This document shows, piece by piece, positions 1-64,000 of a stretch of 64,000 nt of DNA. This stretch comes from Pleurocapsa sp. FMAR1 (GTDB lineage: Bacteria; Cyanobacteriota; Cyanobacteriia; Cyanobacteriales; Xenococcaceae). Positions within the stretch are counted from its first letter, which is position 1, and each line of letters opens with the position of its first letter. The stretch is from the NCBI RefSeq assembly GCF_963665995.1, contig NZ_OY762512.1, forward strand, positions 1,612,001 through 1,676,000, written 5' to 3'. Under the pieces are notes generated by a model. It did not search any database. It saw only the letters and a list, made by a program, of their open reading frames with translations, and was not told where the DNA came from. The position numbers and the translations under genes were made by a program.

Positions 1-282
1 TTCAGGTCGAGTAAATAAATAGCGCAGTATTTGCATTCCTACCAAAACAACTATAGCCAAAACGACCCATTTTCCCCAACTTACAAAATGCAGAGAAATA
101 GTAACTATCCAAATTACCATCAACAAAAAAGCGGCTTTTTGCCTGCGTCCCGCTAGACCTTGAAAGAAATCTTCTCGAAATTCTGCTTCGGCTGCTTCTG
201 GGTCGGCTAATTCGCTTAGGAGAGAGTTAATGGGGTCGGATTCTAGATCTGATTCCTTTTTGCGCCAATAATTCTCTGCCAT
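1..282 (-). CDS. Membrane glycosyltransferase family 2-like protein, N-terminal part (partial)
   Basis: The first 94 codons of a minus-strand gene are visible; the rest lies beyond the left edge. The N-terminus is hydrophilic and acidic (about residues 1-35, with SLLSELADPEA). A GRRQKAA stretch follows, then two hydrophobic segments (AAFLLMVIWIVTISLHFV and WVVLAVVVLVGMQILRYLF) and TRPE. This layout matches, from memory, the start of cyanobacterial family 2 glycosyltransferases of the glucosyldiacylglycerol-synthase type, which have an acidic head and two membrane helices before the catalytic domain. The catalytic domain is not in the window, so the activity is inferred. Another membrane protein with a similar head is possible. 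The ATG at 280-282 is the natural start. Confidence 0.45.
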   Translation of the reverse strand, partial: MAENYWRKKESDLESDPINSLLSELADPEAAEAEFREDFFQGLAGRRQKAAFLLMVIWIVTISLHFVSWGKWVVLAIVVLVGMQILRYLFTRPE

Positions 283-619
283 AGTTGTTACATTTGCTCG
301 CTGCTTGTATTTAAAGCGATTATGGCTGTTGTAATATCAGCTTAAAATAATCGCACTGGCTCAATTGTAACCAAAAATGTAAACTTTCTTAGCTAAAATT
401 TAATAAATGCCTAATGTAGATTAACGACCTTCAGAATTATTGGTTTTCAGCTATCAGCTATCAGCTTTTAGCTCTAAGCTACTACGTATAGAGCTAAATC
501 AAGTTATTTAGCTACTAAGAAGTTTAATCACGACGAGATAAAGATTAGCTTGTCTATAATCTCAAGCTAGTTTGAAAGCAATTTTTAATTCACACTAAAC
601 ATTAATAATATTTTTTTCG
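283..619. other. Intergenic region with short degenerate tandem repeats
   Basis: AT-rich spacer between divergent genes. At about 448-490 there is a degenerate tandem run built on CTATCAGCTATCAGC and TTTAGCTCTAAGC, a simple-repeat type common in cyanobacterial spacers. Similar AGCT-rich stretches occur near 2085-2100, 2175-2190, 3605-3630 and 51495-51515. AATTCACACTAAAC near 587-600 weakly resembles the end of the MITE described at 11777-12030, but no partner end was found. Promoters for both neighbours should lie here; none was assigned. Confidence 0.5.
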
Positions 620-1909
620 ATGATGAACAGTTTGGCTACAGGGTTAGCGATCGCTTTATGCTCGGTACTATGGGTAGAGTTTGTCAGAGATTTTTATCAT
701 GTTTTGTCCCATCTCTGGCAGCCTTTATATCGTCTTCACATATGGCATCATAAGGTTTTTCGCCGCGACCTCTCCGTTGTTAGCGACACCATTTATCGTC
801 AGGCGCATTGGTACAATGATGTGCCTGAATCTTTAGTGATGCTGCTGTTGAGTATTTTGCCTTGGAGTCTGGTTTCTGCTTGGGATCTTGCTCCTCAATG
901 GGCAGCTTGGGCTGGATCTTTCTATACTCTGAGCTTTTTAATAGGCGCGATCGCTCGTGGTTTAGGTATTCCCTTTGTTGACGAGCTTACGGACATTACC
1001 CATCGTCCAGGAGAATTTACTACTCTGCCTTCTCGCTGGCTGGTAAATCGTCCTTACCATTGGCGACATCATTTTGATAACCAGAATGCCTATTTTTCTG
1101 GCACGTTAACGCTTGTAGATAAACTGTTAGGGACAGCACTGTCCTTGAAAAATAAGCGGATAGCGGTTACTGGTGCATCGGGTACTTTAGGCAAGGCTCT
1201 ATTAACCCAGCTACATTTAGCAGGGGCAAAAGTTACCGCTTTTACTTCATCTAATACTGACATTACCTTAAATGTTTCAGGGGAAGATCTGGCTATCAAA
1301 ACCGTAGCTTGGCAAATTGGCAAAGAAGCAGAATTACTAACCTTCTTAGAGCAAATCGATATTTTAATTATTAATCATGGGGTGAATGTTCACGCTCAAA
1401 GAGACGAAGCTGCGATCGCTAAATCCTATGAAGTTAACACTTTCTCGACTCTACGGCTGATGGAGCTATTTTTTCAAACCGTTAAAAGCGATCGCGACAT
1501 GATCACAAAAGAAGTGTGGGTAAACTCCTCAGAAGCAGAAGTAAACCCAGCCTTTAGTCCCTTATATGAGCTAAGTAAAAGAGCGACAGGAGATCTTGTA
1601 ACCATGCGTCGCTTAGATGCTCCCTGTGTCGTGCGTAAGCTCATTTTAGGGCCGTTTAAAAGTCAGCTAAACCCTGTAGGTATCATGTCTGCTAATTGGG
1701 TAGCCAAACAAATTGTTAATTTGGCACGCAGAGATTTCCGTAATATAATCGTGACCATTAATCCTCTTACTTTTATCCTTTTTCCCATCAAAGAACTTTG
1801 GGTTGCTAATTACTTTCGATTCTTTACAGCCACCACAACCAAAGTTGCTCAAAAGCGGTCAGACCCCCTAAAGGGTTCAACAGTTCCTTCAACGGGACGA
1901 GGCTTATAA
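620..1909 (+). CDS. Bifunctional sterol desaturase/fatty-acid-hydroxylase-like and short-chain dehydrogenase protein
   Basis: A fusion of two enzyme modules, 429 residues. The N-terminal part (about 1-175) is a membrane di-iron hydroxylase-like domain with all three histidine boxes: HVLSH (HX3H), HIWHH (HX2HH) and HWRHH (HX2HH). The second part (from about residue 180) begins with a Rossmann nucleotide-binding motif, VTGASGTLG, typical of SDR enzymes. A YELSK segment near residue 318 fits the SDR catalytic Tyr-X3-Lys. Cyanobacterial genomes commonly carry this fusion; the substrate is unknown and a lipid or carotenoid role is only a guess. The last 18 or so residues (SDPLKGSTVPSTGRGL) are encoded by an intergenic repeat and are probably not ancestral. 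The start may be the ATG at 620 or 623. Confidence 0.8.
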   Translation: MMNSLATGLAIALCSVLWVEFVRDFYHVLSHLWQPLYRLHIWHHKVFRRDLSVVSDTIYRQAHWYNDVPESLVMLLLSILPWSLVSAWDLAPQWAAWAGSFYTLSFLIGAIARGLGIPFVDELTDITHRPGEFTTLPSRWLVNRPYHWRHHFDNQNAYFSGTLTLVDKLLGTALSLKNKRIAVTGASGTLGKALLTQLHLAGAKVTAFTSSNTDITLNVSGEDLAIKTVAWQIGKEAELLTFLEQIDILIINHGVNVHAQRDEAAIAKSYEVNTFSTLRLMELFFQTVKSDRDMITKEVWVNSSEAEVNPAFSPLYELSKRATGDLVTMRRLDAPCVVRKLILGPFKSQLNPVGIMSANWVAKQIVNLARRDFRNIIVTINPLTFILFPIKELWVANYFRFFTATTTKVAQKRSDPLKGSTVPSTGRGL

Positions 1910-2080
1910 AGGGCGGACGCAGGTTCCGCCCACAGCCCCTTAGAAACCTCCGCAACGGACTGTCTCACCGCGTCGCCGTTAGAGGGCAGACCCCCTAAAG
2001 GGTTCAGCAGTTCCTTCAAGTCGGGGAACCCGCCCAACGGACTGCTTCACCGCGTCGCCGTTAGGCGCAAGGGAATGCTG
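1856..2080 (+). repeat. Two tandem copies of a GC-rich palindromic repeat
   Basis: Two copies of an element whose consensus starts AGACCCCCTAAAGGGTTC, continues CAGTTCCTTCAA and CAACGGACTG, and ends CGCGTCGCCGT. Copy one spans about 1858-1983 and carries an extra hairpin segment. Copy two spans about 1984-2080 and ends with AGGCGCAAGGGAATGCT. Copy two is nearly identical over about 95 bases to 35026-35120. Related pieces lie at 12629-12676, 29299-29350 and 40484-41170. The first 50 or so bases of copy one are coding sequence for the end of the preceding gene. Confidence 0.85.
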
Positions 2081-2113
2081 ACCAAGAAGCTAAAAGCTAA
2101 AAGGGTCTAAGTC

Positions 2114-2176
2114 CCCTCTTTCTCGAAGAGGCGAAAAGTCTTCAATTAAAAGTAGTTTAAATCTACTTTTAATTGA
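2114..2176. terminator. Two hairpins between convergent genes, probable bidirectional terminator
   Basis: A small stem CCTCTT/AAGAGG (2115-2131) is followed by a 14-bp perfect inverted repeat, TCAATTAAAAGTAG at 2142-2155 and its complement at 2163-2176, with a 7-base loop. The site lies between the ends of two convergent genes. There is no long T-run, so termination is inferred from position and symmetry. Confidence 0.55.
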
Positions 2177-2200
2177 GCTAATAGCTAACAGCAAAGCGGT

Positions 2201-3424
2201 TTAAGACAGCCCTTTTAGCTGAGTTGTCACAACTTTTAATTTCAAAGTGCGATCGCTGCGTTTAACGGTAAACTGTAGGCTTTGATTGAGGTTACTGCTG
2301 TCCACAAGCGACTGTAATTGACCTGCATCAGTAATCGTTTGACCATCAATAGCCACAATTACGTCTCCTAAGCGTAAACCTGCTTTTTCTGCTGGTGTAT
2401 TAGGCAAAACTCTAACGATCAAGACCCCATTTGTTTCGGGAATAGCAAAAGGAGAATTAGGATTTTGGTTATTTTTCTGTGCCAACTCAGGAGTTAGACT
2501 TCGCATCTGCACACCAATATAAGGATGGGGAACTTGTCTGCCCGCAATCAGAGTATCAGTAATAGATTTAACTTTGTCAATGGGAATAGCAAAGCCGATG
2601 CCATTAGCATCAGGACGAATAGCTGTATTGATACCAATAACTTCTCCCTGTTCATTAAGTAATGGTCCGCCAGAGTTACCAGGATTGATAGCTGCATCGG
2701 TTTGCAAAAAGTCAATTTTCTTATCGGGGATACCAACCTCAGCCGAGGAACGAGTTAAAGTACTAATGATGCCCAAGGTAACGGTATTGTCTAAGCCCAC
2801 AGGGTTACCCACGGCGATCGCCCAGTCTCCTACTCGAACATTACCAGAGCTACCCAATACTGCTATGGGCAGATCTTCGCCTGGATCATCAATTTTGACA
2901 ACTGCCAAATCAGTTACCTCGTCAGTGCCTTTGACTACCCCTGCAAATTCTCGTCCGTCTTTGAGAGTTACGGTAACTCGATCTGCACCACTAACTACAT
3001 GAGCATTGGTTAAAATCGTGCCGTCTTTTTGGGTAATAAAGCCCGAACCTTGTCCACGCAACTGCCTTTCTCTGGGCATTTGTTCGCCAAGGCGATCGCC
3101 AAAAAATTCCCGAAAAAAAGGATCTTGAAACATGGGATCCATTCTGGTGGCAATAGTTTTCTCTGTATCAATCCTAACTACGGCTGCCCCAGTCTTGGCT
3201 ACTGCTGCTGCCACGAAACTAGTAGAAGCTTTGACAACAGGTGCTTGTGCTTGAATTTGTGGTTCAGGGGTAAGGGTGATAGTATTTTGTTTAGTTTGGG
3301 AATCTATAGGTAAGGTGTCTGCCTGTGAAGACATCACTCTAATACTGCTAAAAGTCAAAATAACTCCTAAAAAAAGGGCTATAGCGTGGCTAGCCACTTT
3401 ACCTAGAAATCGCTGCTTGGTCAT
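2201..3424 (-). CDS. HtrA/Deg-family serine protease with one PDZ domain (HhoA/HhoB type)
   Basis: A periplasmic or thylakoid-lumen protein quality-control protease of 407 residues, the usual length for cyanobacterial Deg proteases. An N-terminal hydrophobic segment (about 10-30, IALFLGVILTFSSI) acts as signal or anchor. The trypsin-like domain has the full triad: His in TNAHVV, Asp in TDLAVV and Ser in GNSGGPL. A single PDZ domain occupies the last 100 residues (GVLIVRVLPNTPAEKAGLRL). Cyanobacteria usually carry three paralogues (HtrA, HhoA, HhoB) in stress and extracytoplasmic proteolysis; which one this is was not decided. It converges on the desaturase/SDR gene. Confidence 0.93.
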   Translation of the reverse strand: MTKQRFLGKVASHAIALFLGVILTFSSIRVMSSQADTLPIDSQTKQNTITLTPEPQIQAQAPVVKASTSFVAAAVAKTGAAVVRIDTEKTIATRMDPMFQDPFFREFFGDRLGEQMPRERQLRGQGSGFITQKDGTILTNAHVVSGADRVTVTLKDGREFAGVVKGTDEVTDLAVVKIDDPGEDLPIAVLGSSGNVRVGDWAIAVGNPVGLDNTVTLGIISTLTRSSAEVGIPDKKIDFLQTDAAINPGNSGGPLLNEQGEVIGINTAIRPDANGIGFAIPIDKVKSITDTLIAGRQVPHPYIGVQMRSLTPELAQKNNQNPNSPFAIPETNGVLIVRVLPNTPAEKAGLRLGDVIVAIDGQTITDAGQLQSLVDSSNLNQSLQFTVKRSDRTLKLKVVTTQLKGLS

Positions 3425-3650
3425 TATTTTTAGTTAAATTTAATATTAGGGAATTAATCATACTTTTTTATCATAGCTTGACTAAATGTTTGTCTGCTGT
3501 GACCCCAGAAGGCTGAGTAATCTCTGACCGCGGAGTACCGTTCACTGGAAAATGATCGTTAGCTTCTTTAAGATTTATCTTTTACTTGCAATCTCATAAC
3601 TATAAGTTCTAAGCTTTAAGCCATAAGCTGATGACAATTAATTCTTGGCA

Positions 3651-5264
3651 ATGGTAAGTAATTCAAGTTCGACTAGTTATGCAATAGATTTTGGTACTAG
3701 CAATACGGCGATCGCTCGCTGGAATCGGGCTACGGAAAAAGCAGAACTAGTTAGCTTACCTAATTTATCTCAACAGTTTAGTTCCCTCCCACCGCTTATT
3801 CCTAGCTTGGTATACGTAGAGGATGCAGCCACAGGCAAAATTATTGCCGGACAAGCAGTGCGCGATCGCGGTTTAGATATCCAAAGCAACCCGCGTTTTT
3901 TTCGCAGTTTTAAGCGCGGAATTGGTACAGATATTCAGGGCTTTTTACCTCAGCTAGACGGCAGAAATTTATCTTTTGAGCAGGTTGGCGAATGGTTTTT
4001 ACGGGAATTGATCGCCAGTCTGAGAGGGGAAACAGAATCAGATCTTCAATCATTGGTTTTAACTGTCCCCGTCGATAGTTTTGAATCCTACCGCCATTGG
4101 CTGATGGGGGTATGTCAGTCTTTAAAAGTAGAGCAAATTAGAATCCTCGATGAGCCGACTGCTGCTGCTTTAGGCTATGGTGCAGGGGCAGAAGAATTAC
4201 TGTTGGTGGTAGATTTTGGTGGAGGAACAATTGATTTATCTTTAGTGCAGCTATCGTCAACCAGCCCTCAAACTCGGGGCTATCTCCTCAAGTGGGGACG
4301 AAAAATGTTGGGAGAAAATACGGCACAACAAAAAAATACGGCACGGGTAATTGCCAAAGTGGGAGACAATTTAGGGGGAGCAGATATTGATAATTGGCTG
4401 GTAGATTATTTTGCCACCACCCAAGCTTTGCCTAAATCTGCTTTAACGACTCGTTTGGCAGAAAGATTGAAGATTAAGCTGACTAAGGAAACAGAAGCAC
4501 AAGAAGTTTACTTTAACGATGAAACTTTAGAAACCTATGAGCTAGCTCTAGATCGCGATCGCTTTAACAGTATTTTAGAGCAGCAGCAGTTTTTTAACCG
4601 ACTTGATGAGCTTATGACTCAGGTTTTGCAACAGGCGCGACGCAATGGCGTAGAAACTACTGACATAGATTCAGTCTTACTAGTAGGTGGCTCAGTACAA
4701 ATACCTGCCGTCCAAAATTGGGTCAAGCAGTATTTTGATGAAGATATGATAAAGAATCAGCAACCTTTAGAAGCGATCGCTACTGGGGCATTACAGGTAT
4801 CTCGAAGCATTGAGGTAAAAGACTTTCTCTATCATAGCTACGGTATTCGCTACTGGAATCGGCAAACAAATAGTCATGGTTGGCATCCGATCATTAAAAC
4901 AGGACAGCCTTATCCTACAGAAAAGCCAGTAGAGATAGTTTTGGGTGCTTCTACCCCAGGGCAAAGCAGTATTGAGTTAATTATTGGTGAACTGAGTGCA
5001 GCCACTGCCACCACAGAAGTTTATTTTGATGGCGATCGCTTAATTACTAAAGCTGTAGATACTCTGGGCGATCGGGTACAGCCGTTAAACGACCGAGATG
5101 GGGCAAGGACAATTGCTCAACTTGAGCCTGTGGGCAATCCTGGAAGCGATCGCCTTCAGCTTTTGTTTAGCGTTGACGATCAGAGGCATTTGCGTATTAC
5201 CGTTGAAGACCTATTAACCCAACAAACTTTACTAAATAATTACATTGTAGTCAAGCTAAATTAA
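3651..5264 (+). CDS. Hsp70-family protein, short DnaK-like
   Basis: An ATPase of the actin/Hsp70 superfamily, 537 residues from the ATG at 3651; a TTG two codons upstream is a less likely start. The phosphate 1 motif is FGTSNTAIA, phosphate 2 is VVDFGGGTIDLSL, the connect motif is LDEPTAAALGYG and the adenosine motif is VLLVGGSVQIPAV. The nucleotide-binding domain covers about residues 5-385. The remaining 150 residues resemble a reduced beta-type substrate-binding domain with no helical lid, so the protein is about 100 residues shorter than canonical DnaK. Such non-canonical Hsp70s are common in cyanobacteria and their clients are unknown. No DnaJ or GrpE gene is adjacent, although a J-domain gene lies at 7.9-8.9 kb. 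Confidence 0.9.
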   Translation: MVSNSSSTSYAIDFGTSNTAIARWNRATEKAELVSLPNLSQQFSSLPPLIPSLVYVEDAATGKIIAGQAVRDRGLDIQSNPRFFRSFKRGIGTDIQGFLPQLDGRNLSFEQVGEWFLRELIASLRGETESDLQSLVLTVPVDSFESYRHWLMGVCQSLKVEQIRILDEPTAAALGYGAGAEELLLVVDFGGGTIDLSLVQLSSTSPQTRGYLLKWGRKMLGENTAQQKNTARVIAKVGDNLGGADIDNWLVDYFATTQALPKSALTTRLAERLKIKLTKETEAQEVYFNDETLETYELALDRDRFNSILEQQQFFNRLDELMTQVLQQARRNGVETTDIDSVLLVGGSVQIPAVQNWVKQYFDEDMIKNQQPLEAIATGALQVSRSIEVKDFLYHSYGIRYWNRQTNSHGWHPIIKTGQPYPTEKPVEIVLGASTPGQSSIELIIGELSAATATTEVYFDGDRLITKAVDTLGDRVQPLNDRDGARTIAQLEPVGNPGSDRLQLLFSVDDQRHLRITVEDLLTQQTLLNNYIVVKLN

Positions 5265-5639
5265 CGAAGCATATTGTAATATGTACTTAAGTGGAAACTA
5301 GGGTATCAATCACCAGTAATTTTGGCAATTACCAGTGTTGTACCTAAAATTCGCTTATTTAAAAAGGTTATAAGTCTAATTACCCCAAAATTAAATTTTG
5401 CCTAAATTTTTTTTAATGATATTTAATATTTATAGAGTAAAGTGGCTACTTAATTTAGACCAATCTAACTGAATTAACCAAGCATTAATCCCAATTTAAG
5501 CGTTTTTGGGTTATCATTACTTAGTTTAATTAGGAATTACTTAGTAATAGTTACTGATTAAGCATAAAACAAAGAGTTAAGCGTAATAACACCCGCATTG
5601 GAAAAGCATACATAAAAAATAAAAAATATTAGATAAGAG
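5265..5639 (+). other. AT-rich intergenic region, no gene seen
   Basis: 375 bases with long A/T runs upstream of the glycosyltransferase gene. I see no tRNA, conserved RNA or ORF. A short near-palindrome GCATATTGTAATATGTAC (5268-5285) lies just after the Hsp70 stop. Confidence 0.5.
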
Positions 5640-6443
5640 ATGAAATCTAAACGAGTAAATATACTAAATATTCCCATTGATGATATAGACACACATGAGC
5701 TTTTAGAAAGACTCAAAATTGGTGGAGTGGTTTTTACACCAAATGTAGATCATTTAGTTAAGCTGCAAAAAAATTCTGAATTTTATCAGGCATATCAAGA
5801 AGCCGATTATCGAGTCTGCGACAGTCAGTTAATTATGTTCGCTTCGCGTTTTTTGGGACAGCCTCTTAGGGAAAAGATTTCTGGATCTGATTTGTTCCCT
5901 GCTTTTTATCAACGTTATGGCAATGATGAAAGCGTCAAGATGTTTTTACTTGGTGGCTTAGAAGGAGTGGCACAAAAGGCTAGTAATAACATTAATACCA
6001 AAGTTGGTCGCAACATGGTGGTAGATACTTATTGCCCCCCTTTTGGTTTTGAACAAGATCCTGCCCAGTGCCAAAAAATTATTGAAATTATTAATGCTTC
6101 AGGGGCAAATGTATTAGCTATTGGAGTTGGTGCGCCGAAGCAGGAAACCTGGATTTGCCAGCATCGAGCTAAGATGACAAACATAAAAACCTTCTTGGCG
6201 ATTGGAGCTACTTTAGACTTTGAGGCAGGTACCCTGAAAAGAGCGCCTGCTTGGATGAGTTCAGCGGGTTTAGAATGGCTTTACAGACTAATAAAAGAGC
6301 CTGGTAGGCTTTGGAAAAGATATTTAGTAGAAGATACCAGCTTTTTTATGTTAATATTACGCCAAAAGTTTAACTTGGATCATAAACAAAATTTTTTGGG
6401 CAAAAAAAGTATGCTCGAATCTAGTCCCGTTGGCAGAGAGTAA
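5640..6443 (+). CDS. WecG/TagA/CpsF-family glycosyltransferase (GT26)
   Basis: A 267-residue enzyme of the family that adds N-acetylmannosamine(uronic acid) or related sugars to lipid-linked intermediates for cell-surface polysaccharides. Family features visible: FTPNVDHLVKLQ near residue 32 (the TPN/H region), the VCDSQLI segment, SGSDLFPAFY, MFLLGGLEG and the GVGAPKQETW motif near residue 165. The C-terminal basic amphipathic stretch (RLIKEPGRLWKRYLVED) fits peripheral membrane association. The gene stands alone after a long AT-rich spacer, so its polysaccharide pathway is not indicated by neighbours. The ATG at 5640 follows a weak AGATAAGAG ribosome-binding site. Confidence 0.9.
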   Translation: MKSKRVNILNIPIDDIDTHELLERLKIGGVVFTPNVDHLVKLQKNSEFYQAYQEADYRVCDSQLIMFASRFLGQPLREKISGSDLFPAFYQRYGNDESVKMFLLGGLEGVAQKASNNINTKVGRNMVVDTYCPPFGFEQDPAQCQKIIEIINASGANVLAIGVGAPKQETWICQHRAKMTNIKTFLAIGATLDFEAGTLKRAPAWMSSAGLEWLYRLIKEPGRLWKRYLVEDTSFFMLILRQKFNLDHKQNFLGKKSMLESSPVGRE

Positions 6444-6578
6444 TATCGCAGTACGTTGATTGGTTAGGACAGAAAAATGAACTGTTCGTAAGTAACAAGT
6501 AGCAAGTAACAAGTGTCCTAATATAAGTACGTATAGCTATAAATACCAAAGCGATCGCTCTAAATCTTTAAAGAGACA

Positions 6579-7799
6579 CTATTGGTCTAAAGCCTCAACT
6601 CTTGGACTACCATCTGCTTCAATCCAAACTAATTGTTTAATACGGCAGGTTTGAGCGTATCGTCTAACTGCTGTTGGCGATCGCTCTGCCAAGTCAATTT
6701 CTATCTTGAGAGGAGCATTTTCTTTTCTCAGTTTGCGGGCATATTTGAGCGCAGCAGCCTCTGCTTCTGTGGTAGTAGGAATAACCAGACAATCACTGCT
6801 AGGAGCTTGTTGAGGCAGTTTATCTGTAGATAACAAGCTCGAATGTAAATCTTCAATCGAGAGAGAAAAGCCAATTCCAGGAGATGATTTCCCTTGAGGA
6901 TCGTACAGCCCCAGCAATCGATCGTAACGTCCACCTTTGGCTAAAACATAAGACTGATGGTCTTGAAAACAAACGGCTTTAAAAACAATACCTGTATAGT
7001 AATCAAAGGTTTGCAGTAAACTAAGATCTAAGGTTAAAGGTAAAGGTTGCTCGGAACTACTATTGAGTAATTCAATCAGAGATTTGAGATTATTGACTAT
7101 TTCTCTGGCGGCAGGATCTAAATTGAGAGTAGAAACTTTACTTAAAACAGCTTCTGGTTTACCCCGCAAATCAAATAAAAGTAAAGCCTGAGCTTTTAAA
7201 TCTGCATCTAACTCTAAATTCTCCAAGGTAATTCGGTCAAGATTAGCAATACATTGGCGTACTGAGGGGCGGATCGACTCAGGAAATGCCGATAGGAGCG
7301 ATCGGGTTAATCCAGCCTCTCCTAACAAAATAGACCAATCTGGCGTACCCAATTCATATAAACAGTCCGCTAGCAAAAGAATTATTTCGGCATCAGCTAA
7401 GACACCACCAGCAAAAAGTAGCTCAACTCCAGCCTGATAAAATTCTAGCTGCCGACCATGATGGCTTTGGGGTGGATTACGAAATACATTGGCACGATAG
7501 CAAAGACGCTGAGGATAAGTGCTGCTGGCCATGCGTGTCACTGCTGCACGAGCGATCGACGCGGTTAGTTCAGGACGTAGACCCAAAGAGCTTTCGCCGT
7601 TATTGCGTAGCTGAATTACTTTAGAAGGTTGTATTGCACCACCTGCCGTTAAAGTATCTAGCCACTCTAAAGTAGAGGTGACAATACGCTGATAACCCCA
7701 TGTTTGAAACGTGTGCTGTAGACGGTCATTAATCCAACGTTTCTGTTCTACTTCTAAGGGTAATAAATCTCTTGCTCCAGCAGGGGTTTGATAAATCAT
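6579..7799 (-). CDS. hisZ: ATP phosphoribosyltransferase regulatory subunit HisZ
   Basis: A 406-residue paralogue of histidyl-tRNA synthetase that partners short-form HisG in the first step of histidine synthesis. The N-terminus MIYQTPAGARDLLPLE matches cyanobacterial HisZ, with the class II-like segments LRPELTASIARA and RLCYRANVFRN. The family lacks aminoacylation function. GGRYDRLLG and GIGFSLSIEDL near the middle fit the HisS-like fold. The C-terminal part (from about residue 335) resembles a reduced anticodon-binding-like region, as often annotated for this group. hisG is not in the window, as is usual for scattered cyanobacterial his genes. The next gene downstream on this strand is over 100 bases away across a spacer with little signal. 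Confidence 0.92.
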   Translation of the reverse strand: MIYQTPAGARDLLPLEVEQKRWINDRLQHTFQTWGYQRIVTSTLEWLDTLTAGGAIQPSKVIQLRNNGESSLGLRPELTASIARAAVTRMASSTYPQRLCYRANVFRNPPQSHHGRQLEFYQAGVELLFAGGVLADAEIILLLADCLYELGTPDWSILLGEAGLTRSLLSAFPESIRPSVRQCIANLDRITLENLELDADLKAQALLLFDLRGKPEAVLSKVSTLNLDPAAREIVNNLKSLIELLNSSSEQPLPLTLDLSLLQTFDYYTGIVFKAVCFQDHQSYVLAKGGRYDRLLGLYDPQGKSSPGIGFSLSIEDLHSSLLSTDKLPQQAPSSDCLVIPTTTEAEAAALKYARKLRKENAPLKIEIDLAERSPTAVRRYAQTCRIKQLVWIEADGSPRVEALDQ

Positions 7800-7856
7800 T
7801 TTAGGTTAAGTACAGATTCAGCTTCGACATTGCTTGCAACATCTACTTGTGCCATC

Positions 7857-8870
7857 TTACTTTTTTTTCGACCCAAAAAAACCACTAAAGAAACCACTAT
7901 TACCTTGCTTATCATTAGACTTTTGAGCAGACCCAGGTTGAGAAGTTTTAGATTTGCTGGCTACTTTGCCAAGTTTATCTAATGCCTTTTTGCTTTCGAT
8001 GACGGTAGCATTGTGCGGATCTGCTTTGCAAGCTTTGTCAATATGTACTTTTGCCATAGTCAACTGTCTTTTGTGCAGATAGGTTTTACCCATGACGGCG
8101 TGAGCAACGCCGTGGTTAGGATCGATTCTTAGCGCATCTCGCAACTCTGTGACAGCGCGATCAAATTCTCCTCTTGATATGTATTGTTGAGCGCGATCGA
8201 CAAAAGCATCAACTCTCGATTCAGGAGTAGGCTCTTCTGTCTTAGCTGTAGTCTGAGGAGATAAATCTTGTGCTTGAGTGAACGTACTTTTGCTTTGAGG
8301 AATGGTTTGCTTATCTTGAGGTGTTGTTTTGGTCTTAGCCGAAAAATCTGAACCTTGTTTAACTTGTCTTTGAGGTACAGACCCTAAGACGCGATCGCAT
8401 TTTAACATCAGATAAACTAAATTTAGTTCGCTGATACTGCCTATATCTTTTGTAACTTGTTCTAAAGATTGGTAATGATCGGCGGTCAGCTTTTTTAATA
8501 GCTGGGGATAAACCAACTCAGCACCATTGCCAGCCTGCAATAGTTCCTGTGCCAGTTCGCTTTTTACGTTTATTTTTGCTTTATTCTCTACTAGGCGTTT
8601 GCCAACTTGGGTTAATACTAGTTGATGTTCGGCAAAATCGGCTTTTCGCGATAGTTGTTCATAGGCTGGATTAACTAGCTTAGATAAAATTTGACCTGCC
8701 AGCTTGGCTTTAGATTCATCCAGGCGACACTTATCTGGATGAAGTTTTTGAGCAATTTTTAGGTATTTCAAACGAATTTGTTTGGAATCGGCATCTATGG
8801 ATACGCCAAGGATTGCATGGTGATCGATTATTTTGAGCTTAAAAAGTCCTTGATTAATGGCAAAAGACAT
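7857..8870 (-). CDS. J-domain and TPR-repeat protein
   Basis: A 337-residue cytosolic co-chaperone-like protein. The J domain (about residues 15-75) has the diagnostic HPD in KLHPDKCRL. A linker of about 110 residues rich in Gln, Lys, Ser and Thr follows. Two tetratricopeptide repeats lie at about 220-300 (ISRGEFDRAVTELRDALRI and the following unit ending KADPHNATV). The last residues, GFFSGFFGSKKK, form a short aromatic/basic tail seen in several cyanobacterial J-TPR proteins. It probably stimulates an Hsp70 and binds clients through its TPRs; the partner is unknown. It lies upstream of hisZ on the same strand with a 57-base gap, so cotranscription is possible. Confidence 0.88.
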   Translation of the reverse strand: MSFAINQGLFKLKIIDHHAILGVSIDADSKQIRLKYLKIAQKLHPDKCRLDESKAKLAGQILSKLVNPAYEQLSRKADFAEHQLVLTQVGKRLVENKAKINVKSELAQELLQAGNGAELVYPQLLKKLTADHYQSLEQVTKDIGSISELNLVYLMLKCDRVLGSVPQRQVKQGSDFSAKTKTTPQDKQTIPQSKSTFTQAQDLSPQTTAKTEEPTPESRVDAFVDRAQQYISRGEFDRAVTELRDALRIDPNHGVAHAVMGKTYLHKRQLTMAKVHIDKACKADPHNATVIESKKALDKLGKVASKSKTSQPGSAQKSNDKQGNSGFFSGFFGSKKK

Positions 8871-9363
8871 AAGAAATATAAATATAAAAACAATTAACAG
8901 ATGTACACATCTGTAATCATGGAAATGCTAATCACAATACCAGCTATATTTTTATAGTTCCCCAAAATCCCCCTAGAACTAACAAAATTCTTGAATGACC
9001 AGAGAAAATTAAGCTGCTAATTATTGACTATTAGTCCGTCAAAATTGTTTTGAGGAGCAATTAGGGTAGTGAGGTGGGTCGTAGTGGAGTTTATACTCCT
9101 CCATCGCCATTATTCCTCCACCTCCTCTACCTGCAATACTTCCATCAATTCAACAAATTTTTTAGTAAGCGATCGCTCTTACAATCGCGCCTTTGTAGGG
9201 TGGGCAAAAATAATACAAGCAAATTATCGTTTCAAGAAGAGCTACGTTGCTCACCAAATCAATTGTCAACCAAAATATAATCTATGGTGGTGGGTAAAAA
9301 ATTATTCGTCACGTTCTCTGTATTTTGAAATGCCCACCCTACTAATGGGGTCTCAACAATAAA
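8871..9363. other. Long intergenic region with a repeat element in its right half
   Basis: 493 bases. The left half (to about 9180) is AT-rich with no supported gene; overlapping short ORFs near 9069-9362 have no recognisable features. The right half holds the repeat at 9184-9342. Confidence 0.55.
9184..9342 (+). repeat. Repeat element with 11-bp inverted ends; left direct repeat
   Basis: Two structures overlap. GTAGGGTGGGC (9195-9205) and its exact complement GCCCACCCTAC (9332-9342) form the ends of a MITE-like unit of about 148 bases. The first part, 9184-9262, is also a direct repeat of 10261-10335: both contain ATCGCGCCTT, CAAATTATCGTTTCAAGAA and CACCAAATCAA in order with few differences. 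A smaller GGTGGGCAT/ATGCCCACC relative lies at 46744-46806. Confidence 0.8.
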
Positions 9364-10287
9364 CTAGCCGACACCATTGGCATCATGGTCGATGAGGATT
9401 GTTCCTGCGTTAGGTTTTCCCGAGTCATCGAAGCCTGTGATAGTGACTTCCGCCAATTGTCCTTTGGGTAAGTCGGTTATTTGGAAATCTATGTCTAGAG
9501 AAGCTTCAGATTGGAGTAAGTCTGACCAAATATTAGTTGCGCTATTATTGAGAACATTAATTATTTCTGGTGTTGAATTATGGTTTGGAAAATCACCGCT
9601 GAAGACTTGTTGGTCAGGTACGACGATGGGGAACGTAACTTTGCTGGAATCAAGCTGATTTATTCCTACGGTGCGCCCACTCATTACTCTGGAATCGACC
9701 TCAAGGGAATTGTTTTGAGGGATATTAATCTGAGGGGAGCTTATTTCGAGGAAATTAGTATGGTCGGAATTGATTTTACTTGTGCTGACTTGGGAGGAGT
9801 TTTCATGCACTGCTGCAATGTCTCTAACGCTATTATTCGTGATGCCAACCTCTGCGCTGCTAGCTTGGTTGGAAGTTCCTTCCATTACACTGATTTCCAC
9901 GGGACTTCGATGAGCTACATGAACGCCAGCCTGGCTGAATTTAGAGAAGCTAAGATGGGGATTCCTTTTGAGGAAGCTATCCTCGCCAACACCAAATTCC
10001 AAGGGGCTGATATCAGCAGCGGTATGATTTGTCGCGGTTGGAATTTGATTTGGAATACCGTTATGCCAGATGGAACTATTGTGAAGGGTCCTCAGTGGGG
10101 AAATGGTCGTGATTCCAGTTGAGTACAATTCTTCATCTGTAATAGCCATCAAAGGACTGCTGGGATTGGATGAATTATCAATTAAATTGAGTTTTGCTTC
10201 AATATCCTCAATACTTTGATTTTCAATTGCATCTTGAATCTCGCTAGGGATATTAGAGCGATCGCGCCTTCGTAGGGCAAAAAACAA
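9364..10287 (-). pseudogene. Open minus-strand frame with two plausible protein ends around an antisense gene; probable decayed gene
   Basis: A continuous 307-codon frame. Its first 55 or so codons (IPSEIQDAIENQSIEDIEA, SPLMAITDEELYS) and its last 60 (DIDFQITDLPKGQLAEVTIT, GKPNAGTILIDHDANGVG) read like ordinary protein. The latter resembles, from memory, the start of a repeated calcium-protease/cadherin-type module in cyanobacterial exoproteins and stops abruptly after NGVG. The middle (about 180 codons) is the complement of the pentapeptide-repeat gene at 9580-10122 and looks like low-complexity antisense. The simplest reading is an exoprotein gene that was interrupted and shortened, or two unrelated remnants joined. 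A functional antisense pair cannot be excluded. Confidence 0.4.
9580..10122 (+). CDS. Pentapeptide-repeat protein
   Basis: A 180-residue protein whose central part (about 38-145) is a run of A(D/N)LXX-like units, for example GIDLKGIVLRDINLRGAYF, CADLGGVFM, RDANLCAASLVG and AILANTKFQGADI. These predict a right-handed quadrilateral beta-helix. There is no signal peptide. Pentapeptide proteins are very common in cyanobacteria and mostly of unknown function. The N-terminal stretch (VWKITAEDLLVRYDDGERNF) is non-repetitive. Codons end in C or G more often than in neighbouring genes, hinting at a different origin. The gene lies wholly inside and opposite to an open minus-strand frame, within a segment bounded by direct repeats at 9184-9262 and 10261-10335. 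Confidence 0.72.
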   Translation: MVWKITAEDLLVRYDDGERNFAGIKLIYSYGAPTHYSGIDLKGIVLRDINLRGAYFEEISMVGIDFTCADLGGVFMHCCNVSNAIIRDANLCAASLVGSSFHYTDFHGTSMSYMNASLAEFREAKMGIPFEEAILANTKFQGADISSGMICRGWNLIWNTVMPDGTIVKGPQWGNGRDSS

Positions 10288-10335
10288 CTAGAGCAAATTA
10301 TCGTTTCAAGAATAGCTCGTTGCCCACCAAATCAA
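10261..10335 (+). repeat. Right direct repeat flanking the pentapeptide segment
   Basis: About 75 bases in the same orientation as 9184-9262, with shared blocks ATCGCGCCTT, CAAATTATCGTTTCAAGAA and CACCAAATCAA. The pair encloses about 1 kb containing the pentapeptide gene. The left part overlaps the first codons of the minus-strand frame. Confidence 0.78.
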
Positions 10336-10354
10336 CCCATCATCTAAACTGCTG

Positions 10355-11182
10355 CTATGATTTCCATGATGTTAAGGGCGGAGTTTGAAGTAGAGCTTCA
10401 CTTAAACTGTCATGAATCAAACTATTAGTAGCTAAAATACGACCAGAACTAATATCTAAAGGACTACCATCGTAGGCTGTAATTTTGCCTCCCGCTTCGG
10501 CTAAAATCACAATTCCTGCTGCCATATCCCAAGGCTGAATACCTCTTTCCCAATATCCATCTAATCTACCGCAGGCAACCCCTGCCAAATCCATTGAAGC
10601 ACAGCCAAGGCGACGCACTCCTTGGGTTAAATGAGTTAGATGACAAAATTCAGCATAGTTATTGTCACTGGTTTCTCGGCGATCGTAAGCAAAGCCAGTA
10701 ATCAGAAGGCTTTTGCTTAATTCTTTAGTAGCAGAAACTTTGATTGGGCGACGATTACAGGTTGCTCCCAAACCTTTAGCAGCGCGAAATAGTTCATCAC
10801 TAAAAGGATTATAAACTGCGCCTACACAAGGAATTCCCTCGATCATTAATCCCACAGAAGTTGCTGCCATTGGCAAACCATGAGCATAGTTAGTTGTTCC
10901 GTCTAGAGGATCGATCGCCCAAAGATATTCGCTATCGGCATTCCCTAATGATCCTGACTCTTCTGCCAATATTTGATGATTTGGCAAGTGTCGTTTCAAT
11001 ACTTTTAAAACTGCTGCTTCTGCTAGCTTATCGGCTTCGGTGACCAAATCTCCTGGACGACCTTTTTCTTGAATATCAGTTAATTTACCCCAACGTTCTT
11101 TTAATACCGCTCCCGCAGCTAAGACTGATTCGGTAGCAACATCTAAAAATATTTGTAGTTGTTCTGGGGAAGGTTGAGTCAT
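10355..11182 (-). CDS. Inositol monophosphatase family protein
   Basis: A Mg-dependent, Li-sensitive type sugar-phosphate phosphatase of 275 residues, the usual length. The metal-binding and catalytic motifs are complete: LAEESG (Glu), WAIDPLDGTTNYAHG (the two Asp and Gly-Thr motif) and WDMAAGIVILAEAGG near the C-terminus. Family members hydrolyse inositol-1-phosphate, and some act on histidinol phosphate or other substrates; the sequence does not decide between them. The start codon overlaps the stop of the upstream SNase-like gene (ATGA arrangement), so the two are likely translationally coupled in one transcript. Confidence 0.92.
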   Translation of the reverse strand: MTQPSPEQLQIFLDVATESVLAAGAVLKERWGKLTDIQEKGRPGDLVTEADKLAEAAVLKVLKRHLPNHQILAEESGSLGNADSEYLWAIDPLDGTTNYAHGLPMAATSVGLMIEGIPCVGAVYNPFSDELFRAAKGLGATCNRRPIKVSATKELSKSLLITGFAYDRRETSDNNYAEFCHLTHLTQGVRRLGCASMDLAGVACGRLDGYWERGIQPWDMAAGIVILAEAGGKITAYDGSPLDISSGRILATNSLIHDSLSEALLQTPPLTSWKS

Positions 11183-11688
11183 TGTTTAAGATTTGAGCGA
11201 AATTGATTAGGAGTGTAGCGCATAGCCTGCTTCGGATTCCAGATTCCGTAACCCATTAAGCGAGCATATTCTTGAGCGTCTATAAGCAGCTTACTATATG
11301 AATGGTTATATCTGGTGTTTGCCAATACACTACCGTCTTTAACTAGCTCTTGACTAACTAAAGTTTTGGCTTGCCACACATGAGCATTGAGACGATTGAA
11401 GCTGTCTTGCTGTGAGGTTTCCATCTCTAATTTAATTGGCAATCCTGTTACTAGCTTAGATAATTTCTGCTGTGCCGTTTTTCCCCAAGGAGACTGACGA
11501 AAATCGGGGGCATCAATACCTACAATTCTTACCTGAGCGACTTCTGAAGTTCCTGCTAACATAACTTCAATAGTTTGACCACTAACTACCCGCATTACTT
11601 TTGCAGAGATTAAATTAGTCTGGTTAGGTTGAAAATTACAGCCAAACAATAATATTGAACAACAGCAAACAGTCATTACTTTAAACAT
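11179..11688 (-). CDS. SNase-like (thermonuclease-fold) lipoprotein
   Basis: About 169 residues from the ATG at 11688. I prefer this over upstream starts because it opens a lipoprotein signal, MFKVMTVCCCSILLFGC, ending in a lipobox Cys. The OB-fold nuclease domain follows: VMRVVSGQTIEVML, RIVGIDAPD, SPWGKTAQQKL and DSFNRLNAHVW. Compared with staphylococcal nuclease, the first metal-binding Asp (usually VxDGDT) is Gln, and the Glu after the GIDAP motif is Asp; Arg residues near both active-site positions remain. Cyanobacterial homologues with SGQT are, I think, common. Activity may be weak or altered. Coupled to the downstream inositol-phosphatase gene by a 4-base overlap. Confidence 0.82.
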   Translation of the reverse strand: MFKVMTVCCCSILLFGCNFQPNQTNLISAKVMRVVSGQTIEVMLAGTSEVAQVRIVGIDAPDFRQSPWGKTAQQKLSKLVTGLPIKLEMETSQQDSFNRLNAHVWQAKTLVSQELVKDGSVLANTRYNHSYSKLLIDAQEYARLMGYGIWNPKQAMRYTPNQFRSNLKQ

Positions 11689-11776
11689 CAAACACTTATC
11701 ATCAAACATTTTTAAGTCAAATATTTCAGTATTCTTTTTTAGCGCAGATTTATGAGTCTCAGAATTTATCAATAGT

Positions 11777-12030
11777 ACGCCTAATGTGAATTTAAAAAAT
11801 GCTTATTCTCGCTTCTAAATGAAATTGGTCTGTAAAAACCATTACTGAATATTGGGGGACTAGCCCCCCAAACCCAAGGTGCTGTGGGGCGAATGCATTC
11901 GCCCCTTTATAAGCGCCGTCCCATTGGGGACGTTACGCCCTCCCCAAGCCCCTGACGTAAACATTAACCTTGATTTTCTATCATATTAACTAGAGTCTTA
12001 TTATTAAAAAGGTTAATTCACATCAAACGT
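11777..12030 (+). mobile_element. 254-bp MITE with 16-bp terminal inverted repeats and ATAGT target duplication
   Basis: Left end ACGCCTAATGTGAATT (11777-11792) and right end AATTCACATCAAACGT (12015-12030) are inverted repeats with three mismatches. ATAGT occurs directly outside both ends (11772-11776 and 12031-12035), a 5-base target duplication. Inside are a hairpin TTGGGGGACTAGCCCCCCAA, the 20-base palindrome GGGGCGAATGCATTCGCCCC split by one copy junction, and CCCTCCCCAAGCCCC. It encodes nothing. The element at 40468-42410 has the same ends and the same inner palindrome. Confidence 0.85.
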
Positions 12031-12042
12031 ATAGTAGTAAAA

Positions 12043-13203
12043 CTAATTTATGTTTGATTCTTTGTAACGTTCTACTGCTAGATTGATTAAGTTATCAACT
12101 AGTTGGGGAAAAGTAACTCCACTGTGCGCCCAAAGTCGGGGATACATACTGGTAGCAGTAAAGCCGGGGATTGTGTTGATTTCATTGATAAAAACTTCTC
12201 CCGTTTCTTCTACGTAGAAAAAATCAACTCTAGCTAATCCTGCTGCATCTACGGCTAAAAATGCCTTGATTGCCATTTCTTGTATTTGAGAAGCTACAGC
12301 ATCAGGAAGATTGGCAGGAATATGTAGCTGTGCCGCACCTTCGGTGTATTTAGTTTCATAATCGTAAAAGTCACTTTCAAAGGTAATTTCTCCCACTACC
12401 GAAACTTTAGGATTATCGTTACCTAATACAGCACATTCGACTTCTCTGGCGGTTACTCCTGCTTCGACGACAATACGACGATCGTAGCTAGCAGCATTAT
12501 CTAAAGCTTTTTCTAGTTCCCCACGCGATCGCACTTTGGCAATTCCCACCGATGAACCCAGATTAGCAGGTTTGACAAAACAAGGATAATCCAGCTTTGC
12601 TTCAATATCGTCGCAGAGTTTGGGGAAACGATGCGACCCCGCGTCGCCGTCAGGCGCAAGGGAACGCGCATCGGAACAGGGATTAGAATATATTTGCGCT
12701 CTGTTGACCGCCACGTATTTTACCTGGGGCAATTCTGCTTGAGTGAACGCCATTTTCATGGCAATCTTATCCATGCCCAAAGCCGAACCTAATACCCCCG
12801 AACCAACAAAGGGAACCTTCATCAGGCTTAGTAAACCCTGCACCGTACCATCTTCGCCATTAGGGCCATGAAGAATGGGAAACCAGACATCTATCTCTGA
12901 ATAACTAGTATTTTGTCCTGCGGGGGTTAGAGAAGAAAACCCTGTAGAGGTTAGCTTATCTTCGCTCTTAGCAACGTTAGTTTCTGCTTCTGTTAAGAGC
13001 AAAGGCTCTCCTGACTCTAATACCTGTTGAGCGAGGTTACTAGGTTGCCATGTACCGTCTTTATCGATATATACAGGTAGGATATCGTATTTAGCTTGAT
13101 TATCCCCTGCTTTTAAAGCTGAAGCGATCGCTCTGGCTGAAGCGATAGAAACTTCATGTTCTCCAGAGCAACCGCCAAACAATAAACCAATTTGTTTTAC
13201 CAT
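12043..13203 (-). CDS. ddl: D-alanine--D-alanine ligase
   Basis: ATP-grasp ligase that makes the D-Ala-D-Ala dipeptide for peptidoglycan. The ATG at 13203 ([19 protein letters not shown]) is the start; a GTG seven codons upstream is in frame but adds non-conserved residues. Motifs: [68 protein letters not shown] and the metal-binding end [19 protein letters not shown]. Length is 386 residues, about 16-18 more than usual for cyanobacteria. The excess is [16 protein letters not shown], placed between YSNPC and FPKLCDD, and is encoded by an inserted repeat. All catalytic motifs are intact, so the enzyme is probably active. Confidence 0.95.
12629..12676. repeat. 48-bp palindromic repeat inserted in frame inside ddl
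   Basis: The segment starts CGATGCG and ends CGCATCG (inverted), and its core GCGTCGCCGTCAGGCGCAAG matches the ends of the repeats at 2051-2078 and 35092-35120. It adds 16 codons to ddl without shifting the frame. Confidence 0.85.
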
Positions 13204-13286
13204 GTCATATCCCCAAAATCTCACCAGTAATGCTACATCATCTCTGGGTTTTTGGTTAGATACTTGAGGTATTTGTTTTTAAAAGA

Positions 13287-13808
13287 TTATCTGCCAAGGT
13301 AACGGGATGCCATTCTCATTGCATCTCTCATATCTACATCACCGTCACCATCAGAATCTAAAAATGCGCTGGCAATTGAATTATTTCCCTGCATATTGCT
13401 TTTACTATTGCCAGTTTTTAACAAATTTAGGACTAAAGGAACTAAAATCGGCAGCATTGATTGAATTGTTCCTGCATTTAAACCAGTACGACTAGTAATT
13501 TGCTGAATCATACCCTCTAGCTGAGAACTATTAAATAAAGTTGATAAAACTTGCGAATTTGCTCTAGTACCGCCAAATTGATTGATAATTTGATTTACTT
13601 GAGAGGCACCGCCATGATTACGTTTTTCTCTCAAAGCGGACTTAGTGTGGTTACCCACGATAGACATGGCTGATTCTACTGCATCTGGACTGGCTTGATT
13701 ATTGCCGCTTAGTTGCTTTACCGTATCTAGTATTGAGCCAAGCTGATTAGTGCTGGCTTCTTTTTGGGGATCGTCGATCGCGCTTAAAATTTGATTAAAA
13801 ATGCTCAT
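13287..13808 (-). CDS. DUF937-family protein with C-terminal EF-hand-like motif
   Basis: A 173-residue cytosolic protein. The N-terminal part (MSIFNQILSAIDDPQKEAS) and the helical middle, with SQVNQIINQFGG and TRTGLNAGTIQSMLPILVPLVLNLL split by a loop, fit the DUF937/YidB family of unknown function. The last 20 residues carry DSDGDGDVDMRDAM, a single calcium-binding EF-hand/dockerin-like loop with Asp at the expected positions. Calcium binding is a plausible inference; the role is unknown. It lies downstream of a DUF423 gene on the same strand. Confidence 0.78.
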   Translation of the reverse strand: MSIFNQILSAIDDPQKEASTNQLGSILDTVKQLSGNNQASPDAVESAMSIVGNHTKSALREKRNHGGASQVNQIINQFGGTRANSQVLSTLFNSSQLEGMIQQITSRTGLNAGTIQSMLPILVPLVLNLLKTGNSKSNMQGNNSIASAFLDSDGDGDVDMRDAMRMASRYLGR

Positions 13809-13879
13809 CTTGTTTGATTTGAATTCCTACTTACTTTTCTAAATTATTATCTAAATTAGGAGTATTAAAAACATATTCT

Positions 13880-14257
13880 TTACTCAAATCTCCAGGCTGC
13901 CACTCCTAAACAAGCCCAACCAACAATAAACGCCACGCCACCCAAAGGTGTAATCGCACCAAGCCATTTAACTCCGCTTAAGCTTAGGGCATACAGGCTA
14001 CCAGAAAATAGCACTATTCCCGTAGTAAAAGCATATCCCGCTGCTATTAAAAAAACAGATTCTGTAGATAAACGAGTCAGCAGCAATGCCACTAAAATTA
14101 GAGCCAGAGCATGATACATCTGATATTTTGTACCAGTTTCCCAGATCTCTAAGGCGCGCTCACTCAATCTGTCTTTGAGGGCATGACTAGCAAATGCCCC
14201 TAAAATTACGGATATACCCCCCAATGCTGCTGCGATCGCCAAAAAAATTCGAGCCAC
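13880..14257 (-). CDS. DUF423-family small membrane protein
   Basis: 125 residues with four predicted membrane helices. The family signature is at the start (LGAFASHALKDRLSERALEIWETG) followed by YQMYHALALILVALL and GSLYALSL near the end. DUF423 proteins (YgdD-like) are widespread inner-membrane proteins of unknown function. ATG at 14257. Confidence 0.88.
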   Translation of the reverse strand: MARIFLAIAAALGGISVILGAFASHALKDRLSERALEIWETGTKYQMYHALALILVALLLTRLSTESVFLIAAGYAFTTGIVLFSGSLYALSLSGVKWLGAITPLGGVAFIVGWACLGVAAWRFE

Positions 14258-14461
14258 AATTGTTTTCCTTTAGTTACTTACAAATTATATAATCTGACAA
14301 CATTAACTTTGTTGAGAAAAATTAAAGTCTTACGGATAAAATAAGAATAATATAACCCTTCTTCACAATCTTGATTTTAGTAACGTCGATGACTTCAGGA
14401 AAGTCTTATTTGGGCTAATTTCAAATATATTATCTTTATTTAATTTAATCTAGGAAAATTT

Positions 14462-15604
14462 ATGACAGCTACATTTTGTGAGTATAAGCCAGGTTTAGAA
14501 GGTATTCCAGCGACAAAATCTAGTATTAGCTCTGTTGATGGTCAAAAAGGAATTTTAGAATATCGCGGTATTGCGATCGAAGAATTAACTAAACAAGGTA
14601 GTTTTTTAGAAACGGCGTACTTACTTATTTGGGGCAAACTACCTAGCGAACAACAGCTTGAAGAATTCCAGACTGAAATTATATATCATCGTCGAATTAA
14701 ATATCGGATTCGGGATATGATGAAATGTTTTCCTGAGACTGGACATCCGATGGATGCACTACAAACATCAGCAGCAGCCTTAGGTTTATTTTATGCTCGA
14801 CGCGCCTTAGACGATCCTGAATATATTAGACGAGCGGTAGTACGTATTCTGGCTAAGATTCCGACTATGGTGGCTGCATTTCACCAGATGCGTCGGGGAA
14901 ATGATGCCATTAAACCCAACGATAACCTTGATTATGCAGCCAACTTTTTATATATGCTGACGGAGAAAAAACCCCATCCCCTAGAAGCCAAAGTCTTTGA
15001 TGTCTGTTTAACACTGCACGCAGAACATACAATTAATGCCTCAACTTTTTCGGCTATGGTAACGGCTTCGACTCTTACCGATCCTTACGCGGTAGTTGCT
15101 TCGGCAGTAGGAACTTTGGCTGGACCACTTCACGGAGGAGCAAATGAAGAAGTATTGTTGATGTTAGAAGATATTGGTTCAATGGATAATGTTCAGCCCT
15201 ATGTAGAAAATTTGATAGCCAACAAGCATAAAATTATGGGTTTTGGGCATCGAGTTTATAAGGTAAAAGATCCTAGAGCCAAGATATTACAAGAGTTAGC
15301 CGAACAGCTATTCGACGCAACTGGACACGATCGCTATTATGATTTAGCTTTAGAACTAGAAAGGGTAATTGAGACAAAATTAGGACACAAAGGTATATAC
15401 CCTAACGTGGATTTTTATTCTGGTTTAGTTTACCGCAAGCTAGGCATCCCTGACGATCTGTTTACGCCTATTTTTGCGATCGCTCGTGTGGCTGGCTGGC
15501 TAGCACACTGGAAGGAACAGCTTGCTGTAAATAGAATTTTTCGCCCTACCCAAATTTATACAGGGGAACATAATTCTCCCTATATTCCCATGGCAGAAAG
15601 ATAG
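14462..15604 (+). CDS. gltA: Citrate synthase
   Basis: Condenses acetyl-CoA and oxaloacetate to citrate, the entry to the cyanobacterial TCA route and nitrogen assimilation through 2-oxoglutarate. At 380 residues it is the shorter type found in Gram-positive bacteria and cyanobacteria. Family motifs: KGILEYRGIAIEEL near the N-terminus, LHAEHTINASTF (catalytic His region), GPLHGGANEEV, GFGHRVYKVKDPRA (active-site His) and NVDFYSGLVY (catalytic Asp). It is followed after 59 bases by an ABC exporter on the same strand. Confidence 0.96.
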   Translation: MTATFCEYKPGLEGIPATKSSISSVDGQKGILEYRGIAIEELTKQGSFLETAYLLIWGKLPSEQQLEEFQTEIIYHRRIKYRIRDMMKCFPETGHPMDALQTSAAALGLFYARRALDDPEYIRRAVVRILAKIPTMVAAFHQMRRGNDAIKPNDNLDYAANFLYMLTEKKPHPLEAKVFDVCLTLHAEHTINASTFSAMVTASTLTDPYAVVASAVGTLAGPLHGGANEEVLLMLEDIGSMDNVQPYVENLIANKHKIMGFGHRVYKVKDPRAKILQELAEQLFDATGHDRYYDLALELERVIETKLGHKGIYPNVDFYSGLVYRKLGIPDDLFTPIFAIARVAGWLAHWKEQLAVNRIFRPTQIYTGEHNSPYIPMAER

Positions 15605-15663
15605 ACTTATATTCATCCCTTTGAATGTTGGTCAAAAGGGAAAAAGTTGTTAAGATTTGTAGC

Positions 15664-17412
15664 ATGGCACATTCAAGGCTACAGAAATTAGTCAATTACC
15701 TTCGTCCCTACTGGCGAATGGTTTTATTAGGGGGAGTCGCCCTAGTAATTGTCAATGCTTTAAAGGTTTATATTCCCCTATTAATCCGCGATAGCATCGA
15801 TCAATTGCAGGGAGAGTTTAGTTTTGATCAATTATCTCGCTCTGCATTATGGCTGCTATTTTTGTCAGCGATAATGTGGGGATTTCGGATGTATTCTCGC
15901 GTGTCTATTTTTGGCATAGGTAGACAGGTAGAATTTAGTCTTAAACAGCGAATTTTCCAACATTTACTGACCATTGAACCAGGATATTTTTCGGATAATA
16001 GATCGGGCGATCTGATTAATCGCGCTACTAGTGATGTGGATAATATTCGTCGCTTGGTAGGGTTTGCTCTGTTGAGTTTTATCAACATTATTTTCGCCTA
16101 TGCTTTCACCCTACCAGCGATGCTCAAGATTGACGTGAAGCTTAGTTTATTAGCGGTCGCCGTATATCCAGTCATGTTGATCACGGTACAGTTGTTTAGT
16201 GGCAAGATGCGAAGCTACCAACAAGATGTCCAGGTAGAACTTTCTAATTTGAGTGAGCTAATTCAAGAAGACATGAGTGGCATGGCTTTGATTAGGATTT
16301 ATGCTCAAGAAGGTCAAGAAAGATTAGCATTTAAAGAGAAGAATCAGAACTTATTAGCGGCAAATCTGAGATTAGCTAGAACTAGAAATTTTTTGTTTCC
16401 TATCATCGAAGCTATTTCTTACGTCAGCTTATTAATTCTTTTATGGTTGGGTACAGCGGCGATCGCTAATGGACAAATTACTGTGGGTGACTTTGTTGCC
16501 TTAGTTTTGTTTGTCGAAGGATTAGTATTTCCTACTGCTTTATTAGGTTTTACGATTACGGCATATCAGCAGGGAGAAGTCAGTATCGATCGAGTAGAAG
16601 CAATTACTCAAGCCGAACCCAAAATTAAAAATAGCTCCAACTCCATTATTTTGCCCTTAGAAGACATTCAGGGAGAAATTACCGCACGCAATCTTACTTA
16701 TACTTATCCAGGTACTCACAACCCTGCTCTATATGATTTAAACTTTACGATTAAGCCTGGAGAAACTGTTGCCATTGTCGGCTCAATTGGCTCTGGTAAA
16801 TCTACTCTAGCTAATGCTGTTCCCCGCTTGCTAAATATAGAGCCAGGAGAGCTATTTCTTGATAATTACGACATTACCAAGCTAGATCTAAATACTTTAA
16901 GAAAAGCGATCGCCTATGTACCTCAAGATAGCTTTTTGTTTAGCACTAGTATTAAAAATAATATTCGCTACGGTGAGCCATTGAGTGAAAGTTTGGAAGT
17001 AGAGCAAGCAGCTAAACAGGCTCAAATTCACCCAGAAATTATGTCTTTTCCGCAAGAATACGAAACCTTGGTGGGTGAGCGAGGTATTACTTTATCTGGT
17101 GGTCAAAGACAGCGTACTTCTTTGGCAAGAGCCTTATTAGAAGAAGCCAAAGTATTAATTTTAGATGATGCTCTTTCTAGTGTAGATAATGAAACTGCTA
17201 CCAGAATTCTTAATAGTTTGTCTCCTACAAGAGCTAAAAAAACGGTCATCTTTATCTCTCATCAACTATCAGCAGCGGCAATGTGCGATCGCATTTTAGT
17301 GATGGATGAAGGCAAGATTGTGCAAAATGGCACTCATGAAAGTTTGATTAAAGAATCAGGACTATATCAATCTCTGTGGCAACAGCACCAGTTAAAAGAA
17401 GTCTTGAATTAA
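15664..17412 (+). CDS. ABC exporter (fused permease and ATPase, MsbA/MdlB-like)
   Basis: A half-transporter of about 582 residues from the ATG at 15664 (MAHSRLQKLVNYLRPYW); an in-frame TTG 13 codons upstream is less likely. Six membrane helices precede a complete ATPase: Walker A VGSIGSGKST, Q-loop YVPQDSFLFS, signature LSGGQRQR, Walker B VLILDDALSS and H-loop FISHQLS. The residue after the Walker B Asp is Asp where many exporters have Glu. The substrate cannot be read from sequence. A strong terminator follows at 17477-17509, so it ends the gltA transcript or its own. Confidence 0.9.
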   Translation: MAHSRLQKLVNYLRPYWRMVLLGGVALVIVNALKVYIPLLIRDSIDQLQGEFSFDQLSRSALWLLFLSAIMWGFRMYSRVSIFGIGRQVEFSLKQRIFQHLLTIEPGYFSDNRSGDLINRATSDVDNIRRLVGFALLSFINIIFAYAFTLPAMLKIDVKLSLLAVAVYPVMLITVQLFSGKMRSYQQDVQVELSNLSELIQEDMSGMALIRIYAQEGQERLAFKEKNQNLLAANLRLARTRNFLFPIIEAISYVSLLILLWLGTAAIANGQITVGDFVALVLFVEGLVFPTALLGFTITAYQQGEVSIDRVEAITQAEPKIKNSSNSIILPLEDIQGEITARNLTYTYPGTHNPALYDLNFTIKPGETVAIVGSIGSGKSTLANAVPRLLNIEPGELFLDNYDITKLDLNTLRKAIAYVPQDSFLFSTSIKNNIRYGEPLSESLEVEQAAKQAQIHPEIMSFPQEYETLVGERGITLSGGQRQRTSLARALLEEAKVLILDDALSSVDNETATRILNSLSPTRAKKTVIFISHQLSAAAMCDRILVMDEGKIVQNGTHESLIKESGLYQSLWQQHQLKEVLN

Positions 17413-17476
17413 TTTAATTCCGATTTTCAATATTTTTTTTTTACGCTTCAATAATTTGACCAAAAATATTCCCATC

Positions 17477-17509
17477 TCCCTTATCTCGACTAGATTAGGG
17501 ATTTTTTTT
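17477..17509 (+). terminator. Rho-independent terminator after ABC exporter
   Basis: TCCCT (17477-17481) and ATCT pair with AGAT and AGGGA (17497-17501) around a CGACT loop with one mismatch, and eight T follow at 17502-17509. Confidence 0.85.
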
Positions 17510-17627
17510 GTCCATTTTGAACATTTAAGCAAAAATCGGTTTTGTCAAGGTCACTTTACAGATTGTCACAAAACTTGTTATATTCGTTTATAGAAATTAA
17601 CAAAACTAGAGTAACGGAGAAATATCT

Positions 17628-18590
17628 ATGCCATACACTATAGATTCCGCTCGTAACATATTCTCATCAAGTACTTTAACTGCTGATGCAGTACCAGCTT
17701 TGACGGCTAGATTTAATCAACTTAGTGCCGAAGATCAACTTGCTTGGATTTGGTTTGCTTACTTAGAAATGGGTAAGACTGTTACTGTTGCTGCCCCTGG
17801 TGCAGCTAATATGCAGTTTGCCGAACCTACTCTAGATGCGATTAAAGCAATGGAGTTCCAAGAACAATCTCAGATGATGTGCGATTTGGCTAACCATGCC
17901 GATACAGAAATTTGTCGCACCTATGCTACCTGGAGTCCTAACATTAAGTTAGGCTTTTGGTTCAAGCTGGGAGAATGGATGGAGCAAGGTATTGTCGCTC
18001 CGATTCCTGAAGGGTATAAACTTTCGGCAAATGCCAATGCTGTCTTAAGTACACTTCAAGGATTAGAGTCTGGTCAACAAATCACGGCACTACGCAACAC
18101 TGTAGTAGATATGGGATTTGACACTGGTAAGATGGGCAACTTCAAGAGCGTTAGCGAACCAGTTACTCCGCCTACGGAAATGTCCAAAAGAACAAAAGTC
18201 AATATAGAGGGCATTAGCAACTCCACTATCTTGAGCTACATGAACTTGTTGAATGCCAATGACTTCGACGAGTTGATTAAGCTGTTTGCTGAAGATGGTG
18301 CGCTACAGCCTCCATTTAAAAAGCCAATTGTTGGTAAAGATAAGGTTTATCAGTTTTTCAAGGAAGAATGCGCCAATCTAAAATTAGCACCTGAACGCGG
18401 TGTTGAAGAATCAGCCGAAGATGGTTACACTCAAACCAAAGTTACAGGTAAAGTACAGACCCCTTGGTTTGGTGCTGACGTAGGCATGAATATGTCATGG
18501 AGATTTTTGGTTAACTCCGAGAACCAAATTTTCTTTGTGGCGATTGATTTGTTAGCATCTCCTAAAGAACTACTTAAGCTAGCTCGTTAG
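17628..18590 (+). CDS. ocp: Orange carotenoid protein (OCP)
   Basis: A photoactive, ketocarotenoid-binding protein that quenches excess energy at the phycobilisome and scavenges singlet oxygen. At 320 residues it has both domains: the all-helical N-terminal domain (about 1-165) and an NTF2-like C-terminal domain (about 195-312). Key residues are conserved by alignment to Synechocystis OCP from memory: Y45, W111, R156 and E247 (interdomain salt bridge), Y204 and W291 (hydrogen bonds to the keto oxygen). The N-terminal arm MPYTIDSARNIF is present. ACGGAG precedes the ATG by a few bases. It is followed by frp, forming the photoprotection pair; no ketolase gene is adjacent. Confidence 0.98.
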   Translation: MPYTIDSARNIFSSSTLTADAVPALTARFNQLSAEDQLAWIWFAYLEMGKTVTVAAPGAANMQFAEPTLDAIKAMEFQEQSQMMCDLANHADTEICRTYATWSPNIKLGFWFKLGEWMEQGIVAPIPEGYKLSANANAVLSTLQGLESGQQITALRNTVVDMGFDTGKMGNFKSVSEPVTPPTEMSKRTKVNIEGISNSTILSYMNLLNANDFDELIKLFAEDGALQPPFKKPIVGKDKVYQFFKEECANLKLAPERGVEESAEDGYTQTKVTGKVQTPWFGADVGMNMSWRFLVNSENQIFFVAIDLLASPKELLKLAR

Positions 18591-18717
18591 TTAAAAACCG
18601 AATCTTAGCTAGTCTTGGAACTTCAAAGCCAATCACATCTATGGGCAAAGGCTTTGGAGTTTTGTAGTTATATTCAGACAAATATTGTAAATTAAATTTT
18701 AGTTATTAGTATTACAA

Positions 18718-19038
18718 GTGAGTAAAATTCAATGGTCTCAAACGGAAGATCAAATAGCCAAACAAGCTTTTCAGACAGCTTATAAAAGAGAAACTTCCAC
18801 CTTAATTGCCAATGTACGCGATCGCGCAGGTTCAATTACAGAATTAGAAGATTTATGGTATTTACACGATCTATTAAGTACTAAAAGGTACGAAATAGAC
18901 GGCAAGTATGACTATGATTCTTCTACTGCGGTGTTCGATTTTGCTAAATTGATCAAAGAAGGCTGGCTTAGTCTTGAAGATCTTAAAGGTCTAAATGCCG
19001 AAATACTGTCTAAAATATCGGCTTTAGTTCGGATGTAA
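18718..19038 (+). CDS. frp: Fluorescence recovery protein (FRP)
   Basis: Binds active OCP, releases it from the phycobilisome and speeds its return to the orange form. At 106 residues it begins directly at the functional region with a GTG start (18718) and no obvious ribosome-binding site. The conserved patch DLWYLHDLLSTKRYEIDGKY contains W47, H50, D51 and R57, equivalent to the W50/H53/D54/R60 set known for Synechocystis FRP. It lies 127 bases after ocp on the same strand. The absence of a terminator between them suggests at least partial cotranscription. A hairpin at 19044-19080 closes the unit. Confidence 0.95.
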   Translation: MSKIQWSQTEDQIAKQAFQTAYKRETSTLIANVRDRAGSITELEDLWYLHDLLSTKRYEIDGKYDYDSSTAVFDFAKLIKEGWLSLEDLKGLNAEILSKISALVRM

Positions 19039-19043
19039 AAGTG

Positions 19044-19080
19044 ATGGGGAATGGCATTAATTTAAAAATGCTATTCCCAT
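19044..19080. terminator. Strong hairpin after frp
   Basis: ATGGGGAATGGCAT (19044-19057) pairs with ATGCTATTCCCAT (19068-19080) with one bulge. No T-run follows on the plus strand, so it may work as an RNA end or stabiliser. Confidence 0.6.
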
Positions 19081-19244
19081 ATCCTAAAGACGGTAAGTAA
19101 AGCAATGCTGTAAAGGCGATCGCCTTGGACAAAATATTAAAAGCCTGAGATACAGAAATAGAATTAACTCCGAGCATTTCGATGAATAGCCCAGACACGG
19201 AGATAAAATAGTACTAACAAAGTAATTGTGACAATAGTATCGAA

Positions 19245-19670
19245 ATGCAGGATACGAAATTAGAATACGATAGCTGGCTATCTGAACAGGTCAAGTTACT
19301 GCGTACCAGGAACTTTGAGCATTTAGACATTAATAATCTGATTGAGGAATTAGAGGCATTGGGTAGAGCAGAAAAGTCGGCGGTCAAAAGCCTGACATAT
19401 CAGATTATTTTGCATCTATTGCTAATCGATTATTGGTCAGACGAATCTGTTTATAACAAAGATCATTGGCGTGCAGAGGTCGATGCTTTCCAACTTCAAT
19501 TAGAGGACAAGCTAACAACTAATTTAAAACAGTTGATTGAAGATAATTTGCCTAGACTGTACGAAAAGGCAAAAACAAATGCTGCACGAAAAAGTCGTCT
19601 AAGGGAAGATTGTTTTCCATCTTGCTGTCCTTATACTCTAGGAGATATTGAAGGTAGGCTAGATGACTAA
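19245..19670 (+). CDS. DUF29-family protein
   Basis: 141 residues with the DUF29 layout: YDSWLSEQVKLLRTRNFEHL near the start, the LIEELEALGRAEKSAVKS helix, LLLIDYW and WRAEVDAFQLQLE. DUF29 proteins are small helical proteins of unknown function that are strongly expanded in cyanobacteria and often occur in clusters. The C-terminus CCPYTLGDI is also typical. A second DUF29 gene starts 9 bases downstream. Confidence 0.88.
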   Translation: MQDTKLEYDSWLSEQVKLLRTRNFEHLDINNLIEELEALGRAEKSAVKSLTYQIILHLLLIDYWSDESVYNKDHWRAEVDAFQLQLEDKLTTNLKQLIEDNLPRLYEKAKTNAARKSRLREDCFPSCCPYTLGDIEGRLDD

Positions 19671-19678
19671 TTCACAAA

Positions 19679-20176
19679 ATGAATATCAGACAATCATCAT
19701 CAGTTAGTTACGAATGGGAACATTTAATCGTGAATAACTTAAAAAAATTAAGCCAGTTACACGATCGCGATTTGAATCTTTGGATTGAAGAAATGGCGAT
19801 CGCTATTAAAAATAGAGACGTAACCACTATGGACTGGGAGAATTTATTAGATGAAATTGAAGATATGGGAGCGAGTCAAAAAAGAGCTTTAAGAAGTTAT
19901 TATTATCGACTCGTAGAACATATTTTAAAACTTAGAGACTGGCACGCAGAAAAAAAAAGGAATGAGGCTAAATGGCGTGTAGAAATATCAAATTTTCGTA
20001 GAGCAATTAAAGATATTTTAGAGGATTCTCCTAGCTTAAGAAGCTATCTCCAGGAAAATCATCTTAACTGGTTTAACAAAACTACTGATAACATTTCAAA
20101 AAATCAACTGTTTAAACTTACAGATATAACTGCAATACCTTTAGATAAAATGATAGACGATGATTATTTTGGGTAA
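19679..20176 (+). CDS. DUF29-family protein, tandem paralogue
   Basis: 165 residues. The DUF29 core is at about 25-135: LNLWIEEMAIAIKNRDVTTM, MDWENLLDEIEDMGASQKRA, LVEHILKLRDWHAEKKRNEA and WRVEISNFRRAIKDILEDSP. The first 22 residues and the C-terminal 30 are extra. It begins 9 bases after the previous DUF29 gene, so the two are probably one transcript, but their sequences are well diverged. Function unknown. Confidence 0.85.
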   Translation: MNIRQSSSVSYEWEHLIVNNLKKLSQLHDRDLNLWIEEMAIAIKNRDVTTMDWENLLDEIEDMGASQKRALRSYYYRLVEHILKLRDWHAEKKRNEAKWRVEISNFRRAIKDILEDSPSLRSYLQENHLNWFNKTTDNISKNQLFKLTDITAIPLDKMIDDDYFG

Positions 20177-20243
20177 AGATATTCATCGCGATCGCTAAAG
20201 ACAAAGTTCAATTCTTATCAAAATACTCAGCAAGCTCTAATTA

Positions 20244-21155
20244 ATGGGTAAATATGGTTTTGCTATTGTTTATCATCCTGACTATGTTGCGCCTCTGCCT
20301 GATGCTCATCGCTTTCCCATGCCCAAATTTAAGATATTGCGAGATTTATTACTCAAGGATGAAGTTATTAAGCCAGAACAGATTTATCAGCCAGAATTAC
20401 CTGATTTAGAGTTGATTGAGCTAGTTCACACTTCTGAATATGTTCAGGCATACTGCAACGGGACATTGGAACATAAGGCACAACGTCGTATTGGTTTACC
20501 CTGGAGTCAGGCGTTAGCTCATCGTACCCGTATTGCTATCGGTGGGACTATCTTAGCTGCGAAATTAGCTTTAGAGTATGGTTGCGCCTGCAACACGGCG
20601 GGGGGAACACATCACGCTTTTCCTAGCTATGGATCGGGTTTTTGTATCTTTAACGATCTGGCGATCGCCTCTCGTGTATTGCAGCATCAAGGATTAGTCA
20701 ACAAGATTTTAATTGTCGATCTCGATGTACACCAAGGAGACGGTACAGCCTTCATTTTTCAAGATGACGATAGCGTATTTACCTTTTCGATGCACTGCGA
20801 GGCAAATTTTCCAGGCAGAAAACAAAAGAGTGATTTTGATGTTCCATTGCCTATTGGTTTAGATGATGATGGATATTTGCAAATCTTAGCCAGTCATTTA
20901 TCAGACTTACTTACTCAGGTAAACCCAGATTTAGTATTATTTGATGCGGGGGTAGACACCCATGTGAGCGATCGCTTGGGTAAACTGTCTCTTACCGACT
21001 GGGGCATATATCGACGGGAAAGAATGGTTTTAAGTACCTGCAAAGCTGGGGGATATGCCGTTGCTAGCGTTATTGGTGGTGGCTATGGCAAGGATATGTC
21101 AGCATTGGTTTATCGTCATTCCCTGTTGCATCGTGCAGCCAAAGAAGTTTATTAA
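20244..21155 (+). CDS. Histone deacetylase/acetoin-utilisation family deacetylase
   Basis: A zinc hydrolase of 303 residues in the arginase/deacetylase fold. The paired active-site histidines are in GGTHHAFPSYGSGFC. The zinc ligands Asp and His are in VDLDVHQGDGT and the third ligand Asp is in FDAGVDTH; the catalytic Tyr region is near GGGYGKD. Bacterial members remove acetyl groups from proteins, polyamines or acetoin-related compounds; the substrate here is unknown. msrA follows after 14 bases on the same strand, likely cotranscribed. Confidence 0.92.
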   Translation: MGKYGFAIVYHPDYVAPLPDAHRFPMPKFKILRDLLLKDEVIKPEQIYQPELPDLELIELVHTSEYVQAYCNGTLEHKAQRRIGLPWSQALAHRTRIAIGGTILAAKLALEYGCACNTAGGTHHAFPSYGSGFCIFNDLAIASRVLQHQGLVNKILIVDLDVHQGDGTAFIFQDDDSVFTFSMHCEANFPGRKQKSDFDVPLPIGLDDDGYLQILASHLSDLLTQVNPDLVLFDAGVDTHVSDRLGKLSLTDWGIYRRERMVLSTCKAGGYAVASVIGGGYGKDMSALVYRHSLLHRAAKEVY

Positions 21156-21169
21156 TAATGTAAGGGTTT

Positions 21170-21646
21170 ATGAACAATCTACAGTTGGCAACCTTTGGTG
21201 CAGGATGTTTTTGGAAAACGGAAAATGAATTTCTCCAGGTGTCAGGAGTAATCAAAACTTCGGTAGGATACATGGGAGGAGACTTTCCTAATCCTTCTTA
21301 CTTAGATGTAGTGGCGAGAATTACTGGTCATGCAGAAGTGGCTCAGGTTGAATACGATTCAGAAATAGTTAGCTATGAGGAGTTGCTAGATATATTCTGG
21401 CAAATGCACGATCCAACTAGCTTTAATCGTCAGGGTGCAGACAGAGGAGAACAATATCGCTCGGTAATTTTTTATCATAATACCGAGCAAGAGAAAATTG
21501 CCTACGGGTCAAAGCAACAGCTACAGCAGTCGGCTAAATACGACAAAGATATTGTTACGGAGATTAAACCAGCCAAGGATTATTATCTCGCTACCGAAGA
21601 ACATCAGCAATATTTAGCAAAGAAGAATAGAGCAGCTAAAAATTAA
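21170..21646 (+). CDS. msrA: Peptide methionine (S)-S-oxide reductase MsrA
   Basis: Repairs oxidised methionine in proteins. The catalytic GAGCFWKTEN motif is at residues 9-18, GVIKTSVGYMGG follows and FYHNTEQEKIA is typical. 158 residues, slightly short but complete. Its 3' end overlaps the end of the convergent gene at 21643 by 4 bases. ATG at 21170. Confidence 0.95.
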   Translation: MNNLQLATFGAGCFWKTENEFLQVSGVIKTSVGYMGGDFPNPSYLDVVARITGHAEVAQVEYDSEIVSYEELLDIFWQMHDPTSFNRQGADRGEQYRSVIFYHNTEQEKIAYGSKQQLQQSAKYDKDIVTEIKPAKDYYLATEEHQQYLAKKNRAAKN

Positions 21647-22974
21647 CGTAGTTGTTTCAGTTTTTGGTTGGCAAAGTCGATCATAATAATGGCATCTGCA
21701 TGAACAGTTGTCTGGGGCTTTACCTTTTCTAATTGGTTAATAATAGTTAGTACTTCTCTAGCGGTAAACTCTCGATTAGATTGATCTACAGATTTGGGTA
21801 AATTAGTAATCATCGACTGTGCTGATTCATAAGCTTGTTGGGATTCCTCTTCTTCTTGCTGGCGAATCCGCATATTGCCTAATTCCGTTTCATAGTTTGC
21901 CAACAGAGTTTGGGTTTCTAAATAACCAGCATCTTCCAATGGTACTTTTTCTAAGGTATTAACTGCTCTATTTAATAAATTTACGCATTCTTGCCAACGA
22001 TTTGCCGAGTGAGGAGAATTGGCACAACTACCAGTAGCTTGAGTATGAAACTGTTGAGCTACGGCAATAATTTTGTTAGTCCGATCGTTGCCTGCTATCA
22101 AGCCTGATACCTGACTGAAATCTCGCAAATATGCTTCATAACTATTATTTGCTTGTTCTTTAGCTAAGGTTCGGGGAGGAAGTTGATTGAGTTTATCGAT
22201 ACCTGCTTGCCATGCTGCGATTGCTTTTTGTTTATTGTCAGTGTCCGAAGCTTGCTGATAGTTTTGTTTTGCCTGTTGAATATCTTGCTGGGCTTTTTCT
22301 AAAAGCGCGATCGCATTTATTTCCTGGAAAATTTTAGCATCCATCCGCCCAACTTTTGCCCTAGCGGATTCAAACTCATCTAAAGTAAATTGCCAGCCAA
22401 AGTTAAAGAAGGTGCGATACATCTGAGGTTCATAACCCAAAAACCAGACGGGCAGAGCATCAAGGTGTTGCTGCGCTTGAGTAACTTTCTCTTGTCCTAA
22501 TTTTAGATCGGCAAGACTTGTAGCCTGATTAACCAATTGATCTGCCTGTTCTACTTTGGCGATCGCCTGTCGATAGTTGCTATCCATACTTAAATAGCTT
22601 GGTAGCAGTAAAATTGGTGCAGTTTTGGCTACAGGGCGACGAATCATCGGGTAGGGCAAATTTAGTAACCAAATTAATCCAGCTAAACCTCCTAAGCCGA
22701 TTGCTACTTTGGGAATCAGCCATAAGCTGCTAGGTGGACGATTAGCACGAATGGCTTTACTAATAATTTTGGGATTGAAATCTGGAAATAGATCGCTAAT
22801 TAGATATTCTAGTTCTGTTTCTGTGACTGGCTTTCCTTTGACAGACCTTAATTGATTTAATCGTTTTAAAGCGATCTTTTGAGAAACTTCTCCAGCTATG
22901 TTATCTTTTGCTGCTGAAATAGCTATTTCAGCAGCAATAATTTTATAAGCTTTTTGATTAAGACGTTTGGACAT
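21643..22974 (-). CDS. Uncharacterised membrane protein with long helical periplasmic or cytosolic region
   Basis: 443 residues. A soluble N-terminal region of about 100 residues (LRSVKGKPVTETELEYLISD looks like a small helical domain) precedes one membrane helix at about 107-125 (VAIGLGGLAGLIWLLNL) and possibly a second hydrophobic patch. The remaining 300 residues are strongly helical and Gln/Ala-rich (QQDIQQAKQNYQQAS, KVTQAQQHLDALP), consistent with coiled coil or TPR-like helices. I do not recognise a family; similar single-helix proteins with long helical tails are seen in other cyanobacteria. Ends in a 4-base overlap with msrA on the other strand. Confidence 0.8.
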   Translation of the reverse strand: MSKRLNQKAYKIIAAEIAISAAKDNIAGEVSQKIALKRLNQLRSVKGKPVTETELEYLISDLFPDFNPKIISKAIRANRPPSSLWLIPKVAIGLGGLAGLIWLLNLPYPMIRRPVAKTAPILLLPSYLSMDSNYRQAIAKVEQADQLVNQATSLADLKLGQEKVTQAQQHLDALPVWFLGYEPQMYRTFFNFGWQFTLDEFESARAKVGRMDAKIFQEINAIALLEKAQQDIQQAKQNYQQASDTDNKQKAIAAWQAGIDKLNQLPPRTLAKEQANNSYEAYLRDFSQVSGLIAGNDRTNKIIAVAQQFHTQATGSCANSPHSANRWQECVNLLNRAVNTLEKVPLEDAGYLETQTLLANYETELGNMRIRQQEEEESQQAYESAQSMITNLPKSVDQSNREFTAREVLTIINQLEKVKPQTTVHADAIIMIDFANQKLKQLR

Positions 22975-23062
22975 AGAGTCAACTAAACATTTAAGTAAAT
23001 TCTTATGATTAGTGTTCCCTATGTCAGATTGTTTATAAACCAGAAGGAAAAATTAAATGTTT

Positions 23063-23479
23063 TTAACTTAAAAGCTTGCTAAAAGATTTAGGAGATAATT
23101 CTAGCTTTTGAACCGTTTCCTCTAATGTAGACTTAAAGTGTTCAATATCTGAACCAAAACCACAAACCATAGCTGCCATTTCTGCGCCACTAGAAGCATT
23201 AGCCCTAGCACAATTGGTTAGCTCTTGTCCTTGGAGAGGTTTTTCTCCAGAAAGTATTTTTTGTTTAGAGTCGCCCCAAAAGGCACTCAGGGTACAAATT
23301 TGTTGGTCATCTCGATTTTCAATTGACCAACGATACATAACGGCTTGAGGATTTACTCTAACCTCAACCAGTTTTGCTCCCATATAGTACTGCATCTGGC
23401 TTAAGGTTTTTTGCCTTACTTCTAAAGGATCGTTTTTATTTACGGTGCGTTCAAGATGAGCTTGAGTAGGCTTAGGCAT
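23063..23479 (-). CDS. Small uncharacterised protein
   Basis: 138 residues, no signal peptide or membrane segment. A mixed alpha/beta pattern is likely (QMQYYMGAKLVEVRVNPQAV, MYRWSIENRDDQQICTLSAF). Three or four Cys are scattered (ICTLS, NCARA, MVCGF). I do not recognise a family. Coding is supported by clean AT-rich codon use like its neighbours and by the absence of alternatives. It stands 88 bases from the gene at 21643-22974 on the same strand. Confidence 0.7.
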   Translation of the reverse strand: MPKPTQAHLERTVNKNDPLEVRQKTLSQMQYYMGAKLVEVRVNPQAVMYRWSIENRDDQQICTLSAFWGDSKQKILSGEKPLQGQELTNCARANASSGAEMAAMVCGFGSDIEHFKSTLEETVQKLELSPKSFSKLLS

Positions 23480-23739
23480 TTGCTAAAGGCTTTTTTCTAT
23501 CGTTACTTTACAGTCCTCATAATTAAAATCATACTTAACCACGTCTTTTTGGAAACTACGAGTTACGTCGATACAATCTCAGTTCTCTAGATAAACGTGA
23601 TTAAAAATATAAATTTAATATTGGCTGCAAATATAATAAATCTTAAAGCAATAAATATTAGATTAGATATACGCTTAATTACTCTCCACTTCCTAAAATA
23701 GTCAATCTCAAACTAGTCAATAGCAATCAACATAAACTA

Positions 23740-24246
23740 ATGAACAACTCAAAAATCACACCACACTTTTCAAATGAAGAAGGCGCAAATCCAAAATATT
23801 TTCAATTTGAAGCAGATTTTGTTGGTTCACTGCAATGTATTCCGATGCAGGTCAGAATGAAGCTAGACAACTGTGGTGTAAAGCTGAAGCTAGTAGATTG
23901 GAATCATTTTAGCCATTCAGAACGCGAGACATTAGTAAATATGCCCTGCGTTAGCGCATCAGAAACTGAAGCTTACAGACAATATTTGCAAAATTTGCTC
24001 ATCGTTAAAACTGGACAACCAGCCAAAGAATTAGCCATAGATCCTCAACCAGCTTGGTTAGATGCTCAATCTATTCCCAATAGTGTTCAAACCAAAGCTC
24101 AAGAATGTCAGGCTGATATTTCCCTAAAGCAATGGTCAAACTTATTACCCGAACAACGCTTTGCTTTAATTAAGCTTAGTCGTCCTAGCCACGAGAATCA
24201 AAACTTTGTTCCCGCACTACAGGAGTTTGAGATTGTACCAAAATGA
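23740..24246 (+). CDS. narM: Nitrate reductase-associated protein NarM
   Basis: 168 residues matching the cyanobacterial NarM family, required for active nitrate reductase in Synechococcus elongatus. Recognisable blocks: YFQFEADFVGSLQCIPMQVR near the start, LDNCGVKLKLVDW, AYRQYLQNLL, AIDPQPAWLD, QWSNLLPEQRFALIKLSRPS and NFVPALQEF at the end. It is separated here from narB, nrtP and nirA. An NtcA-type GTA-N8-TAC site was looked for upstream; only a weak GTTACGTCGATAC near 23563 was seen. Confidence 0.93.
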   Translation: MNNSKITPHFSNEEGANPKYFQFEADFVGSLQCIPMQVRMKLDNCGVKLKLVDWNHFSHSERETLVNMPCVSASETEAYRQYLQNLLIVKTGQPAKELAIDPQPAWLDAQSIPNSVQTKAQECQADISLKQWSNLLPEQRFALIKLSRPSHENQNFVPALQEFEIVPK

Positions 24247-24291
24247 CCTTACAATATTGGGATTATGTTTAACGGTTTGGCTGGGCAAAAC

Positions 24292-25074
24292 TTATTTTGC
24301 TGTTTTTTCTTGAAATATTTCTCTGACTTCTTTCCAGAGTTCTTTGAGTAACCCTTTAACTTCTTTTTCCTTACGTGCCACTGCACCGCCAGTTGCACCT
24401 AATTTCTGCTCAAATTCTGCTCTTTTGCGTTTAGCAGGCTCAGTAAATACCTCTGGATCTTCCTTAGCTTTTTCGTACCAAGTTTTAGCTTCTTCTAAAT
24501 GTTTGTTTACTTCTTCGTACTGTTCCCCGTAACGGTTAGCTAAGTTTGCCTGCAATACAGAAGTTTGTGCTTTCAAGCGAGCATAGTGTTTTTGTAAAAG
24601 GGCAAATTCTTCACTATTACTAATTCCAGTAATAGCTTCGGAGACCGCAACTTTAATTTTATCTGGTTCGGTTTCACTTTTGCTTTTTACTTTTGCCAAA
24701 GCTTTATCAATATCATCCTGTAGCTCTTGTTCATCGGCGACTACTTTGGCTTCTAAGGTAGTAATTTCTGATTGAGTTTGGGTGATTTTTTGTTTTCTGG
24801 CTTCACTAATACCATCTATTGCTCCTTGAATAGAAGCAGTTACTTCTTCTTTGATCTCCCCGCTTTTTTCTTTAAAAGTCTCTGTTACCGCAGCGATCGC
24901 ATCTTCTACTAGGTTAGCAACTTCGCTTTTACCTTCTTTGTATTCGGCAATAGTTTGAGCGATCGCATTTTTAACAATCTCGCGAATTTTATCGGTTTTT
25001 AATTCTCCTGTCTGTTTTGCCTGTTGTAAATCGGCAATAATTCTTTCTTTTTTAGATTCATTTGATTCAGACAT
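24292..25074 (-). CDS. Highly charged helical/coiled-coil protein
   Basis: 260 residues, almost entirely predicted helix and rich in Lys, Glu, Ala and Gln (SESNESKKERIIADLQQAKQ at the start; TTLEAKVVADEQELQDDIDK in the middle; KGLLKELWKEVREIFQEK at the end). No signal or membrane helix. Repeated hydrophobic heptads suggest an apolipoprotein- or LEA-like amphipathic coil that might bind membranes or scaffold; this is inference from composition. Repeated units are visible (ASIQGAIDGISEA, AVSEAITGISNSE). Similar proteins are found in other cyanobacteria, without assigned function. Confidence 0.72.
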   Translation of the reverse strand: MSESNESKKERIIADLQQAKQTGELKTDKIREIVKNAIAQTIAEYKEGKSEVANLVEDAIAAVTETFKEKSGEIKEEVTASIQGAIDGISEARKQKITQTQSEITTLEAKVVADEQELQDDIDKALAKVKSKSETEPDKIKVAVSEAITGISNSEEFALLQKHYARLKAQTSVLQANLANRYGEQYEEVNKHLEEAKTWYEKAKEDPEVFTEPAKRKRAEFEQKLGATGGAVARKEKEVKGLLKELWKEVREIFQEKTAK

Positions 25075-25280
25075 AACTAATTATCCCTCGTTCTCTGTTG
25101 ACTTGAATTAAAATTCAAGCTATGGATAATCTCATCTTAGAATTAAGCTTTGGATCTTCGCACCTTTCTGACGGTAGAAAAAACCCAACCTTTTATGTCA
25201 AACGAAGGCAGAAGTAAGAAGGCAGAAGGCAGAAGGTTCGGAAGAGGCTTGCCCTAAACGGCTAGCAAAGCGATCCTAGG

Positions 25281-26213
25281 TTAGGCTATAGGTTCGGTAC
25301 TGCCAAAGCTAATATCTTCTTCTTCGTAATCTGGAGGTTCAACGTGGATCAAAACTCGTACTTTACCAAAGCGTTTTTCTAAGTGTTCTTCTATTGTTTC
25401 TGTAATTTTGTGAGCAGCAATAATATCGTTAGTATCAACTATTAAGTGCATTTCAATAAATACCTGTCTACCTAATATTCCCCGCGAAGCAATCTCGTGA
25501 CAGTTGAGTACTCCTGAAACTTCCATTACAGTATCATGGATGGCTTCTGGCGCGATCGCCATTTCATCAACCAGCCAGGGTAAGTTTTCTTTGATTACTT
25601 CCCAACCACTATAAAACACCAATAAAGCCACAGGAAAAGCGAGAATTACATCGAGCCATTCTAGTTGGGGGATATTGAGATTTTTTGCTTGCCAAACTCC
25701 TACTAATCCAGCAATCACAATAATTGTGACCCATATATCGCTCATGGTATGTTTGGCATCAGCAATTAAAATGGGGCTATTAACTTTTCTGCCTACATTG
25801 CGCTCGTAAAATGCCACAAAGATATTAATCCCTAAGACAAGCAACAAGAGCCATAGCTCAGTAGAAGTTACTTTGATTGCTGCACTTTCAGTATTTAAGA
25901 AGATTTTCTCTACTGCCCCGCGTAAAATTTCAAAACAGGCAATTCCTAGAAAAGCGGCAATTCCCAATGCGCCTATCGCCTCAAATTTCTGATGTCCGTA
26001 AGGATGTTCTCGATCTGGCTTAGGAGAAGAAAAACGATTGGTGATCAAACCCAAAACGTTGTTGACACTATCGGTGATACTGTGTAACGCATCTGCCTGT
26101 AAACTTAATGAACCGCTGGCTAAACCTAAAGTCAACTTCAAAGCCATTACAAACAAGTTTAACAGTAATGTTAGCCAGAGAACTTTGCGAACTTGAGAAC
26201 GATTGTCTTGCAT
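25281..26213 (-). CDS. Cation diffusion facilitator (CDF) family metal transporter
   Basis: Proton-coupled efflux of divalent metal (Zn, Fe, Mn or Co) across the plasma membrane. 310 residues with six helices and a cytosolic C-terminal domain. The metal site in helix 2 is ADALHSITDSVNN and in helix 5 IADAKHTMSDIW (the DxxxD and HxxxD type pairs). The linker REHPYGHQKFEAIGAL between them is the CDF signature. The C-terminal beta-alpha domain ends LEKRFGKVRVLIHVEPPDYE. Metal specificity is not decided. A degenerate AGAAGGCAG tandem run lies downstream at about 25205-25235. Confidence 0.93.
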   Translation of the reverse strand: MQDNRSQVRKVLWLTLLLNLFVMALKLTLGLASGSLSLQADALHSITDSVNNVLGLITNRFSSPKPDREHPYGHQKFEAIGALGIAAFLGIACFEILRGAVEKIFLNTESAAIKVTSTELWLLLLVLGINIFVAFYERNVGRKVNSPILIADAKHTMSDIWVTIIVIAGLVGVWQAKNLNIPQLEWLDVILAFPVALLVFYSGWEVIKENLPWLVDEMAIAPEAIHDTVMEVSGVLNCHEIASRGILGRQVFIEMHLIVDTNDIIAAHKITETIEEHLEKRFGKVRVLIHVEPPDYEEEDISFGSTEPIA

Positions 26214-26319
26214 TATTGAGAAGAGAAAATCAACCAGATACTTGCTCTACAATCATAATCCGAAACATATTTATAGTCGCGATATGTTAATGCTTGTAGA
26301 CATTAACTATATTTGTCCT

Positions 26320-26949
26320 TTAATCTTTGGGCAATAGTCTTTCTTGTCCGTATTCCCAGGCAAAGTAGGCAACGGCGATCGCAATTAACAATAGTAATGC
26401 AGCCACTCCAGCTTGAGTAGCCCAGGTAATGATTTGCTCTAAAGAAACAACTCGTCCCAAGAAAAAAGCCAGGGTAACAATGGTAGTTGACCACAACGCA
26501 GCACCACCCAGATTACAGAGCAAAAATTGTCTATAGGGCATTTTGGTAATTCCTGCCAAAGGCCCTGCAAAAATTCTCAGCAAAGTAACAAAACGTCCAA
26601 AAAAGACAGCCTGAGCAGCATTTTTACTGTAGCGATCTTTTACCAGTTCTAGCTGCTGTTCTTGGATTCTGAAAATGCTGCCAATTTTAACTATAAGCTG
26701 CCATCCGCCAATTCTGCCAACCCAATAACCAAAATTATCGCCCATAACTGCCCCTGCGATCGCACTACCCAAAACCATGCCATAATTCAATTCGCTGCTG
26801 CCAGCTAAAAATCCACCAACTATGACGATGGTTTCTCCAGGTAGGGGAATTCCCATATTCTCTAAGGCAATGCCAATAAACACTGCCCAATAACCGTAGA
26901 GGTGAGCAATTTCCTGTATAGTTTCTAACCTAAATAGCTCGATTGACAT
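26320..26949 (-). CDS. DedA-family membrane protein
   Basis: About 210 residues from the ATG at 26949 (MSIELFRLETIQEIAH); a TTG five codons upstream is possible. Family signatures: YWAVFIGIALENMGIPLPGE near the N-terminus, GAVMGDNFGYWVGRIGG and the FFGRFVTLLRIFAGPLAGI block with the conserved Arg residues. DedA/VTT proteins are implicated in lipid flipping and membrane homeostasis. Four or more hydrophobic helices. It sits upstream of the CDF transporter on the same strand with a 107-base gap, so shared transcription is possible. Confidence 0.92.
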   Translation of the reverse strand: MSIELFRLETIQEIAHLYGYWAVFIGIALENMGIPLPGETIVIVGGFLAGSSELNYGMVLGSAIAGAVMGDNFGYWVGRIGGWQLIVKIGSIFRIQEQQLELVKDRYSKNAAQAVFFGRFVTLLRIFAGPLAGITKMPYRQFLLCNLGGAALWSTTIVTLAFFLGRVVSLEQIITWATQAGVAALLLLIAIAVAYFAWEYGQERLLPKD

Positions 26950-27038
26950 TCCACGGCTTAACAAAGTTGAACGCTATTACCCATACTGACGTAAATTAAC
27001 TAGTAGTGTCAACTTTAAATAATTGAATCAACAATTGT

Positions 27039-27287
27039 TTAAGTCGGAACAGCTTCTCCTGGGCGTAGTTTTGACCATTTGCCAGATTCTTTGACAAAGC
27101 TCTGACAGCCGACTACATCCCACTCCATTTCAATAATTTCGCCTTGGGTACGAATGTTGACGTTAATCGTCGGTTCAATCGGTTCAAAGGTAGGATTTTC
27201 GGTTAAATGGGCTTGTTGGTGTTGAGTTTCTACTGCATTGTAGGTTTGGCAGTTATCAACATATTGGCAGTTGATACAGATACACAT
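27039..27287 (-). CDS. ycf34: Ycf34-like iron-sulfur protein
   Basis: 82 residues. The N-terminal cysteine motif CICINCQYVDNCQTYN gives the Cys ligands of an iron-sulfur cluster, as described for Synechocystis Ycf34, which affects photosynthetic electron transport. The region FEPIEPTINVNI and the C-terminal WDVVGCQSF are typical of the family, which also occurs in red algal plastids. Alone on this strand between a divergent CCA-adding enzyme and the DedA gene. Confidence 0.93.
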   Translation of the reverse strand: MCICINCQYVDNCQTYNAVETQHQQAHLTENPTFEPIEPTINVNIRTQGEIIEMEWDVVGCQSFVKESGKWSKLRPGEAVPT

Positions 27288-27371
27288 AATTTTTTAATTG
27301 AACTTCATGCTTTAATTGTTAATCTAGCTCAGATAACAGTACATAGTCACAATAAATTTAAATAAATTTAA

Positions 27372-28592
27372 ATGCTTGTAGAACAACTAAAGTCATATTT
27401 AGATAGGGTAAATTTTCCCTGTGACTTGGATCGACTACCAGCAAACGCTTATTTGGTTGGGGGTTCGGTAAGGGATGCTTTGCTAGAGCGTTATAAAACC
27501 CCGATAGATTTAGATTTTGTTTTACCCGCCAAGGCAATTGAAACCGCTCAAGAAATTGCCAATTCCTATCATGGTGGCTTTGTGGTTTTGGATGCAGCTA
27601 GGGAAATAGCCAGAGTTGTTTTCCCTCAAGGAACTTTAGACTTTGCTCGTCAAGAGGGAAGCTTAGAAACAGATCTTAAAAGACGGGATTTTACGATTAA
27701 TGCGATCGCTTTTAACCTGAAGTCTCAACAGTTAGTCGATCCCGTTGGAGGTTTGGCAGATCTCCAAAAGGGAATCATCAGAATGGTTGCAGCGAGTAAT
27801 TTAGAAGATGACCCCTTAAGACTATTACGAGCATATCGACAGGCAGCACAGCTAGACTTTAGCATTGAGGACAATACGAGGCGAGCAATTAGCGATCGCG
27901 TTTCTCTATTAAAGACTATCGCAGCAGAAAGAGTTCAGGCTGAATTGAATTATCTTTTTGATGCACCCAAAGGAAACAAATGGCTAGCAGCAGCAGATGG
28001 TTTATTACAGTTTTGGCTACCTAGCATTAAGCCAGCGAAAATTGAGCAGCTAGATGCAGTAGAAGCTGCGCTTGAGGTTTGCCTTAATTCTGGTTTAAAT
28101 CTGCCTGAATTTAACATTTTAGCCAAGCTGGCAACCTTGGTATCTACGGATGCAGCTACCGCTGAAGCTGAGTTAATCCAGCTTAAATATTCTCGCAACC
28201 AGATCAAAGCCGTCACCAAAACCGTACAGCATTTACCCCAACTGCAAATTATGACAAGCTTAATGAGCCTACGGGATCAATATTTTTGGTTTTTGGCAGT
28301 CAAAGACTTTTTTCCCTTATTGACAGTTAGAGCGATCGCTACAAGAGTATCTCCAGTAATCATAGATCCCTTAATTAAGCGTTATTTAGACCCTAATGAT
28401 CCTGTTGCTCATCCCCAACCCTTAATTACAGGCAACGATCTAATTCGTGAGTTTAAGCTTAAACCTTCTCCCCTAATTGGCACAATACTGACAGAAGTTC
28501 AAATTGCCCAAATTGAATCAAAAATAGCTACGCCTCAACAGGCTTTAAACTTTGCCAACTCGTTATTAGAATCAAATAAGCAAAAAACGTAA
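27372..28592 (+). CDS. CCA tRNA nucleotidyltransferase/poly(A) polymerase family
   Basis: Class II polymerase-beta superfamily enzyme of 406 residues that adds or repairs the 3' CCA of tRNA, alone or split into C- and A-adding enzymes as in some cyanobacteria. Motifs: YLVGGSVRDALL (nucleotide-binding turn), IDLDFVLP (two metal Asp), RRDFTINAIAFNL (sugar/base selection) and DDPLRLLRAYRQAAQL with the neck helix. The gene has only the N-terminal catalytic and helical domains, without CBS or HD parts. Whether it adds CC, A or CCA cannot be told from here. Confidence 0.92.
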   Translation: MLVEQLKSYLDRVNFPCDLDRLPANAYLVGGSVRDALLERYKTPIDLDFVLPAKAIETAQEIANSYHGGFVVLDAAREIARVVFPQGTLDFARQEGSLETDLKRRDFTINAIAFNLKSQQLVDPVGGLADLQKGIIRMVAASNLEDDPLRLLRAYRQAAQLDFSIEDNTRRAISDRVSLLKTIAAERVQAELNYLFDAPKGNKWLAAADGLLQFWLPSIKPAKIEQLDAVEAALEVCLNSGLNLPEFNILAKLATLVSTDAATAEAELIQLKYSRNQIKAVTKTVQHLPQLQIMTSLMSLRDQYFWFLAVKDFFPLLTVRAIATRVSPVIIDPLIKRYLDPNDPVAHPQPLITGNDLIREFKLKPSPLIGTILTEVQIAQIESKIATPQQALNFANSLLESNKQKT

Positions 28593-28601
28593 GCAAAATT
28601 A

Positions 28602-28928
28602 TCAGCCAGTAAATCTATTGCCTTTGCCTTTATTACAGTCGCTACAAAGTGTTTGTAAATTACTCATCGCGTTGCTGCCACCTTTAGAAAAAGGAATAAT
28701 GTGATCTACCTCTAGTTCAGCTTTCTTAGCTGATACGCCACAAAATAGGCAACGATAATTGTCTCTTCTCAATACATCAACGCGAGTTGCAGCAGAAAGA
28801 TAACGCGATCGCTTTTGGGTATTTTTTATTTTCTTCTTCGTTTTTTTCTGGCGTTTAGATTGAGGAGATGAAGCGATGATGGATTCTCGTATCAATCCCC
28901 TAATCAACTTTTTAAACGGATCGGACAT
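28602..28928 (-). CDS. HNH endonuclease-domain protein
   Basis: About 108 residues. A basic Ser/Lys/Arg-rich N-terminus (about 20-42, KRQKKTKKKIKNTQKRSR) is followed by a complete HNH fold: RDNYRCLFCG (zinc Cys pair), ELEVDHIIPFSKGGSNAMSN (HNH) and LQTLCSDCNKGKGNR (second Cys pair). A nuclease that cuts DNA, or a DNA-binding derivative; substrate unknown. Its ATG (28928) shares one base with the stop of the upstream small gene (TAATG), so translation is coupled. It converges with the CCA-adding enzyme, leaving 9 bases. Confidence 0.85.
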   Translation of the reverse strand: MSDPFKKLIRGLIRESIIASSPQSKRQKKTKKKIKNTQKRSRYLSAATRVDVLRRDNYRCLFCGVSAKKAELEVDHIIPFSKGGSNAMSNLQTLCSDCNKGKGNRFTG

Positions 28929-29113
28929 TACCAATCACTAACAGCTTGGCTTATTCCATAAGCTGCTATACCAAGCACCACACCAGTAAGAACTATTTCA
29001 GTTGTTTTTATACCAAATGCAGTCCCTACAACTGCTACTCCAATACCTCCAACTGTCTCAGCTACAACCTTTCCTGCTAAAGCACCAGCACTAGCTGCTA
29101 ATAATAATTCCAT
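28928..29113 (-). CDS. Small Gly/Ala-rich hydrophobic protein coupled to HNH nuclease
   Basis: 61 residues, nearly all Ala, Gly, Val, Ile and Thr. Two hydrophobic segments (ASAGALAGKVVAETVGGIGV and VLTGVVLGIAAYGIS) with GxxxG-type spacing suggest two membrane helices, a glycine-zipper-like small protein. No family recognised. It lies directly upstream of the HNH gene and ends in a one-base overlap, so the two form one unit. Roles as membrane toxin, anchor or partner are all possible and none is shown. Ribosome-binding sequence GGAAAAC lies before the ATG at 29113. Confidence 0.65.
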   Translation of the reverse strand: MELLLAASAGALAGKVVAETVGGIGVAVVGTAFGIKTTEIVLTGVVLGIAAYGISQAVSDW

Positions 29114-29417
29114 TTTGTTTTCCTGTATATAAATACACTTGAATTATATATCTTACAAAATGTTTAAACAAGCCTTCAAATAAAGCGATTAATATTTAAG
29201 ACAGCTATTAAAATTAGAAACTAGTTCACATAATTAATGGTTCGGACAAAATTTAATTATTAACGAAACAATAGCTATCGAAGTCCTTTTTGAGCAAGTG
29301 TCGAAAGGGTTCCCCGGCATAAGCAAACTGTCTAACCCTTTAGGGGGTCGCTCGTCTAACTGTCCTAACTGTTGATAATGCGAATTATTAATTAGTTTCG
29401 CTACACAATTTGCCAAT
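29114..29417. other. Intergenic region with one repeat copy
   Basis: 304 bases. The part at 29299-29350 is a minus-oriented fragment of the CCCCCTAAAGGGTT repeat, with AAAGGGTT (29304-29311) and AACCCTTT (29334-29341) as an inverted pair. The rest is AT-rich with no supported gene; a 60-codon minus frame across the repeat looks accidental. Confidence 0.6.
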
Positions 29418-30434
29418 TTAACGATCGCGTTCGAGTCTTTCTAAATCTAACTTGACTGGATTGTATGGTTGTTGAATCGCTTTGCCGTTAGGATTTTGAG
29501 CAATTACAGACTGTACTCCTTCGATAGTAGAAATCATGCTGCGAGGATCCATAAACATTACTTTGCTGCTTTCGCTATTGCCAATTTCTTTACCCATTTC
29601 TAGATAGTTTTGTGCCAAGAGAAACTGTAAAGCTTCATGAGCATTAGGATTATCCTTGAGCTTTTCGATCACAATTCTCATGGCTTCGGCAGTGGCTTGA
29701 GCTTTGAGAATTTGCTCTTGACGCTCGGCTTCAGCTTTTAAAACAATTGACTGTTGTTCTGCCTCTGCATTTAAGATGGCTGCTTTTTTAGCTGCTTCTG
29801 CTTCTAGTAATTTAGCCTGAGCATTTCCTTGAGCCGAGTTAATAGCAGAATCTCGATGTCCTTCTGACGTTAAAATATTAGCTCGTTTTTGTCTTTCCGC
29901 TGCCATCTGCAATTCCATCGAATCTTGGACAGCTTTTGAAGGCATAATGTCTCGCAATTCTACCCTGGTTACTTTTACTCCCCAAGGATCGGTAGCAATA
30001 TCTAGTTCTCTCAAGAGAATCTCGTTGATTTCAGTACGAGCGGTAAAGGTTTGATCTAGCTCCAATTGACCCATTTCTGAGCGAATTTGCGTTAGAACCA
30101 AGTTTACCATCGCATCCCGCAGGTTTTCTACTTTATAAAAAGCCTTGTACATATCCATGATGCGCCAGTAGACTACTGCATCTACGGTGATGCTCACATT
30201 GTCGCGGGTAATACAAGATTGAGGAGGTATATCTAAAACTTTTTCTTTGATGGTGTCGTGGTAGACAACTTTATCAATAAAAGGAGTAACGAAATTTAAG
30301 CCTGGTTCAAGCTTTTTTTTATAGTTACCTAAACTTTCAACTAGATATTCTTCTTTCTCTTTAACAATTTTGACCGATCCTGCTAGGGTAGTAGAACCTA
30401 ATAACAATAAAGCTAAAGTTAAAAACTGTCCCAT
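29418..30434 (-). CDS. SPFH/Band 7 (stomatin/prohibitin-like) membrane protein
   Basis: 338 residues anchored by an N-terminal hydrophobic segment ([18 protein letters not shown]). The SPFH domain (about 25-190) shows [17 protein letters not shown] and [16 protein letters not shown], then VEQLELDQT-like and TRVELRDI segments. The region about 195-255 is Ala/Glu-rich coiled coil ([20 protein letters not shown]). Such proteins form membrane microdomain scaffolds. Directly upstream on the same strand is an NfeD-like gene with an 82-base gap, the conserved NfeD-SPFH pair, which supports the assignment. Confidence 0.94.
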
Positions 30435-30516
30435 AATAAACTCCTTTTAAAATGTTTAATATTGCTTTATTTGTAACTCTTCTCTCAAAAAATAAACTTG
30501 TACGCTCGATTTAAAC

Positions 30517-30951
30517 TTAACCATGATCTATCATCCTCGATGGTAAGACAATTAAAGTATTGCCTTGTTTGCGAACTACGTGAACAGGTTCGTTGGGGGC
30601 AATATCTCTGGTTTCATCAGCACACTTTGCTCGCCAAGAATTTCCTTCATACAAAACTCTGCCTATAGAGCCTGCGGGAATACCGCCTATAGCAGTAGCC
30701 TCCAAATCATCTCCTGTAATTGATATTCTGCGCTTGGGTGTAAACAAACGGCGTGACCAAATAGTTAATACAGTAGAAAAGATCAACCATAAACCCGTCA
30801 GTAAGGTATATTGTGGCAAAAATAGAGATGCGATCGCTACTAGAAAAGCAGCAATACCCATCATTAAGCTTACAAAAGCAGTAGGAAAAATGAACTCCAT
30901 CAAACAGAGTATCGCCCCTGCAACTATCCAAAAAACAGTAGGATCAACCAT
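30517..30951 (-). CDS. NfeD-like membrane protein
   Basis: About 144 residues from the ATG at 30951 (MVDPTVFWIVAG). Three or four hydrophobic segments occupy the first 65 residues. The C-terminal OB-fold domain spans about 80-140 (LEATAIGGIPAGSIGRVLYE, GNSWRAKCAD, PVHVVRKQGNTLIVLPS), the standard NfeD layout without the ClpP-like protease part. Partner of the downstream SPFH protein. A TTG two codons upstream is an alternative start. Confidence 0.92.
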   Translation of the reverse strand: MVDPTVFWIVAGAILCLMEFIFPTAFVSLMMGIAAFLVAIASLFLPQYTLLTGLWLIFSTVLTIWSRRLFTPKRRISITGDDLEATAIGGIPAGSIGRVLYEGNSWRAKCADETRDIAPNEPVHVVRKQGNTLIVLPSRMIDHG

Positions 30952-31136
30952 AAGCAATAGTTTTTACCATAAAGAAACTTAAAATTTTAGATTGATGTTA
31001 AATATTTAGCAATTTCCTTTAATTCTAACTACTGCCAAGATCGAGATGTCCTAAAGTTATATATAAGTAATAAATAGACCCACACCATAACGTTTGCATA
31101 TTAAAATTTAATAGTTGTCTAGAATATATTGATAAA

Positions 31137-31421
31137 ATGCCTAAAGCAATTTGGAATGGTCAAGTCTTAGCCGAAAGCGATCGCACTGAAGTAGTCGAAA
31201 ACAATCAGTATTTTCCCCCTGATTCAATCAATCAAGCATATTTTCGCGAGAGTTCTACCCACACTTCATGTCCCTGGAAAGGACAGGCTAGCTACTACAC
31301 TATCGTTGTTGACGACCAAGAAAACAAGGACGCTGCTTGGTATTACCCAGAGACTAAAGAAAAGGCAAATAATATCAAAGGTTATGTTGCTTTTTGGAAA
31401 GGCGTAAAAGTAGAGGTATAA
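31137..31421 (+). CDS. DUF427-family protein
   Basis: 94 residues. Signature elements: AIWNGQVLAESDRTEVVENN, YFPPDSI, HTSCPWKGQASYYTI and AWYYPETKEKANNIKGYVAFW. DUF427 is a small beta-rich domain of unknown function that is widespread in bacteria. It lies next to the putative inversion breakpoint at 31455 and is complete. Confidence 0.92.
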   Translation: MPKAIWNGQVLAESDRTEVVENNQYFPPDSINQAYFRESSTHTSCPWKGQASYYTIVVDDQENKDAAWYYPETKEKANNIKGYVAFWKGVKVEV

Positions 31422-31454
31422 ATAAGACTTGCAAGAATTATAAATTTTGGTTAG

Positions 31455-31754
31455 GTCAAAGTCAAACAAAATATCTGCTGGAAGCGTGTAAATTATAGTG
31501 TTCTTACCCTGTTGGATTTTGACATCGGGAAAAGTTACTTCTGGGAACTTGACCTGCGGAAATTCGATCTCTGGAAAAGTTGTATCTGGCAACTTAGGTT
31601 GAGGAATAGTGGGCTGAGGAATATTCACACTGTTCGCTGAATTTTCTTTAACATTGTCTTCCGTGGATAATTCTACATTCCGCTGACCGCCATCACACGC
31701 AGTTAAAGTGAATATCATCAAAAGTATTGTGACGAAGAGATAGATTTTGTTCAT
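31455..31754 (-). pseudogene. 5' half of a lipoprotein/OmpA-family gene, broken at its OmpA domain
   Basis: From the ATG at 31754 the frame encodes a lipoprotein signal (MNKIYLFVTILLMIFTLTAC), a Pro/Phe-rich spacer of repeated PxxxFPE units (IPQPTIPQPKLPD, FPEIEFPQVKFPEVTFPDV) and the first strand of an OmpA C-terminal domain, IIYTLPADILFDFD. Homologues would continue with K/S-xxLRP; here the sequence abruptly becomes the complement of the DUF427 gene. The missing continuation, DKASLRPDAEVALQQISNS, is found in the right frame at 42519 on the plus strand. Reading past 31455 gives an unrelated antisense tail. The break lies at GTCAAA (31455-31460). Confidence 0.85.
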
Positions 31755-31794
31755 TAACTGAGCCAAGCCATTTTCTCTAGTTATTTTGAGGAAA

Positions 31795-31834
31795 GACCCC
31801 GCACCGACGCGGGGTCGCTCGCCTACCTACGAGC
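31795..31834. repeat. Two adjacent short palindromes
   Basis: GACCCCGC (31795-31802) pairs with GCGGGGTC (31809-31816). Directly after, GCTCG (31817-31821) pairs with CGAGC (31830-31834). Related to the palindromic repeats elsewhere in the window; upstream of the OmpA-lipoprotein fragment. Confidence 0.65.
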
Positions 31835-32004
31835 AAATCAGCCCCATTGTCCTAATCTAATTTTGTACGGCTATATTTATTGCCAACTGGATGAATTACA
31901 CGTAACCTAAATCTGTAATTATCTTATTTTTCAAAATTGTTCAGTAAACTAGACAACTAGATATATTTTATCTAGATATATTTTTATTTTTATCGCTGCT
32001 GGTT

Positions 32005-33258
32005 ATGGTCTACGAATCGAAATTAGATAATCAATTTAGTAAGCTGATTAATCCAGCACAGCTATGTTTAATAATATCCCTTGCTTTGCATCTGCTGGTT
32101 CTCAAGTTTGGTTTACCTAGCCTAAAATTTAACAATGACTCTGGCGAGAGAAAAGTTGCTGTGATTGAGCTTAGCCCAGAACAACAGGCTCGTTTACCCA
32201 ATTTGTCTCCTGAGTTAAATACTCCCAATACTCCAAATATTAATAATCTGCCACCAATTGACAATAGCGAACCTGCTGCGCCTTTTGCCATACCTCGTTC
32301 TTTATTCCCTGGGTTAGGAGATCCTTCTAATTTACCGCCTGTTGCTATTCCCCCTCCTCCTAATTTTGATAATCTTCCGCCTCTGCCTCCCATAACTGAT
32401 ATTACTTTGCCTCCTGTTGGCGATTTATCAAAACTTCCTCTTCCACCAGAGATCGAGCCTGGTGATTTTAAGGTAGATCCATCTAAAGTTTCCTCTGCGA
32501 CAAAACCGACCAAAAAACCTGGGCAACCTTCTAAGCCAGAAAATGCACAACAGCAAGCTCAAAAATCACCTCAAACAGCAGCTAAACCAGAGCCAAAACC
32601 TCAAGTAGAGCCAAAACCCACTCCTGAAAAAGTTGCAGCCAAAAAAGTTGATAATTCTCAAAAGCGCATTGCCAATTTGACTCAAAGCTTGACTAAAAAT
32701 GAGGAGGGTACGACCGATGAAGATGCCAGAAAAAATTATATTGCTTGGCTAGCTAAGGTAAAAGAAATAAAGCCTGACGAAATTGAAGCAACAGGGACTT
32801 ATCCACGAGATGCCTGCATTAGAAGACTCAAAGGGACTAGTGTATTTGGAGTTGTCGTCAATGCCAAGGGTGAAGTTGTCGATCTAGATTTAATCAAGGG
32901 TGCGAAATATCCTATTTTTAATAAACAGGGGGTAGAAGATGTTGCTCAGCTTGTTTTGGAGAACAAAACTAAAAAACCAAAACCCTATCAGGTAACGCTC
33001 AATTATGAATATGACCCCGAAATTTGTCCTTCTTTGACATTGCCGTCTATTAGAACAGAAGAGTCACAAAAAGCTGCACCTACTCCTGCGCCAGCACCAA
33101 AGCCTAAACCCGAACCGAAGCCAGCACCTACTCCTGCACCAGCACCTGCTCCTACGCCATCATTAAAAGATCAGTTAAGAAACATAAAACTTCCTAGTCG
33201 CAAACCTTCAGATTTGAAAGACACCCCCTTGCCTGAACAACCAAAGCTTGAACCATAA
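32005..33258 (+). CDS. TonB-like protein with Pro-rich spacer and extra C-terminal tail
   Basis: 417 residues. One N-terminal membrane helix (PAQLCLIISLALHLLVLKFG) carries the His typical of the TonB anchor. A Pro-rich region follows (about 65-155 PP-rich; 165-215 with KPEPKPQVEPKPTPE), then a TonB C-terminal-like domain at about 255-340 (RDACIRRLKGTSVFGVVVNA, GEVVDLDLIKGAKYPI, TKKPKPYQVTLNYEY). Unusually, a second Pro/Ala/Lys-rich tail of about 70 residues follows the domain. TonB spans the periplasm and energises outer-membrane transporters with ExbB/ExbD; neither exbB, exbD nor a receptor is adjacent. A solute or polysaccharide-export role is also possible. Confidence 0.78.
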   Translation: MVYESKLDNQFSKLINPAQLCLIISLALHLLVLKFGLPSLKFNNDSGERKVAVIELSPEQQARLPNLSPELNTPNTPNINNLPPIDNSEPAAPFAIPRSLFPGLGDPSNLPPVAIPPPPNFDNLPPLPPITDITLPPVGDLSKLPLPPEIEPGDFKVDPSKVSSATKPTKKPGQPSKPENAQQQAQKSPQTAAKPEPKPQVEPKPTPEKVAAKKVDNSQKRIANLTQSLTKNEEGTTDEDARKNYIAWLAKVKEIKPDEIEATGTYPRDACIRRLKGTSVFGVVVNAKGEVVDLDLIKGAKYPIFNKQGVEDVAQLVLENKTKKPKPYQVTLNYEYDPEICPSLTLPSIRTEESQKAAPTPAPAPKPKPEPKPAPTPAPAPAPTPSLKDQLRNIKLPSRKPSDLKDTPLPEQPKLEP

Positions 33259-33625
33259 ACCTAAAGCTCACTTAAACGGTGGAACATATATTGCGTCTTA
33301 ATACCGTTCGGTTAAATATCAGACAAGAAAAAGAAGCAATCCAATTAGGATATGCTTCTTCAACTATATTACCGAGTTGATGATAATGACGAGATTAGTC
33401 TGTCATTACCAATTTAATTATTTCACAAGCATTTTGTAATCTAGCAAACTTCATAAAATCTTTGTTGCGTCTACATTTTAAATACATAACTAAATTCAAC
33501 GTTAAGGCTTGAAGTCAGAAGTCACATACTCCGCCTCGTCCAACAACGTAGGCTAAACGGACGCACGTATGCGGGAGCCAAACCCTTTACACTGTGAGCG
33601 TTGGTCAATAACAATGGCATTTAAG
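33259..33625. other. Intergenic region with a terminator hairpin and repeat debris
   Basis: 367 bases between convergent genes. A hairpin is at 33331-33360. At about 33505-33600 there is GC-richer sequence (ACTCCGCCTCGTCC, ACGGACGCACGTATGCGGG) resembling fragments of the palindromic repeats elsewhere. No gene seen. Confidence 0.55.
33331..33360. terminator. Hairpin between convergent genes
   Basis: AAGAAGCA (33331-33338) pairs with TGCTTCTT (33353-33360), with an inner TCC/GGA pair. Likely ends the TonB-like transcript, possibly both. Confidence 0.6.
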
Positions 33626-34219
33626 TTATCCACGGAATCTTTTCTCTTGAGCAATTATTTTAGCAGCGATCGCACCACCAATAAAGCCAAATAAATGTCC
33701 CTGCCAAGATATTCTCATACCAGAAGGAAATACTCCCCAAATTAAACCACCGTAAGCTACGGCAACAAATATAGAAAGGGCAATAGAAGGAAAATTTCTC
33801 TGGAAGTAACCCCGCAATAGTAAAAATCCCAGGTATCCATAAATCAAAATGCTGGCACCAATATGAATTGAACCTGGTGCGCCAAACACCCATACCCCAA
33901 TACCGCCAACTAATGCGCTCAGAAAAGAAACAATATAAAAGTCTTTAGTTTCCTGGATCATGGTCAACCATCCCAAGATAATAAAGGGGATGGTATTAGC
34001 TATCAGATGTCCAAAACTTCCGTGGAGAAAAGGAGCAAATAATATTCCTCGTAAGCCAATGACTGTGTGAGGCTGGATTCCATAGCGATCTAAACTGCCT
34101 TTAAACACAAAAAAATCAAGAATTTCAATTGCCCAAAATATAGTGACCGAAATTATTAAAATTTTAAATTCTTTCAAAATGGGTTTTTTGCTTGCCGACT
34201 TTCGATAATAGCTACTCAT
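33626..34219 (-). CDS. Rhomboid-family intramembrane serine protease
   Basis: 197 residues with six or so membrane helices. The catalytic Ser lies in HIGASILIYGYLGF (GxSx type) and the catalytic His in SWQGHLFGFIGG. HGSFGHLIANTIPF is the conserved helix 2 motif with the oxyanion Asn. Cleaves membrane-embedded substrates; targets unknown. Convergent with the TonB-like gene. Confidence 0.93.
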   Translation of the reverse strand: MSSYYRKSASKKPILKEFKILIISVTIFWAIEILDFFVFKGSLDRYGIQPHTVIGLRGILFAPFLHGSFGHLIANTIPFIILGWLTMIQETKDFYIVSFLSALVGGIGVWVFGAPGSIHIGASILIYGYLGFLLLRGYFQRNFPSIALSIFVAVAYGGLIWGVFPSGMRISWQGHLFGFIGGAIAAKIIAQEKRFRG

Positions 34220-34609
34220 TACAATTGTAAATTATATACTCGTGATGCTGCCGACCGAGTTTTGTTGTAACTGTCAATCAATCTACTAATACTGATTAAG
34301 ATCTGGTCACAACCTAAAACTAGAGACAAGAGAAATTCGATTTAAACAACCAAATATACAAACTGTTTAATTATGTCTATAGTCAACCCATTTTGTCGAG
34401 GGCAGTAGCTTTAAATGAAACTTAGTATTTTAAAAATGTAGTGAAAGAATTATGATATATATCAATAGCATCTGTTAAAAGTTCAATTTGCTAATAAGCA
34501 TAAGAACCTTAATAGAGAAGAAATAGAAAACAAAAATTAATATTTATGGACAAGCAACTAAACTTACTCTGTAAATAAAACATCTTTAAATTAGGAGGAA
34601 TTAGAATTG
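34220..34609. other. Intergenic region upstream of psbU
   Basis: 390 AT-rich bases between divergent genes; it must hold the psbU and rhomboid promoters. No RNA gene, repeat or clear operator recognised. A strong ribosome-binding site, AGGAGGA (34593-34599), lies before psbU. Confidence 0.5.
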
Positions 34610-35020
34610 ATGAAGAGATTTATCGGCATTATGACGGCATTATTATTAATTGTAGGTTCGTGGGGTTTTGCAGGTGCGGCACAAGCAAGCGAAATGGGGA
34701 TATTTACAGTACATTCCTCTAATCTATTAGCTCGCGTCAATACATCTGATGCCAAACGCCAAGAGTTAATTAGAGGAAAACTTGATTTAAATAACAGTGA
34801 TGTTCGAGAATTCCGTAAATTACGTGGATTCTATCCTAATCTTGCCAGCAAAATAATCCAAAATGCACCTTATGAATCGGTTGATGATGTGTTAGATATA
34901 CCTGGCTTGAGTGATAGTCAAATTGAACGTTTACAGGCGAATCTAGACGAGTTTTTTGTTACAGATGTAGAAGCTTCGATGAATTCAGGTGGAGATCGCT
35001 ATAATCCTGGCGTATATTAA
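34610..35020 (+). CDS. psbU: Photosystem II 12 kDa extrinsic protein PsbU
   Basis: A lumenal protein that stabilises the oxygen-evolving complex. About 136 residues from the ATG at 34610, preceded by AGGAGGA; the TTG one codon upstream is not needed. A signal peptide ends AGAAQAS. The mature part has KLDLNNSDVREFRKLRGFYP, LASKIIQNAPYESVDDVLDI and PGLSDSQIERLQANLDEFFV, the helix-hairpin-helix-like fold of PsbU. Monocistronic: a repeat and a terminator follow. Confidence 0.97.
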   Translation: MKRFIGIMTALLLIVGSWGFAGAAQASEMGIFTVHSSNLLARVNTSDAKRQELIRGKLDLNNSDVREFRKLRGFYPNLASKIIQNAPYESVDDVLDIPGLSDSQIERLQANLDEFFVTDVEASMNSGGDRYNPGVY

Positions 35021-35025
35021 AAGAG

Positions 35026-35120
35026 GAAAGACCCCCTAAAGGGTTCGACAGTTCCTTCAAGCGGGGGAACCCCGCCAACGGACTGTCTCACCGCGTCGCC
35101 GTCAGGCGCAAGGGAATGCT
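35026..35120 (+). repeat. Full copy of the 95-bp GC-rich palindromic repeat
   Basis: Starts AGACCCCCTAAAGGGTTCGA and ends CAGGCGCAAGGGAATGCT. Nearly identical over its length to about 1984-2080. Its 3' third matches the insertion in ddl. It lies directly after psbU. Confidence 0.88.
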
Positions 35121-35202
35121 TTCCGATAACCATAATTACCATACCTATCAACGGTTGCAGATTTATTCTAGTCAGAAAAAATCAAGCAATCTGTTACTTT
35201 TT

Positions 35203-35234
35203 AACCACGTTCAATCTAAAAACGTGGTTTTTTT
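35203..35234 (+). terminator. Rho-independent terminator downstream of psbU
   Basis: AACCACGTT (35203-35211) and AACGTGGTT (35221-35229) form a 9-bp perfect stem, followed by T-rich sequence to 35234. Confidence 0.9.
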
Positions 35235-35286
35235 ATCACTATATGTCATCATAAATCCCAATTAAGACGTGTCTAAATAATTAAAA

Positions 35287-36918
35287 TTGAATCATTTTAA
35301 GTTCGATGTAGTAGTGGTAGGTTCGGGGGCTGCTGGGCTATACGGGGCTTTATGTTTACCCCAAAGCTTAAAAGTTGCTCTAGTTACCAAAGATCAGCTA
35401 AATACGGGGGCAAGCGACTGGGCTCAAGGTGGAATTGCAGCAGCCATCAGCCAGAATGATTCTCCTGTGCTGCATCTAGAGGATACTTTGAAAGCGGGAG
35501 CAGGATTATGCGATCGCAACTCCGTTCAATTTTTGGTTGAGAATGCAGCAGAAGCCATTGCATCTTTAGTAGAAATGGGGGTGGCGTTTGATCGTCATCA
35601 AAGTCAGCTAGCTATGACTTTAGAAGCTGCCCATTCTCGCCCTCGCGTACTTCATGCTGCGGACACTACAGGCAGAGCTATTGTAGCCACCCTTGCCCAA
35701 CAAGTATTACAGCGAGGCAATATTGAGGTAATGTCTCAAGCTTTTGCCTTACAGCTATGGTTAAATCCGCAAACAGGTAACTGTCAGGGCATTAGCGTCC
35801 TGAAAGAAAACAAAATAACCTGGATTCATTCCCCTGCGGTGATTTTAGCAACAGGAGGAGGAGGTCAAGTATTTTCTCAGACTACTAATCCCGAAGTTAG
35901 TACTGGAGACGGTGTGGCGATCGCTTGGCGTAGTGGTGCAGTTATTAGAGACACAGAATTTGTACAGTTTCACCCCACAGCCCTAACTGTACCTGGCGCA
36001 CCACGCTTTTTGATTAGTGAAGCCGTAAGAGGAGAAGGAGCGCATTTAGTAGACGAAGACGGACGACGTTTTGCCTTTGACTATCATCCAGACGGAGAAT
36101 TAGCCCCTAGAGATGTAGTCAGCCGAGCCATTTTTACCCATCTCCAAAAAACGTCAGCTAGCAATGTTTATCTCGATCTTCGACCCATTCCTAAAGATCG
36201 CATTCGCTATCGTTTTCCCAATATTATTCGTGTATGTCAACATTGGGACGTGGATTTATTTATCAAGCCTATTCCTGTTACTCCCGCAGCACATTATTGG
36301 ATGGGAGGAATTGCTGTAGACACGATGAATCATACTTCAATTTCTGGTTTATATGCTGTAGGGGAAACAGCAAGTACGGGAGTTCATGGTGCAAATCGTT
36401 TAGCCAGTAATTCTTTATTAGAATGTGTTGTTTATGCTTCCCAACTTGCCAAGCTACAGCCTCATAGCTTGCCTCAAATTACGCCTCCTGAAACTCTGGA
36501 AATCGACCTTAGCTGGGATAAAGAAATGGAGTTAGTTAACTCAATTAGAAATCAATTACCAGATCTAGTTTGGCAGAGTGCGGGAATCTGCCGTACAGAA
36601 GAAACTATGGAGACAGCGATCGCTATTGTGGCAGATTGGCGATCGCAGTTAGCCAATCTTTCTTTAAATAAGTATGTTCTTAATTTATCTCCCCCGAAAC
36701 AAATCAAGCTAAACTCCAGTACAGCCGAGTCACAGCTAAAGTTCTATGCCGAGACGCTAAATCTAGTCGATACTGGCTATCTAATCCTCAAAAGTGCTGC
36801 TTTTCGGACTGAAAGCAGAGGAGGACACTATCGTCTTGATTATCCTCATGCTCTGCCAGAGTGGTCAGGACATACAGTTATTCAAGGACAAAAATGGAAT
36901 AGATCACCATCAGAATAA
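35287..36918 (+). CDS. nadB: L-aspartate oxidase
   Basis: FAD enzyme that makes iminoaspartate for quinolinate and NAD synthesis. 543 residues, the usual length. The dinucleotide motif VVVGSGAAGLYGAL is at the N-terminus, then DWAQGGIAAA, LEAAHSRPRVLHAADTTG, ATGGGGQVF, QFHPTAL, SEAVRGEGAHLVDEDGRRF and GLYAVGETASTGVHGANRLA. The start must be the TTG at 35287 (NHFKFDVVVVGSG): an in-frame stop lies three codons upstream and no ATG occurs before the FAD motif. nadA and nadC are not in the window. Confidence 0.95.
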   Translation: MNHFKFDVVVVGSGAAGLYGALCLPQSLKVALVTKDQLNTGASDWAQGGIAAAISQNDSPVLHLEDTLKAGAGLCDRNSVQFLVENAAEAIASLVEMGVAFDRHQSQLAMTLEAAHSRPRVLHAADTTGRAIVATLAQQVLQRGNIEVMSQAFALQLWLNPQTGNCQGISVLKENKITWIHSPAVILATGGGGQVFSQTTNPEVSTGDGVAIAWRSGAVIRDTEFVQFHPTALTVPGAPRFLISEAVRGEGAHLVDEDGRRFAFDYHPDGELAPRDVVSRAIFTHLQKTSASNVYLDLRPIPKDRIRYRFPNIIRVCQHWDVDLFIKPIPVTPAAHYWMGGIAVDTMNHTSISGLYAVGETASTGVHGANRLASNSLLECVVYASQLAKLQPHSLPQITPPETLEIDLSWDKEMELVNSIRNQLPDLVWQSAGICRTEETMETAIAIVADWRSQLANLSLNKYVLNLSPPKQIKLNSSTAESQLKFYAETLNLVDTGYLILKSAAFRTESRGGHYRLDYPHALPEWSGHTVIQGQKWNRSPSE

Positions 36919-36921
36919 ACT

Positions 36922-37491
36922 TTACTTTAGTTTTCTTTTCTTAATACGACGATTATTTCGCCATCGCTCTAATATAGCCAAACCATAAAAATAAGTGATG
37001 ACAGCCAAAATCATACCCACTACAAAGCTTCCCATCAGCAAAGCAATGGCAAAAGTTGCACCTTGTTCTTTAAAAGCAGCAAAGGATTTAAGATCTAACG
37101 GTAAAGAGACAGTATCTTCGGTTCTTAACAACAGCTTGCCGATTTTATAGTTAAAAACAAAAATTGGTACGTAAGTTAAAGGATTGCTGATCCAAGTTGC
37201 TGCTACGGCTGCGACTCTGCTGCCTTTAAACATAGTAGCCAAAAAAATACCTAGTATGCTCTGCATTCCCAGAAAAGGAAAACATCCGGCAAAAACTCCT
37301 ACTGCTAATCCCTTAGCAACAAACTTAGGTCTGCCGCGCAATCTCCATAGTTTAAGGTAGGTCAACCGCAGGGGTTTTCTCAGCCACAAAAACTTTTTAG
37401 ATCTACGGGACTTAATGTATTTGGGTGAAGATTCTGGCGGAGTTAAAACATGGGACGCTGGCGAATTATGGCGGTGATGCTTCTGATTCAT
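36922..37491 (-). CDS. DUF2062-family membrane protein
   Basis: 189 residues. The N-terminus (1-60) is basic and His/Lys/Arg-rich. The core has KFVAKGLAVGVFAGCFPFLGMQ, FKGSRVAAVAATWISNPLTY and a C-terminal hydrophobic stretch, with a basic tail KKRKLK. DUF2062 proteins are inner-membrane proteins of unknown function. Convergent with nadB, leaving 3 bases. Confidence 0.88.
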   Translation of the reverse strand: MNQKHHRHNSPASHVLTPPESSPKYIKSRRSKKFLWLRKPLRLTYLKLWRLRGRPKFVAKGLAVGVFAGCFPFLGMQSILGIFLATMFKGSRVAAVAATWISNPLTYVPIFVFNYKIGKLLLRTEDTVSLPLDLKSFAAFKEQGATFAIALLMGSFVVGMILAVITYFYGLAILERWRNNRRIKKRKLK

Positions 37492-37894
37492 GTCATAAGT
37501 TTTACTCTTGAGTCAAAACACCAGGGATATTAATGCAGACTTCAATATATTACTAAGTAATCAAATTGTTTTTCCTGGATAATTGCACCTTTTAAAATTT
37601 AAATCAAGACCCAGAAGGGGTTCAAGTAAACGGTGCTGCTCTTGTTTTCTCTCTTGAGTAGTATTGCTAATTTATTTTTTCTTTTATTAAATATATTGTC
37701 ACTGAAGTAAGAAACTGTTTGTAAAGTAAATGTTAAGGATGGAGAGGTGAAGAAGTAATGGATGTATGGAAAATAGAGTAGATTCACTACTTCAAACACC
37801 CCAATCACTTTCATCACCCCAAATACTACCCTACCCAACAGGAGAATTTAATTTTCTTACAAACAGTCTTTAAACAAGTTTGGCAAAATAAGCT
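37492..37894. other. Intergenic region, no gene supported
   Basis: 403 bases. A 79-codon minus frame (37599-37838) has no recognisable features and is rejected. The right part, about 37735-37850, is richer in pyrimidine runs (CACCCCAAATACTACCC, AATCACTTTCATCACCCC), possibly simple-sequence debris. Confidence 0.5.
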
Positions 37895-38680
37895 TTATTT
37901 TTTTTGATTAGCTTGCTTTTTTAGAACATTAACTCGATGAGTCAGCATTGTAATTCCATCGCCACGAACCAAAATAGCTGAAAGCCAATCACTTTCTGGT
38001 AGCAAAGATGCAGTGGCAGTTTTATATATTCCTCCCGCTGGTAATGGTTCTAATTCTAAAGCTGTAGGGTTAAAATATAGACTGCTGGCGGTTTTCTCTT
38101 CTTGAACTGCTCCTAACAACACGTTATCGTTTACAGGCTGATTGACAATCAGATCGAAGTTATATTTTTCACCAGTCATAACATTTTCGGGAGCGGTAAC
38201 TTTGACCTGAGGAGGGTTGCTTCCAGAGGTTAGTCGAGACTGTTCTGCTAAAATTTCTTGCCGAACTAGTTTCTGGTTTTGAAAATACTGACGAGATTTA
38301 ATCGTGGAGTTCAAACGCATTGCTCTGCCTTGAGCTTGCTGCATTCCCGCAATAGTAGTGGTAGTTTCTGCTACTAATTGATTGCCTTGTTTAGACCAGG
38401 AATTAATCTTGGTTGTGTATTCTAGCTGAGGATAACTTTGCCACATCTGCTTTAGGCCTCTGGCTAAAGAATCCGTAGTTAAACCATCTGTATTAGTAAA
38501 ATTATTACTGTAATACTCGATTACGCCATCAAGGTCTTGGTCGTTGGCAGCCTTTTCAATTTCAGCGATCGCCTTAGTCAATTCTTCTGGCGCGCTAGCT
38601 GCACTTTCAGCTTTGGCTACATTGGCAACACTACTAATAATTCCTGCACTTAGTAACAAAACAGTCGCAAATCTTTTCAT
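37895..38680 (-). CDS. Secreted protein with NTF2/SnoaL-like region
   Basis: 261 residues. A signal peptide (MKRFATVLLLSAGIISSVAN, cleavage near AKA-ES) leads to a periplasmic protein. The first 110 mature residues (LTKAIAEIEKAANDQDLDGV, EYYSNNFTNTDGLTTDS) suggest an NTF2-like fold. The rest (PPQVKVTAPENVMTGEKYNF, LLGAVQEEKTASSLYFN) looks like a beta-sandwich. Function unknown; the resemblance is weak. Alone, 214 bases after the pyrimidine-rich spacer. Confidence 0.72.
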   Translation of the reverse strand: MKRFATVLLLSAGIISSVANVAKAESAASAPEELTKAIAEIEKAANDQDLDGVIEYYSNNFTNTDGLTTDSLARGLKQMWQSYPQLEYTTKINSWSKQGNQLVAETTTTIAGMQQAQGRAMRLNSTIKSRQYFQNQKLVRQEILAEQSRLTSGSNPPQVKVTAPENVMTGEKYNFDLIVNQPVNDNVLLGAVQEEKTASSLYFNPTALELEPLPAGGIYKTATASLLPESDWLSAILVRGDGITMLTHRVNVLKKQANQKK

Positions 38681-39044
38681 TTATTTAATTTAATTAAGGT
38701 TAATTTACATATCCAGAGAAACTTTAATGGCGTTTCTGGTTAGATTGAATGGCTCAATTTATAGTTCATCTTATCTTTATCATATTGGAAAGCAATCTTT
38801 ACGTAATCTTCACCATTGGCAATAGTAAAAGACTCACAATAGAATGGTGAAGAAAGTAAAAAACTCGATAAGACATCAATAACTTTAATGTTTCTTAATA
38901 GCTAACCAACTAAAAGCCGATCTTAAAACTTGAATATTTGATTTAAGTATTTACGCTGATCGAGTAATACGTATCATCAAGATTCTTAGTTTAAATACTA
39001 GTTTTTTTAGCCAAGCAACTTTTTTCCTTTACCCCCATAGCTGA
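38681..39044. other. Intergenic region between divergent secreted-protein genes
   Basis: 364 bases, AT-rich. A 9-bp inverted repeat TTCACCATT (38809-38817)/AATGGTGAA (38843-38851) with a 25-base gap might be an operator or an RNA stem. No gene seen. Confidence 0.45.
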
Positions 39045-40445
39045 ATGAAAGCCATTGTAGCAAACCTACTCTTTGGTAGCATTTTCGGTTGCCTTGGCTG
39101 TCCTAGTATAGTCCTTGCCAAGCCGATAGCTGCTGAGAACCGACCTCAAAAACCTACACCTGCAATTATCTCAGCAAAACTTTTGTCATACGCTCAATTG
39201 CCTGTTGTACCTCAGATTATTAACTTTGTCGATCGTATTCTAACCGTTAATAAAGAGGATAATATTAGTTTTGCTGTCGATCAAAATCTGCAAATAAGGT
39301 TGCGTAATAACCAACGCTCAAAGATCATCTCTAACTTCAGTTCTAAGATCGATCTGCAAAATAACCAAGACATATCCTTAGACAAGCTTCCCTATACTTC
39401 CTATAAAGACGATAGAGCTAATCTAGCTTTAGGTTTTCAGAATACTTTTTGGTCTGGTGGTAACAATCATAAATATTGGGGTTTAACTACAGTTGAACAA
39501 TGGGGGGGAAATCCAAACCAAAAATTAAACATCGCTAAACTCAATTATTTAGATGCTGCACCAAAATTGTCTTCAGGGAGTTCAACTTTAACAGTATCTG
39601 GAGGCGGAGAGCAAAATCTTGCTAAAGAAGCTGATATTTCCCGCGAATTTGGCAAATTTCGTGGGGGAGTAACCTATCATCACGGCATAGCAAATCAGGT
39701 AACTGTGGGAGTAGGGTTTGTTTACGAAGATTTGTTAGTCGGTTTTACTCAGCTAACCTACGAAAGCGATCTTTTGCCTGTAAAAACCACCGTTTCATTA
39801 TTGGCAAAAGAATCTGGTATAGATTTACATTCCCATGTTCGTCTACAGCCTAGTAAAAATTTAGTCTTAAACTATTATAACGACGACAAAAAGCATAAGT
39901 TTGATGCTAATTGGGGTATTGTTCCTGGTTTAACTTTGGTCGCCAAAAGCAATAGTAAAGATAAATCTTTTAGCACAGGTATTAAAGTAGCAGTGCATAA
40001 CGATTTTCTCTCTCTTTCTGCTAATGCAGTGGTAGACAATAACAACAACTTATATTGGAATTTAAATTCGCAAATAGGTCGTTTAAAAATTGCCTATGGC
40101 AATAATCAACAAAAAAGTACAGCCGAACTTAATTTTAGGCTACTTGACTCTGATGTCTATGGTTTTCAATGTTCTACATTTTTAAAATACGAAGCTCACT
40201 TAGTCAACCAGAACCAGGAACAGTTTACTACTTTGGGAGGTAGTCTACACTCTGGCAAAATAGTTAACCAAAATAACCATCTATGGACGTTTGAGCTTGG
40301 CTATGGGCAAGGTTCTCATGGTAAAGGTATAATCGCCAGTAGTTCTGTTGCTCTTAAGCCTAATCTGTTTCTTAATTTGACTTATCACGAAATCTCACCC
40401 ACATCAGACGATACGAAAGTCAAAGTGCTGTTGAGTTCTAAGTAG
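39045..40445 (+). CDS. Predicted outer-membrane beta-barrel protein, uncharacterised
   Basis: 466 residues. Signal peptide MKAIVANLLFGSIFGCLGCP with a following VLA. The rest has alternating polar/hydrophobic strands typical of a beta-barrel (FGKFRGGVTYHHGIANQVTV, GVGFVYEDLLVGFTQLTY, FLSLSANAVVDNNNNLYWN) and ends in a run of strands (LKPNLFLNLTYHEIS). I do not recognise a family. The last residues are KVKVLLSSK, after which the repeat/IS composite element begins within 25 bases. Confidence 0.75.
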   Translation: MKAIVANLLFGSIFGCLGCPSIVLAKPIAAENRPQKPTPAIISAKLLSYAQLPVVPQIINFVDRILTVNKEDNISFAVDQNLQIRLRNNQRSKIISNFSSKIDLQNNQDISLDKLPYTSYKDDRANLALGFQNTFWSGGNNHKYWGLTTVEQWGGNPNQKLNIAKLNYLDAAPKLSSGSSTLTVSGGGEQNLAKEADISREFGKFRGGVTYHHGIANQVTVGVGFVYEDLLVGFTQLTYESDLLPVKTTVSLLAKESGIDLHSHVRLQPSKNLVLNYYNDDKKHKFDANWGIVPGLTLVAKSNSKDKSFSTGIKVAVHNDFLSLSANAVVDNNNNLYWNLNSQIGRLKIAYGNNQQKSTAELNFRLLDSDVYGFQCSTFLKYEAHLVNQNQEQFTTLGGSLHSGKIVNQNNHLWTFELGYGQGSHGKGIIASSSVALKPNLFLNLTYHEISPTSDDTKVKVLLSSK

Positions 40446-40483
40446 GTTGAGTACATGGACATAAATAACGTCTAATGTGAATT

Positions 40484-41250
40484 AGCGGTCAGACCCCCGC
40501 GCATGGTTCGTGCCTTTGCTTATGCCAGGGAACCTTTTCGACACTTTGCTCGCCCTCGACAACCAAGGGGTACCCCCCGCAGGTACCTCAACGGGGGGAA
40601 CCCCCGCAACGGTTTTGCGAAACAGCCTTGCAGGAACGGCGGCTTTTGAGTGAGAAGCTTCCCACTCAAAACGCGCCTTGGCTTTCCCTCCGCAGAGGAC
40701 TGTTGAGGGTGTCTCGCAACGGGTCATAGACGAGGCGTGTTTTGCGAGAAAGGACGCTTCGTCCGCATCTGAGTCCGTTGGCGGGGTTCCCCCGCTTAAA
40801 GGAACTGTCGAGGTTGGGTCAGAGTATTCTGTCCCAACAGGCGAGTGGAACAAGCCCCCTAAACGGGGGCGTTTCCTCGCCTCAAAAACTGCCGTCCGCA
40901 ACGCAAGTGTCTCACCACCGCAACTGCTTCACCGCGTCGCCGTCAGAGCGGGTGGAAACGGATGGCGGAAGAGTGAAGTAAGAATACTCTTACTCAACAG
41001 GCGAGTGGAGCCAAGGGGTACCCCCCGCAGGGAGCTTGGGAAACCCAAGCATTTCCTCGCCTCAAAACGCGCCTTCTCTGTCCAAGAGCCTGTCTTGAGA
41101 CAGTTGTTCATGGGGGAAACCCCCGCCCTCGACAGTTCCTTCAACGCGGGGAACCCGCGCAACGGACATCACAAGGGGGCGAATGCATTCGCCCCCTTGT
41201 GATGTCCGTTGACGTGACGACCCTCCCCAAACCCCTTCCGTATAAGAGTA
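40484..41250. repeat. GC-rich cluster of palindromic repeats
   Basis: About 770 bases of nested repeats, much richer in G+C than its surroundings. CAAGGGGTACCCCCCGCAG occurs at about 40560 and 41010, CCTCGCCTCAAAA at about 40876 and 41055, and ACAGGCGAGTGGA at about 40838 and 40998. Fragments of the 95-bp repeat occur, for example CGACAGTTCCTTCAA near 41127, and the 20-base palindrome at about 41175. Long open frames across it in several readings are products of the composition and are not genes. Confidence 0.85.
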
Positions 41251-42269
41251 TACAGCGATTTGCATCTAAATAGGGGACAATAAAGTGTTATAAAAATAGG
41301 TAACAAATGAAGCCTTATTCTGTAGATTTACGAGAGAAGATAGTTAGTGCGATCGAGAAAGGTGATAGCTCGGTGAGAAAAGTTGCGCTACGCTTCGGTG
41401 TGAGCAAAAACTGTGTCCAAAGATTGATTACTCAGAAGCGGACAAAAGGGCATATCCTGCCAGGGAAGCAGGGCGGGTCGATGGTAAGTCCTGTTCGGAA
41501 ATATAAAGCCGAGCTGATAGCCATCTTTAAAAAACAGACTGATGCGACTTTAGCAGAATACTGTGAGCTACTTTTTGATGAGACGGGACTATGGGTAAGT
41601 CAAAGTACGATGTGTCGGACATTTCAGAGATTAAAATTACCACTCAAAAAAAACACTTCGCTCCAGCCAAGCAATTCGTGAGCGCGTCCAGCTTCTAAGA
41701 GCAGAGTATTGGGCAAAAGTTAAAAATGTAGATCCCCAAAACCTCGTGTTTTTAGATGAAATGGGTGTTTTACTCGGATTGATGAGAACTCATGCTCGCG
41801 CTGCACCTGGAGAGAGAGCCTATGACTACAAACCGTTTGCTCGAGGTAGCAAGGTAAGTGTTATCGGCGCAATCAGCGAGTCTAAAATACTAGCAGTAAT
41901 GACGCTTAATGATTCAATGGCTGCGGCTGCGTTTGAGGTTTATGTTTCTAGGTGTTTAGTGCCTCAGCTATGGAAAGGAGCAGTGGTGGTGATGGACAAT
42001 TTGCCTGCACATAAAGTAGAAGCTATTGCACCTTTAATTGAAGCAGTGGTCGCGAAGATTTTGTACCTGTCTCCATACTCTCCCGAATTTAATCCAATTG
42101 AACATTGGTGGTCACAACTCAAGGCTTTCCTGAGACAATTTTCTCCCAGGACTTCCAAAAGGGTCGATATGCTGATTAAAATAGCGATGGATTTAATTAA
42201 TCCTAAACATTTGCGTAACTGGTTCGCTCACTGCTGCTACTGTCCCTCTTAAACCTGCAAACCGCTGTA
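41251..42269 (+). mobile_element. Complete IS630-family insertion sequence with TA target
   Basis: Terminal inverted repeats: left from 41251 starts TACAGCGATTTGCA and ends GGGGACA (41279); right from 42241 starts TGTCCC and ends GCAAACCGCTGTA (42269). TA is at both ends, the target duplication of this family. Length about 1.02 kb. The transposase frame is split at an A8 run. Confidence 0.92.
41307..42252 (+). pseudogene. IS630-family transposase, frame split at an A8 run
   Basis: The first frame (41307-41681) holds a helix-turn-helix start MKPYSVDLREKIVSAIEKGD and VRKVALRFGVSKNCVQRLI. Past the A8 run (about 41646-41653) the continuation is in the +1 frame: TLRSSQAIRERVQLLRAEYW, then the DDE domain LVFLDEMGVL, VVVMDNLPAHK and YSPEFNPIEHWWSQLK, ending at 42252. 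The catalytic acids are intact. Seven or ten A would restore one frame, so expression might occur through slippage; otherwise it is inactive. The stop codon lies inside the right terminal repeat. Confidence 0.88.
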
Positions 42270-42432
42270 GCTACAATATTTGTTTCACTGACTAATTTAT
42301 TACTCTAAATTTATACAGTGGTAGTTGTTACTCCAAGCAAATTATTGAACGTCTTTTATGACAAGGCTTTTCGCTGATTAATAGCAGTAGACTTAATTCA
42401 CATCAGACGTAAATAATTACAGTAAATTCCTG

Positions 42433-42518
42433 CTGACTTCTGACTACGTGGGGGTAAGCTCTTTGTGACCTCTGACCTCTGACTAGCTGCGGTGGTTACA
42501 CCTTGCTGACTTCTGGCC
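42433..42518 (+). repeat. Degenerate CTGACTTCTGAC tandem repeats at the right inversion breakpoint
   Basis: Copies of CTGACTTCTGAC (42433), GTGACCTCTGACCTCTGAC (42465) and CTGACTTCTGG (42506) stop at the TTTGAC at 42519, where the OmpA fragment begins. Related to the GTCAGAG heptamers in def (46693-46720), in the complementary orientation. Confidence 0.7.
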
Positions 42519-42857
42519 TTTGACAAAGCTAGTCTTCGACCCGATGCTGAAGTCGCTCTGCAACAAATCTCGAACTCGATCGCCCAACGATCTGCCAATG
42601 GTCTCATTGAGATCGATGGACACACTGATTCGGTTGGCAATGATGCTTACAACCTGAAACTCTCTAAACGCAGAGCAGAATCTGTGCAGCAATGGCTGAT
42701 CGTTAATAAAAGTATAAAACCTGAGCAGATGACAGCCGAAGGACTGGGGGAAACTCAGCCAGTCGCGCCCAATACTAATTCCGATGGCTCCGATAATCCC
42801 CAGGGACGACAGAAAAATCGACGAGTTGAAATTGTTGTTCGTATCAGTAGTTCTTAG
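42519..42857 (+). pseudogene. 3' half of an OmpA-family gene, lacking its start
   Basis: 113 codons in frame: FDKASLRPDAEVALQQISNS, then the peptidoglycan-binding core IEIDGHTDSVGNDAYNLKLS, RRAESVQQWL, AEGLGETQPVAPN and NRRVEIVV. This is an OmpA C-terminal domain with the conserved Asp and Arg for diaminopimelate binding. There is no start codon or signal peptide upstream; the sequence before 42519 is tandem repeat. It supplies exactly what the fragment at 31455-31754 lacks, with an in-frame TTT GAC overlap. Codons ending in C are more frequent than in neighbours, as in the gene that follows. Confidence 0.88.
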
Positions 42858-42890
42858 TCTCTTTCCATCCGTCATTAGTAAGTATTAGTT

Positions 42891-43265
42891 ATGTCAAAAA
42901 AGCTGCCTCGCAAAGAAAGACGATTTCAGGCAATTCGTCGGCTTGAGGGTGTCGAGATTAGGGTGCAAAAGCCTTGTACTTTCTCCTGGGGGGATATGCA
43001 GGGCGATCGCCTTGTCAGGAAGTGCCCCTTCTGCTGTCTCAACGTTTATGACTTCGCCAGAATGTCTCGCGCTCAAATTCTGGCTCTGGTTAATCAGCAC
43101 GAAGGCAAGCTATGCGCTCAGTTCTATGCGCGAGCCGATGGAACAATGACCGTAGAACCCTGTCACCAGAGCGGAGAGGGGGATCGTTTTATCCGAGGTG
43201 GGTTAATCATTTCACGACAAGCTGAAGTAGGATCTGCAACGTCAATGAATGCCAGCGACGGTTGA
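42891..43265 (+). CDS. Small protein with a CxxC-NVY domain of unknown function
   Basis: 124 residues. The central block has VQKPCTFSWGDMQGD, RKCPFCCLNVYDFARMS and LCAQFYARADGTMTVEPC. This matches, from memory, a small bacterial domain of pattern C-x3-W-x2-M-x-G-D, C-x2-C-x2-N-V-Y and C-x-R/Q-F-Y-x-R-x-D-G-T that is often found beside regulatory or carboxypeptidase-like proteins. Several Cys could bind metal or form disulfides. The C-terminal 25 residues are not conserved-looking. It starts 33 bases after the OmpA fragment and probably shared its operon before the rearrangement. Confidence 0.72.
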   Translation: MSKKLPRKERRFQAIRRLEGVEIRVQKPCTFSWGDMQGDRLVRKCPFCCLNVYDFARMSRAQILALVNQHEGKLCAQFYARADGTMTVEPCHQSGEGDRFIRGGLIISRQAEVGSATSMNASDG

Positions 43266-43344
43266 GTTTTAATACCAATTCTCTAGATGAGCGTGGAATA
43301 GCGATATTTTTACGTCTACTCTATAAACACTTACTAACAATTAA

Positions 43345-44508
43345 TTAATTTCTAATTTGTACAGGCATTACGAGGTAGGTCATATTTAATCCTCCCAGAG
43401 GTGTAAAGATAACTGGTTGATTCCACTCGTTTAACTGCATTTTAATTTCGGCTGCGGGAAGTGCCTTTAGTCCGTCCATTAGGTATTTAATATTAAAAGC
43501 GATGTCTATATCTTCGCCTATAATTTCTGCGGGTAAAGTCTGTTTGGCATTGCCTATGTCCTGAGCATCTGCTGAAACTATTAACTCTCCCTGGTCATTA
43601 TTGATGCTAAATTTGACCAAGTTATTTTTTTGTGCTAATACTGCTACCAGTTCTAAGCTGCTCAACAATCTTTTGCGATCTAAAATAATTTCACGGGTAA
43701 AACTACTAGGTATTAATTGTCCGTAGGCAGGATAGTCTCCTGGTATATTTGCACTAGTCAATAGGCGATCGCCCAATTCAAAAATGATTATCTGTTCATC
43801 AAAGCTAACCTTGACTAAATCCGTTACTTGTGAATCACCGACAATTTTTTCTAGCTCTCGTAATGCTTTGGCAGGAATAGTTAAAGAAAATTCGGGTAAG
43901 GTAATTGCTGATTCTGGATCTTCTGAATTTAGATCGGCAGCGACAACTGCTAAACGATGACTATCAGTAGCAGCAAATTCTAAAACATCTCCTAAGTTAT
44001 CTGTTCCCAAACCCTGAGTTTTAAGATGTACTCCAGTAAGCACCTGTTTAGATAGTTCTGTAGAGGCAGCAAACAGGCATCCTCCTAATCCTTCATTCAG
44101 TGCCGAGATGGGCAATTCAATTGTTTTTCCAGTTTGTACAGTTGGTAATTCGGGAAATTCGTTGGCTTCAATACACGTTAGTTGAAATTGTCCTGATGCA
44201 GAACTGATAGTGGCGAGACTTGCCCCCTCAGGAACATCTAGAGTAATCTCCATTTCTGGTAAACGAGTTACGATATCATTTAAGAGTTTGGCTGGTAAGG
44301 TAATACTGCCACCTTCGATAACTTCGGCACTAAAACTAGTTTTGATGCCCAAGCTGCCATCAAAAGCAACGACGCTAACCTTCTGGGTTGTTTCTACTGC
44401 CTCAAGCAAAACATTCCCCAATACTACCGGTTCTGGGCGAGAAGGAACGGCACGACTGACTAAGGAAAGATTATTTTTTAGATCGCTTTGACTACAAACA
44501 ATTTTCAT
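43345..44508 (-). CDS. dnaN: DNA polymerase III beta subunit (sliding clamp)
   Basis: 387 residues. Three clamp domains: N-terminus MKIVCSQSDLKNNLSLVSRA, VVLGNVLLEA, FAATDSHRLAVV, and the C-terminus PLGGLNMTYLVMPVQIRN with the usual MP motif. Encircles DNA and tethers polymerase III. It follows dnaA on the same strand across the candidate origin at 44570-44620. Confidence 0.96.
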   Translation of the reverse strand: MKIVCSQSDLKNNLSLVSRAVPSRPEPVVLGNVLLEAVETTQKVSVVAFDGSLGIKTSFSAEVIEGGSITLPAKLLNDIVTRLPEMEITLDVPEGASLATISSASGQFQLTCIEANEFPELPTVQTGKTIELPISALNEGLGGCLFAASTELSKQVLTGVHLKTQGLGTDNLGDVLEFAATDSHRLAVVAADLNSEDPESAITLPEFSLTIPAKALRELEKIVGDSQVTDLVKVSFDEQIIIFELGDRLLTSANIPGDYPAYGQLIPSSFTREIILDRKRLLSSLELVAVLAQKNNLVKFSINNDQGELIVSADAQDIGNAKQTLPAEIIGEDIDIAFNIKYLMDGLKALPAAEIKMQLNEWNQPVIFTPLGGLNMTYLVMPVQIRN

Positions 44509-44514
44509 CTCGAA

Positions 44515-44620
44515 ATTAGAATTAACTAATATTTTAAAACAAGTGTACTATGAAATTTTCTTAGCATTTTGTGGAAAAGCTGTGGATAACTGCGGAAATA
44601 TGCTCTTAAGCTGTGGAAAA
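44515..44620 (-). other. Candidate replication origin: DnaA-box cluster with AT-rich flank
   Basis: TGTGGAAAA (44570-44578), TGTGGATAA (44581-44589) and TGTGGAAAA (44612-44620) are DnaA boxes (complement TTTTCCACA or TTATCCACA), all in one orientation. A degenerate TGCGGAAAT lies at 44591-44599. Starts are 11, 10 and 21 bases apart, close to helical phase. The flank 44515-44568 is AT-rich and could be the unwinding element. Location between dnaA and dnaN supports it. Confidence 0.72.
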
Positions 44621-44622
44621 GA

Positions 44623-45993
44623 TCAATCTTGAGATTTTTGCCGACTGACAAAATTAATGCGATCGCTCAATAAAGAAATGGTTTGATTAAGCTGGCGATC
44701 TACTCTGATCTGTTTAGAAATCTTGTCACAACTATACATGACTGTGGTGTGATCTTTACCGCCAAACTTTTCACCGATGCGGGGTAGACTTAAATCGGTG
44801 TGTTGACGCATCAGATACATAGCAATATGTCTAGCCTTACTAATTTCGCGCCGACGAGAACTCCCTTTAAGATCTTCAGCCGAAACGTTTAAGATTTCGA
44901 CTGCCACCTCAATAATCGTATCGGGAGAAGCAGTAATCTGTTCTATCTTAGGATTGAGTACCGTAGCTATATTTTCCACCGTCATCGACAAACCAGAAAG
45001 GGAAATATAGGCGGTTGCTCGAATTAGTGCGCCTTCTAATTCTCTAATGTTTGAAGTATATTGACTAGCAATATATTCGATCGCCTCTTTGGGGAGATAA
45101 ACATTTTCATATTCCGCTTTTTTTTGCAAGATTGCCATGCGGGTTTCCAAGTCTGGCACTTGAACATCGGCAATTAAACCCATAGAGAAACGGGAACTCA
45201 GACGTTCTTGCAGTTTGGGAATTTGATTAGGAGGGCGATCGCTAGCTAAAACTACTTGTTTTCCTGCTTCATGTAGGGTGTTAAAGGTGTGGAAAAACTC
45301 CTCTTGAGTATATTCCTTACCCTCAATAAATTGAATGTCGTCTACCAGCAAAATATCGGCAGAACGATAGTGTTCGCGAAAGGTTTGAATACTATCGTTG
45401 CGAATTGCAGTAATTAGATCATTAGTAAATTGTTCTGTGGAGACATAAAAGACTTTAGCATCGGCATTAATTTCTAAATGATAATGCCCAATCGCCTGCA
45501 TCAAGTGTGTTTTGCCCAAGCCTACCCCACCACAGAGAAAAAGAGGGTTAAAATCTCTTCCAGGAGACTCGGCTACAGCTAAAGAAGCAGCGTGTACCAT
45601 GCGATTAGTCGGTCCCACCACAAAGCTATAAAAAGTATATTTAGGATTTAATTTAGCTGGCTTGAGTGAATTCCTAGTTGTCGGAAACCCATACTTTTGA
45701 GAGGCAATCTTAGTCCGATCGGTTAAAAAAGCCAGACTTTCTCCCTGTTGAGATTTTAAACGAATCTCTAAAGTTTGACCGCTGACTTCAGTGACCACAT
45801 CACTAATAATATTAAGATAGTGCTTTTGCAAATGGTTCATTACAAAGGCATTGGGAGTTAAAATAGTCAGACAGTTTGGATTCAAATCTTCAATAGTAGC
45901 ATTTTGAATCCAAGTCTCAAAAGTAGGACGACTAAGCCGTTGTTTGAGATGTTCTAAGACTTGTTCCCATAGCTGTTCTGAAGAAATTGCCAC
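44623..45993 (-). CDS. dnaA: Chromosomal replication initiator DnaA
   Basis: 456 residues. Domain I begins [20 protein letters not shown]; the AAA+ domain has [20 protein letters not shown] (Walker A) and [20 protein letters not shown] (Walker B); sensor and box VII features follow. The C-terminal DNA-binding domain has [20 protein letters not shown] and [15 protein letters not shown]. Binds the boxes in the adjacent spacer. Upstream of dnaN in the same direction. Confidence 0.97.
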
Positions 45994-46155
45994 TCTATGT
46001 TTATATATTTTAATAGTGATTAGTGATTTGAAGATTTTATCAGTTGATTTGAATTAAAATTGCTAATATTTAACATCTGTTTTCAATGGTTAAAATTTAC
46101 TAATTATACAAAGATTATTCAAGTAAGCTCAAAAAGCAGCTTAAGAAAGATAAAT

Positions 46156-46725
46156 ATGGCAGAATTACCGAAAATCGCCCAAATAGGCGCATACATTCTC
46201 CGAACCAAAGCTAAATCTGTAATTAAGATTGAAGACAAGGATATCTTATCTCTAATTGACTCTTTAATCGCCACAGCGATCGCCAGTAAAGGAGTGGGCA
46301 TTGCTGCACCCCAAATTTCGCAACCCTATCGACTGTTTATTATCTCATCTCACCCCAGCGATCGCTATCCCCACGCCCCAACTATGTCGCCAACGGCAAT
46401 GATTAATCCGCGGATTTTGAATCATAGCCAGGAAACAGTAAAAGATTGGGAAGGATGTTTAAGTGTACCAAATGTTCGGGGTTTAGTTCCTAGATATCGC
46501 CAAATAGAGGTTGAATATACCACTCAAGTAGGAGAAATTAAGCAGGAAGTATTTACAGACTTTATTGCTCGTATTTTTCAGCACGAACTAGATCATCTTG
46601 ACGGTATCTTGTTTGTAGATCGAATTGAGAATGAGGCAGATTTATATACAGAGGCGGAATATCAGGAAATAATTACCGATGTACGGGCGAAAGTCAGAGG
46701 TCAGAGGTCAGAGGTCAGAGATTAG
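46156..46725 (+). CDS. def: Peptide deformylase
   Basis: Removes the N-formyl group from nascent proteins, using a metal ion. From the ATG at 46156 (MAELPKIAQIGAYILRTKAK), about 189 residues; upstream in-frame codons are not conserved. Motif 1 is KGVGIAAPQIS, motif 2 is EGCLSVPN (metal Cys) and motif 3 is QHELDHLDGILFVDRI (metal His pair and catalytic Glu). The last eleven residues, KVRGQRSEVRD, come from GTCAGAG heptamer repeats and are not part of the family. Confidence 0.93.
   Translation: MAELPKIAQIGAYILRTKAKSVIKIEDKDILSLIDSLIATAIASKGVGIAAPQISQPYRLFIISSHPSDRYPHAPTMSPTAMINPRILNHSQETVKDWEGCLSVPNVRGLVPRYRQIEVEYTTQVGEIKQEVFTDFIARIFQHELDHLDGILFVDRIENEADLYTEAEYQEIITDVRAKVRGQRSEVRD
46693..46720 (+). 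repeat. Four GTCAGAG heptamers forming the end of def
   Basis: Exact tandem copies at 46693, 46700, 46707 and 46714. They encode residues just before the def stop at 46723-46725. Confidence 0.95.
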
Positions 46726-46743
46726 CTGATTACTAATTACTTT

Positions 46744-46806
46744 GGTGGGCATTAGTATAAGTGTCTTTTTTATGATAAATAGAATTTTATTTCATGCCCA
46801 CCCTAC
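46744..46806. repeat. Short inverted-repeat element (GGTGGGCAT...ATGCCCACCCTAC)
   Basis: GGTGGGCAT (46744-46752) pairs with ATGCCCACC (46794-46802). The right end, TGCCCACCCTAC, equals that of 9331-9342. It ends 11 bases before the ROK gene start. Confidence 0.78.
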
Positions 46807-46816
46807 AGTTAAATAA

Positions 46817-47710
46817 ATGAAAGAAGCGATCGGTGTAGACTTGGGCGGTACAGCAATTAAGATGGGGCGATTTCTCCCTGATGGAACTTGTCTTGAGTCA
46901 ATTTCTTTGACTACACCCCAACCTGCTAATCCTCAGCCAGTAGTAAAGGCGATCGCTCAAGGAGTCAATCAGCTTAATCGAGATCATACCTGTATTGCGA
47001 TCGGTCTGGGTGTTCCTGGTCCCACAGACACAGCCAGGCGCATTGCCAAAAAATCAATTAACCTCCCAAGCTGGGACAATGTACCTGTTGCCGATTGGTT
47101 AGAGGCACAAACTGGATTACCAACTAGGTTGGAAAATGATGCTAACTGCGCTGCTATAGGCGAGGCTTGGTTAGGCGCAGGTAAACAATTTAGAGATTTT
47201 ATTCTCCTCACTCTAGGAACAGGCGTAGGCGGAGGAATTTTTCTTGATGGCAAATTATTTACTGGACGCTGTGGCGCAGCAGGCGAGTTAGGCTTAATTA
47301 CTCTTAATTCTGATGGTTTTCCCTGTCGTAGCGGTAATCAGGGTTCATTAGAACAATATGCCTCTATTGGTTCAGTTATTCGTAATACAGACAAAGAACC
47401 CGCAGAAATGGGGAGATTAGCAGAATCGGCAGATCAAACAGCTTTAGCCTTTTGGCACAACTATGGTAAAACTTTGGGTGCAGGTTTAGCTAGTTTGATC
47501 TATGTTTTAACTCCTGAAGCGGTAATTATTGGCGGAGGAATTAGTGCAAGCGCTCGGTTTTTTCTGCCCAGTGCTTTAAAAGAGATTGAGCGGCGGGTAG
47601 TGTCTCCTTCTCGTCCAGGTTTACAGTTGCTTACTGCCAAATTAGGAAATAAGGCAGGAATGTTAGGCGCAGCTAAATTGGTTTGTGACGAAATGAAATT
47701 TAGTGAATAA
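46817..47710 (+). CDS. ROK-family sugar kinase (glucokinase-like)
   Basis: 297 residues. ATP-binding motif GVDLGGTAIKMGRF, then IGLGVPGPTD, LENDANCAAIGEAWLG (catalytic Asp in NDAN) and LLTLGTGVGGGIF. The ROK signature is modified: GAAGELGLITL lacks the His of GHxxL and only one Cys remains in PCRSGNQGSLEQ, so the usual structural zinc site is missing. Kinase residues are present. Cyanobacterial homologues annotated as glucokinase share this look, I think. Glucose is the likeliest substrate. Confidence 0.85.
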   Translation: MKEAIGVDLGGTAIKMGRFLPDGTCLESISLTTPQPANPQPVVKAIAQGVNQLNRDHTCIAIGLGVPGPTDTARRIAKKSINLPSWDNVPVADWLEAQTGLPTRLENDANCAAIGEAWLGAGKQFRDFILLTLGTGVGGGIFLDGKLFTGRCGAAGELGLITLNSDGFPCRSGNQGSLEQYASIGSVIRNTDKEPAEMGRLAESADQTALAFWHNYGKTLGAGLASLIYVLTPEAVIIGGGISASARFFLPSALKEIERRVVSPSRPGLQLLTAKLGNKAGMLGAAKLVCDEMKFSE

Positions 47711-47802
47711 ACTATTGGTGTAGCCGATTTGATTTTCTCTTATTTTGCTATTAGTTTTAATTTGTATATTAGTTAGATACCTGTAGCAAAATCAACGCTA
47801 AA

Positions 47803-47854
47803 AAAGCAAAGCGATCGCATCTGTCATATTACCCCAGTGCGATCGCTTTGCTTT
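47803..47854. terminator. 17-bp perfect hairpin containing HIP1
   Basis: AAAGCAAAGCGATCGCA (47803-47819) pairs perfectly with TGCGATCGCTTTGCTTT (47838-47854); the loop is 18 bases. Each arm contains a full GCGATCGC. It lies between the convergent ROK and rpsU genes, so a bidirectional terminator is likely; the right arm is T-rich and the left arm preceded by A. Confidence 0.65.
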
Positions 47855-47981
47855 AAACATGGTGATACCGCCTTGCTAACTGTGTTACTGATTACATATT
47901 TATTTTCCATCTATCTGCTGATGCACAAGATAAACTAGATTTATATATGGGTAACGAGAGCCAGAGCAATCGTGAACCCGT

Positions 47982-48158
47982 TTAACGGTAACGTTTTTTG
48001 CGACGGGCAATTGCTTTGCGTTTACGCTTCTCAATTGGTGTTTCGTGGTGACGACGACGTTTAATGTCGGCGAAGATACCTGCTTTTGATACTTGACGTT
48101 TAAACCGACGCAGTGCAGATTCTATATTTTCGTTTTGTCCAACAACCACTTGGGTCAT
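47982..48158 (-). CDS. rpsU: 30S ribosomal protein S21
   Basis: 58 residues, highly basic: [20 protein letters not shown], then [20 protein letters not shown] and the C-terminus [11 protein letters not shown]. Small-subunit protein near the anti-Shine-Dalgarno region. A strong GGAGGAT lies before the ATG at 48158. It is too short for most ORF filters but unmistakable. Confidence 0.97.
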
Positions 48159-48559
48159 TAAAAATCATCCTCCAAATTTGCTTACAATAATCGTGAATAC
48201 TACCATGCTGTAAAGGTAGTGAGGTTACGGATTGTTCAATCCGCTTGGAGACATAATCTAAAACAAACCTCTAAATTATGTCTTTATAAAACTCACCAAA
48301 TCAAAGCTGGCGTTCACTTTGTTAATATTTCGTTTATTGTCTAGTAGCTTATTGCTGTTAAGCTTTTTATTATAGCTTTGAAGCAGAAAGCCTATCTAGT
48401 GTTCAACATGAGACTCTAATTATAACTATTTTAGTATTCTCAGCATTACTAAAATAGTATAGATCAATAACCTAGTTCTATTTAGAGCAATATCAAAGAA
48501 AATCTAGATTTAATTCTTTAATATTTGTTTAGTTTCAATTGTCGAATAGTCGTTTGCGC
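48159..48559. other. Intergenic region upstream of rpsU
   Basis: 401 AT-rich bases. Contains the rpsU promoter by position. No RNA, repeat or gene recognised. Confidence 0.5.
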
Positions 48560-49162
48560 TTACAGATTTAGTTCCTTGGCAAAATTTTGACATTTGCTAA
48601 AGTGATATGCACCCATTAATGCGCCCCAAGTTCCTTTACCTGTCTGAGGGTCAATGCCTTTATCAAAGGTTTCTAACTCGTTGGCTGTGGCTTTAAATCC
48701 TAAAAAAACTTGAAAAGTCGTACCTTGGTAAGTAACGCTACAGGGTGTATCTACCAAAGGAGTAGTTTCAAAACAGTATTGGTCGTTGACAAGCTTTTTA
48801 CTAGCTACTTGAAGGGTACAGTTAGGCAAAAATTCAATTTTCTCTGGTGTTATTTGTTGAATCAAATCCTTATTTTGTCCTGCGCCCTGAGCCGTAGTAA
48901 TATCTTTGAACATATAAAATTCTACTTCTATAGTTTCTTTTTGCCTGAGTCGCATAATCCTTGGTCTATAAGGCTGATCGAGCTTTAAAATATTAGCTTG
49001 TTCGGCAAATAAGGTAATGCTGTCTTCAGTAAAAATTGGCACTGGACGTATCCAAAGTCGCAAATTAACATACCAGGCTGGTTGTTCTAAAGCCTGTTGT
49101 TGATTGGCAAATTCTCCAGCTAAATAGGTAGCTAAAGTAGTTAATTGAGTCGAGAAATTCAT
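48560..49162 (-). CDS. CpcT/CpeT-family chromophore lyase-like protein
   Basis: 200 residues of the CpcT/CpeT family, which attaches bilins to a beta-subunit Cys of phycobiliproteins. Features: LATYLAGEFANQQQALEQPA, YVNLRLWIRPVPIFTEDSIT, LDQPYRPRIMRLRQ, CSVTYQGTTFQVFLGFKAT and the C-terminal RGxDP-like DKGIDPQTGKGTWGALMGAY. Somewhat divergent from the CpcT reference in my memory, so it could be a paralogue with another target. No phycobiliprotein gene is adjacent. Confidence 0.85.
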   Translation of the reverse strand: MNFSTQLTTLATYLAGEFANQQQALEQPAWYVNLRLWIRPVPIFTEDSITLFAEQANILKLDQPYRPRIMRLRQKETIEVEFYMFKDITTAQGAGQNKDLIQQITPEKIEFLPNCTLQVASKKLVNDQYCFETTPLVDTPCSVTYQGTTFQVFLGFKATANELETFDKGIDPQTGKGTWGALMGAYHFSKCQNFAKELNL

Positions 49163-49223
49163 TAAAAATAAATATTAATTCGGGCTTAAAGTTGATTTAT
49201 CAGCAACCTTAATTAATAATCTC

Positions 49224-50087
49224 ATGGAAGATAGCTCTTTTACGCCTCGACCTACAGAGGATGGTTCATATACATTTTTCTCAGAAGAGTTTCAAGAAAC
49301 TTTTCATTCGTCTTTTGGCGCAAAACAAGAAGCTGAAGTAAGATATGTCGAACCATGTCTAATCAAGCAATTGGCAGCACAACAGTCTACTATCCGCCTT
49401 TTAGATATTTGTTATGGTCTCGGCTACAACAGTGCTGCTGCTTTAGAGGCAATTTGGTCGATCAACCCTAAATGTAGAGTAGAGTTAATGGCATTAGAAA
49501 TATCAGCAGATGTTCCCCGTCAAGCTATAAAATACGATCTCTTATCACAGTGGCAACCTGCTATCCGTCAGCGATTAACACAATTATTCAATAAATCTTT
49601 AATTGAAGATGATTTATTAGAAGCTAGGCTACTGTGGGGCGATGCTAGAAAAACGATCGCGGCGCTCGCCGTCAAAAACTGGCAAGCTGACGCTATTTTT
49701 TTAGATCCTTTTTCTCCACCAAAATGTCCTCAACTATGGACTGTAGAGTTTATTAGTTTGGTGGTCAAATGTCTTCATCAACAAGGAAGACTGGCAACTT
49801 ACTCTTGTTCTGCTGCCGTTCGGACAGCGTTTTTGTCAGCTAATCTAGATATTGCTTCGATAACTGGTGCTGGTCGTAAGTCTCCAGGCACTTTGGCTGT
49901 TCATAAGTATAAAAAATTACCAGCACTTTCTCAGCAAGAGCAAGAACACCTTAAGACTCGTGCGGCGATTCCTTATCGAGATCCAAATTTAAAAGACAAC
50001 GCCGAGACAATAATTGCTAGACGACAGCAAGAACAACAAAGCAGTAATTTTGAACCTACGTCTCAGTGGAAAAAGCGTTGGTTGTAG
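49224..50087 (+). CDS. MnmC-like (DUF752) SAM-dependent methyltransferase
   Basis: 287 residues. The N-terminus FTPRPTEDGSYTFFSEEFQE and ETFHSSFGAKQEAE are family-typical; the SAM motif is LLDICYGLGYNSAAAL; then DAIFLDPFSPPKCPQLWT and LATYSCSAAVRTAF. In E. coli the related MnmC methylates a wobble uridine of tRNA; the FAD domain is absent here. tRNA is a plausible substrate, not shown. The C-terminus (last 45 residues) is Gln/Glu-rich and probably disordered. Confidence 0.88.
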   Translation: MEDSSFTPRPTEDGSYTFFSEEFQETFHSSFGAKQEAEVRYVEPCLIKQLAAQQSTIRLLDICYGLGYNSAAALEAIWSINPKCRVELMALEISADVPRQAIKYDLLSQWQPAIRQRLTQLFNKSLIEDDLLEARLLWGDARKTIAALAVKNWQADAIFLDPFSPPKCPQLWTVEFISLVVKCLHQQGRLATYSCSAAVRTAFLSANLDIASITGAGRKSPGTLAVHKYKKLPALSQQEQEHLKTRAAIPYRDPNLKDNAETIIARRQQEQQSSNFEPTSQWKKRWL

Positions 50088-50384
50088 TTAGATATTTAGC
50101 TTATGGTTAACCGTAAATCTATTTAAAGGCAATTTTTTGCTTTTGCTTGTGGGATTTCTTTTCCTTGTAAACTCCGTATTATGCTCAATCTCAAACAATA
50201 AATTACTATTCATAATAGTATTATTGGCAATTTAAACAACTTTGTATCAATTTTGTTTTCAAATTAAAAGATCCGAGCTAGGCTTAGAGCAACGGTTAGC
50301 TATGATTAATATTTTTTGTACCAAAGCTTAAAAGTTGAATGCAATGGTTTATTGAGTATCTGGAATTTTTTTTAGCATAAAGTA

Positions 50385-51410
50385 ATGAAGAAAGTTAGCG
50401 ATTTTCTCTTGGCGACAATCAATAGCAATAGTTATCAAGTGAACAAGAATCCTCGTCTTACCTCTGCCAAAATTCTTGTTGTTGATGAAAATCCTCTCAG
50501 TCGGATGACGGCAGTCGATCTTTTATCATTAGACGGATATGAAGTGATTGAAGCCTATGACATAGCTTCAATTTTTGAACACATTAATCAGCAAAAGCCA
50601 GACTTGATCTTGCTAGACTTGATGATGCGACAGATAGACAGCTTTGCTTTATGTCGTCAAATAAAAGCTGATTATCGTACTGCCAATATACCCGTTGTTT
50701 TGACAACTTTAACTGATAGCCGAGAAAATCGGATTAAGGTTATGGAAGCGGGGGGAGATGATGTCTTGGTTAAACCTCTCAATCGAATTGAACTATCTAC
50801 AAGAGTTAAATCTTTAGTTGGTCAAAAACCTGCCAATCAAGAATTAGACCAAACTGAACAAATTTTATTTACCATTGCCAAGGCAGTAGATAGTCGTTCA
50901 GTTAGTCGCGGTAGTAGCGATCGCGTGGTAACTTTAATTGAGTCATTTGGTGAGTATCTTGGTTTAGATGACGAAGATATAGAAAATCTAGCTTTTGCGG
51001 CAAATATACACGATATTGGGACGATCGCTATTCCTGATGCGATAATGCTCAAAGCTGGAGAATTAACTGTAAAAGAGAAAGAGTTGATCACTCAGCACGT
51101 TTTATTCGGTGAAGAAATTTGTCAGCCATTACGTAACCGTAGCGGAGTGTTACCTATTATTCGTCATCATCATGAGCGATGGGATGGAACAGGATATCCT
51201 GATGGTTTATCGGGCGCAAAAATTCCTTATTTGGCACAAATATTTCAGGTTATTGATATTTACGATGCCCTGACAAGCGATCGCCCTCATAAAAAAGCCT
51301 GTAGTCCTGCTGAAGCTTTAGAAATTATAGTCGAAGAAACTAACGAAGGATGGCGTAATCCCGATCTGGTTGCTGAATTTACTACCTTTATTCGCTCTCA
51401 AGAACAATAG
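50385..51410 (+). CDS. Response regulator with HD-GYP phosphodiesterase domain
   Basis: 341 residues. Receiver domain (about 28-150): acidic residues in VVDENPLSR, phospho-acceptor Asp in DLILLDLMMRQ and Lys in VLVKPLN. The HD-GYP domain (about 165-335) has ANIHDIGTIAIPD (HD) and RHHHERWDGTGYPDGLSG (GYP), with a following AQIFQVIDIYDALTSDRPHK. Complete motifs predict cyclic-di-GMP hydrolysis under phosphorylation control. No histidine kinase is adjacent. Confidence 0.94.
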   Translation: MKKVSDFLLATINSNSYQVNKNPRLTSAKILVVDENPLSRMTAVDLLSLDGYEVIEAYDIASIFEHINQQKPDLILLDLMMRQIDSFALCRQIKADYRTANIPVVLTTLTDSRENRIKVMEAGGDDVLVKPLNRIELSTRVKSLVGQKPANQELDQTEQILFTIAKAVDSRSVSRGSSDRVVTLIESFGEYLGLDDEDIENLAFAANIHDIGTIAIPDAIMLKAGELTVKEKELITQHVLFGEEICQPLRNRSGVLPIIRHHHERWDGTGYPDGLSGAKIPYLAQIFQVIDIYDALTSDRPHKKACSPAEALEIIVEETNEGWRNPDLVAEFTTFIRSQEQ

Positions 51411-51591
51411 ATGAATTAGTCTTAGTCTTCGTTTTTTGCTCAAGCCTGCTGAAAAATTTAGTAGGTTGTTTGTTATTGATAGTGACAATTCATTAGTAGC
51501 TAATAGCCAATAGCTTTTTGGTAAAAAGATACCCGATGACAGATAATAATATGCGGGGACTTACGATCAAAAACAAAATTACTCATCAGCT

Positions 51592-52572
51592 ATGCCCGAA
51601 ACCAAGAAAAAAACCTTTTTACTAGATTTTGAGAAGCCTCTTTGCGAGTTAGAGTCAAGAATTGAGCAAATTAAAACTCTAGCCGCAGAAAACCAGGTAG
51701 ATGTTGCCACCGAAATAGCTCAATTAGAAATTAGGGCAGAACAACTGCGCCAAGAAATTTTTAGTACTCTAACTCCAGCCCAAAGGCTTCAGCTAGCTCG
51801 TCATCCTCGTCGCCCTAGTACCCTAGATTATGTGCAGGCAATTAGCGATGAGTGGCTAGAGTTGCATGGCGATCGCGGTGGCTATGACGATCCAGCTTTG
51901 GTAGGCGGAGTTGCCCGCATAGATGGTCGTCCAGTGGTGATTTTGGGACACCAAAAAGGTAGAGATACCAAAGACAATGTAGCCCGTAATTTTGGTATGG
52001 CTTTTCCTGGTGGCTATCGCAAAGCATTGCGATTGATGAACCACGCCAACAAATTTGGAATGCCTATTTTAACCTTTATTGATACCCCTGGAGCATGGTC
52101 AGGAGTGGAAGCCGAAAGGCTCGGTCAAGGTGAAGCGATCGCCTATAATCTCAGACAAATGTTTGGGCTTGATGTCCCTATCATCTGTACCGTAATTGGC
52201 GAAGGAGGTTCGGGTGGTGCATTAGGTATTGGTGTAGCCGATCGCCTATTGATGTTAGAACACTCGGTTTATACAGTTGCCAGTCCCGAAGCCTGTGCTG
52301 CAATTCTTTGGAAAGATGCCAAAAAATCAGATAAGGCAGCAGCAGCACTCAAGATTACTTCTTCAGACTTAAAAGAGTTAGGAATTATCGATCAAATTGT
52401 TCCTGAACCTAGCAGTGGTGCCCACGCCAATCCTGTAGAAGCAGCAGCTAAGTTAAAAGAGACTATTTGGTCAAATCTAGAGCAACTATGGCAGATGACA
52501 CCTCAACAGCGAAAAAATTTGCGCTACGATAAATTCCGCAGCATAGGTCGGTTTGAGACTGCTGTAGTTTAA
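51592..52572 (+). CDS. accA: Acetyl-CoA carboxylase carboxyltransferase alpha subunit
   Basis: 326 residues, the usual length. Transfers CO2 from biotin to acetyl-CoA with AccD, the first step of fatty-acid synthesis. Blocks: [13 protein letters not shown] near the start, [52 protein letters not shown] and [16 protein letters not shown]. accD is not adjacent. ATG at 51592. Confidence 0.97.
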
Positions 52573-52680
52573 TTTGGTTGGGTTAGTTAATTTAGGGCGT
52601 TGCTGATTTAAAGAGCGAGTAATAGGTGGCAAGTAATATTCAACCTTGTTATCAATACAAAGCTACCATAAGGAAATTAA

Positions 52681-53721
<1,041 letters not shown>

Positions 53722-53987
53722 TAAAACATCTTTAGCAGCATGGTTAAGTCGACCATCAAAAAGACTTAATGAGTCGGTTTAAGGCAGCCAATAACAAGTC
53801 ATTTTTGACGATCGCTGTAGAAGCTTTTATACTGTCAAGATGCACCAATGCTCCTTACCCAAAAATAAAGATATTATCATCTTTATCCTTTAACGAGCCT
53901 GATGGTGATTAGTTTATTGATGATATCCTGAATCAGAAGCTGATTTTAAAGGAGTGGATTGTTTAATTTGTGGGGAGTTTATTAACA

Positions 53988-55043
53988 ATGAATATTTTAA
54001 AACTAAATATTTGGCTAATGCTTGTAGCCAATTTAGTATTGGCAGCTATGGCTGCTGATTCGACTATGGCAGAAGTAACGAAAAAGAGCGATCGCGCCGA
54101 GGAAAAAAATACTCGATTTTTGACAGGCAACAAGACTTCAACTAAAGCGATTGACCTAATTACGTTGCCAAATCAAAAGAACTTGATTGACTCCTCCTTG
54201 AAAAGCCAAATTGCCCAACGAGATTTAGCCAAATTTTGCCAAGACTATCCATACAATTCTCAATGTGCAGGCATCAGTCCATCTAATAACAATCCACCAG
54301 GAGTAGAAACCATTCCTGTACCAGCACCACCTCCCACATCAGAAACAGAAACTAACGATCGTAATTCTAGTGGTCAAAAAACTGGTTGGGCGATCGCACC
54401 AGAAATTAGTACCCTGGGTTTTGGCGGTAATATAATCAGAAAAATAACTCCTGCATTTAATGCTAGGGTTGGAGTTAATGCTTTTGGGGTTGGCATCAAT
54501 CTAAATGAATCACAGTTTGATTACGATGGAGATTTAAATCTGTTTAACGTTTCTAGCATTATCGATGTTCATCCTTTCAAAAGCTCTGGCTTTAGAATTA
54601 GTGCTGGTTTGATTTTTAGCAACAATAATATTCAAGGAACAGCAGATGTATCAGAGCAAGTCGCCGATGAAATAGGAAATGTTGGGATATTCGGGCAAAC
54701 AATTGATATTAGAGACTTTATTGATATCCAAGGATTAGTCACATTAGATGCTGATGTTGATATTACCAATAGTGTTTCTCCCTATCTGGGAATTGGCGGT
54801 GGTAATCCTGTAGGGGAGGGTAAAGGTTTAGGATTTTGGTGGAACGCAGGAGTAGTATTTGGTGGTTCGCCTGATGTGACAGTAACTCCTAATATCCCTA
54901 ATAGTGTTCCTGAAGAATTCAGAAGTGAGGTGCAAGAAGCTGCTAACACATTAATTGAAAGTGAAGAACAAGACATTGAGGATGACCTGGACTTTCTTAG
55001 TGTCTATCCAGTTTTGTCTTTGGGAATTTCTTATCAGTTCTGA
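53988..55043 (+). CDS. Outer-membrane-associated beta-barrel protein with Pro-rich linker, uncharacterised
   Basis: About 351 residues from the ATG at 53988. Signal peptide MNILKLNIWLMLVANLVLAA. A middle motif LAKFCQDYPYNSQCAG and a Pro-rich segment (ETIPVPAPPPTSE) precede an 8-strand-like barrel (ISTLGFGGNIIRKITPAFNA, RVGVNAFGVGINLN, LFNVSSIIDVHPFKSSGFRI). The last residues, LSLGISYQF, are a typical barrel end. Cyanobacterial proteins with the YPYNSxC motif and barrel are known as uncharacterised. Porin- or OmpW-like is inference. Confidence 0.75.
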   Translation: MNILKLNIWLMLVANLVLAAMAADSTMAEVTKKSDRAEEKNTRFLTGNKTSTKAIDLITLPNQKNLIDSSLKSQIAQRDLAKFCQDYPYNSQCAGISPSNNNPPGVETIPVPAPPPTSETETNDRNSSGQKTGWAIAPEISTLGFGGNIIRKITPAFNARVGVNAFGVGINLNESQFDYDGDLNLFNVSSIIDVHPFKSSGFRISAGLIFSNNNIQGTADVSEQVADEIGNVGIFGQTIDIRDFIDIQGLVTLDADVDITNSVSPYLGIGGGNPVGEGKGLGFWWNAGVVFGGSPDVTVTPNIPNSVPEEFRSEVQEAANTLIESEEQDIEDDLDFLSVYPVLSLGISYQF

Positions 55044-55211
55044 AATAAGGGATAAGGAATGAAGAATAAATCAGTGAACTGTTACTTTATCCATCCTTTT
55101 CTCGAAAAAATCCATTACAAAACTTTGCGAGTCTGGTAATGAGTAATGGTTATTGTCTTAATCTGACAAGTAATACCTATCACTGCAATCAATAAATTTT
55201 TTCTTATATAT

Positions 55212-56402
55212 ATGACTGTTTCTCCTCACAAAAAAGCCAAGGCACTTAAGCCAGGTAGTCGTCGTCCTGCTAAAGAACTGTGTAGTGAATGTGGACTCTG
55301 CGATACATATTATGTTCATTATGTTAAAGAAGCCTGTGCTTTTCTCAATCAACAGATTGCTGAATTAGAAACAGTTGCTCATGGACGTAGCCGTGACTTA
55401 GATAATAAGGACGAATGGTATTTTGGCGTTAGTCAAGAAATGATGGCTGCGCGGAACTCAAAACCGATTGAGGGAGCGCAATGGACAGGAATCGTTAGTG
55501 CGATCGCCTGTGAAATGTTAGAACAGGGACTGGTTGAAGGGGTAGTTTGTGTACAAAACACCCCCGAAGATCGTTTTCAACCAATGCCAGTAATTGCCCG
55601 TACTCCCCAAGAGGTTTTGGCAGCCAAGGTAAACAAACCCACCCTTTCTCCTAACTTAAATGTCTTAGAACAAATCGAACAGTCGGGGATGAAACGTTTG
55701 CTGGTCATTGGCGTAGGCTGTCAGATTCAGGCACTAAGAGCCGTAGAGCAGGAATTAGGTCTAGAAAAACTCTATGTCTTGGGTACACCCTGCGTTGATA
55801 ACGTCAGTCGTCAAGGGTTGCAGAAGTTTCTCGATACAACCAGTCGTTCTCCAGAAACAGTAGTGCATTATGAATTTATGCAGGACTTTCGGATTCACTT
55901 TAAACATGAAGATGGTTCGATTGAAAAAGTCCCTTTCTTCGGTTTAAAAACTAATCAGCTAAAAGATGTTTTTGCTCCTTCGTGTATGAGTTGCTTTGAT
56001 TACGTCAATTCCTTGGCAGATTTGGTTGTGGGCTATATGGGTGCGCCTTTTGGTTGGCAATGGATTGTAGTTCGCAACCAGACTGGTAAAGAAATGCTGA
56101 ATTTAGTTGAAGATCGCCTAGATACTCAGCCTGTGATGTCTCAAGGCGATCGCACTTCTGCTGTACAGCAAAGTATTCCTGCTTATGATAAGGGGGTCAC
56201 CTTACCTATGTGGGCTGCAAAAATGATGGGAGTTGTCATCGAGCGTATTGGTCCTAAAGGATTAGAATATGCCCGTTTTTCCATTGATTCTCACTTTACT
56301 CGCAACTATATTTATCTCAAACGCAACTATCCTCAGAAATTAGAACAGCACGTGCCTGATTACGCCAAAAAAATTGTTGGGCAATATAAATTGCCTGAAT
56401 AG
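55212..56402 (+). CDS. bciB: Divinyl (proto)chlorophyllide 8-vinyl reductase, F420H2-dehydrogenase beta type (BciB)
   Basis: 396 residues matching Synechocystis Slr1923, which reduces the C8 vinyl group in chlorophyll synthesis using ferredoxin. Iron-sulfur ligands: ELCSECGLCDTYY near the start and SCMSCFDYVN at about residue 258. Blocks GVGCQIQALRAVEQELGL and LADLVVGYMGAPFGWQWIVV are family-typical. An FAD-binding enzyme by family knowledge. The RPAKELCSECGLC N-terminus is hard to mistake. ATG at 55212. Confidence 0.95.
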   Translation: MTVSPHKKAKALKPGSRRPAKELCSECGLCDTYYVHYVKEACAFLNQQIAELETVAHGRSRDLDNKDEWYFGVSQEMMAARNSKPIEGAQWTGIVSAIACEMLEQGLVEGVVCVQNTPEDRFQPMPVIARTPQEVLAAKVNKPTLSPNLNVLEQIEQSGMKRLLVIGVGCQIQALRAVEQELGLEKLYVLGTPCVDNVSRQGLQKFLDTTSRSPETVVHYEFMQDFRIHFKHEDGSIEKVPFFGLKTNQLKDVFAPSCMSCFDYVNSLADLVVGYMGAPFGWQWIVVRNQTGKEMLNLVEDRLDTQPVMSQGDRTSAVQQSIPAYDKGVTLPMWAAKMMGVVIERIGPKGLEYARFSIDSHFTRNYIYLKRNYPQKLEQHVPDYAKKIVGQYKLPE

Positions 56403-56462
56403 TATTTTGGTTAGGAAAATATTAAATTAAGAGCTATTGCTCCCCAAGAAACTGGTTTTCTT

Positions 56463-56653
56463 ACAGTGTTTAATTGACGTTCGGTAGAAAGTAAAAAAAA
56501 CTAATTCGTTTTCTCTATCAAAAAATATCTCGAACTGCTGGAATTAATCCTCAGGATTTAGAAATTACTATTTTTGAAACTCCAAAAGCCAACTGGGGAA
56601 TTCGAGGAATACCAGCAGATGAGCTAGATCTAAATTACAAAGTAGATGTTTAA
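56463..56653 (+). pseudogene. Remnant of a tautomerase-family gene
   Basis: The last 51 codons from 56501 (LIRFLYQKISRTAGINPQDL, EITIFETPKANWGIRGIPAD, LNYKVDV, then stop at 56651-56653) are a clean C-terminus of cyanobacterial tautomerase family proteins. Before it, RSVESKK is in another frame across an A8 run (56493-56500), and a TGA (56475-56477) falls where FEGRSVE is expected, reading FN-stop-RSVE. No start can be seen. A dead gene with a stop and a frameshift. Confidence 0.82.
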
Positions 56654-56673
56654 GTAATTTTTGAGACTTAGTT

Positions 56674-57447
56674 TTAAAATTGATCTTTCATGCCCCGAAT
56701 ACGACCAAATACTTTTGCTGGTTCTTTCATTTTGGCAGTAGTTTGTAAAGTTTCTTCATCCCAACGTAAAAAAGGATTGGTTTGCTTTTCTACACCCAAT
56801 AAGGATGGAACAGTAGCGATTCCTTGGCTACGAGCCTGTTGTACCTCTTGATATCTGCTGTGTAAATTTAAATTATCTCGATCTACGCTTAGAGCAAATT
56901 TTAAATTATTGAGAGTGTATTCATGAGCGCACCACACGCGAGTATTATCAGGAAGCTGGCGCAATTTACCAATAGAATCAACCATTTGAGCGGCAGTACC
57001 TTCAAACAACCTGCCACATCCACCTGCAAAAATTGTATCACCACAGAATAATTCTCCTGTTTCTGCTGGGGTTGTAGGCGGAAAGTAATAGGCGATATGA
57101 CCAGAAGTATGACCAGGCACGAAAAATACTTGACCTGTTTTGCTAGCAAATTCGACCGTATCTCCCTCTTTTAGAAATATCTGCTGGTGGGGAATTCTAC
57201 CTTTATCCTCAGCACCACCATAAACACAAAGATCGGGGAAATGTTTAATCAATTTATTGTTGCCACCCACATGATCCCAATGATGATGGGTATTGAAAAT
57301 AGCGATTAATTGAGCATCAATGGTTGCTAAATAGTCCAATACAGGATCGGCTACTGCGGGATCTACTACCGCAGCGGTTTTTTGCAAAGGATCGTACAAA
57401 ACAAAGATATAGTTATCTGCTAAAGCAGGAATACGCTTAATTTCCAT
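56674..57447 (-). CDS. gloB: Hydroxyacylglutathione hydrolase (glyoxalase II)
   Basis: 257 residues. Metallo-beta-lactamase fold: FNTHHHWDHVGGN carries the two-metal HxHxDH site, FVPGHTSGHIAY and FCGDTIFAGGCGRLFEGT follow, and CAHEYTLNNLKFAL is the glutathione-site region. Completes methylglyoxal detoxification. The C-terminal helical region (LLGVEKQTNPFLRWDEE) is present. ATG at 57447. Confidence 0.95.
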   Translation of the reverse strand: MEIKRIPALADNYIFVLYDPLQKTAAVVDPAVADPVLDYLATIDAQLIAIFNTHHHWDHVGGNNKLIKHFPDLCVYGGAEDKGRIPHQQIFLKEGDTVEFASKTGQVFFVPGHTSGHIAYYFPPTTPAETGELFCGDTIFAGGCGRLFEGTAAQMVDSIGKLRQLPDNTRVWCAHEYTLNNLKFALSVDRDNLNLHSRYQEVQQARSQGIATVPSLLGVEKQTNPFLRWDEETLQTTAKMKEPAKVFGRIRGMKDQF

Positions 57448-57602
57448 GTTGAGAAGGTTTTATGAGGATTATACTCTCGACGTTTTTAGTAACTGTATTT
57501 CATCATATTAGATAAATACTCGGTTATCTTAGTACAGATAATAATTCTAAGTTACAAGGTTTTGTTATTAATAACAAATAATGTGCAAAATCTAAATAAA
57601 TT

Positions 57603-59666
57603 ATGTTTAACAACTCAACTAATAAATTTTTATTTGATCTAGCCAAAAAAAAGCCTATTTATTTTTTTACATCATTTTTTCTAAGTATAATTAGTGGTTT
57701 ATTGAATATAATAGGAACTGTTTGCTTGATTCCTATACTATTTATTATCTTAGACAGCAAACAGCAAAACAATCAAATTAATCAATCAAATATATTTGAC
57801 AATTTTTTTGCTTCATTTAGTAGTTTAACAGGAGAATATAAATTAGAAGTTATTCTTGTTTTGATGTTTGTAGTAATTGTTTTGAAAAATTGCGCCACTT
57901 ATTTAAATTATATAGTAAATATTAAACACACTAGGTATTTAGTCTATCAAATGAAAAGTAAAGGCTATAATTTGCTTTCTAGAGTGAATTTAAATTACTA
58001 TCAAAATAATAAGACAGGAGATATATTATTTAAGTTAAATCGAGAGATAGACAAAACGGCGATCGCCATCAAAAGCTGTCAAAATATATTAATTATTTCA
58101 ACTATTATTATTATTCTGACTATTTTCCTTCTATTTATATCTTGGCAATTAACTTTTATCTGTATATTTCTTTTAGGGTTAATTGCTCTAATCAATCAAT
58201 TTATTGTTACCATCGCTCAAAAAGCAGCAACAATACTATCTCAAAAGTCTAAAACTTATAGTCGCAAATCGATAGAATTTTTAACAGGGATTCGCTCTAT
58301 TAAAACTATTGGTAATGAAACTAGAGAATATCAATCGATAACTCGACTAATTAAGGACAAAGATCGGGCGCAATTAAATACTTTAGCAGCCTCAGCAATA
58401 ATCAGCCCTATAAACGAAATTCTAGGTATGATAATGATTGCAGCCCTACTAATTATATTCCCCTACTTATATAACCAATCAATCCACAACCTAGCATTAA
58501 TTTTCTTAACTTATTTAGTAGTTTTATGCAGGTTGTTACCTTTTTTTTGTCAACTAAATAATGCTCGTACTCAATTTTATAATAGTATTGCTAGCGCAGA
58601 AATAGTTGCCAATTTCTTAAAGGAAACTGATAAGCCTATGCTTAAATCAGGAACGATTAAGTTTATAGAATTAAGTTCTGGTATAGAGTTTCAAAAAGTG
58701 ACTTTTGCTTATCCTAATCACGCGCAAATAATTCTTGAGAAAGTTGATTTGTGGATTCCTCAAGGGCAGACGATCGCTTTAGTTGGTTCGTCTGAAATAG
58801 GTAAATTAATAATTACCGAACTATTACCAAGATTTCATGAGCCAATAGATGGTCAAATTTTAATAGATGGTAAAAATATTGCTGAATATGATATTACAAG
58901 CTTGAGAAAAGCGATCGCCATAGTTAATAGTAATACATTTCTGTTTAATAATTCTCTGGCATATAATATTACCTACGGATTAAAAAATATTAGCGAATTA
59001 GACATTATTAATGCTGTTAAAAAAGCAAATTTTTATGAATTTGTTAGTCAATTACCAGATGGCTTAAATACAGAAATTGGAGTAAACGGTGTCTTACTTA
59101 CTGAAGGACAAAAACAAAGATTGGCGATCGCTAGAGCTATATTACATGATGCCAAAATTTTAATTATTGATGAATCTAGCCTGGAAATAGATATTTTTGA
59201 AGATTTCTTAGTTCAAGAAACAATCAAAGAGTTATGTCGCGATCGCACAACCTTAATTATCGCTCAAAGGTTGACTACTATTCAACAAGCCGATCAAATA
59301 ATTGTCTTAAATAAAGGTCGAGTAATTGAAGTTGGTACTCATGCAGAATTACTTCGTCAGGAAGATTTTTATAATCGTTGGTATTTAATGCAGTTCAAAA
59401 CCAATAATCAGTCTCGTCAACTAAAATTGGCTCAAAAAATTGCTAAAAAATTAGCTCATCAAACTCAGGGTAATCTTTCTACTGAAATTCGTCAGAATTT
59501 TGATTCACTTCTAAACTATATGCAGTTGTTCAACGAAGAAATTTCTCAAGATGATTTAGAAGAAAAAATTTTGGATGAATCATATCAATCGGCTAAAGAT
59601 ATGTTAGCTAGTCTCAAAGAATATGAACGTAAAATTTCTCGTGACCCCGATCATCCAAATTTATAA
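57603..59666 (+). CDS. ABC exporter-like protein with degenerate ATPase motifs
   Basis: 687 residues: a six-helix membrane domain (about 15-330), an ATPase-like domain (about 360-600) and a helical C-terminal extension of about 85 residues. Several catalytic residues are changed: the Walker A Ser/Thr is Leu402 (GSSEIGKLI; Lys401 remains), the Q-loop Gln is Ser443 (VNSNTFLF), the signature third position Gly is Glu501 (LTEGQ) and the H-loop His is Gln555 (IIAQRLTT). Walker B is intact (IIDESS). It may be a non-hydrolysing half or a structural/regulatory protein. Very AT-rich, with no partner ABC gene adjacent. The frame is uninterrupted over 2 kb, against simple decay. Confidence 0.88.
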   Translation: MFNNSTNKFLFDLAKKKPIYFFTSFFLSIISGLLNIIGTVCLIPILFIILDSKQQNNQINQSNIFDNFFASFSSLTGEYKLEVILVLMFVVIVLKNCATYLNYIVNIKHTRYLVYQMKSKGYNLLSRVNLNYYQNNKTGDILFKLNREIDKTAIAIKSCQNILIISTIIIILTIFLLFISWQLTFICIFLLGLIALINQFIVTIAQKAATILSQKSKTYSRKSIEFLTGIRSIKTIGNETREYQSITRLIKDKDRAQLNTLAASAIISPINEILGMIMIAALLIIFPYLYNQSIHNLALIFLTYLVVLCRLLPFFCQLNNARTQFYNSIASAEIVANFLKETDKPMLKSGTIKFIELSSGIEFQKVTFAYPNHAQIILEKVDLWIPQGQTIALVGSSEIGKLIITELLPRFHEPIDGQILIDGKNIAEYDITSLRKAIAIVNSNTFLFNNSLAYNITYGLKNISELDIINAVKKANFYEFVSQLPDGLNTEIGVNGVLLTEGQKQRLAIARAILHDAKILIIDESSLEIDIFEDFLVQETIKELCRDRTTLIIAQRLTTIQQADQIIVLNKGRVIEVGTHAELLRQEDFYNRWYLMQFKTNNQSRQLKLAQKIAKKLAHQTQGNLSTEIRQNFDSLLNYMQLFNEEISQDDLEEKILDESYQSAKDMLASLKEYERKISRDPDHPNL

Positions 59667-59670
59667 ATAG

Positions 59671-60162
59671 TTAATCGCTGATTTTTGCTAGTTTGTGCAA
59701 AGCACTATCGCTAACGCGACAAGTACGCCAGTCGGGTAATACTTTTGCTCCCATACTTTCATAAAAAGCGATCGCACTTTGATTCCAGTCTAAAACATTC
59801 CACTCCAGTCGCCCTGCATCTCTTTCTACCGCCAACTTACCTAAATACGACAACATCGCCTTTGCCATTCCGCGACGACGATAGTCTGGTAACACGAACA
59901 AGTCTTCAAGGTAAATGCCTGGTTTGGTTAAAAACGTCGAATAATTAGCGAAAAACAGAGCAAAGCCGACTATTTTATGTTCGCACTCAGCTACAATAGC
60001 CTCAGCATTAACTGGACTGCCAAATAAGTCTGACCGTAATTCTTTAGCTGTCCCTGTTACTTGATGTGCTAGTTTCTCATATTCGGCTAATGCTTGAATC
60101 AAGCTAAAAATATCTGATACATCGTTAGCAACAGCCTGACGAATTTTAAAATCTGAAGTCAT
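59671..60162 (-). CDS. GNAT-family N-acetyltransferase
   Basis: 163 residues. Acetyl-CoA-binding motif VLPDYRRRGMAKAMLSYL, preceded by GIYLEDLF and followed by LEWNVLDWNQSAIAFYESMG. Resembles diamine (spermidine/thialysine) N-acetyltransferases most, judged from the EDLFV and WNVLDWN blocks; the substrate is not proven. It ends 4 bases from the convergent ABC-like gene. Confidence 0.9.
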   Translation of the reverse strand: MTSDFKIRQAVANDVSDIFSLIQALAEYEKLAHQVTGTAKELRSDLFGSPVNAEAIVAECEHKIVGFALFFANYSTFLTKPGIYLEDLFVLPDYRRRGMAKAMLSYLGKLAVERDAGRLEWNVLDWNQSAIAFYESMGAKVLPDWRTCRVSDSALHKLAKISD

Positions 60163-60571
60163 GTTGAATAGTTAAACAGAACAATATTGATAGTATTATT
60201 ATCTTGCTCATAGACGCAAAGAAAAAACTCACAGGATAGGGTAAAAAGACACAAATTTCTCTAGTTTATCTAGGAAAGCGTCCATACTTTCAGTTTGTTA
60301 GTTTCGCTGATGACAATCTGATATAAATCTATTTTTTGTGGCTGAAATAGATTTGCTGCTTGCCAAAAAGTGGCTATTATTTTCCTTTAGCTATTTGTAC
60401 TATGACAAATACTACTTTTATCTCAATCTTCCTAATAAATACTGATAAAATTGCCAGTTAAAAATCTGTCCTACGATGTGGATAGTTTTAGCGATATCGA
60501 ATAATATTAATTACCTAGGCTTACATAAGCTTGGCTAAAGAATTTGTATTTAATTGTGTGGTGTGAAAAAC
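60163..60571. other. Intergenic region upstream of barrel-protein gene
   Basis: 409 bases between divergent genes, AT-rich. No gene, repeat or RNA recognised. The plus-strand ATG at 60572 is preceded by GTGTGAAAAAC without a clear ribosome-binding site. Confidence 0.5.
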
Positions 60572-61300
60572 ATGAATATTAAAACTAGTATTTTGGCAGC
60601 CCTGGTTGTAGCGATAGTTCCCGCAGCAGTACAAGCACAAGAAACTAACGGCTATAAAAACTATCAGGTAGCCTGTGAATCTGGTGCTAACTGTAGCGAT
60701 TTCAATGTGGATTATCAACAGCCTGAGCGCAATAGCGACATTGCTCAGTATGGAAGCAGAAGAACTCGTCGCACTCGCCGTACTCTTAATAGTCAGTTGA
60801 AAAAGACTTATGTGAGAGGAAATCTTGGAGTATTCCTTCCTGGTGGTAGTGCAAACACAGGTTTTGGTGGAGGCGGTTTGCTTGGCTATAATATTAGCGA
60901 GAAAATAGCAGCAGAATTAGAAATTTTCGACTATTTTGGTGGCACGGATGTAGATAATCTAGACTATAACTATCTAGGCATTGTTGCCAATGGTGTGTAT
61001 AAATATCCTTTTGGTACCGATCCAAAAAGTCCCTATGCTTTTGGCGGTGCGGGCATAGGTATTGGTATTACCAATCTTAGTGGAGACGTTGCCGATGCGG
61101 TTGACGCTTTAGGTGGTGACACCAGCGGAACAGGCTTTTTGTTTCAAGGTAAACTTGGCGCAGGCTATCCTATTACAGATAAGATCGATGCTATTGGTCA
61201 AGTGCGGTATGTTAATACATCCACCGACTATGCAGTAGGTGGTATAAGTGCTACTGATGATGCCTTTTCTCTCGATCTAGGAGCAACATATAATTTCTAG
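60572..61300 (+). CDS. Outer-membrane beta-barrel (porin/OmpA-transmembrane-like) protein
   Basis: About 242 residues from the ATG at 60572. Signal peptide MNIKTSILAALVVAIVPAA ending AQA. An Arg/Thr tract (RRTRRTRRT) precedes eight likely strands: YVRGNLGVFLPGG, GGGLLGYNISEKIAAELEIF, YLGIVANGVYKYPFG, YAFGGAGIGIGITN, FLFQGKLGAGYPI, IDAIGQVRYVN and the end FSLDLGATYNF with terminal Phe. A typical small barrel of unknown role. A terminator follows. Confidence 0.82.
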   Translation: MNIKTSILAALVVAIVPAAVQAQETNGYKNYQVACESGANCSDFNVDYQQPERNSDIAQYGSRRTRRTRRTLNSQLKKTYVRGNLGVFLPGGSANTGFGGGGLLGYNISEKIAAELEIFDYFGGTDVDNLDYNYLGIVANGVYKYPFGTDPKSPYAFGGAGIGIGITNLSGDVADAVDALGGDTSGTGFLFQGKLGAGYPITDKIDAIGQVRYVNTSTDYAVGGISATDDAFSLDLGATYNF

Positions 61301-61343
61301 TTTGAATCACAACTAAGTTACTAAATCTTTAAATCGATTTGGA

Positions 61344-61375
61344 TGGAAGTTTGAAATTTTCAAGCTTCCATTTTT
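61344..61375. terminator. Rho-independent terminator between convergent genes
   Basis: TGGAAGTTTGAA (61344-61355) pairs with TTCAAGCTTCCA (61359-61370), with one wobble and a tiny loop; TTTTT follows (61371-61375). Confidence 0.82.
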
Positions 61376-61399
61376 AATCTTTGTTTATTGGCAATTAAA

Positions 61400-61834
61400 T
61401 TATAAATATTTCTGCACTACGTCCCAGCCTGTCCAAGAAACATAAACCAACCCAATAAACAGAATAGCATTAGTAGTAATGTGGAGCGATCGCGCCCAGC
61501 TATTACCAACATCAATTTGGTTGGCACTCCAGGCAGACAGACAAATTAGCCCGACTACAAACAATCCTGCCCATAAATGAGAAGAATGTCCAAGACTGCC
61601 ATAGTAGCCTACTGTACCAACTATACCAATCGCCAGTAATAAAAAAACGAGAAAGACAATGATAATTCCGCTAACAAAATGTGCATTTCTCAGCCAAGCA
61701 GGACGACCGATTCTCGTGGTACGTCCATAAAACATCCAAGTTCCTGAAAAGAGAAGCAGAAAGTAAAAAGCGATCGCGCCTCCCATTGCCCAAGCAGCAA
61801 TTTTCCACAGCCAGATAAAAGATGGTAAATCCAA
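61400..61834 (-). CDS. DUF4079-family membrane protein
   Basis: 144 residues, four membrane helices. Conserved polar residues: WKIAAWAMGG, GRTTRIGRPAWLRNAHF with His, GHSSHLWAGLFVV and RSLHITTNAILF. The histidines in helices could bind heme or metal. DUF4079 is mostly in phototrophs, role unknown. ATG at 61834. Confidence 0.85.
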   Translation of the reverse strand: MDLPSFIWLWKIAAWAMGGAIAFYFLLLFSGTWMFYGRTTRIGRPAWLRNAHFVSGIIIVFLVFLLLAIGIVGTVGYYGSLGHSSHLWAGLFVVGLICLSAWSANQIDVGNSWARSLHITTNAILFIGLVYVSWTGWDVVQKYL

Positions 61835-61955
61835 ACTAATTTATTACACGAAATTTTAGATCTATCTCTTAGTATAAACATAGGGGCTGCTAAATATAGC
61901 AACCCCACCAAATATGTCCTTTGATTTGAATCAATTTTCTAGCTTGCTAATACTT

Positions 61956-62309
61956 TTATACGCTAATGTTGAATGACGTAGAAACTTCCTGACTATTCTG
62001 AGAATTATTTTCTATTTGCTTATCTTTTTGATTCTTTTTTTCCTTTTCATCTATTGCCTGTAAAGCAAGTCTAAGGCAAGGAATAGTGTCAGAAAGTATT
62101 GAGCTTGCCATCATTCCCGAATGTATTTCTAAAATAGCCTTGATATTTGCTTCAAACACTAACCTTTGACCAGGAAATACGACTCGTTCAAAATACCAAT
62201 TCGATATATTAGTAATTCTAGCGATCTGAATTTGGCTAGTTGCATTTACATAACAACATAGAATGCTGTCATTTTCATCATTTGGCAGGGGGTCTAAAGT
62301 TTGAGACAT
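61956..62309 (-). CDS. DUF1830-family protein
   Basis: About 117 residues from the ATG at 62309 (MSQTLDPLPNDENDSILCCY); the frame is open upstream without conservation. Core: VNATSQIQIARITNISNWYF, ERVVFPGQRLVFEA, LEIHSGMMASSILSDTIPC. Cyanobacteria-specific, function unknown. The last 35 residues are Lys/Asn/Gln-rich and probably disordered. Confidence 0.88.
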   Translation of the reverse strand: MSQTLDPLPNDENDSILCCYVNATSQIQIARITNISNWYFERVVFPGQRLVFEANIKAILEIHSGMMASSILSDTIPCLRLALQAIDEKEKKNQKDKQIENNSQNSQEVSTSFNISV

Positions 62310-62739
62310 AGCTGTTGAAGAGAGTTGTTTAAAAACGTTTTTTATTGGCTTATATAAGCTAACATTCTCCGATCCCAATTAGTTGTAAAACTAGCTACCG
62401 ATGGATATTTGTCTATTCTTTGGTCTGTATCTATAAAGAGTGAAGGTTTCTCTCCAGAAATTTTTTATAATTTTCAAAAAACAGATAAACTTAAGCATAT
62501 TTCTGCAAAATTGGGCAACGAAAAACATTATTTTGTAGTTATATCTACAAAAAGCCTACGCCGACTTCAAGAAAAAAATAAGGCTACTTTATAAACATTT
62601 TGCAGATTTGGTTGATTGTAGTAGATAATATCGCTAAAGTTAAGTTATATGAATAAATTATTCTCACCGAAAGGTAAAAACAGATATTTGCCTCCCATAA
62701 GCTCATAAAGTTTGTAAAAATTAATATTATAATTAAGCT
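62310..62739. other. Intergenic region, no gene supported
   Basis: 430 bases. A plus frame at 62409-62591 (61 codons, TTG start) reads SEGFSPEIFYNFQKTDK and could be a small gene, but I see no ribosome-binding site or family. The right half is AT-rich promoter-like DNA for the radical SAM gene. Confidence 0.4.
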
Positions 62740-64000
62740 ATGACTCAGCGGATTCTCTATGTTCGTCTTCCCTGTAACCCAATTTTTCCAATTGGTGTAG
62801 TATATTTAGCCGATCACGTTCATAAGCTGTTTCCTCAAGTTCAGCAGAAAATATTTGATTTGGGTACAGTTCCTCCCTTAGATTTTGATAATGCCTTGGA
62901 CAAATGTATTGATGAATTTAAACCATCATTGTTGGTCTTTTCTTGGCGAGATATCCAGATTTATGCACCAGTAGGGGGAAGAGGCGGAAATCCCTTACAA
63001 AACGCCTTTGAATTTTACTATGCCAAAAATCCTCTAATTAAACTTAGAGGGGCGTTAGGTGGTTTAAAAGTAGCTACTGCTTATTATGGAGAACTATGGC
63101 GAAACGTAGGTTTAGTTAAACGGGGACTAAAAAGGGCAAGAAAACATACCCCACAAGCCCGTACTATTGTTGGAGGCGGTGCAGTAAGCGTATTTTACGA
63201 GCAGCTAAAACAAGATTTGCCCAAGGGAACAATTGTTTCTGTTGGAGAAGGAGAACAGTTACTAGAGAAAATTCTAGGCGATCGCGAATTTCGTGACGAA
63301 CGCTGTTATGTGGTAGGAGAAAATAAGATTAGGGAAAGGCTAATTCATGAATGGCCCACCCCCATTGAAAAAAGTGCCTGTAACTACGACTACATTGCCA
63401 CTATTTGGTCTGAATTTGCTTATTATCTCCAAGAAAATGATTTTTACATTGGAGTGCAAACTAAAAGAGGTTGCCCTCATAATTGCTGCTACTGTGTCTA
63501 CACAGTGGTAGAAGGTAAACAGGTAAGAATCAATCCTGCTGATGAAGTAGTCAAAGAAATGCGCCAGCTTTATGAGCGAGGGATTCGCAATTTTTGGTTT
63601 ACAGACGCTCAGTTTATTCCTGCCAAAAAATATATTCCTGATGCCATTGAACTACTCCAAAAAATAGTTGATTCTGGTATGGAAGACATTCATTGGGCAG
63701 CATATATCAGGGCAGACAATGTAACTCCTGAACTAGCCGATTTGATGGTTAAAACAGGAATGAATTACTTTGAGATTGGTATTACCAGCGGTTCGCAAGA
63801 ACTAGTACGTAAGATGCGAATGGGCTATAATCTACGGACTGTTTTACAAAACTGTCGAGATCTCAAAGCAGCAGGCTTTAATGATTTAGTTTCGGTTAAC
63901 TATTCTTTTAACGTTATCGATGAAACCCTGGAAACAATTAAGCAAACTGTTGCCTATCATCGAGAGTTAGAAGCAATTTTTGGTGCAGATAAAGTAGAGC
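62740..64000 (+). CDS. B12-binding-type radical SAM protein (photosystem II high-light-acclimation type), partial
   Basis: 420 codons visible; runs off the right edge. The N-terminal part (IFPIGVVYLADHVHKLFPQV, RTIVGGGAVSVFYEQL) resembles a cobalamin-binding-type fold. The radical SAM cluster motif is GCPHNCCYCVY (Cx3Cx2C) near residue 245, followed by ADEVVKEMRQLYERGIRNFW and FEIGITSGSQELVRKMRMGY. From memory it fits the cyanobacterial family annotated as photosystem II high-light-acclimation radical SAM protein; the substrate is unknown. The ATG at 62740 starts MTQRILYVRLPCNPIFPIG. Confidence 0.85.
   Translation, partial: MTQRILYVRLPCNPIFPIGVVYLADHVHKLFPQVQQKIFDLGTVPPLDFDNALDKCIDEFKPSLLVFSWRDIQIYAPVGGRGGNPLQNAFEFYYAKNPLIKLRGALGGLKVATAYYGELWRNVGLVKRGLKRARKHTPQARTIVGGGAVSVFYEQLKQDLPKGTIVSVGEGEQLLEKILGDREFRDERCYVVGENKIRERLIHEWPTPIEKSACNYDYIATIWSEFAYYLQENDFYIGVQTKRGCPHNCCYCVYTVVEGKQVRINPADEVVKEMRQLYERGIRNFWFTDAQFIPAKKYIPDAIELLQKIVDSGMEDIHWAAYIRADNVTPELADLMVKTGMNYFEIGITSGSQELVRKMRMGYNLRTVLQNCRDLKAAGFNDLVSVNYSFNVIDETLETIKQTVAYHRELEAIFGADKVE

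Follow-up and report, generated by a model that had tools for sequence, protein, structure and literature searches.

What keeps the gene of an ABC exporter open once the catalytic residues of its motor have been replaced? The question is raised by a frame at positions 57603-59666 (+) of the window, the whole 64,000-nucleotide stretch of Pleurocapsa sp. FMAR1 DNA that we analysed. The frame starts with ATG and, as the initial annotation had stated, encodes 687 aa with no internal stop; Pfam places ABC_membrane and ABC_tran, both over cut-off, in one chain. The transmembrane domain (TMD) spans aa 1-345 (PF00664; 57603..58637, +) and the nucleotide-binding domain (NBD) aa 361-590 (PF00005; 58683..59372, +), with about 97 further residues beyond ABC_tran. 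A full-length structure model (pLDDT 79.9, pTM 0.67), whose input alignment consisted mainly of canonical relatives (A1: 47 of 81 proteins), has MsbA (8tso) as its best structural match, with an E value of 1.7e-38. The best curated NCBIfam model is HepA_fam_ABC (HepA, NF045513), which the protein matches at 424.2 bits, below the cut-off of 725. A Brasilonema record is the sole named record to match, at 32%, and the organism's own genome holds 52 other matches to the exporter protein, mostly in the ATPase domain. The gene is bracketed by two syntenic anchors identified by Pfam, a glyoxalase II (hydroxyacylglutathione hydrolase) gene upstream (56674..57447, -) and a GNAT acetyltransferase gene downstream (59671..60162, -), the latter lying directly downstream in 5 of the 9 genus loci. 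Among the window's 2-kb blocks, G+C is lowest at 56001-60000, over the exporter gene (0.348 and 0.329; at least 0.364 in the rest), and no RNA family was found in the window at gathering score.

Four substitutions in the ATPase motifs had been reported from this frame, and alignment shows each to be correctly placed. The Walker A Ser/Thr is Leu402, within the remnant GSSEIGKLI (aa 395-403; 58785..58811, +); the Q-loop Gln is Ser443 (58929..58931, +); the first signature Gly is Glu501, within the remnant LTEGQ (aa 499-503; 59097..59111, +); and the H-loop His is Gln555 (59265..59267, +). Walker B Asp523-Glu524 (59169..59174, +) and the A-loop Tyr370 (58710..58712, +) are retained, again as first described. 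Beyond these, we found Walker A Gly398 changed to Glu and Thr403 to Ile, with Lys401 kept, and signature Ser500 changed to Thr. In total, 7 of 16 catalytic positions are altered, and the protein lacks the intact set of Walker A, Q-loop, LSGGQ, Walker B Glu and H-loop.

Is this one damaged gene or the state of a lineage? We read the motifs of 96 orthologues, 9 in the genus and 87 outside it; 81 proteins were read first, followed by the 15 remaining orthologue-level matches (about 440 bits or more), while second-copy matches near 365 bits and HepA-like matches near 300 bits were left out as non-orthologues. The tree, identities and omega values given below rest on the first 81 proteins or subsets of them, without the added 15. 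Cyanobacteria widely carry orthologues of the exporter, most of which share its C-terminal extension: a match at E up to 1e-90 occurs in 79 of the 386 phylum genomes (in a few cases only a HepA-like paralogue), and one at E up to 1e-110 in 9 of 14 genomes from the family beyond the genus. Within the genus, 9 of 13 genomes carry a full-length, stop-free orthologue and 4 have none; the other eight orthologues are 44-58% identical to the FMAR1 protein. One canonical orthologue, L226 (G165), reaches 872 aa, exceeding the next longest that we read by about 100 aa, and G165 also has a more distant second match, in a frame of 893 aa.

None of the 87 orthologues outside the genus deviates at any of the 16 catalytic positions, whereas all nine inside it do, at 7, 3, 3, 5, 5, 10, 5, 5 and 3 positions, a distribution that argues for more than chance. 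The first signature Gly is lost in every one of the nine (E, P, P, Q, D, Q, Q, E, A). The H-loop His is lost in eight, and the ninth (G005) has the Walker B Glu changed to Gln. The initial annotation had asked whether the substitutions are conserved as a subfamily. Loss of the motifs is indeed common to the genus, however, the replacement residues differ and no two species are alike. The suggested pseudo-ATPase is thus supported by the motif readings and would extend to all nine orthologues rather than to one genome. Proteins of this type would be expected to hydrolyse no ATP and, we presume, to transport nothing.

Loss of hydrolysis need not mean loss of ATP binding, and in one alternative the NBD has kept ATP binding in most species and the protein is a switch that opens or closes without turnover. 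The A-loop Tyr370 and Walker A Lys401 are kept in all nine proteins, and the Walker A consensus together with the A-loop Tyr is intact in six of them. G005 even carries the Walker B Glu to Gln change, a substitution used in the field to trap ATP. However, Walker A is altered in the FMAR1 protein, G004 and G005, and absence of the signature Gly from all nine should weaken the ATP sandwich. We consider such a switch very improbable.

A second alternative is that the protein is the degenerate half of a heterodimeric exporter, in which another half-transporter supplies the working site; the initial annotation had likewise suggested that the membrane half may have another ABC protein as its partner. 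Many heterodimeric exporters with a single dead site are known (e.g. PMC12038006); in TM287/288, BmrCD and MsRv1273c/72c, one NBD has changes in catalytic or signature residues, as it does in the FMAR1 protein. The window itself holds another exporter (15625-17412, +; L008, 595 aa) with a normal Walker A and signature and a Walker B Asp-Asp (ILILDDALSSVD), Asp replacing the usual catalytic Glu, which looks like a degenerate-site half-transporter from its sequence. Unlike in those heterodimers, though, the one NBD here is hit on both faces, with species-specific residues and no linked partner gene. Both faces are hit in all nine orthologues, through the signature Gly, which would complete the site of a partner, on one side and the protein's own site (H-loop His in eight, Walker B Glu in the ninth) on the other, so that neither composite site would be normal. 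Replacements shared by no two species also speak against such pairing, and in the nine genus loci none of the three frames to either side was labelled as an ABC gene (fewer frames were available in G009, at a contig end). Together this makes a heterodimeric role improbable, and cooperation with another ABC protein is disfavoured.

In an IQ-TREE tree of 81 proteins, the nine genus proteins form one clade with a support of 86 (below the usual 95) and a stem of 0.41, nested inside its family (18 proteins, support 98). Their mean distance from the family ancestor is about 1.22, against 0.49 for the other nine family proteins, roughly 2.5 times as far. A transferred or paralogous origin of the genus exporter was considered and is disfavoured by both synteny and tree.

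The gene neighbourhood has changed in the same genus. Outside it, 85 of 87 loci have a group-1 glycosyltransferase gene no more than two frames upstream of the ABC gene (70 of 72 plus 15 of 15, with one of the 15 on the other strand; labels are from BLASTP, two verified by Pfam). A second glycosyltransferase lies downstream in 33 of 72 such loci (one on the other strand, one with an intervening frame), and 23 of the 72 have a divergent glyoxalase II gene no more than three frames upstream. Inside the genus, all nine exporters have the glyoxalase gene immediately upstream, and neither the upstream nor the downstream glycosyltransferase is left at any of the nine loci. The upstream enzyme has no orthologue in the 13 genus genomes searched, two of which are 81-82% complete (best match 115 bits, 30% identity). 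The same search returned 650-913 bits in five of six family relatives, where 913 is the source of the query sequence; the sixth relative, G414 (81% complete), gave no match. Two canonical proteins, L092 (G414) and L151 (G200), keep all motifs without an adjacent glycosyltransferase, which argues that loss of the neighbour need not kill the motor. At the canonical locus L119:2025-10897, the exporter is part of a series of genes whose products have glycosyltransferase domains, GT2 and GT10 (fucosyltransferase) among them, which points to a glycan as the ancestral cargo.

If the pathway was lost, the exporter may simply be on its way out, its frames intact only because limited time has passed. 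In favour of this reading are the normal motifs of the relatives, the absence of the glycosyltransferase from the genus, and relaxed selection on the motor. Within the catalytic windows (58 codons), codon models gave an omega of 0.261 in the genus and 0.015 in relatives, compared with 0.204 and 0.103 in the rest of the NBD, 0.314 and 0.149 (family relatives) in the TMD, and 0.185 and 0.213 in the tail; these values are rough because the sequences are highly diverged, with synonymous sites close to saturation, and they come from region borders chosen with the alignment in view and trees fitted per region. Compared with the relatives, constraint in the genus is thus relaxed some seventeenfold in the catalytic windows and some twofold in the TMD and the remaining NBD, and the tail shows no relaxation. 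A general acceleration of the genus was considered as a cause and is disfavoured by the neighbouring glyoxalase, whose omega is 0.101 in the nine genus sequences and 0.155 in four relatives and whose identity is 0.81 and 0.76, respectively; in the same sets, the ABC protein has identities of 0.49 and 0.66.

Decay also finds a parallel in the genus. In three genomes (G002, G003 and G006; L169, L170 and L171) the whole exporter is gone and the glyoxalase and GNAT genes lie 8 bp apart, and a tblastn search of 12-13 kb around the locus with 18 family proteins found no relic of it (best E 0.39). The three form one clade in the glyoxalase tree (support 100), placed inside the genus beside G011/G012 through weak nodes (56 and 47). 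This clean deletion indicates that the exporter is dispensable in some members of the genus. G001, the fourth genome without an exporter match, is 81% complete and gave no glyoxalase match either.

Against decay, all nine frames are open despite high divergence, and omega is well below 1 in every region. With omega fixed at 1, the log-likelihood in the genus drops by 41 to 213 units depending on the region, a gap that is not a one-parameter test since that model also fixed kappa at 2. For the nine genus proteins, nine family relatives and the remaining 63 proteins, mean pairwise identity is 0.43, 0.57 and 0.50 in the TMD and 0.53, 0.77 and 0.72 in the NBD, as opposed to 0.64, 0.37 and 0.35 in the tail linker and 0.65, 0.51 and 0.49 in the hairpin that follows it. 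Subtracting NBD identity from tail identity gives +0.114 [0.042, 0.184] for the genus, -0.303 [-0.383, -0.222] for family relatives and -0.277 [-0.348, -0.205] for the remaining proteins (column bootstrap). Constraint is inverted in the genus: the tail is guarded more tightly than the motor, and it is better conserved than the tail of relatives whose motifs are intact. The initial annotation had named normal homologues together with relaxed selection as the mark of simple decay. The relatives are normal and the motor is relaxed, however, simple decay is disfavoured because omega stays well below 1 throughout and the tail is not relaxed, and we regard it as unlikely. Judged from alignments and codon models, catalytic residues have been lost while the frame stays under purifying selection, which is the pattern of a pseudoenzyme.

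What, then, is the tail? The initial annotation's additional helical C-terminus proves to be a real, conserved extension (aa 591-687), with helices predicted at 604-620, 624-644 and 650-680 in the full-length model at modest confidence (pLDDT about 50-72). We divide it into a linker (aa 591-625; 59373..59477, +), conserved within the genus by pairwise identity, and a DHp-like (HisKA) helical hairpin (aa 626-678; 59478..59636, +). When ten tails were scanned alone, three exceeded the Pfam HisKA cut-off of 26.9 (38.5, 34.2 and 30.1 bits) and five fell below it; those of the FMAR1 protein (up to E 10) and L024 gave no HisKA match. In the tail alignment (A2: 39 of 76 tails, long tandem tails left out), 30 of 39 have a HisKA match at E up to 0.01, the FMAR1 tail not among them. 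The latter is linked to HisKA through its relatives only, as it has no direct match of its own. Using hhalign, we compared tail profiles with 24 of the 43 HisKA domains over cut-off in the same genome (A3). The 39-tail family profile matched at 98.4% (E 8.5e-15) and the nine-tail genus profile at 83.2% (E 8.7e-6), both in register with the H-box. By contrast, 40 column shuffles reached at most 29.3% (family) and 3.3% (genus), and reversal gave 0.5% and 1.3%. By profile comparison, then, the family's tail is homologous to HisKA.

The phospho-acceptor position of the hairpin, Thr627 in the FMAR1 protein, is His in none of the nine genus orthologues, and outside the genus it is His in 23 of 87 and Tyr in 56 of 87; five of these 87 have no tail. 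By Pfam, no HATPase (the kinase half) is present in the FMAR1 frame, which ends after the hairpin. These alignments identify the tail as a DHp-type dimerisation hairpin, mostly without the acceptor, that ends an exporter. In the relatives' family f18 (L100, L102, L114 and L119), there are often two tandem DHp-like hairpins, the first often with the His kept.

Modelled alone, the tail forms a hairpin (pLDDT 76, pTM 0.46), and a fold search with this model found no match at E up to 0.001. Among the weak matches, kinases hold ranks 1, 3-6, 8, 9 and 11, and kinase DHps near the top include GacS first and RetS-GacS third, along with LOV kinases, CpxA and ERS1. Dust-mite allergens rank among them at 2, 7 and 10, which makes the list only suggestive.

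We hypothesize that the genus exporter is an orphaned flippase turned pseudo-ATPase and kept as a membrane-anchored, DHp-like scaffold or regulator, and we think this account is probably, though by no means certainly, correct. Its ancestor would have been a cyanobacterial MsbA/HepA-like exporter beside a glycosyltransferase, with a C-terminal DHp domain, and was probably a glycan or glycolipid flippase. MsbA is the lipid A flippase and HepA a heterocyst polysaccharide exporter. The FMAR1 protein resembles exporters of this type in its MsbA-like fold and in having HepA_fam_ABC as its best NCBIfam model, and its canonical orthologues adjoin glycosyltransferases; it differs from them in its sub-cut-off HepA score, dead motifs, DHp-like tail and lack of a glycosyltransferase at the locus. 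In the ancestor of the genus, loss of the glycosyltransferase may have made the ATPase dispensable, the signature Gly and H-loop His would then have been lost, and each species would have drifted further, an order of events that we infer. The protein would have been spared decay, with its membrane and NBD folds held under purifying selection and the DHp-like tail now the best conserved part. We consider it most likely to be a membrane-anchored dimeric scaffold or regulator whose tail would bind a partner, for example a histidine kinase through a DHp of the same subfamily; a scaffold of this kind would work without hydrolysing ATP and without accepting phosphate at the usual position. Of the options in the initial annotation, a non-transporting scaffold fits the sequence data best, with the addition of a DHp-type tail.

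Kinase binding by the tail, and with it a signalling role, may be read by comparison with known systems. RetS and GacS are kinases that pair through their DHps (PMC12148439), and the pseudokinase ChrS forms heterodimers with HrrS (PMC9491836). In both, one kinase or pseudokinase can regulate another by pairing, and the weak top matches of the tail model include GacS and RetS-GacS. There, however, the DHp is part of a kinase, whereas here it ends an ABC exporter and has neither a CA domain nor an acceptor His. SLC5-STAC histidine kinases (CbrA, CrbS) are described as a transporter fold joined to kinase-type signalling domains, like the present family, although theirs is a solute symporter rather than an ABC protein and they carry the kinase. 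A more specific proposal is that the genus protein is a non-transporting, membrane-anchored two-component regulator whose motor died with the glycan pathway and whose DHp platform pairs with a histidine kinase in the manner of RetS. We hold this tentatively, as a possibility that is more doubtful than not. Were it true, the motif-intact relatives with a DHp tail would be flux-reporting flippases.

Genus-wide loss of catalysis in a full-length ABC exporter that is still under selection looks unusual. Sequence shows the gene with its motor intact and with it dead, as well as which pathway gene is missing and which region has taken over the constraint; the case offers a way to test directly how transporters turn into pseudoenzymes. 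A further outcome is a family of exporters that carry a histidine-kinase dimerisation domain, a combination of which we found no description in the titles and abstract openings covered, among which most subscription journals are not represented.

Candidates for a partner come from the genome itself. Among its DHps, the tail most resembles those of a 572-aa kinase (57.8 bits), a 261-aa kinase-like protein (50.1) and a protein near 3841318 (40.6), followed by a gap down to 25.6 bits. These three are candidates for pairing, or may simply be kin of the source of the tail domain. Co-occurrence did not single out a partner: G000:C1:2349675-2351390 (22 of 24 genomes, with a partial match in G009) and 778697-779479 (23 of 24) are also found in genomes that lack the exporter. 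As this holds for both nearest kinases, their presence is uninformative on partnership. The 261-aa protein (G000:C1:778697-779479; L204:1477-2259), whose matches in the 23 genomes are at E up to 1e-25, has a good HisKA domain but a catalytic part in which inspection by eye shows no G boxes, and it is a candidate for a conserved cyanobacterial pseudo-kinase.
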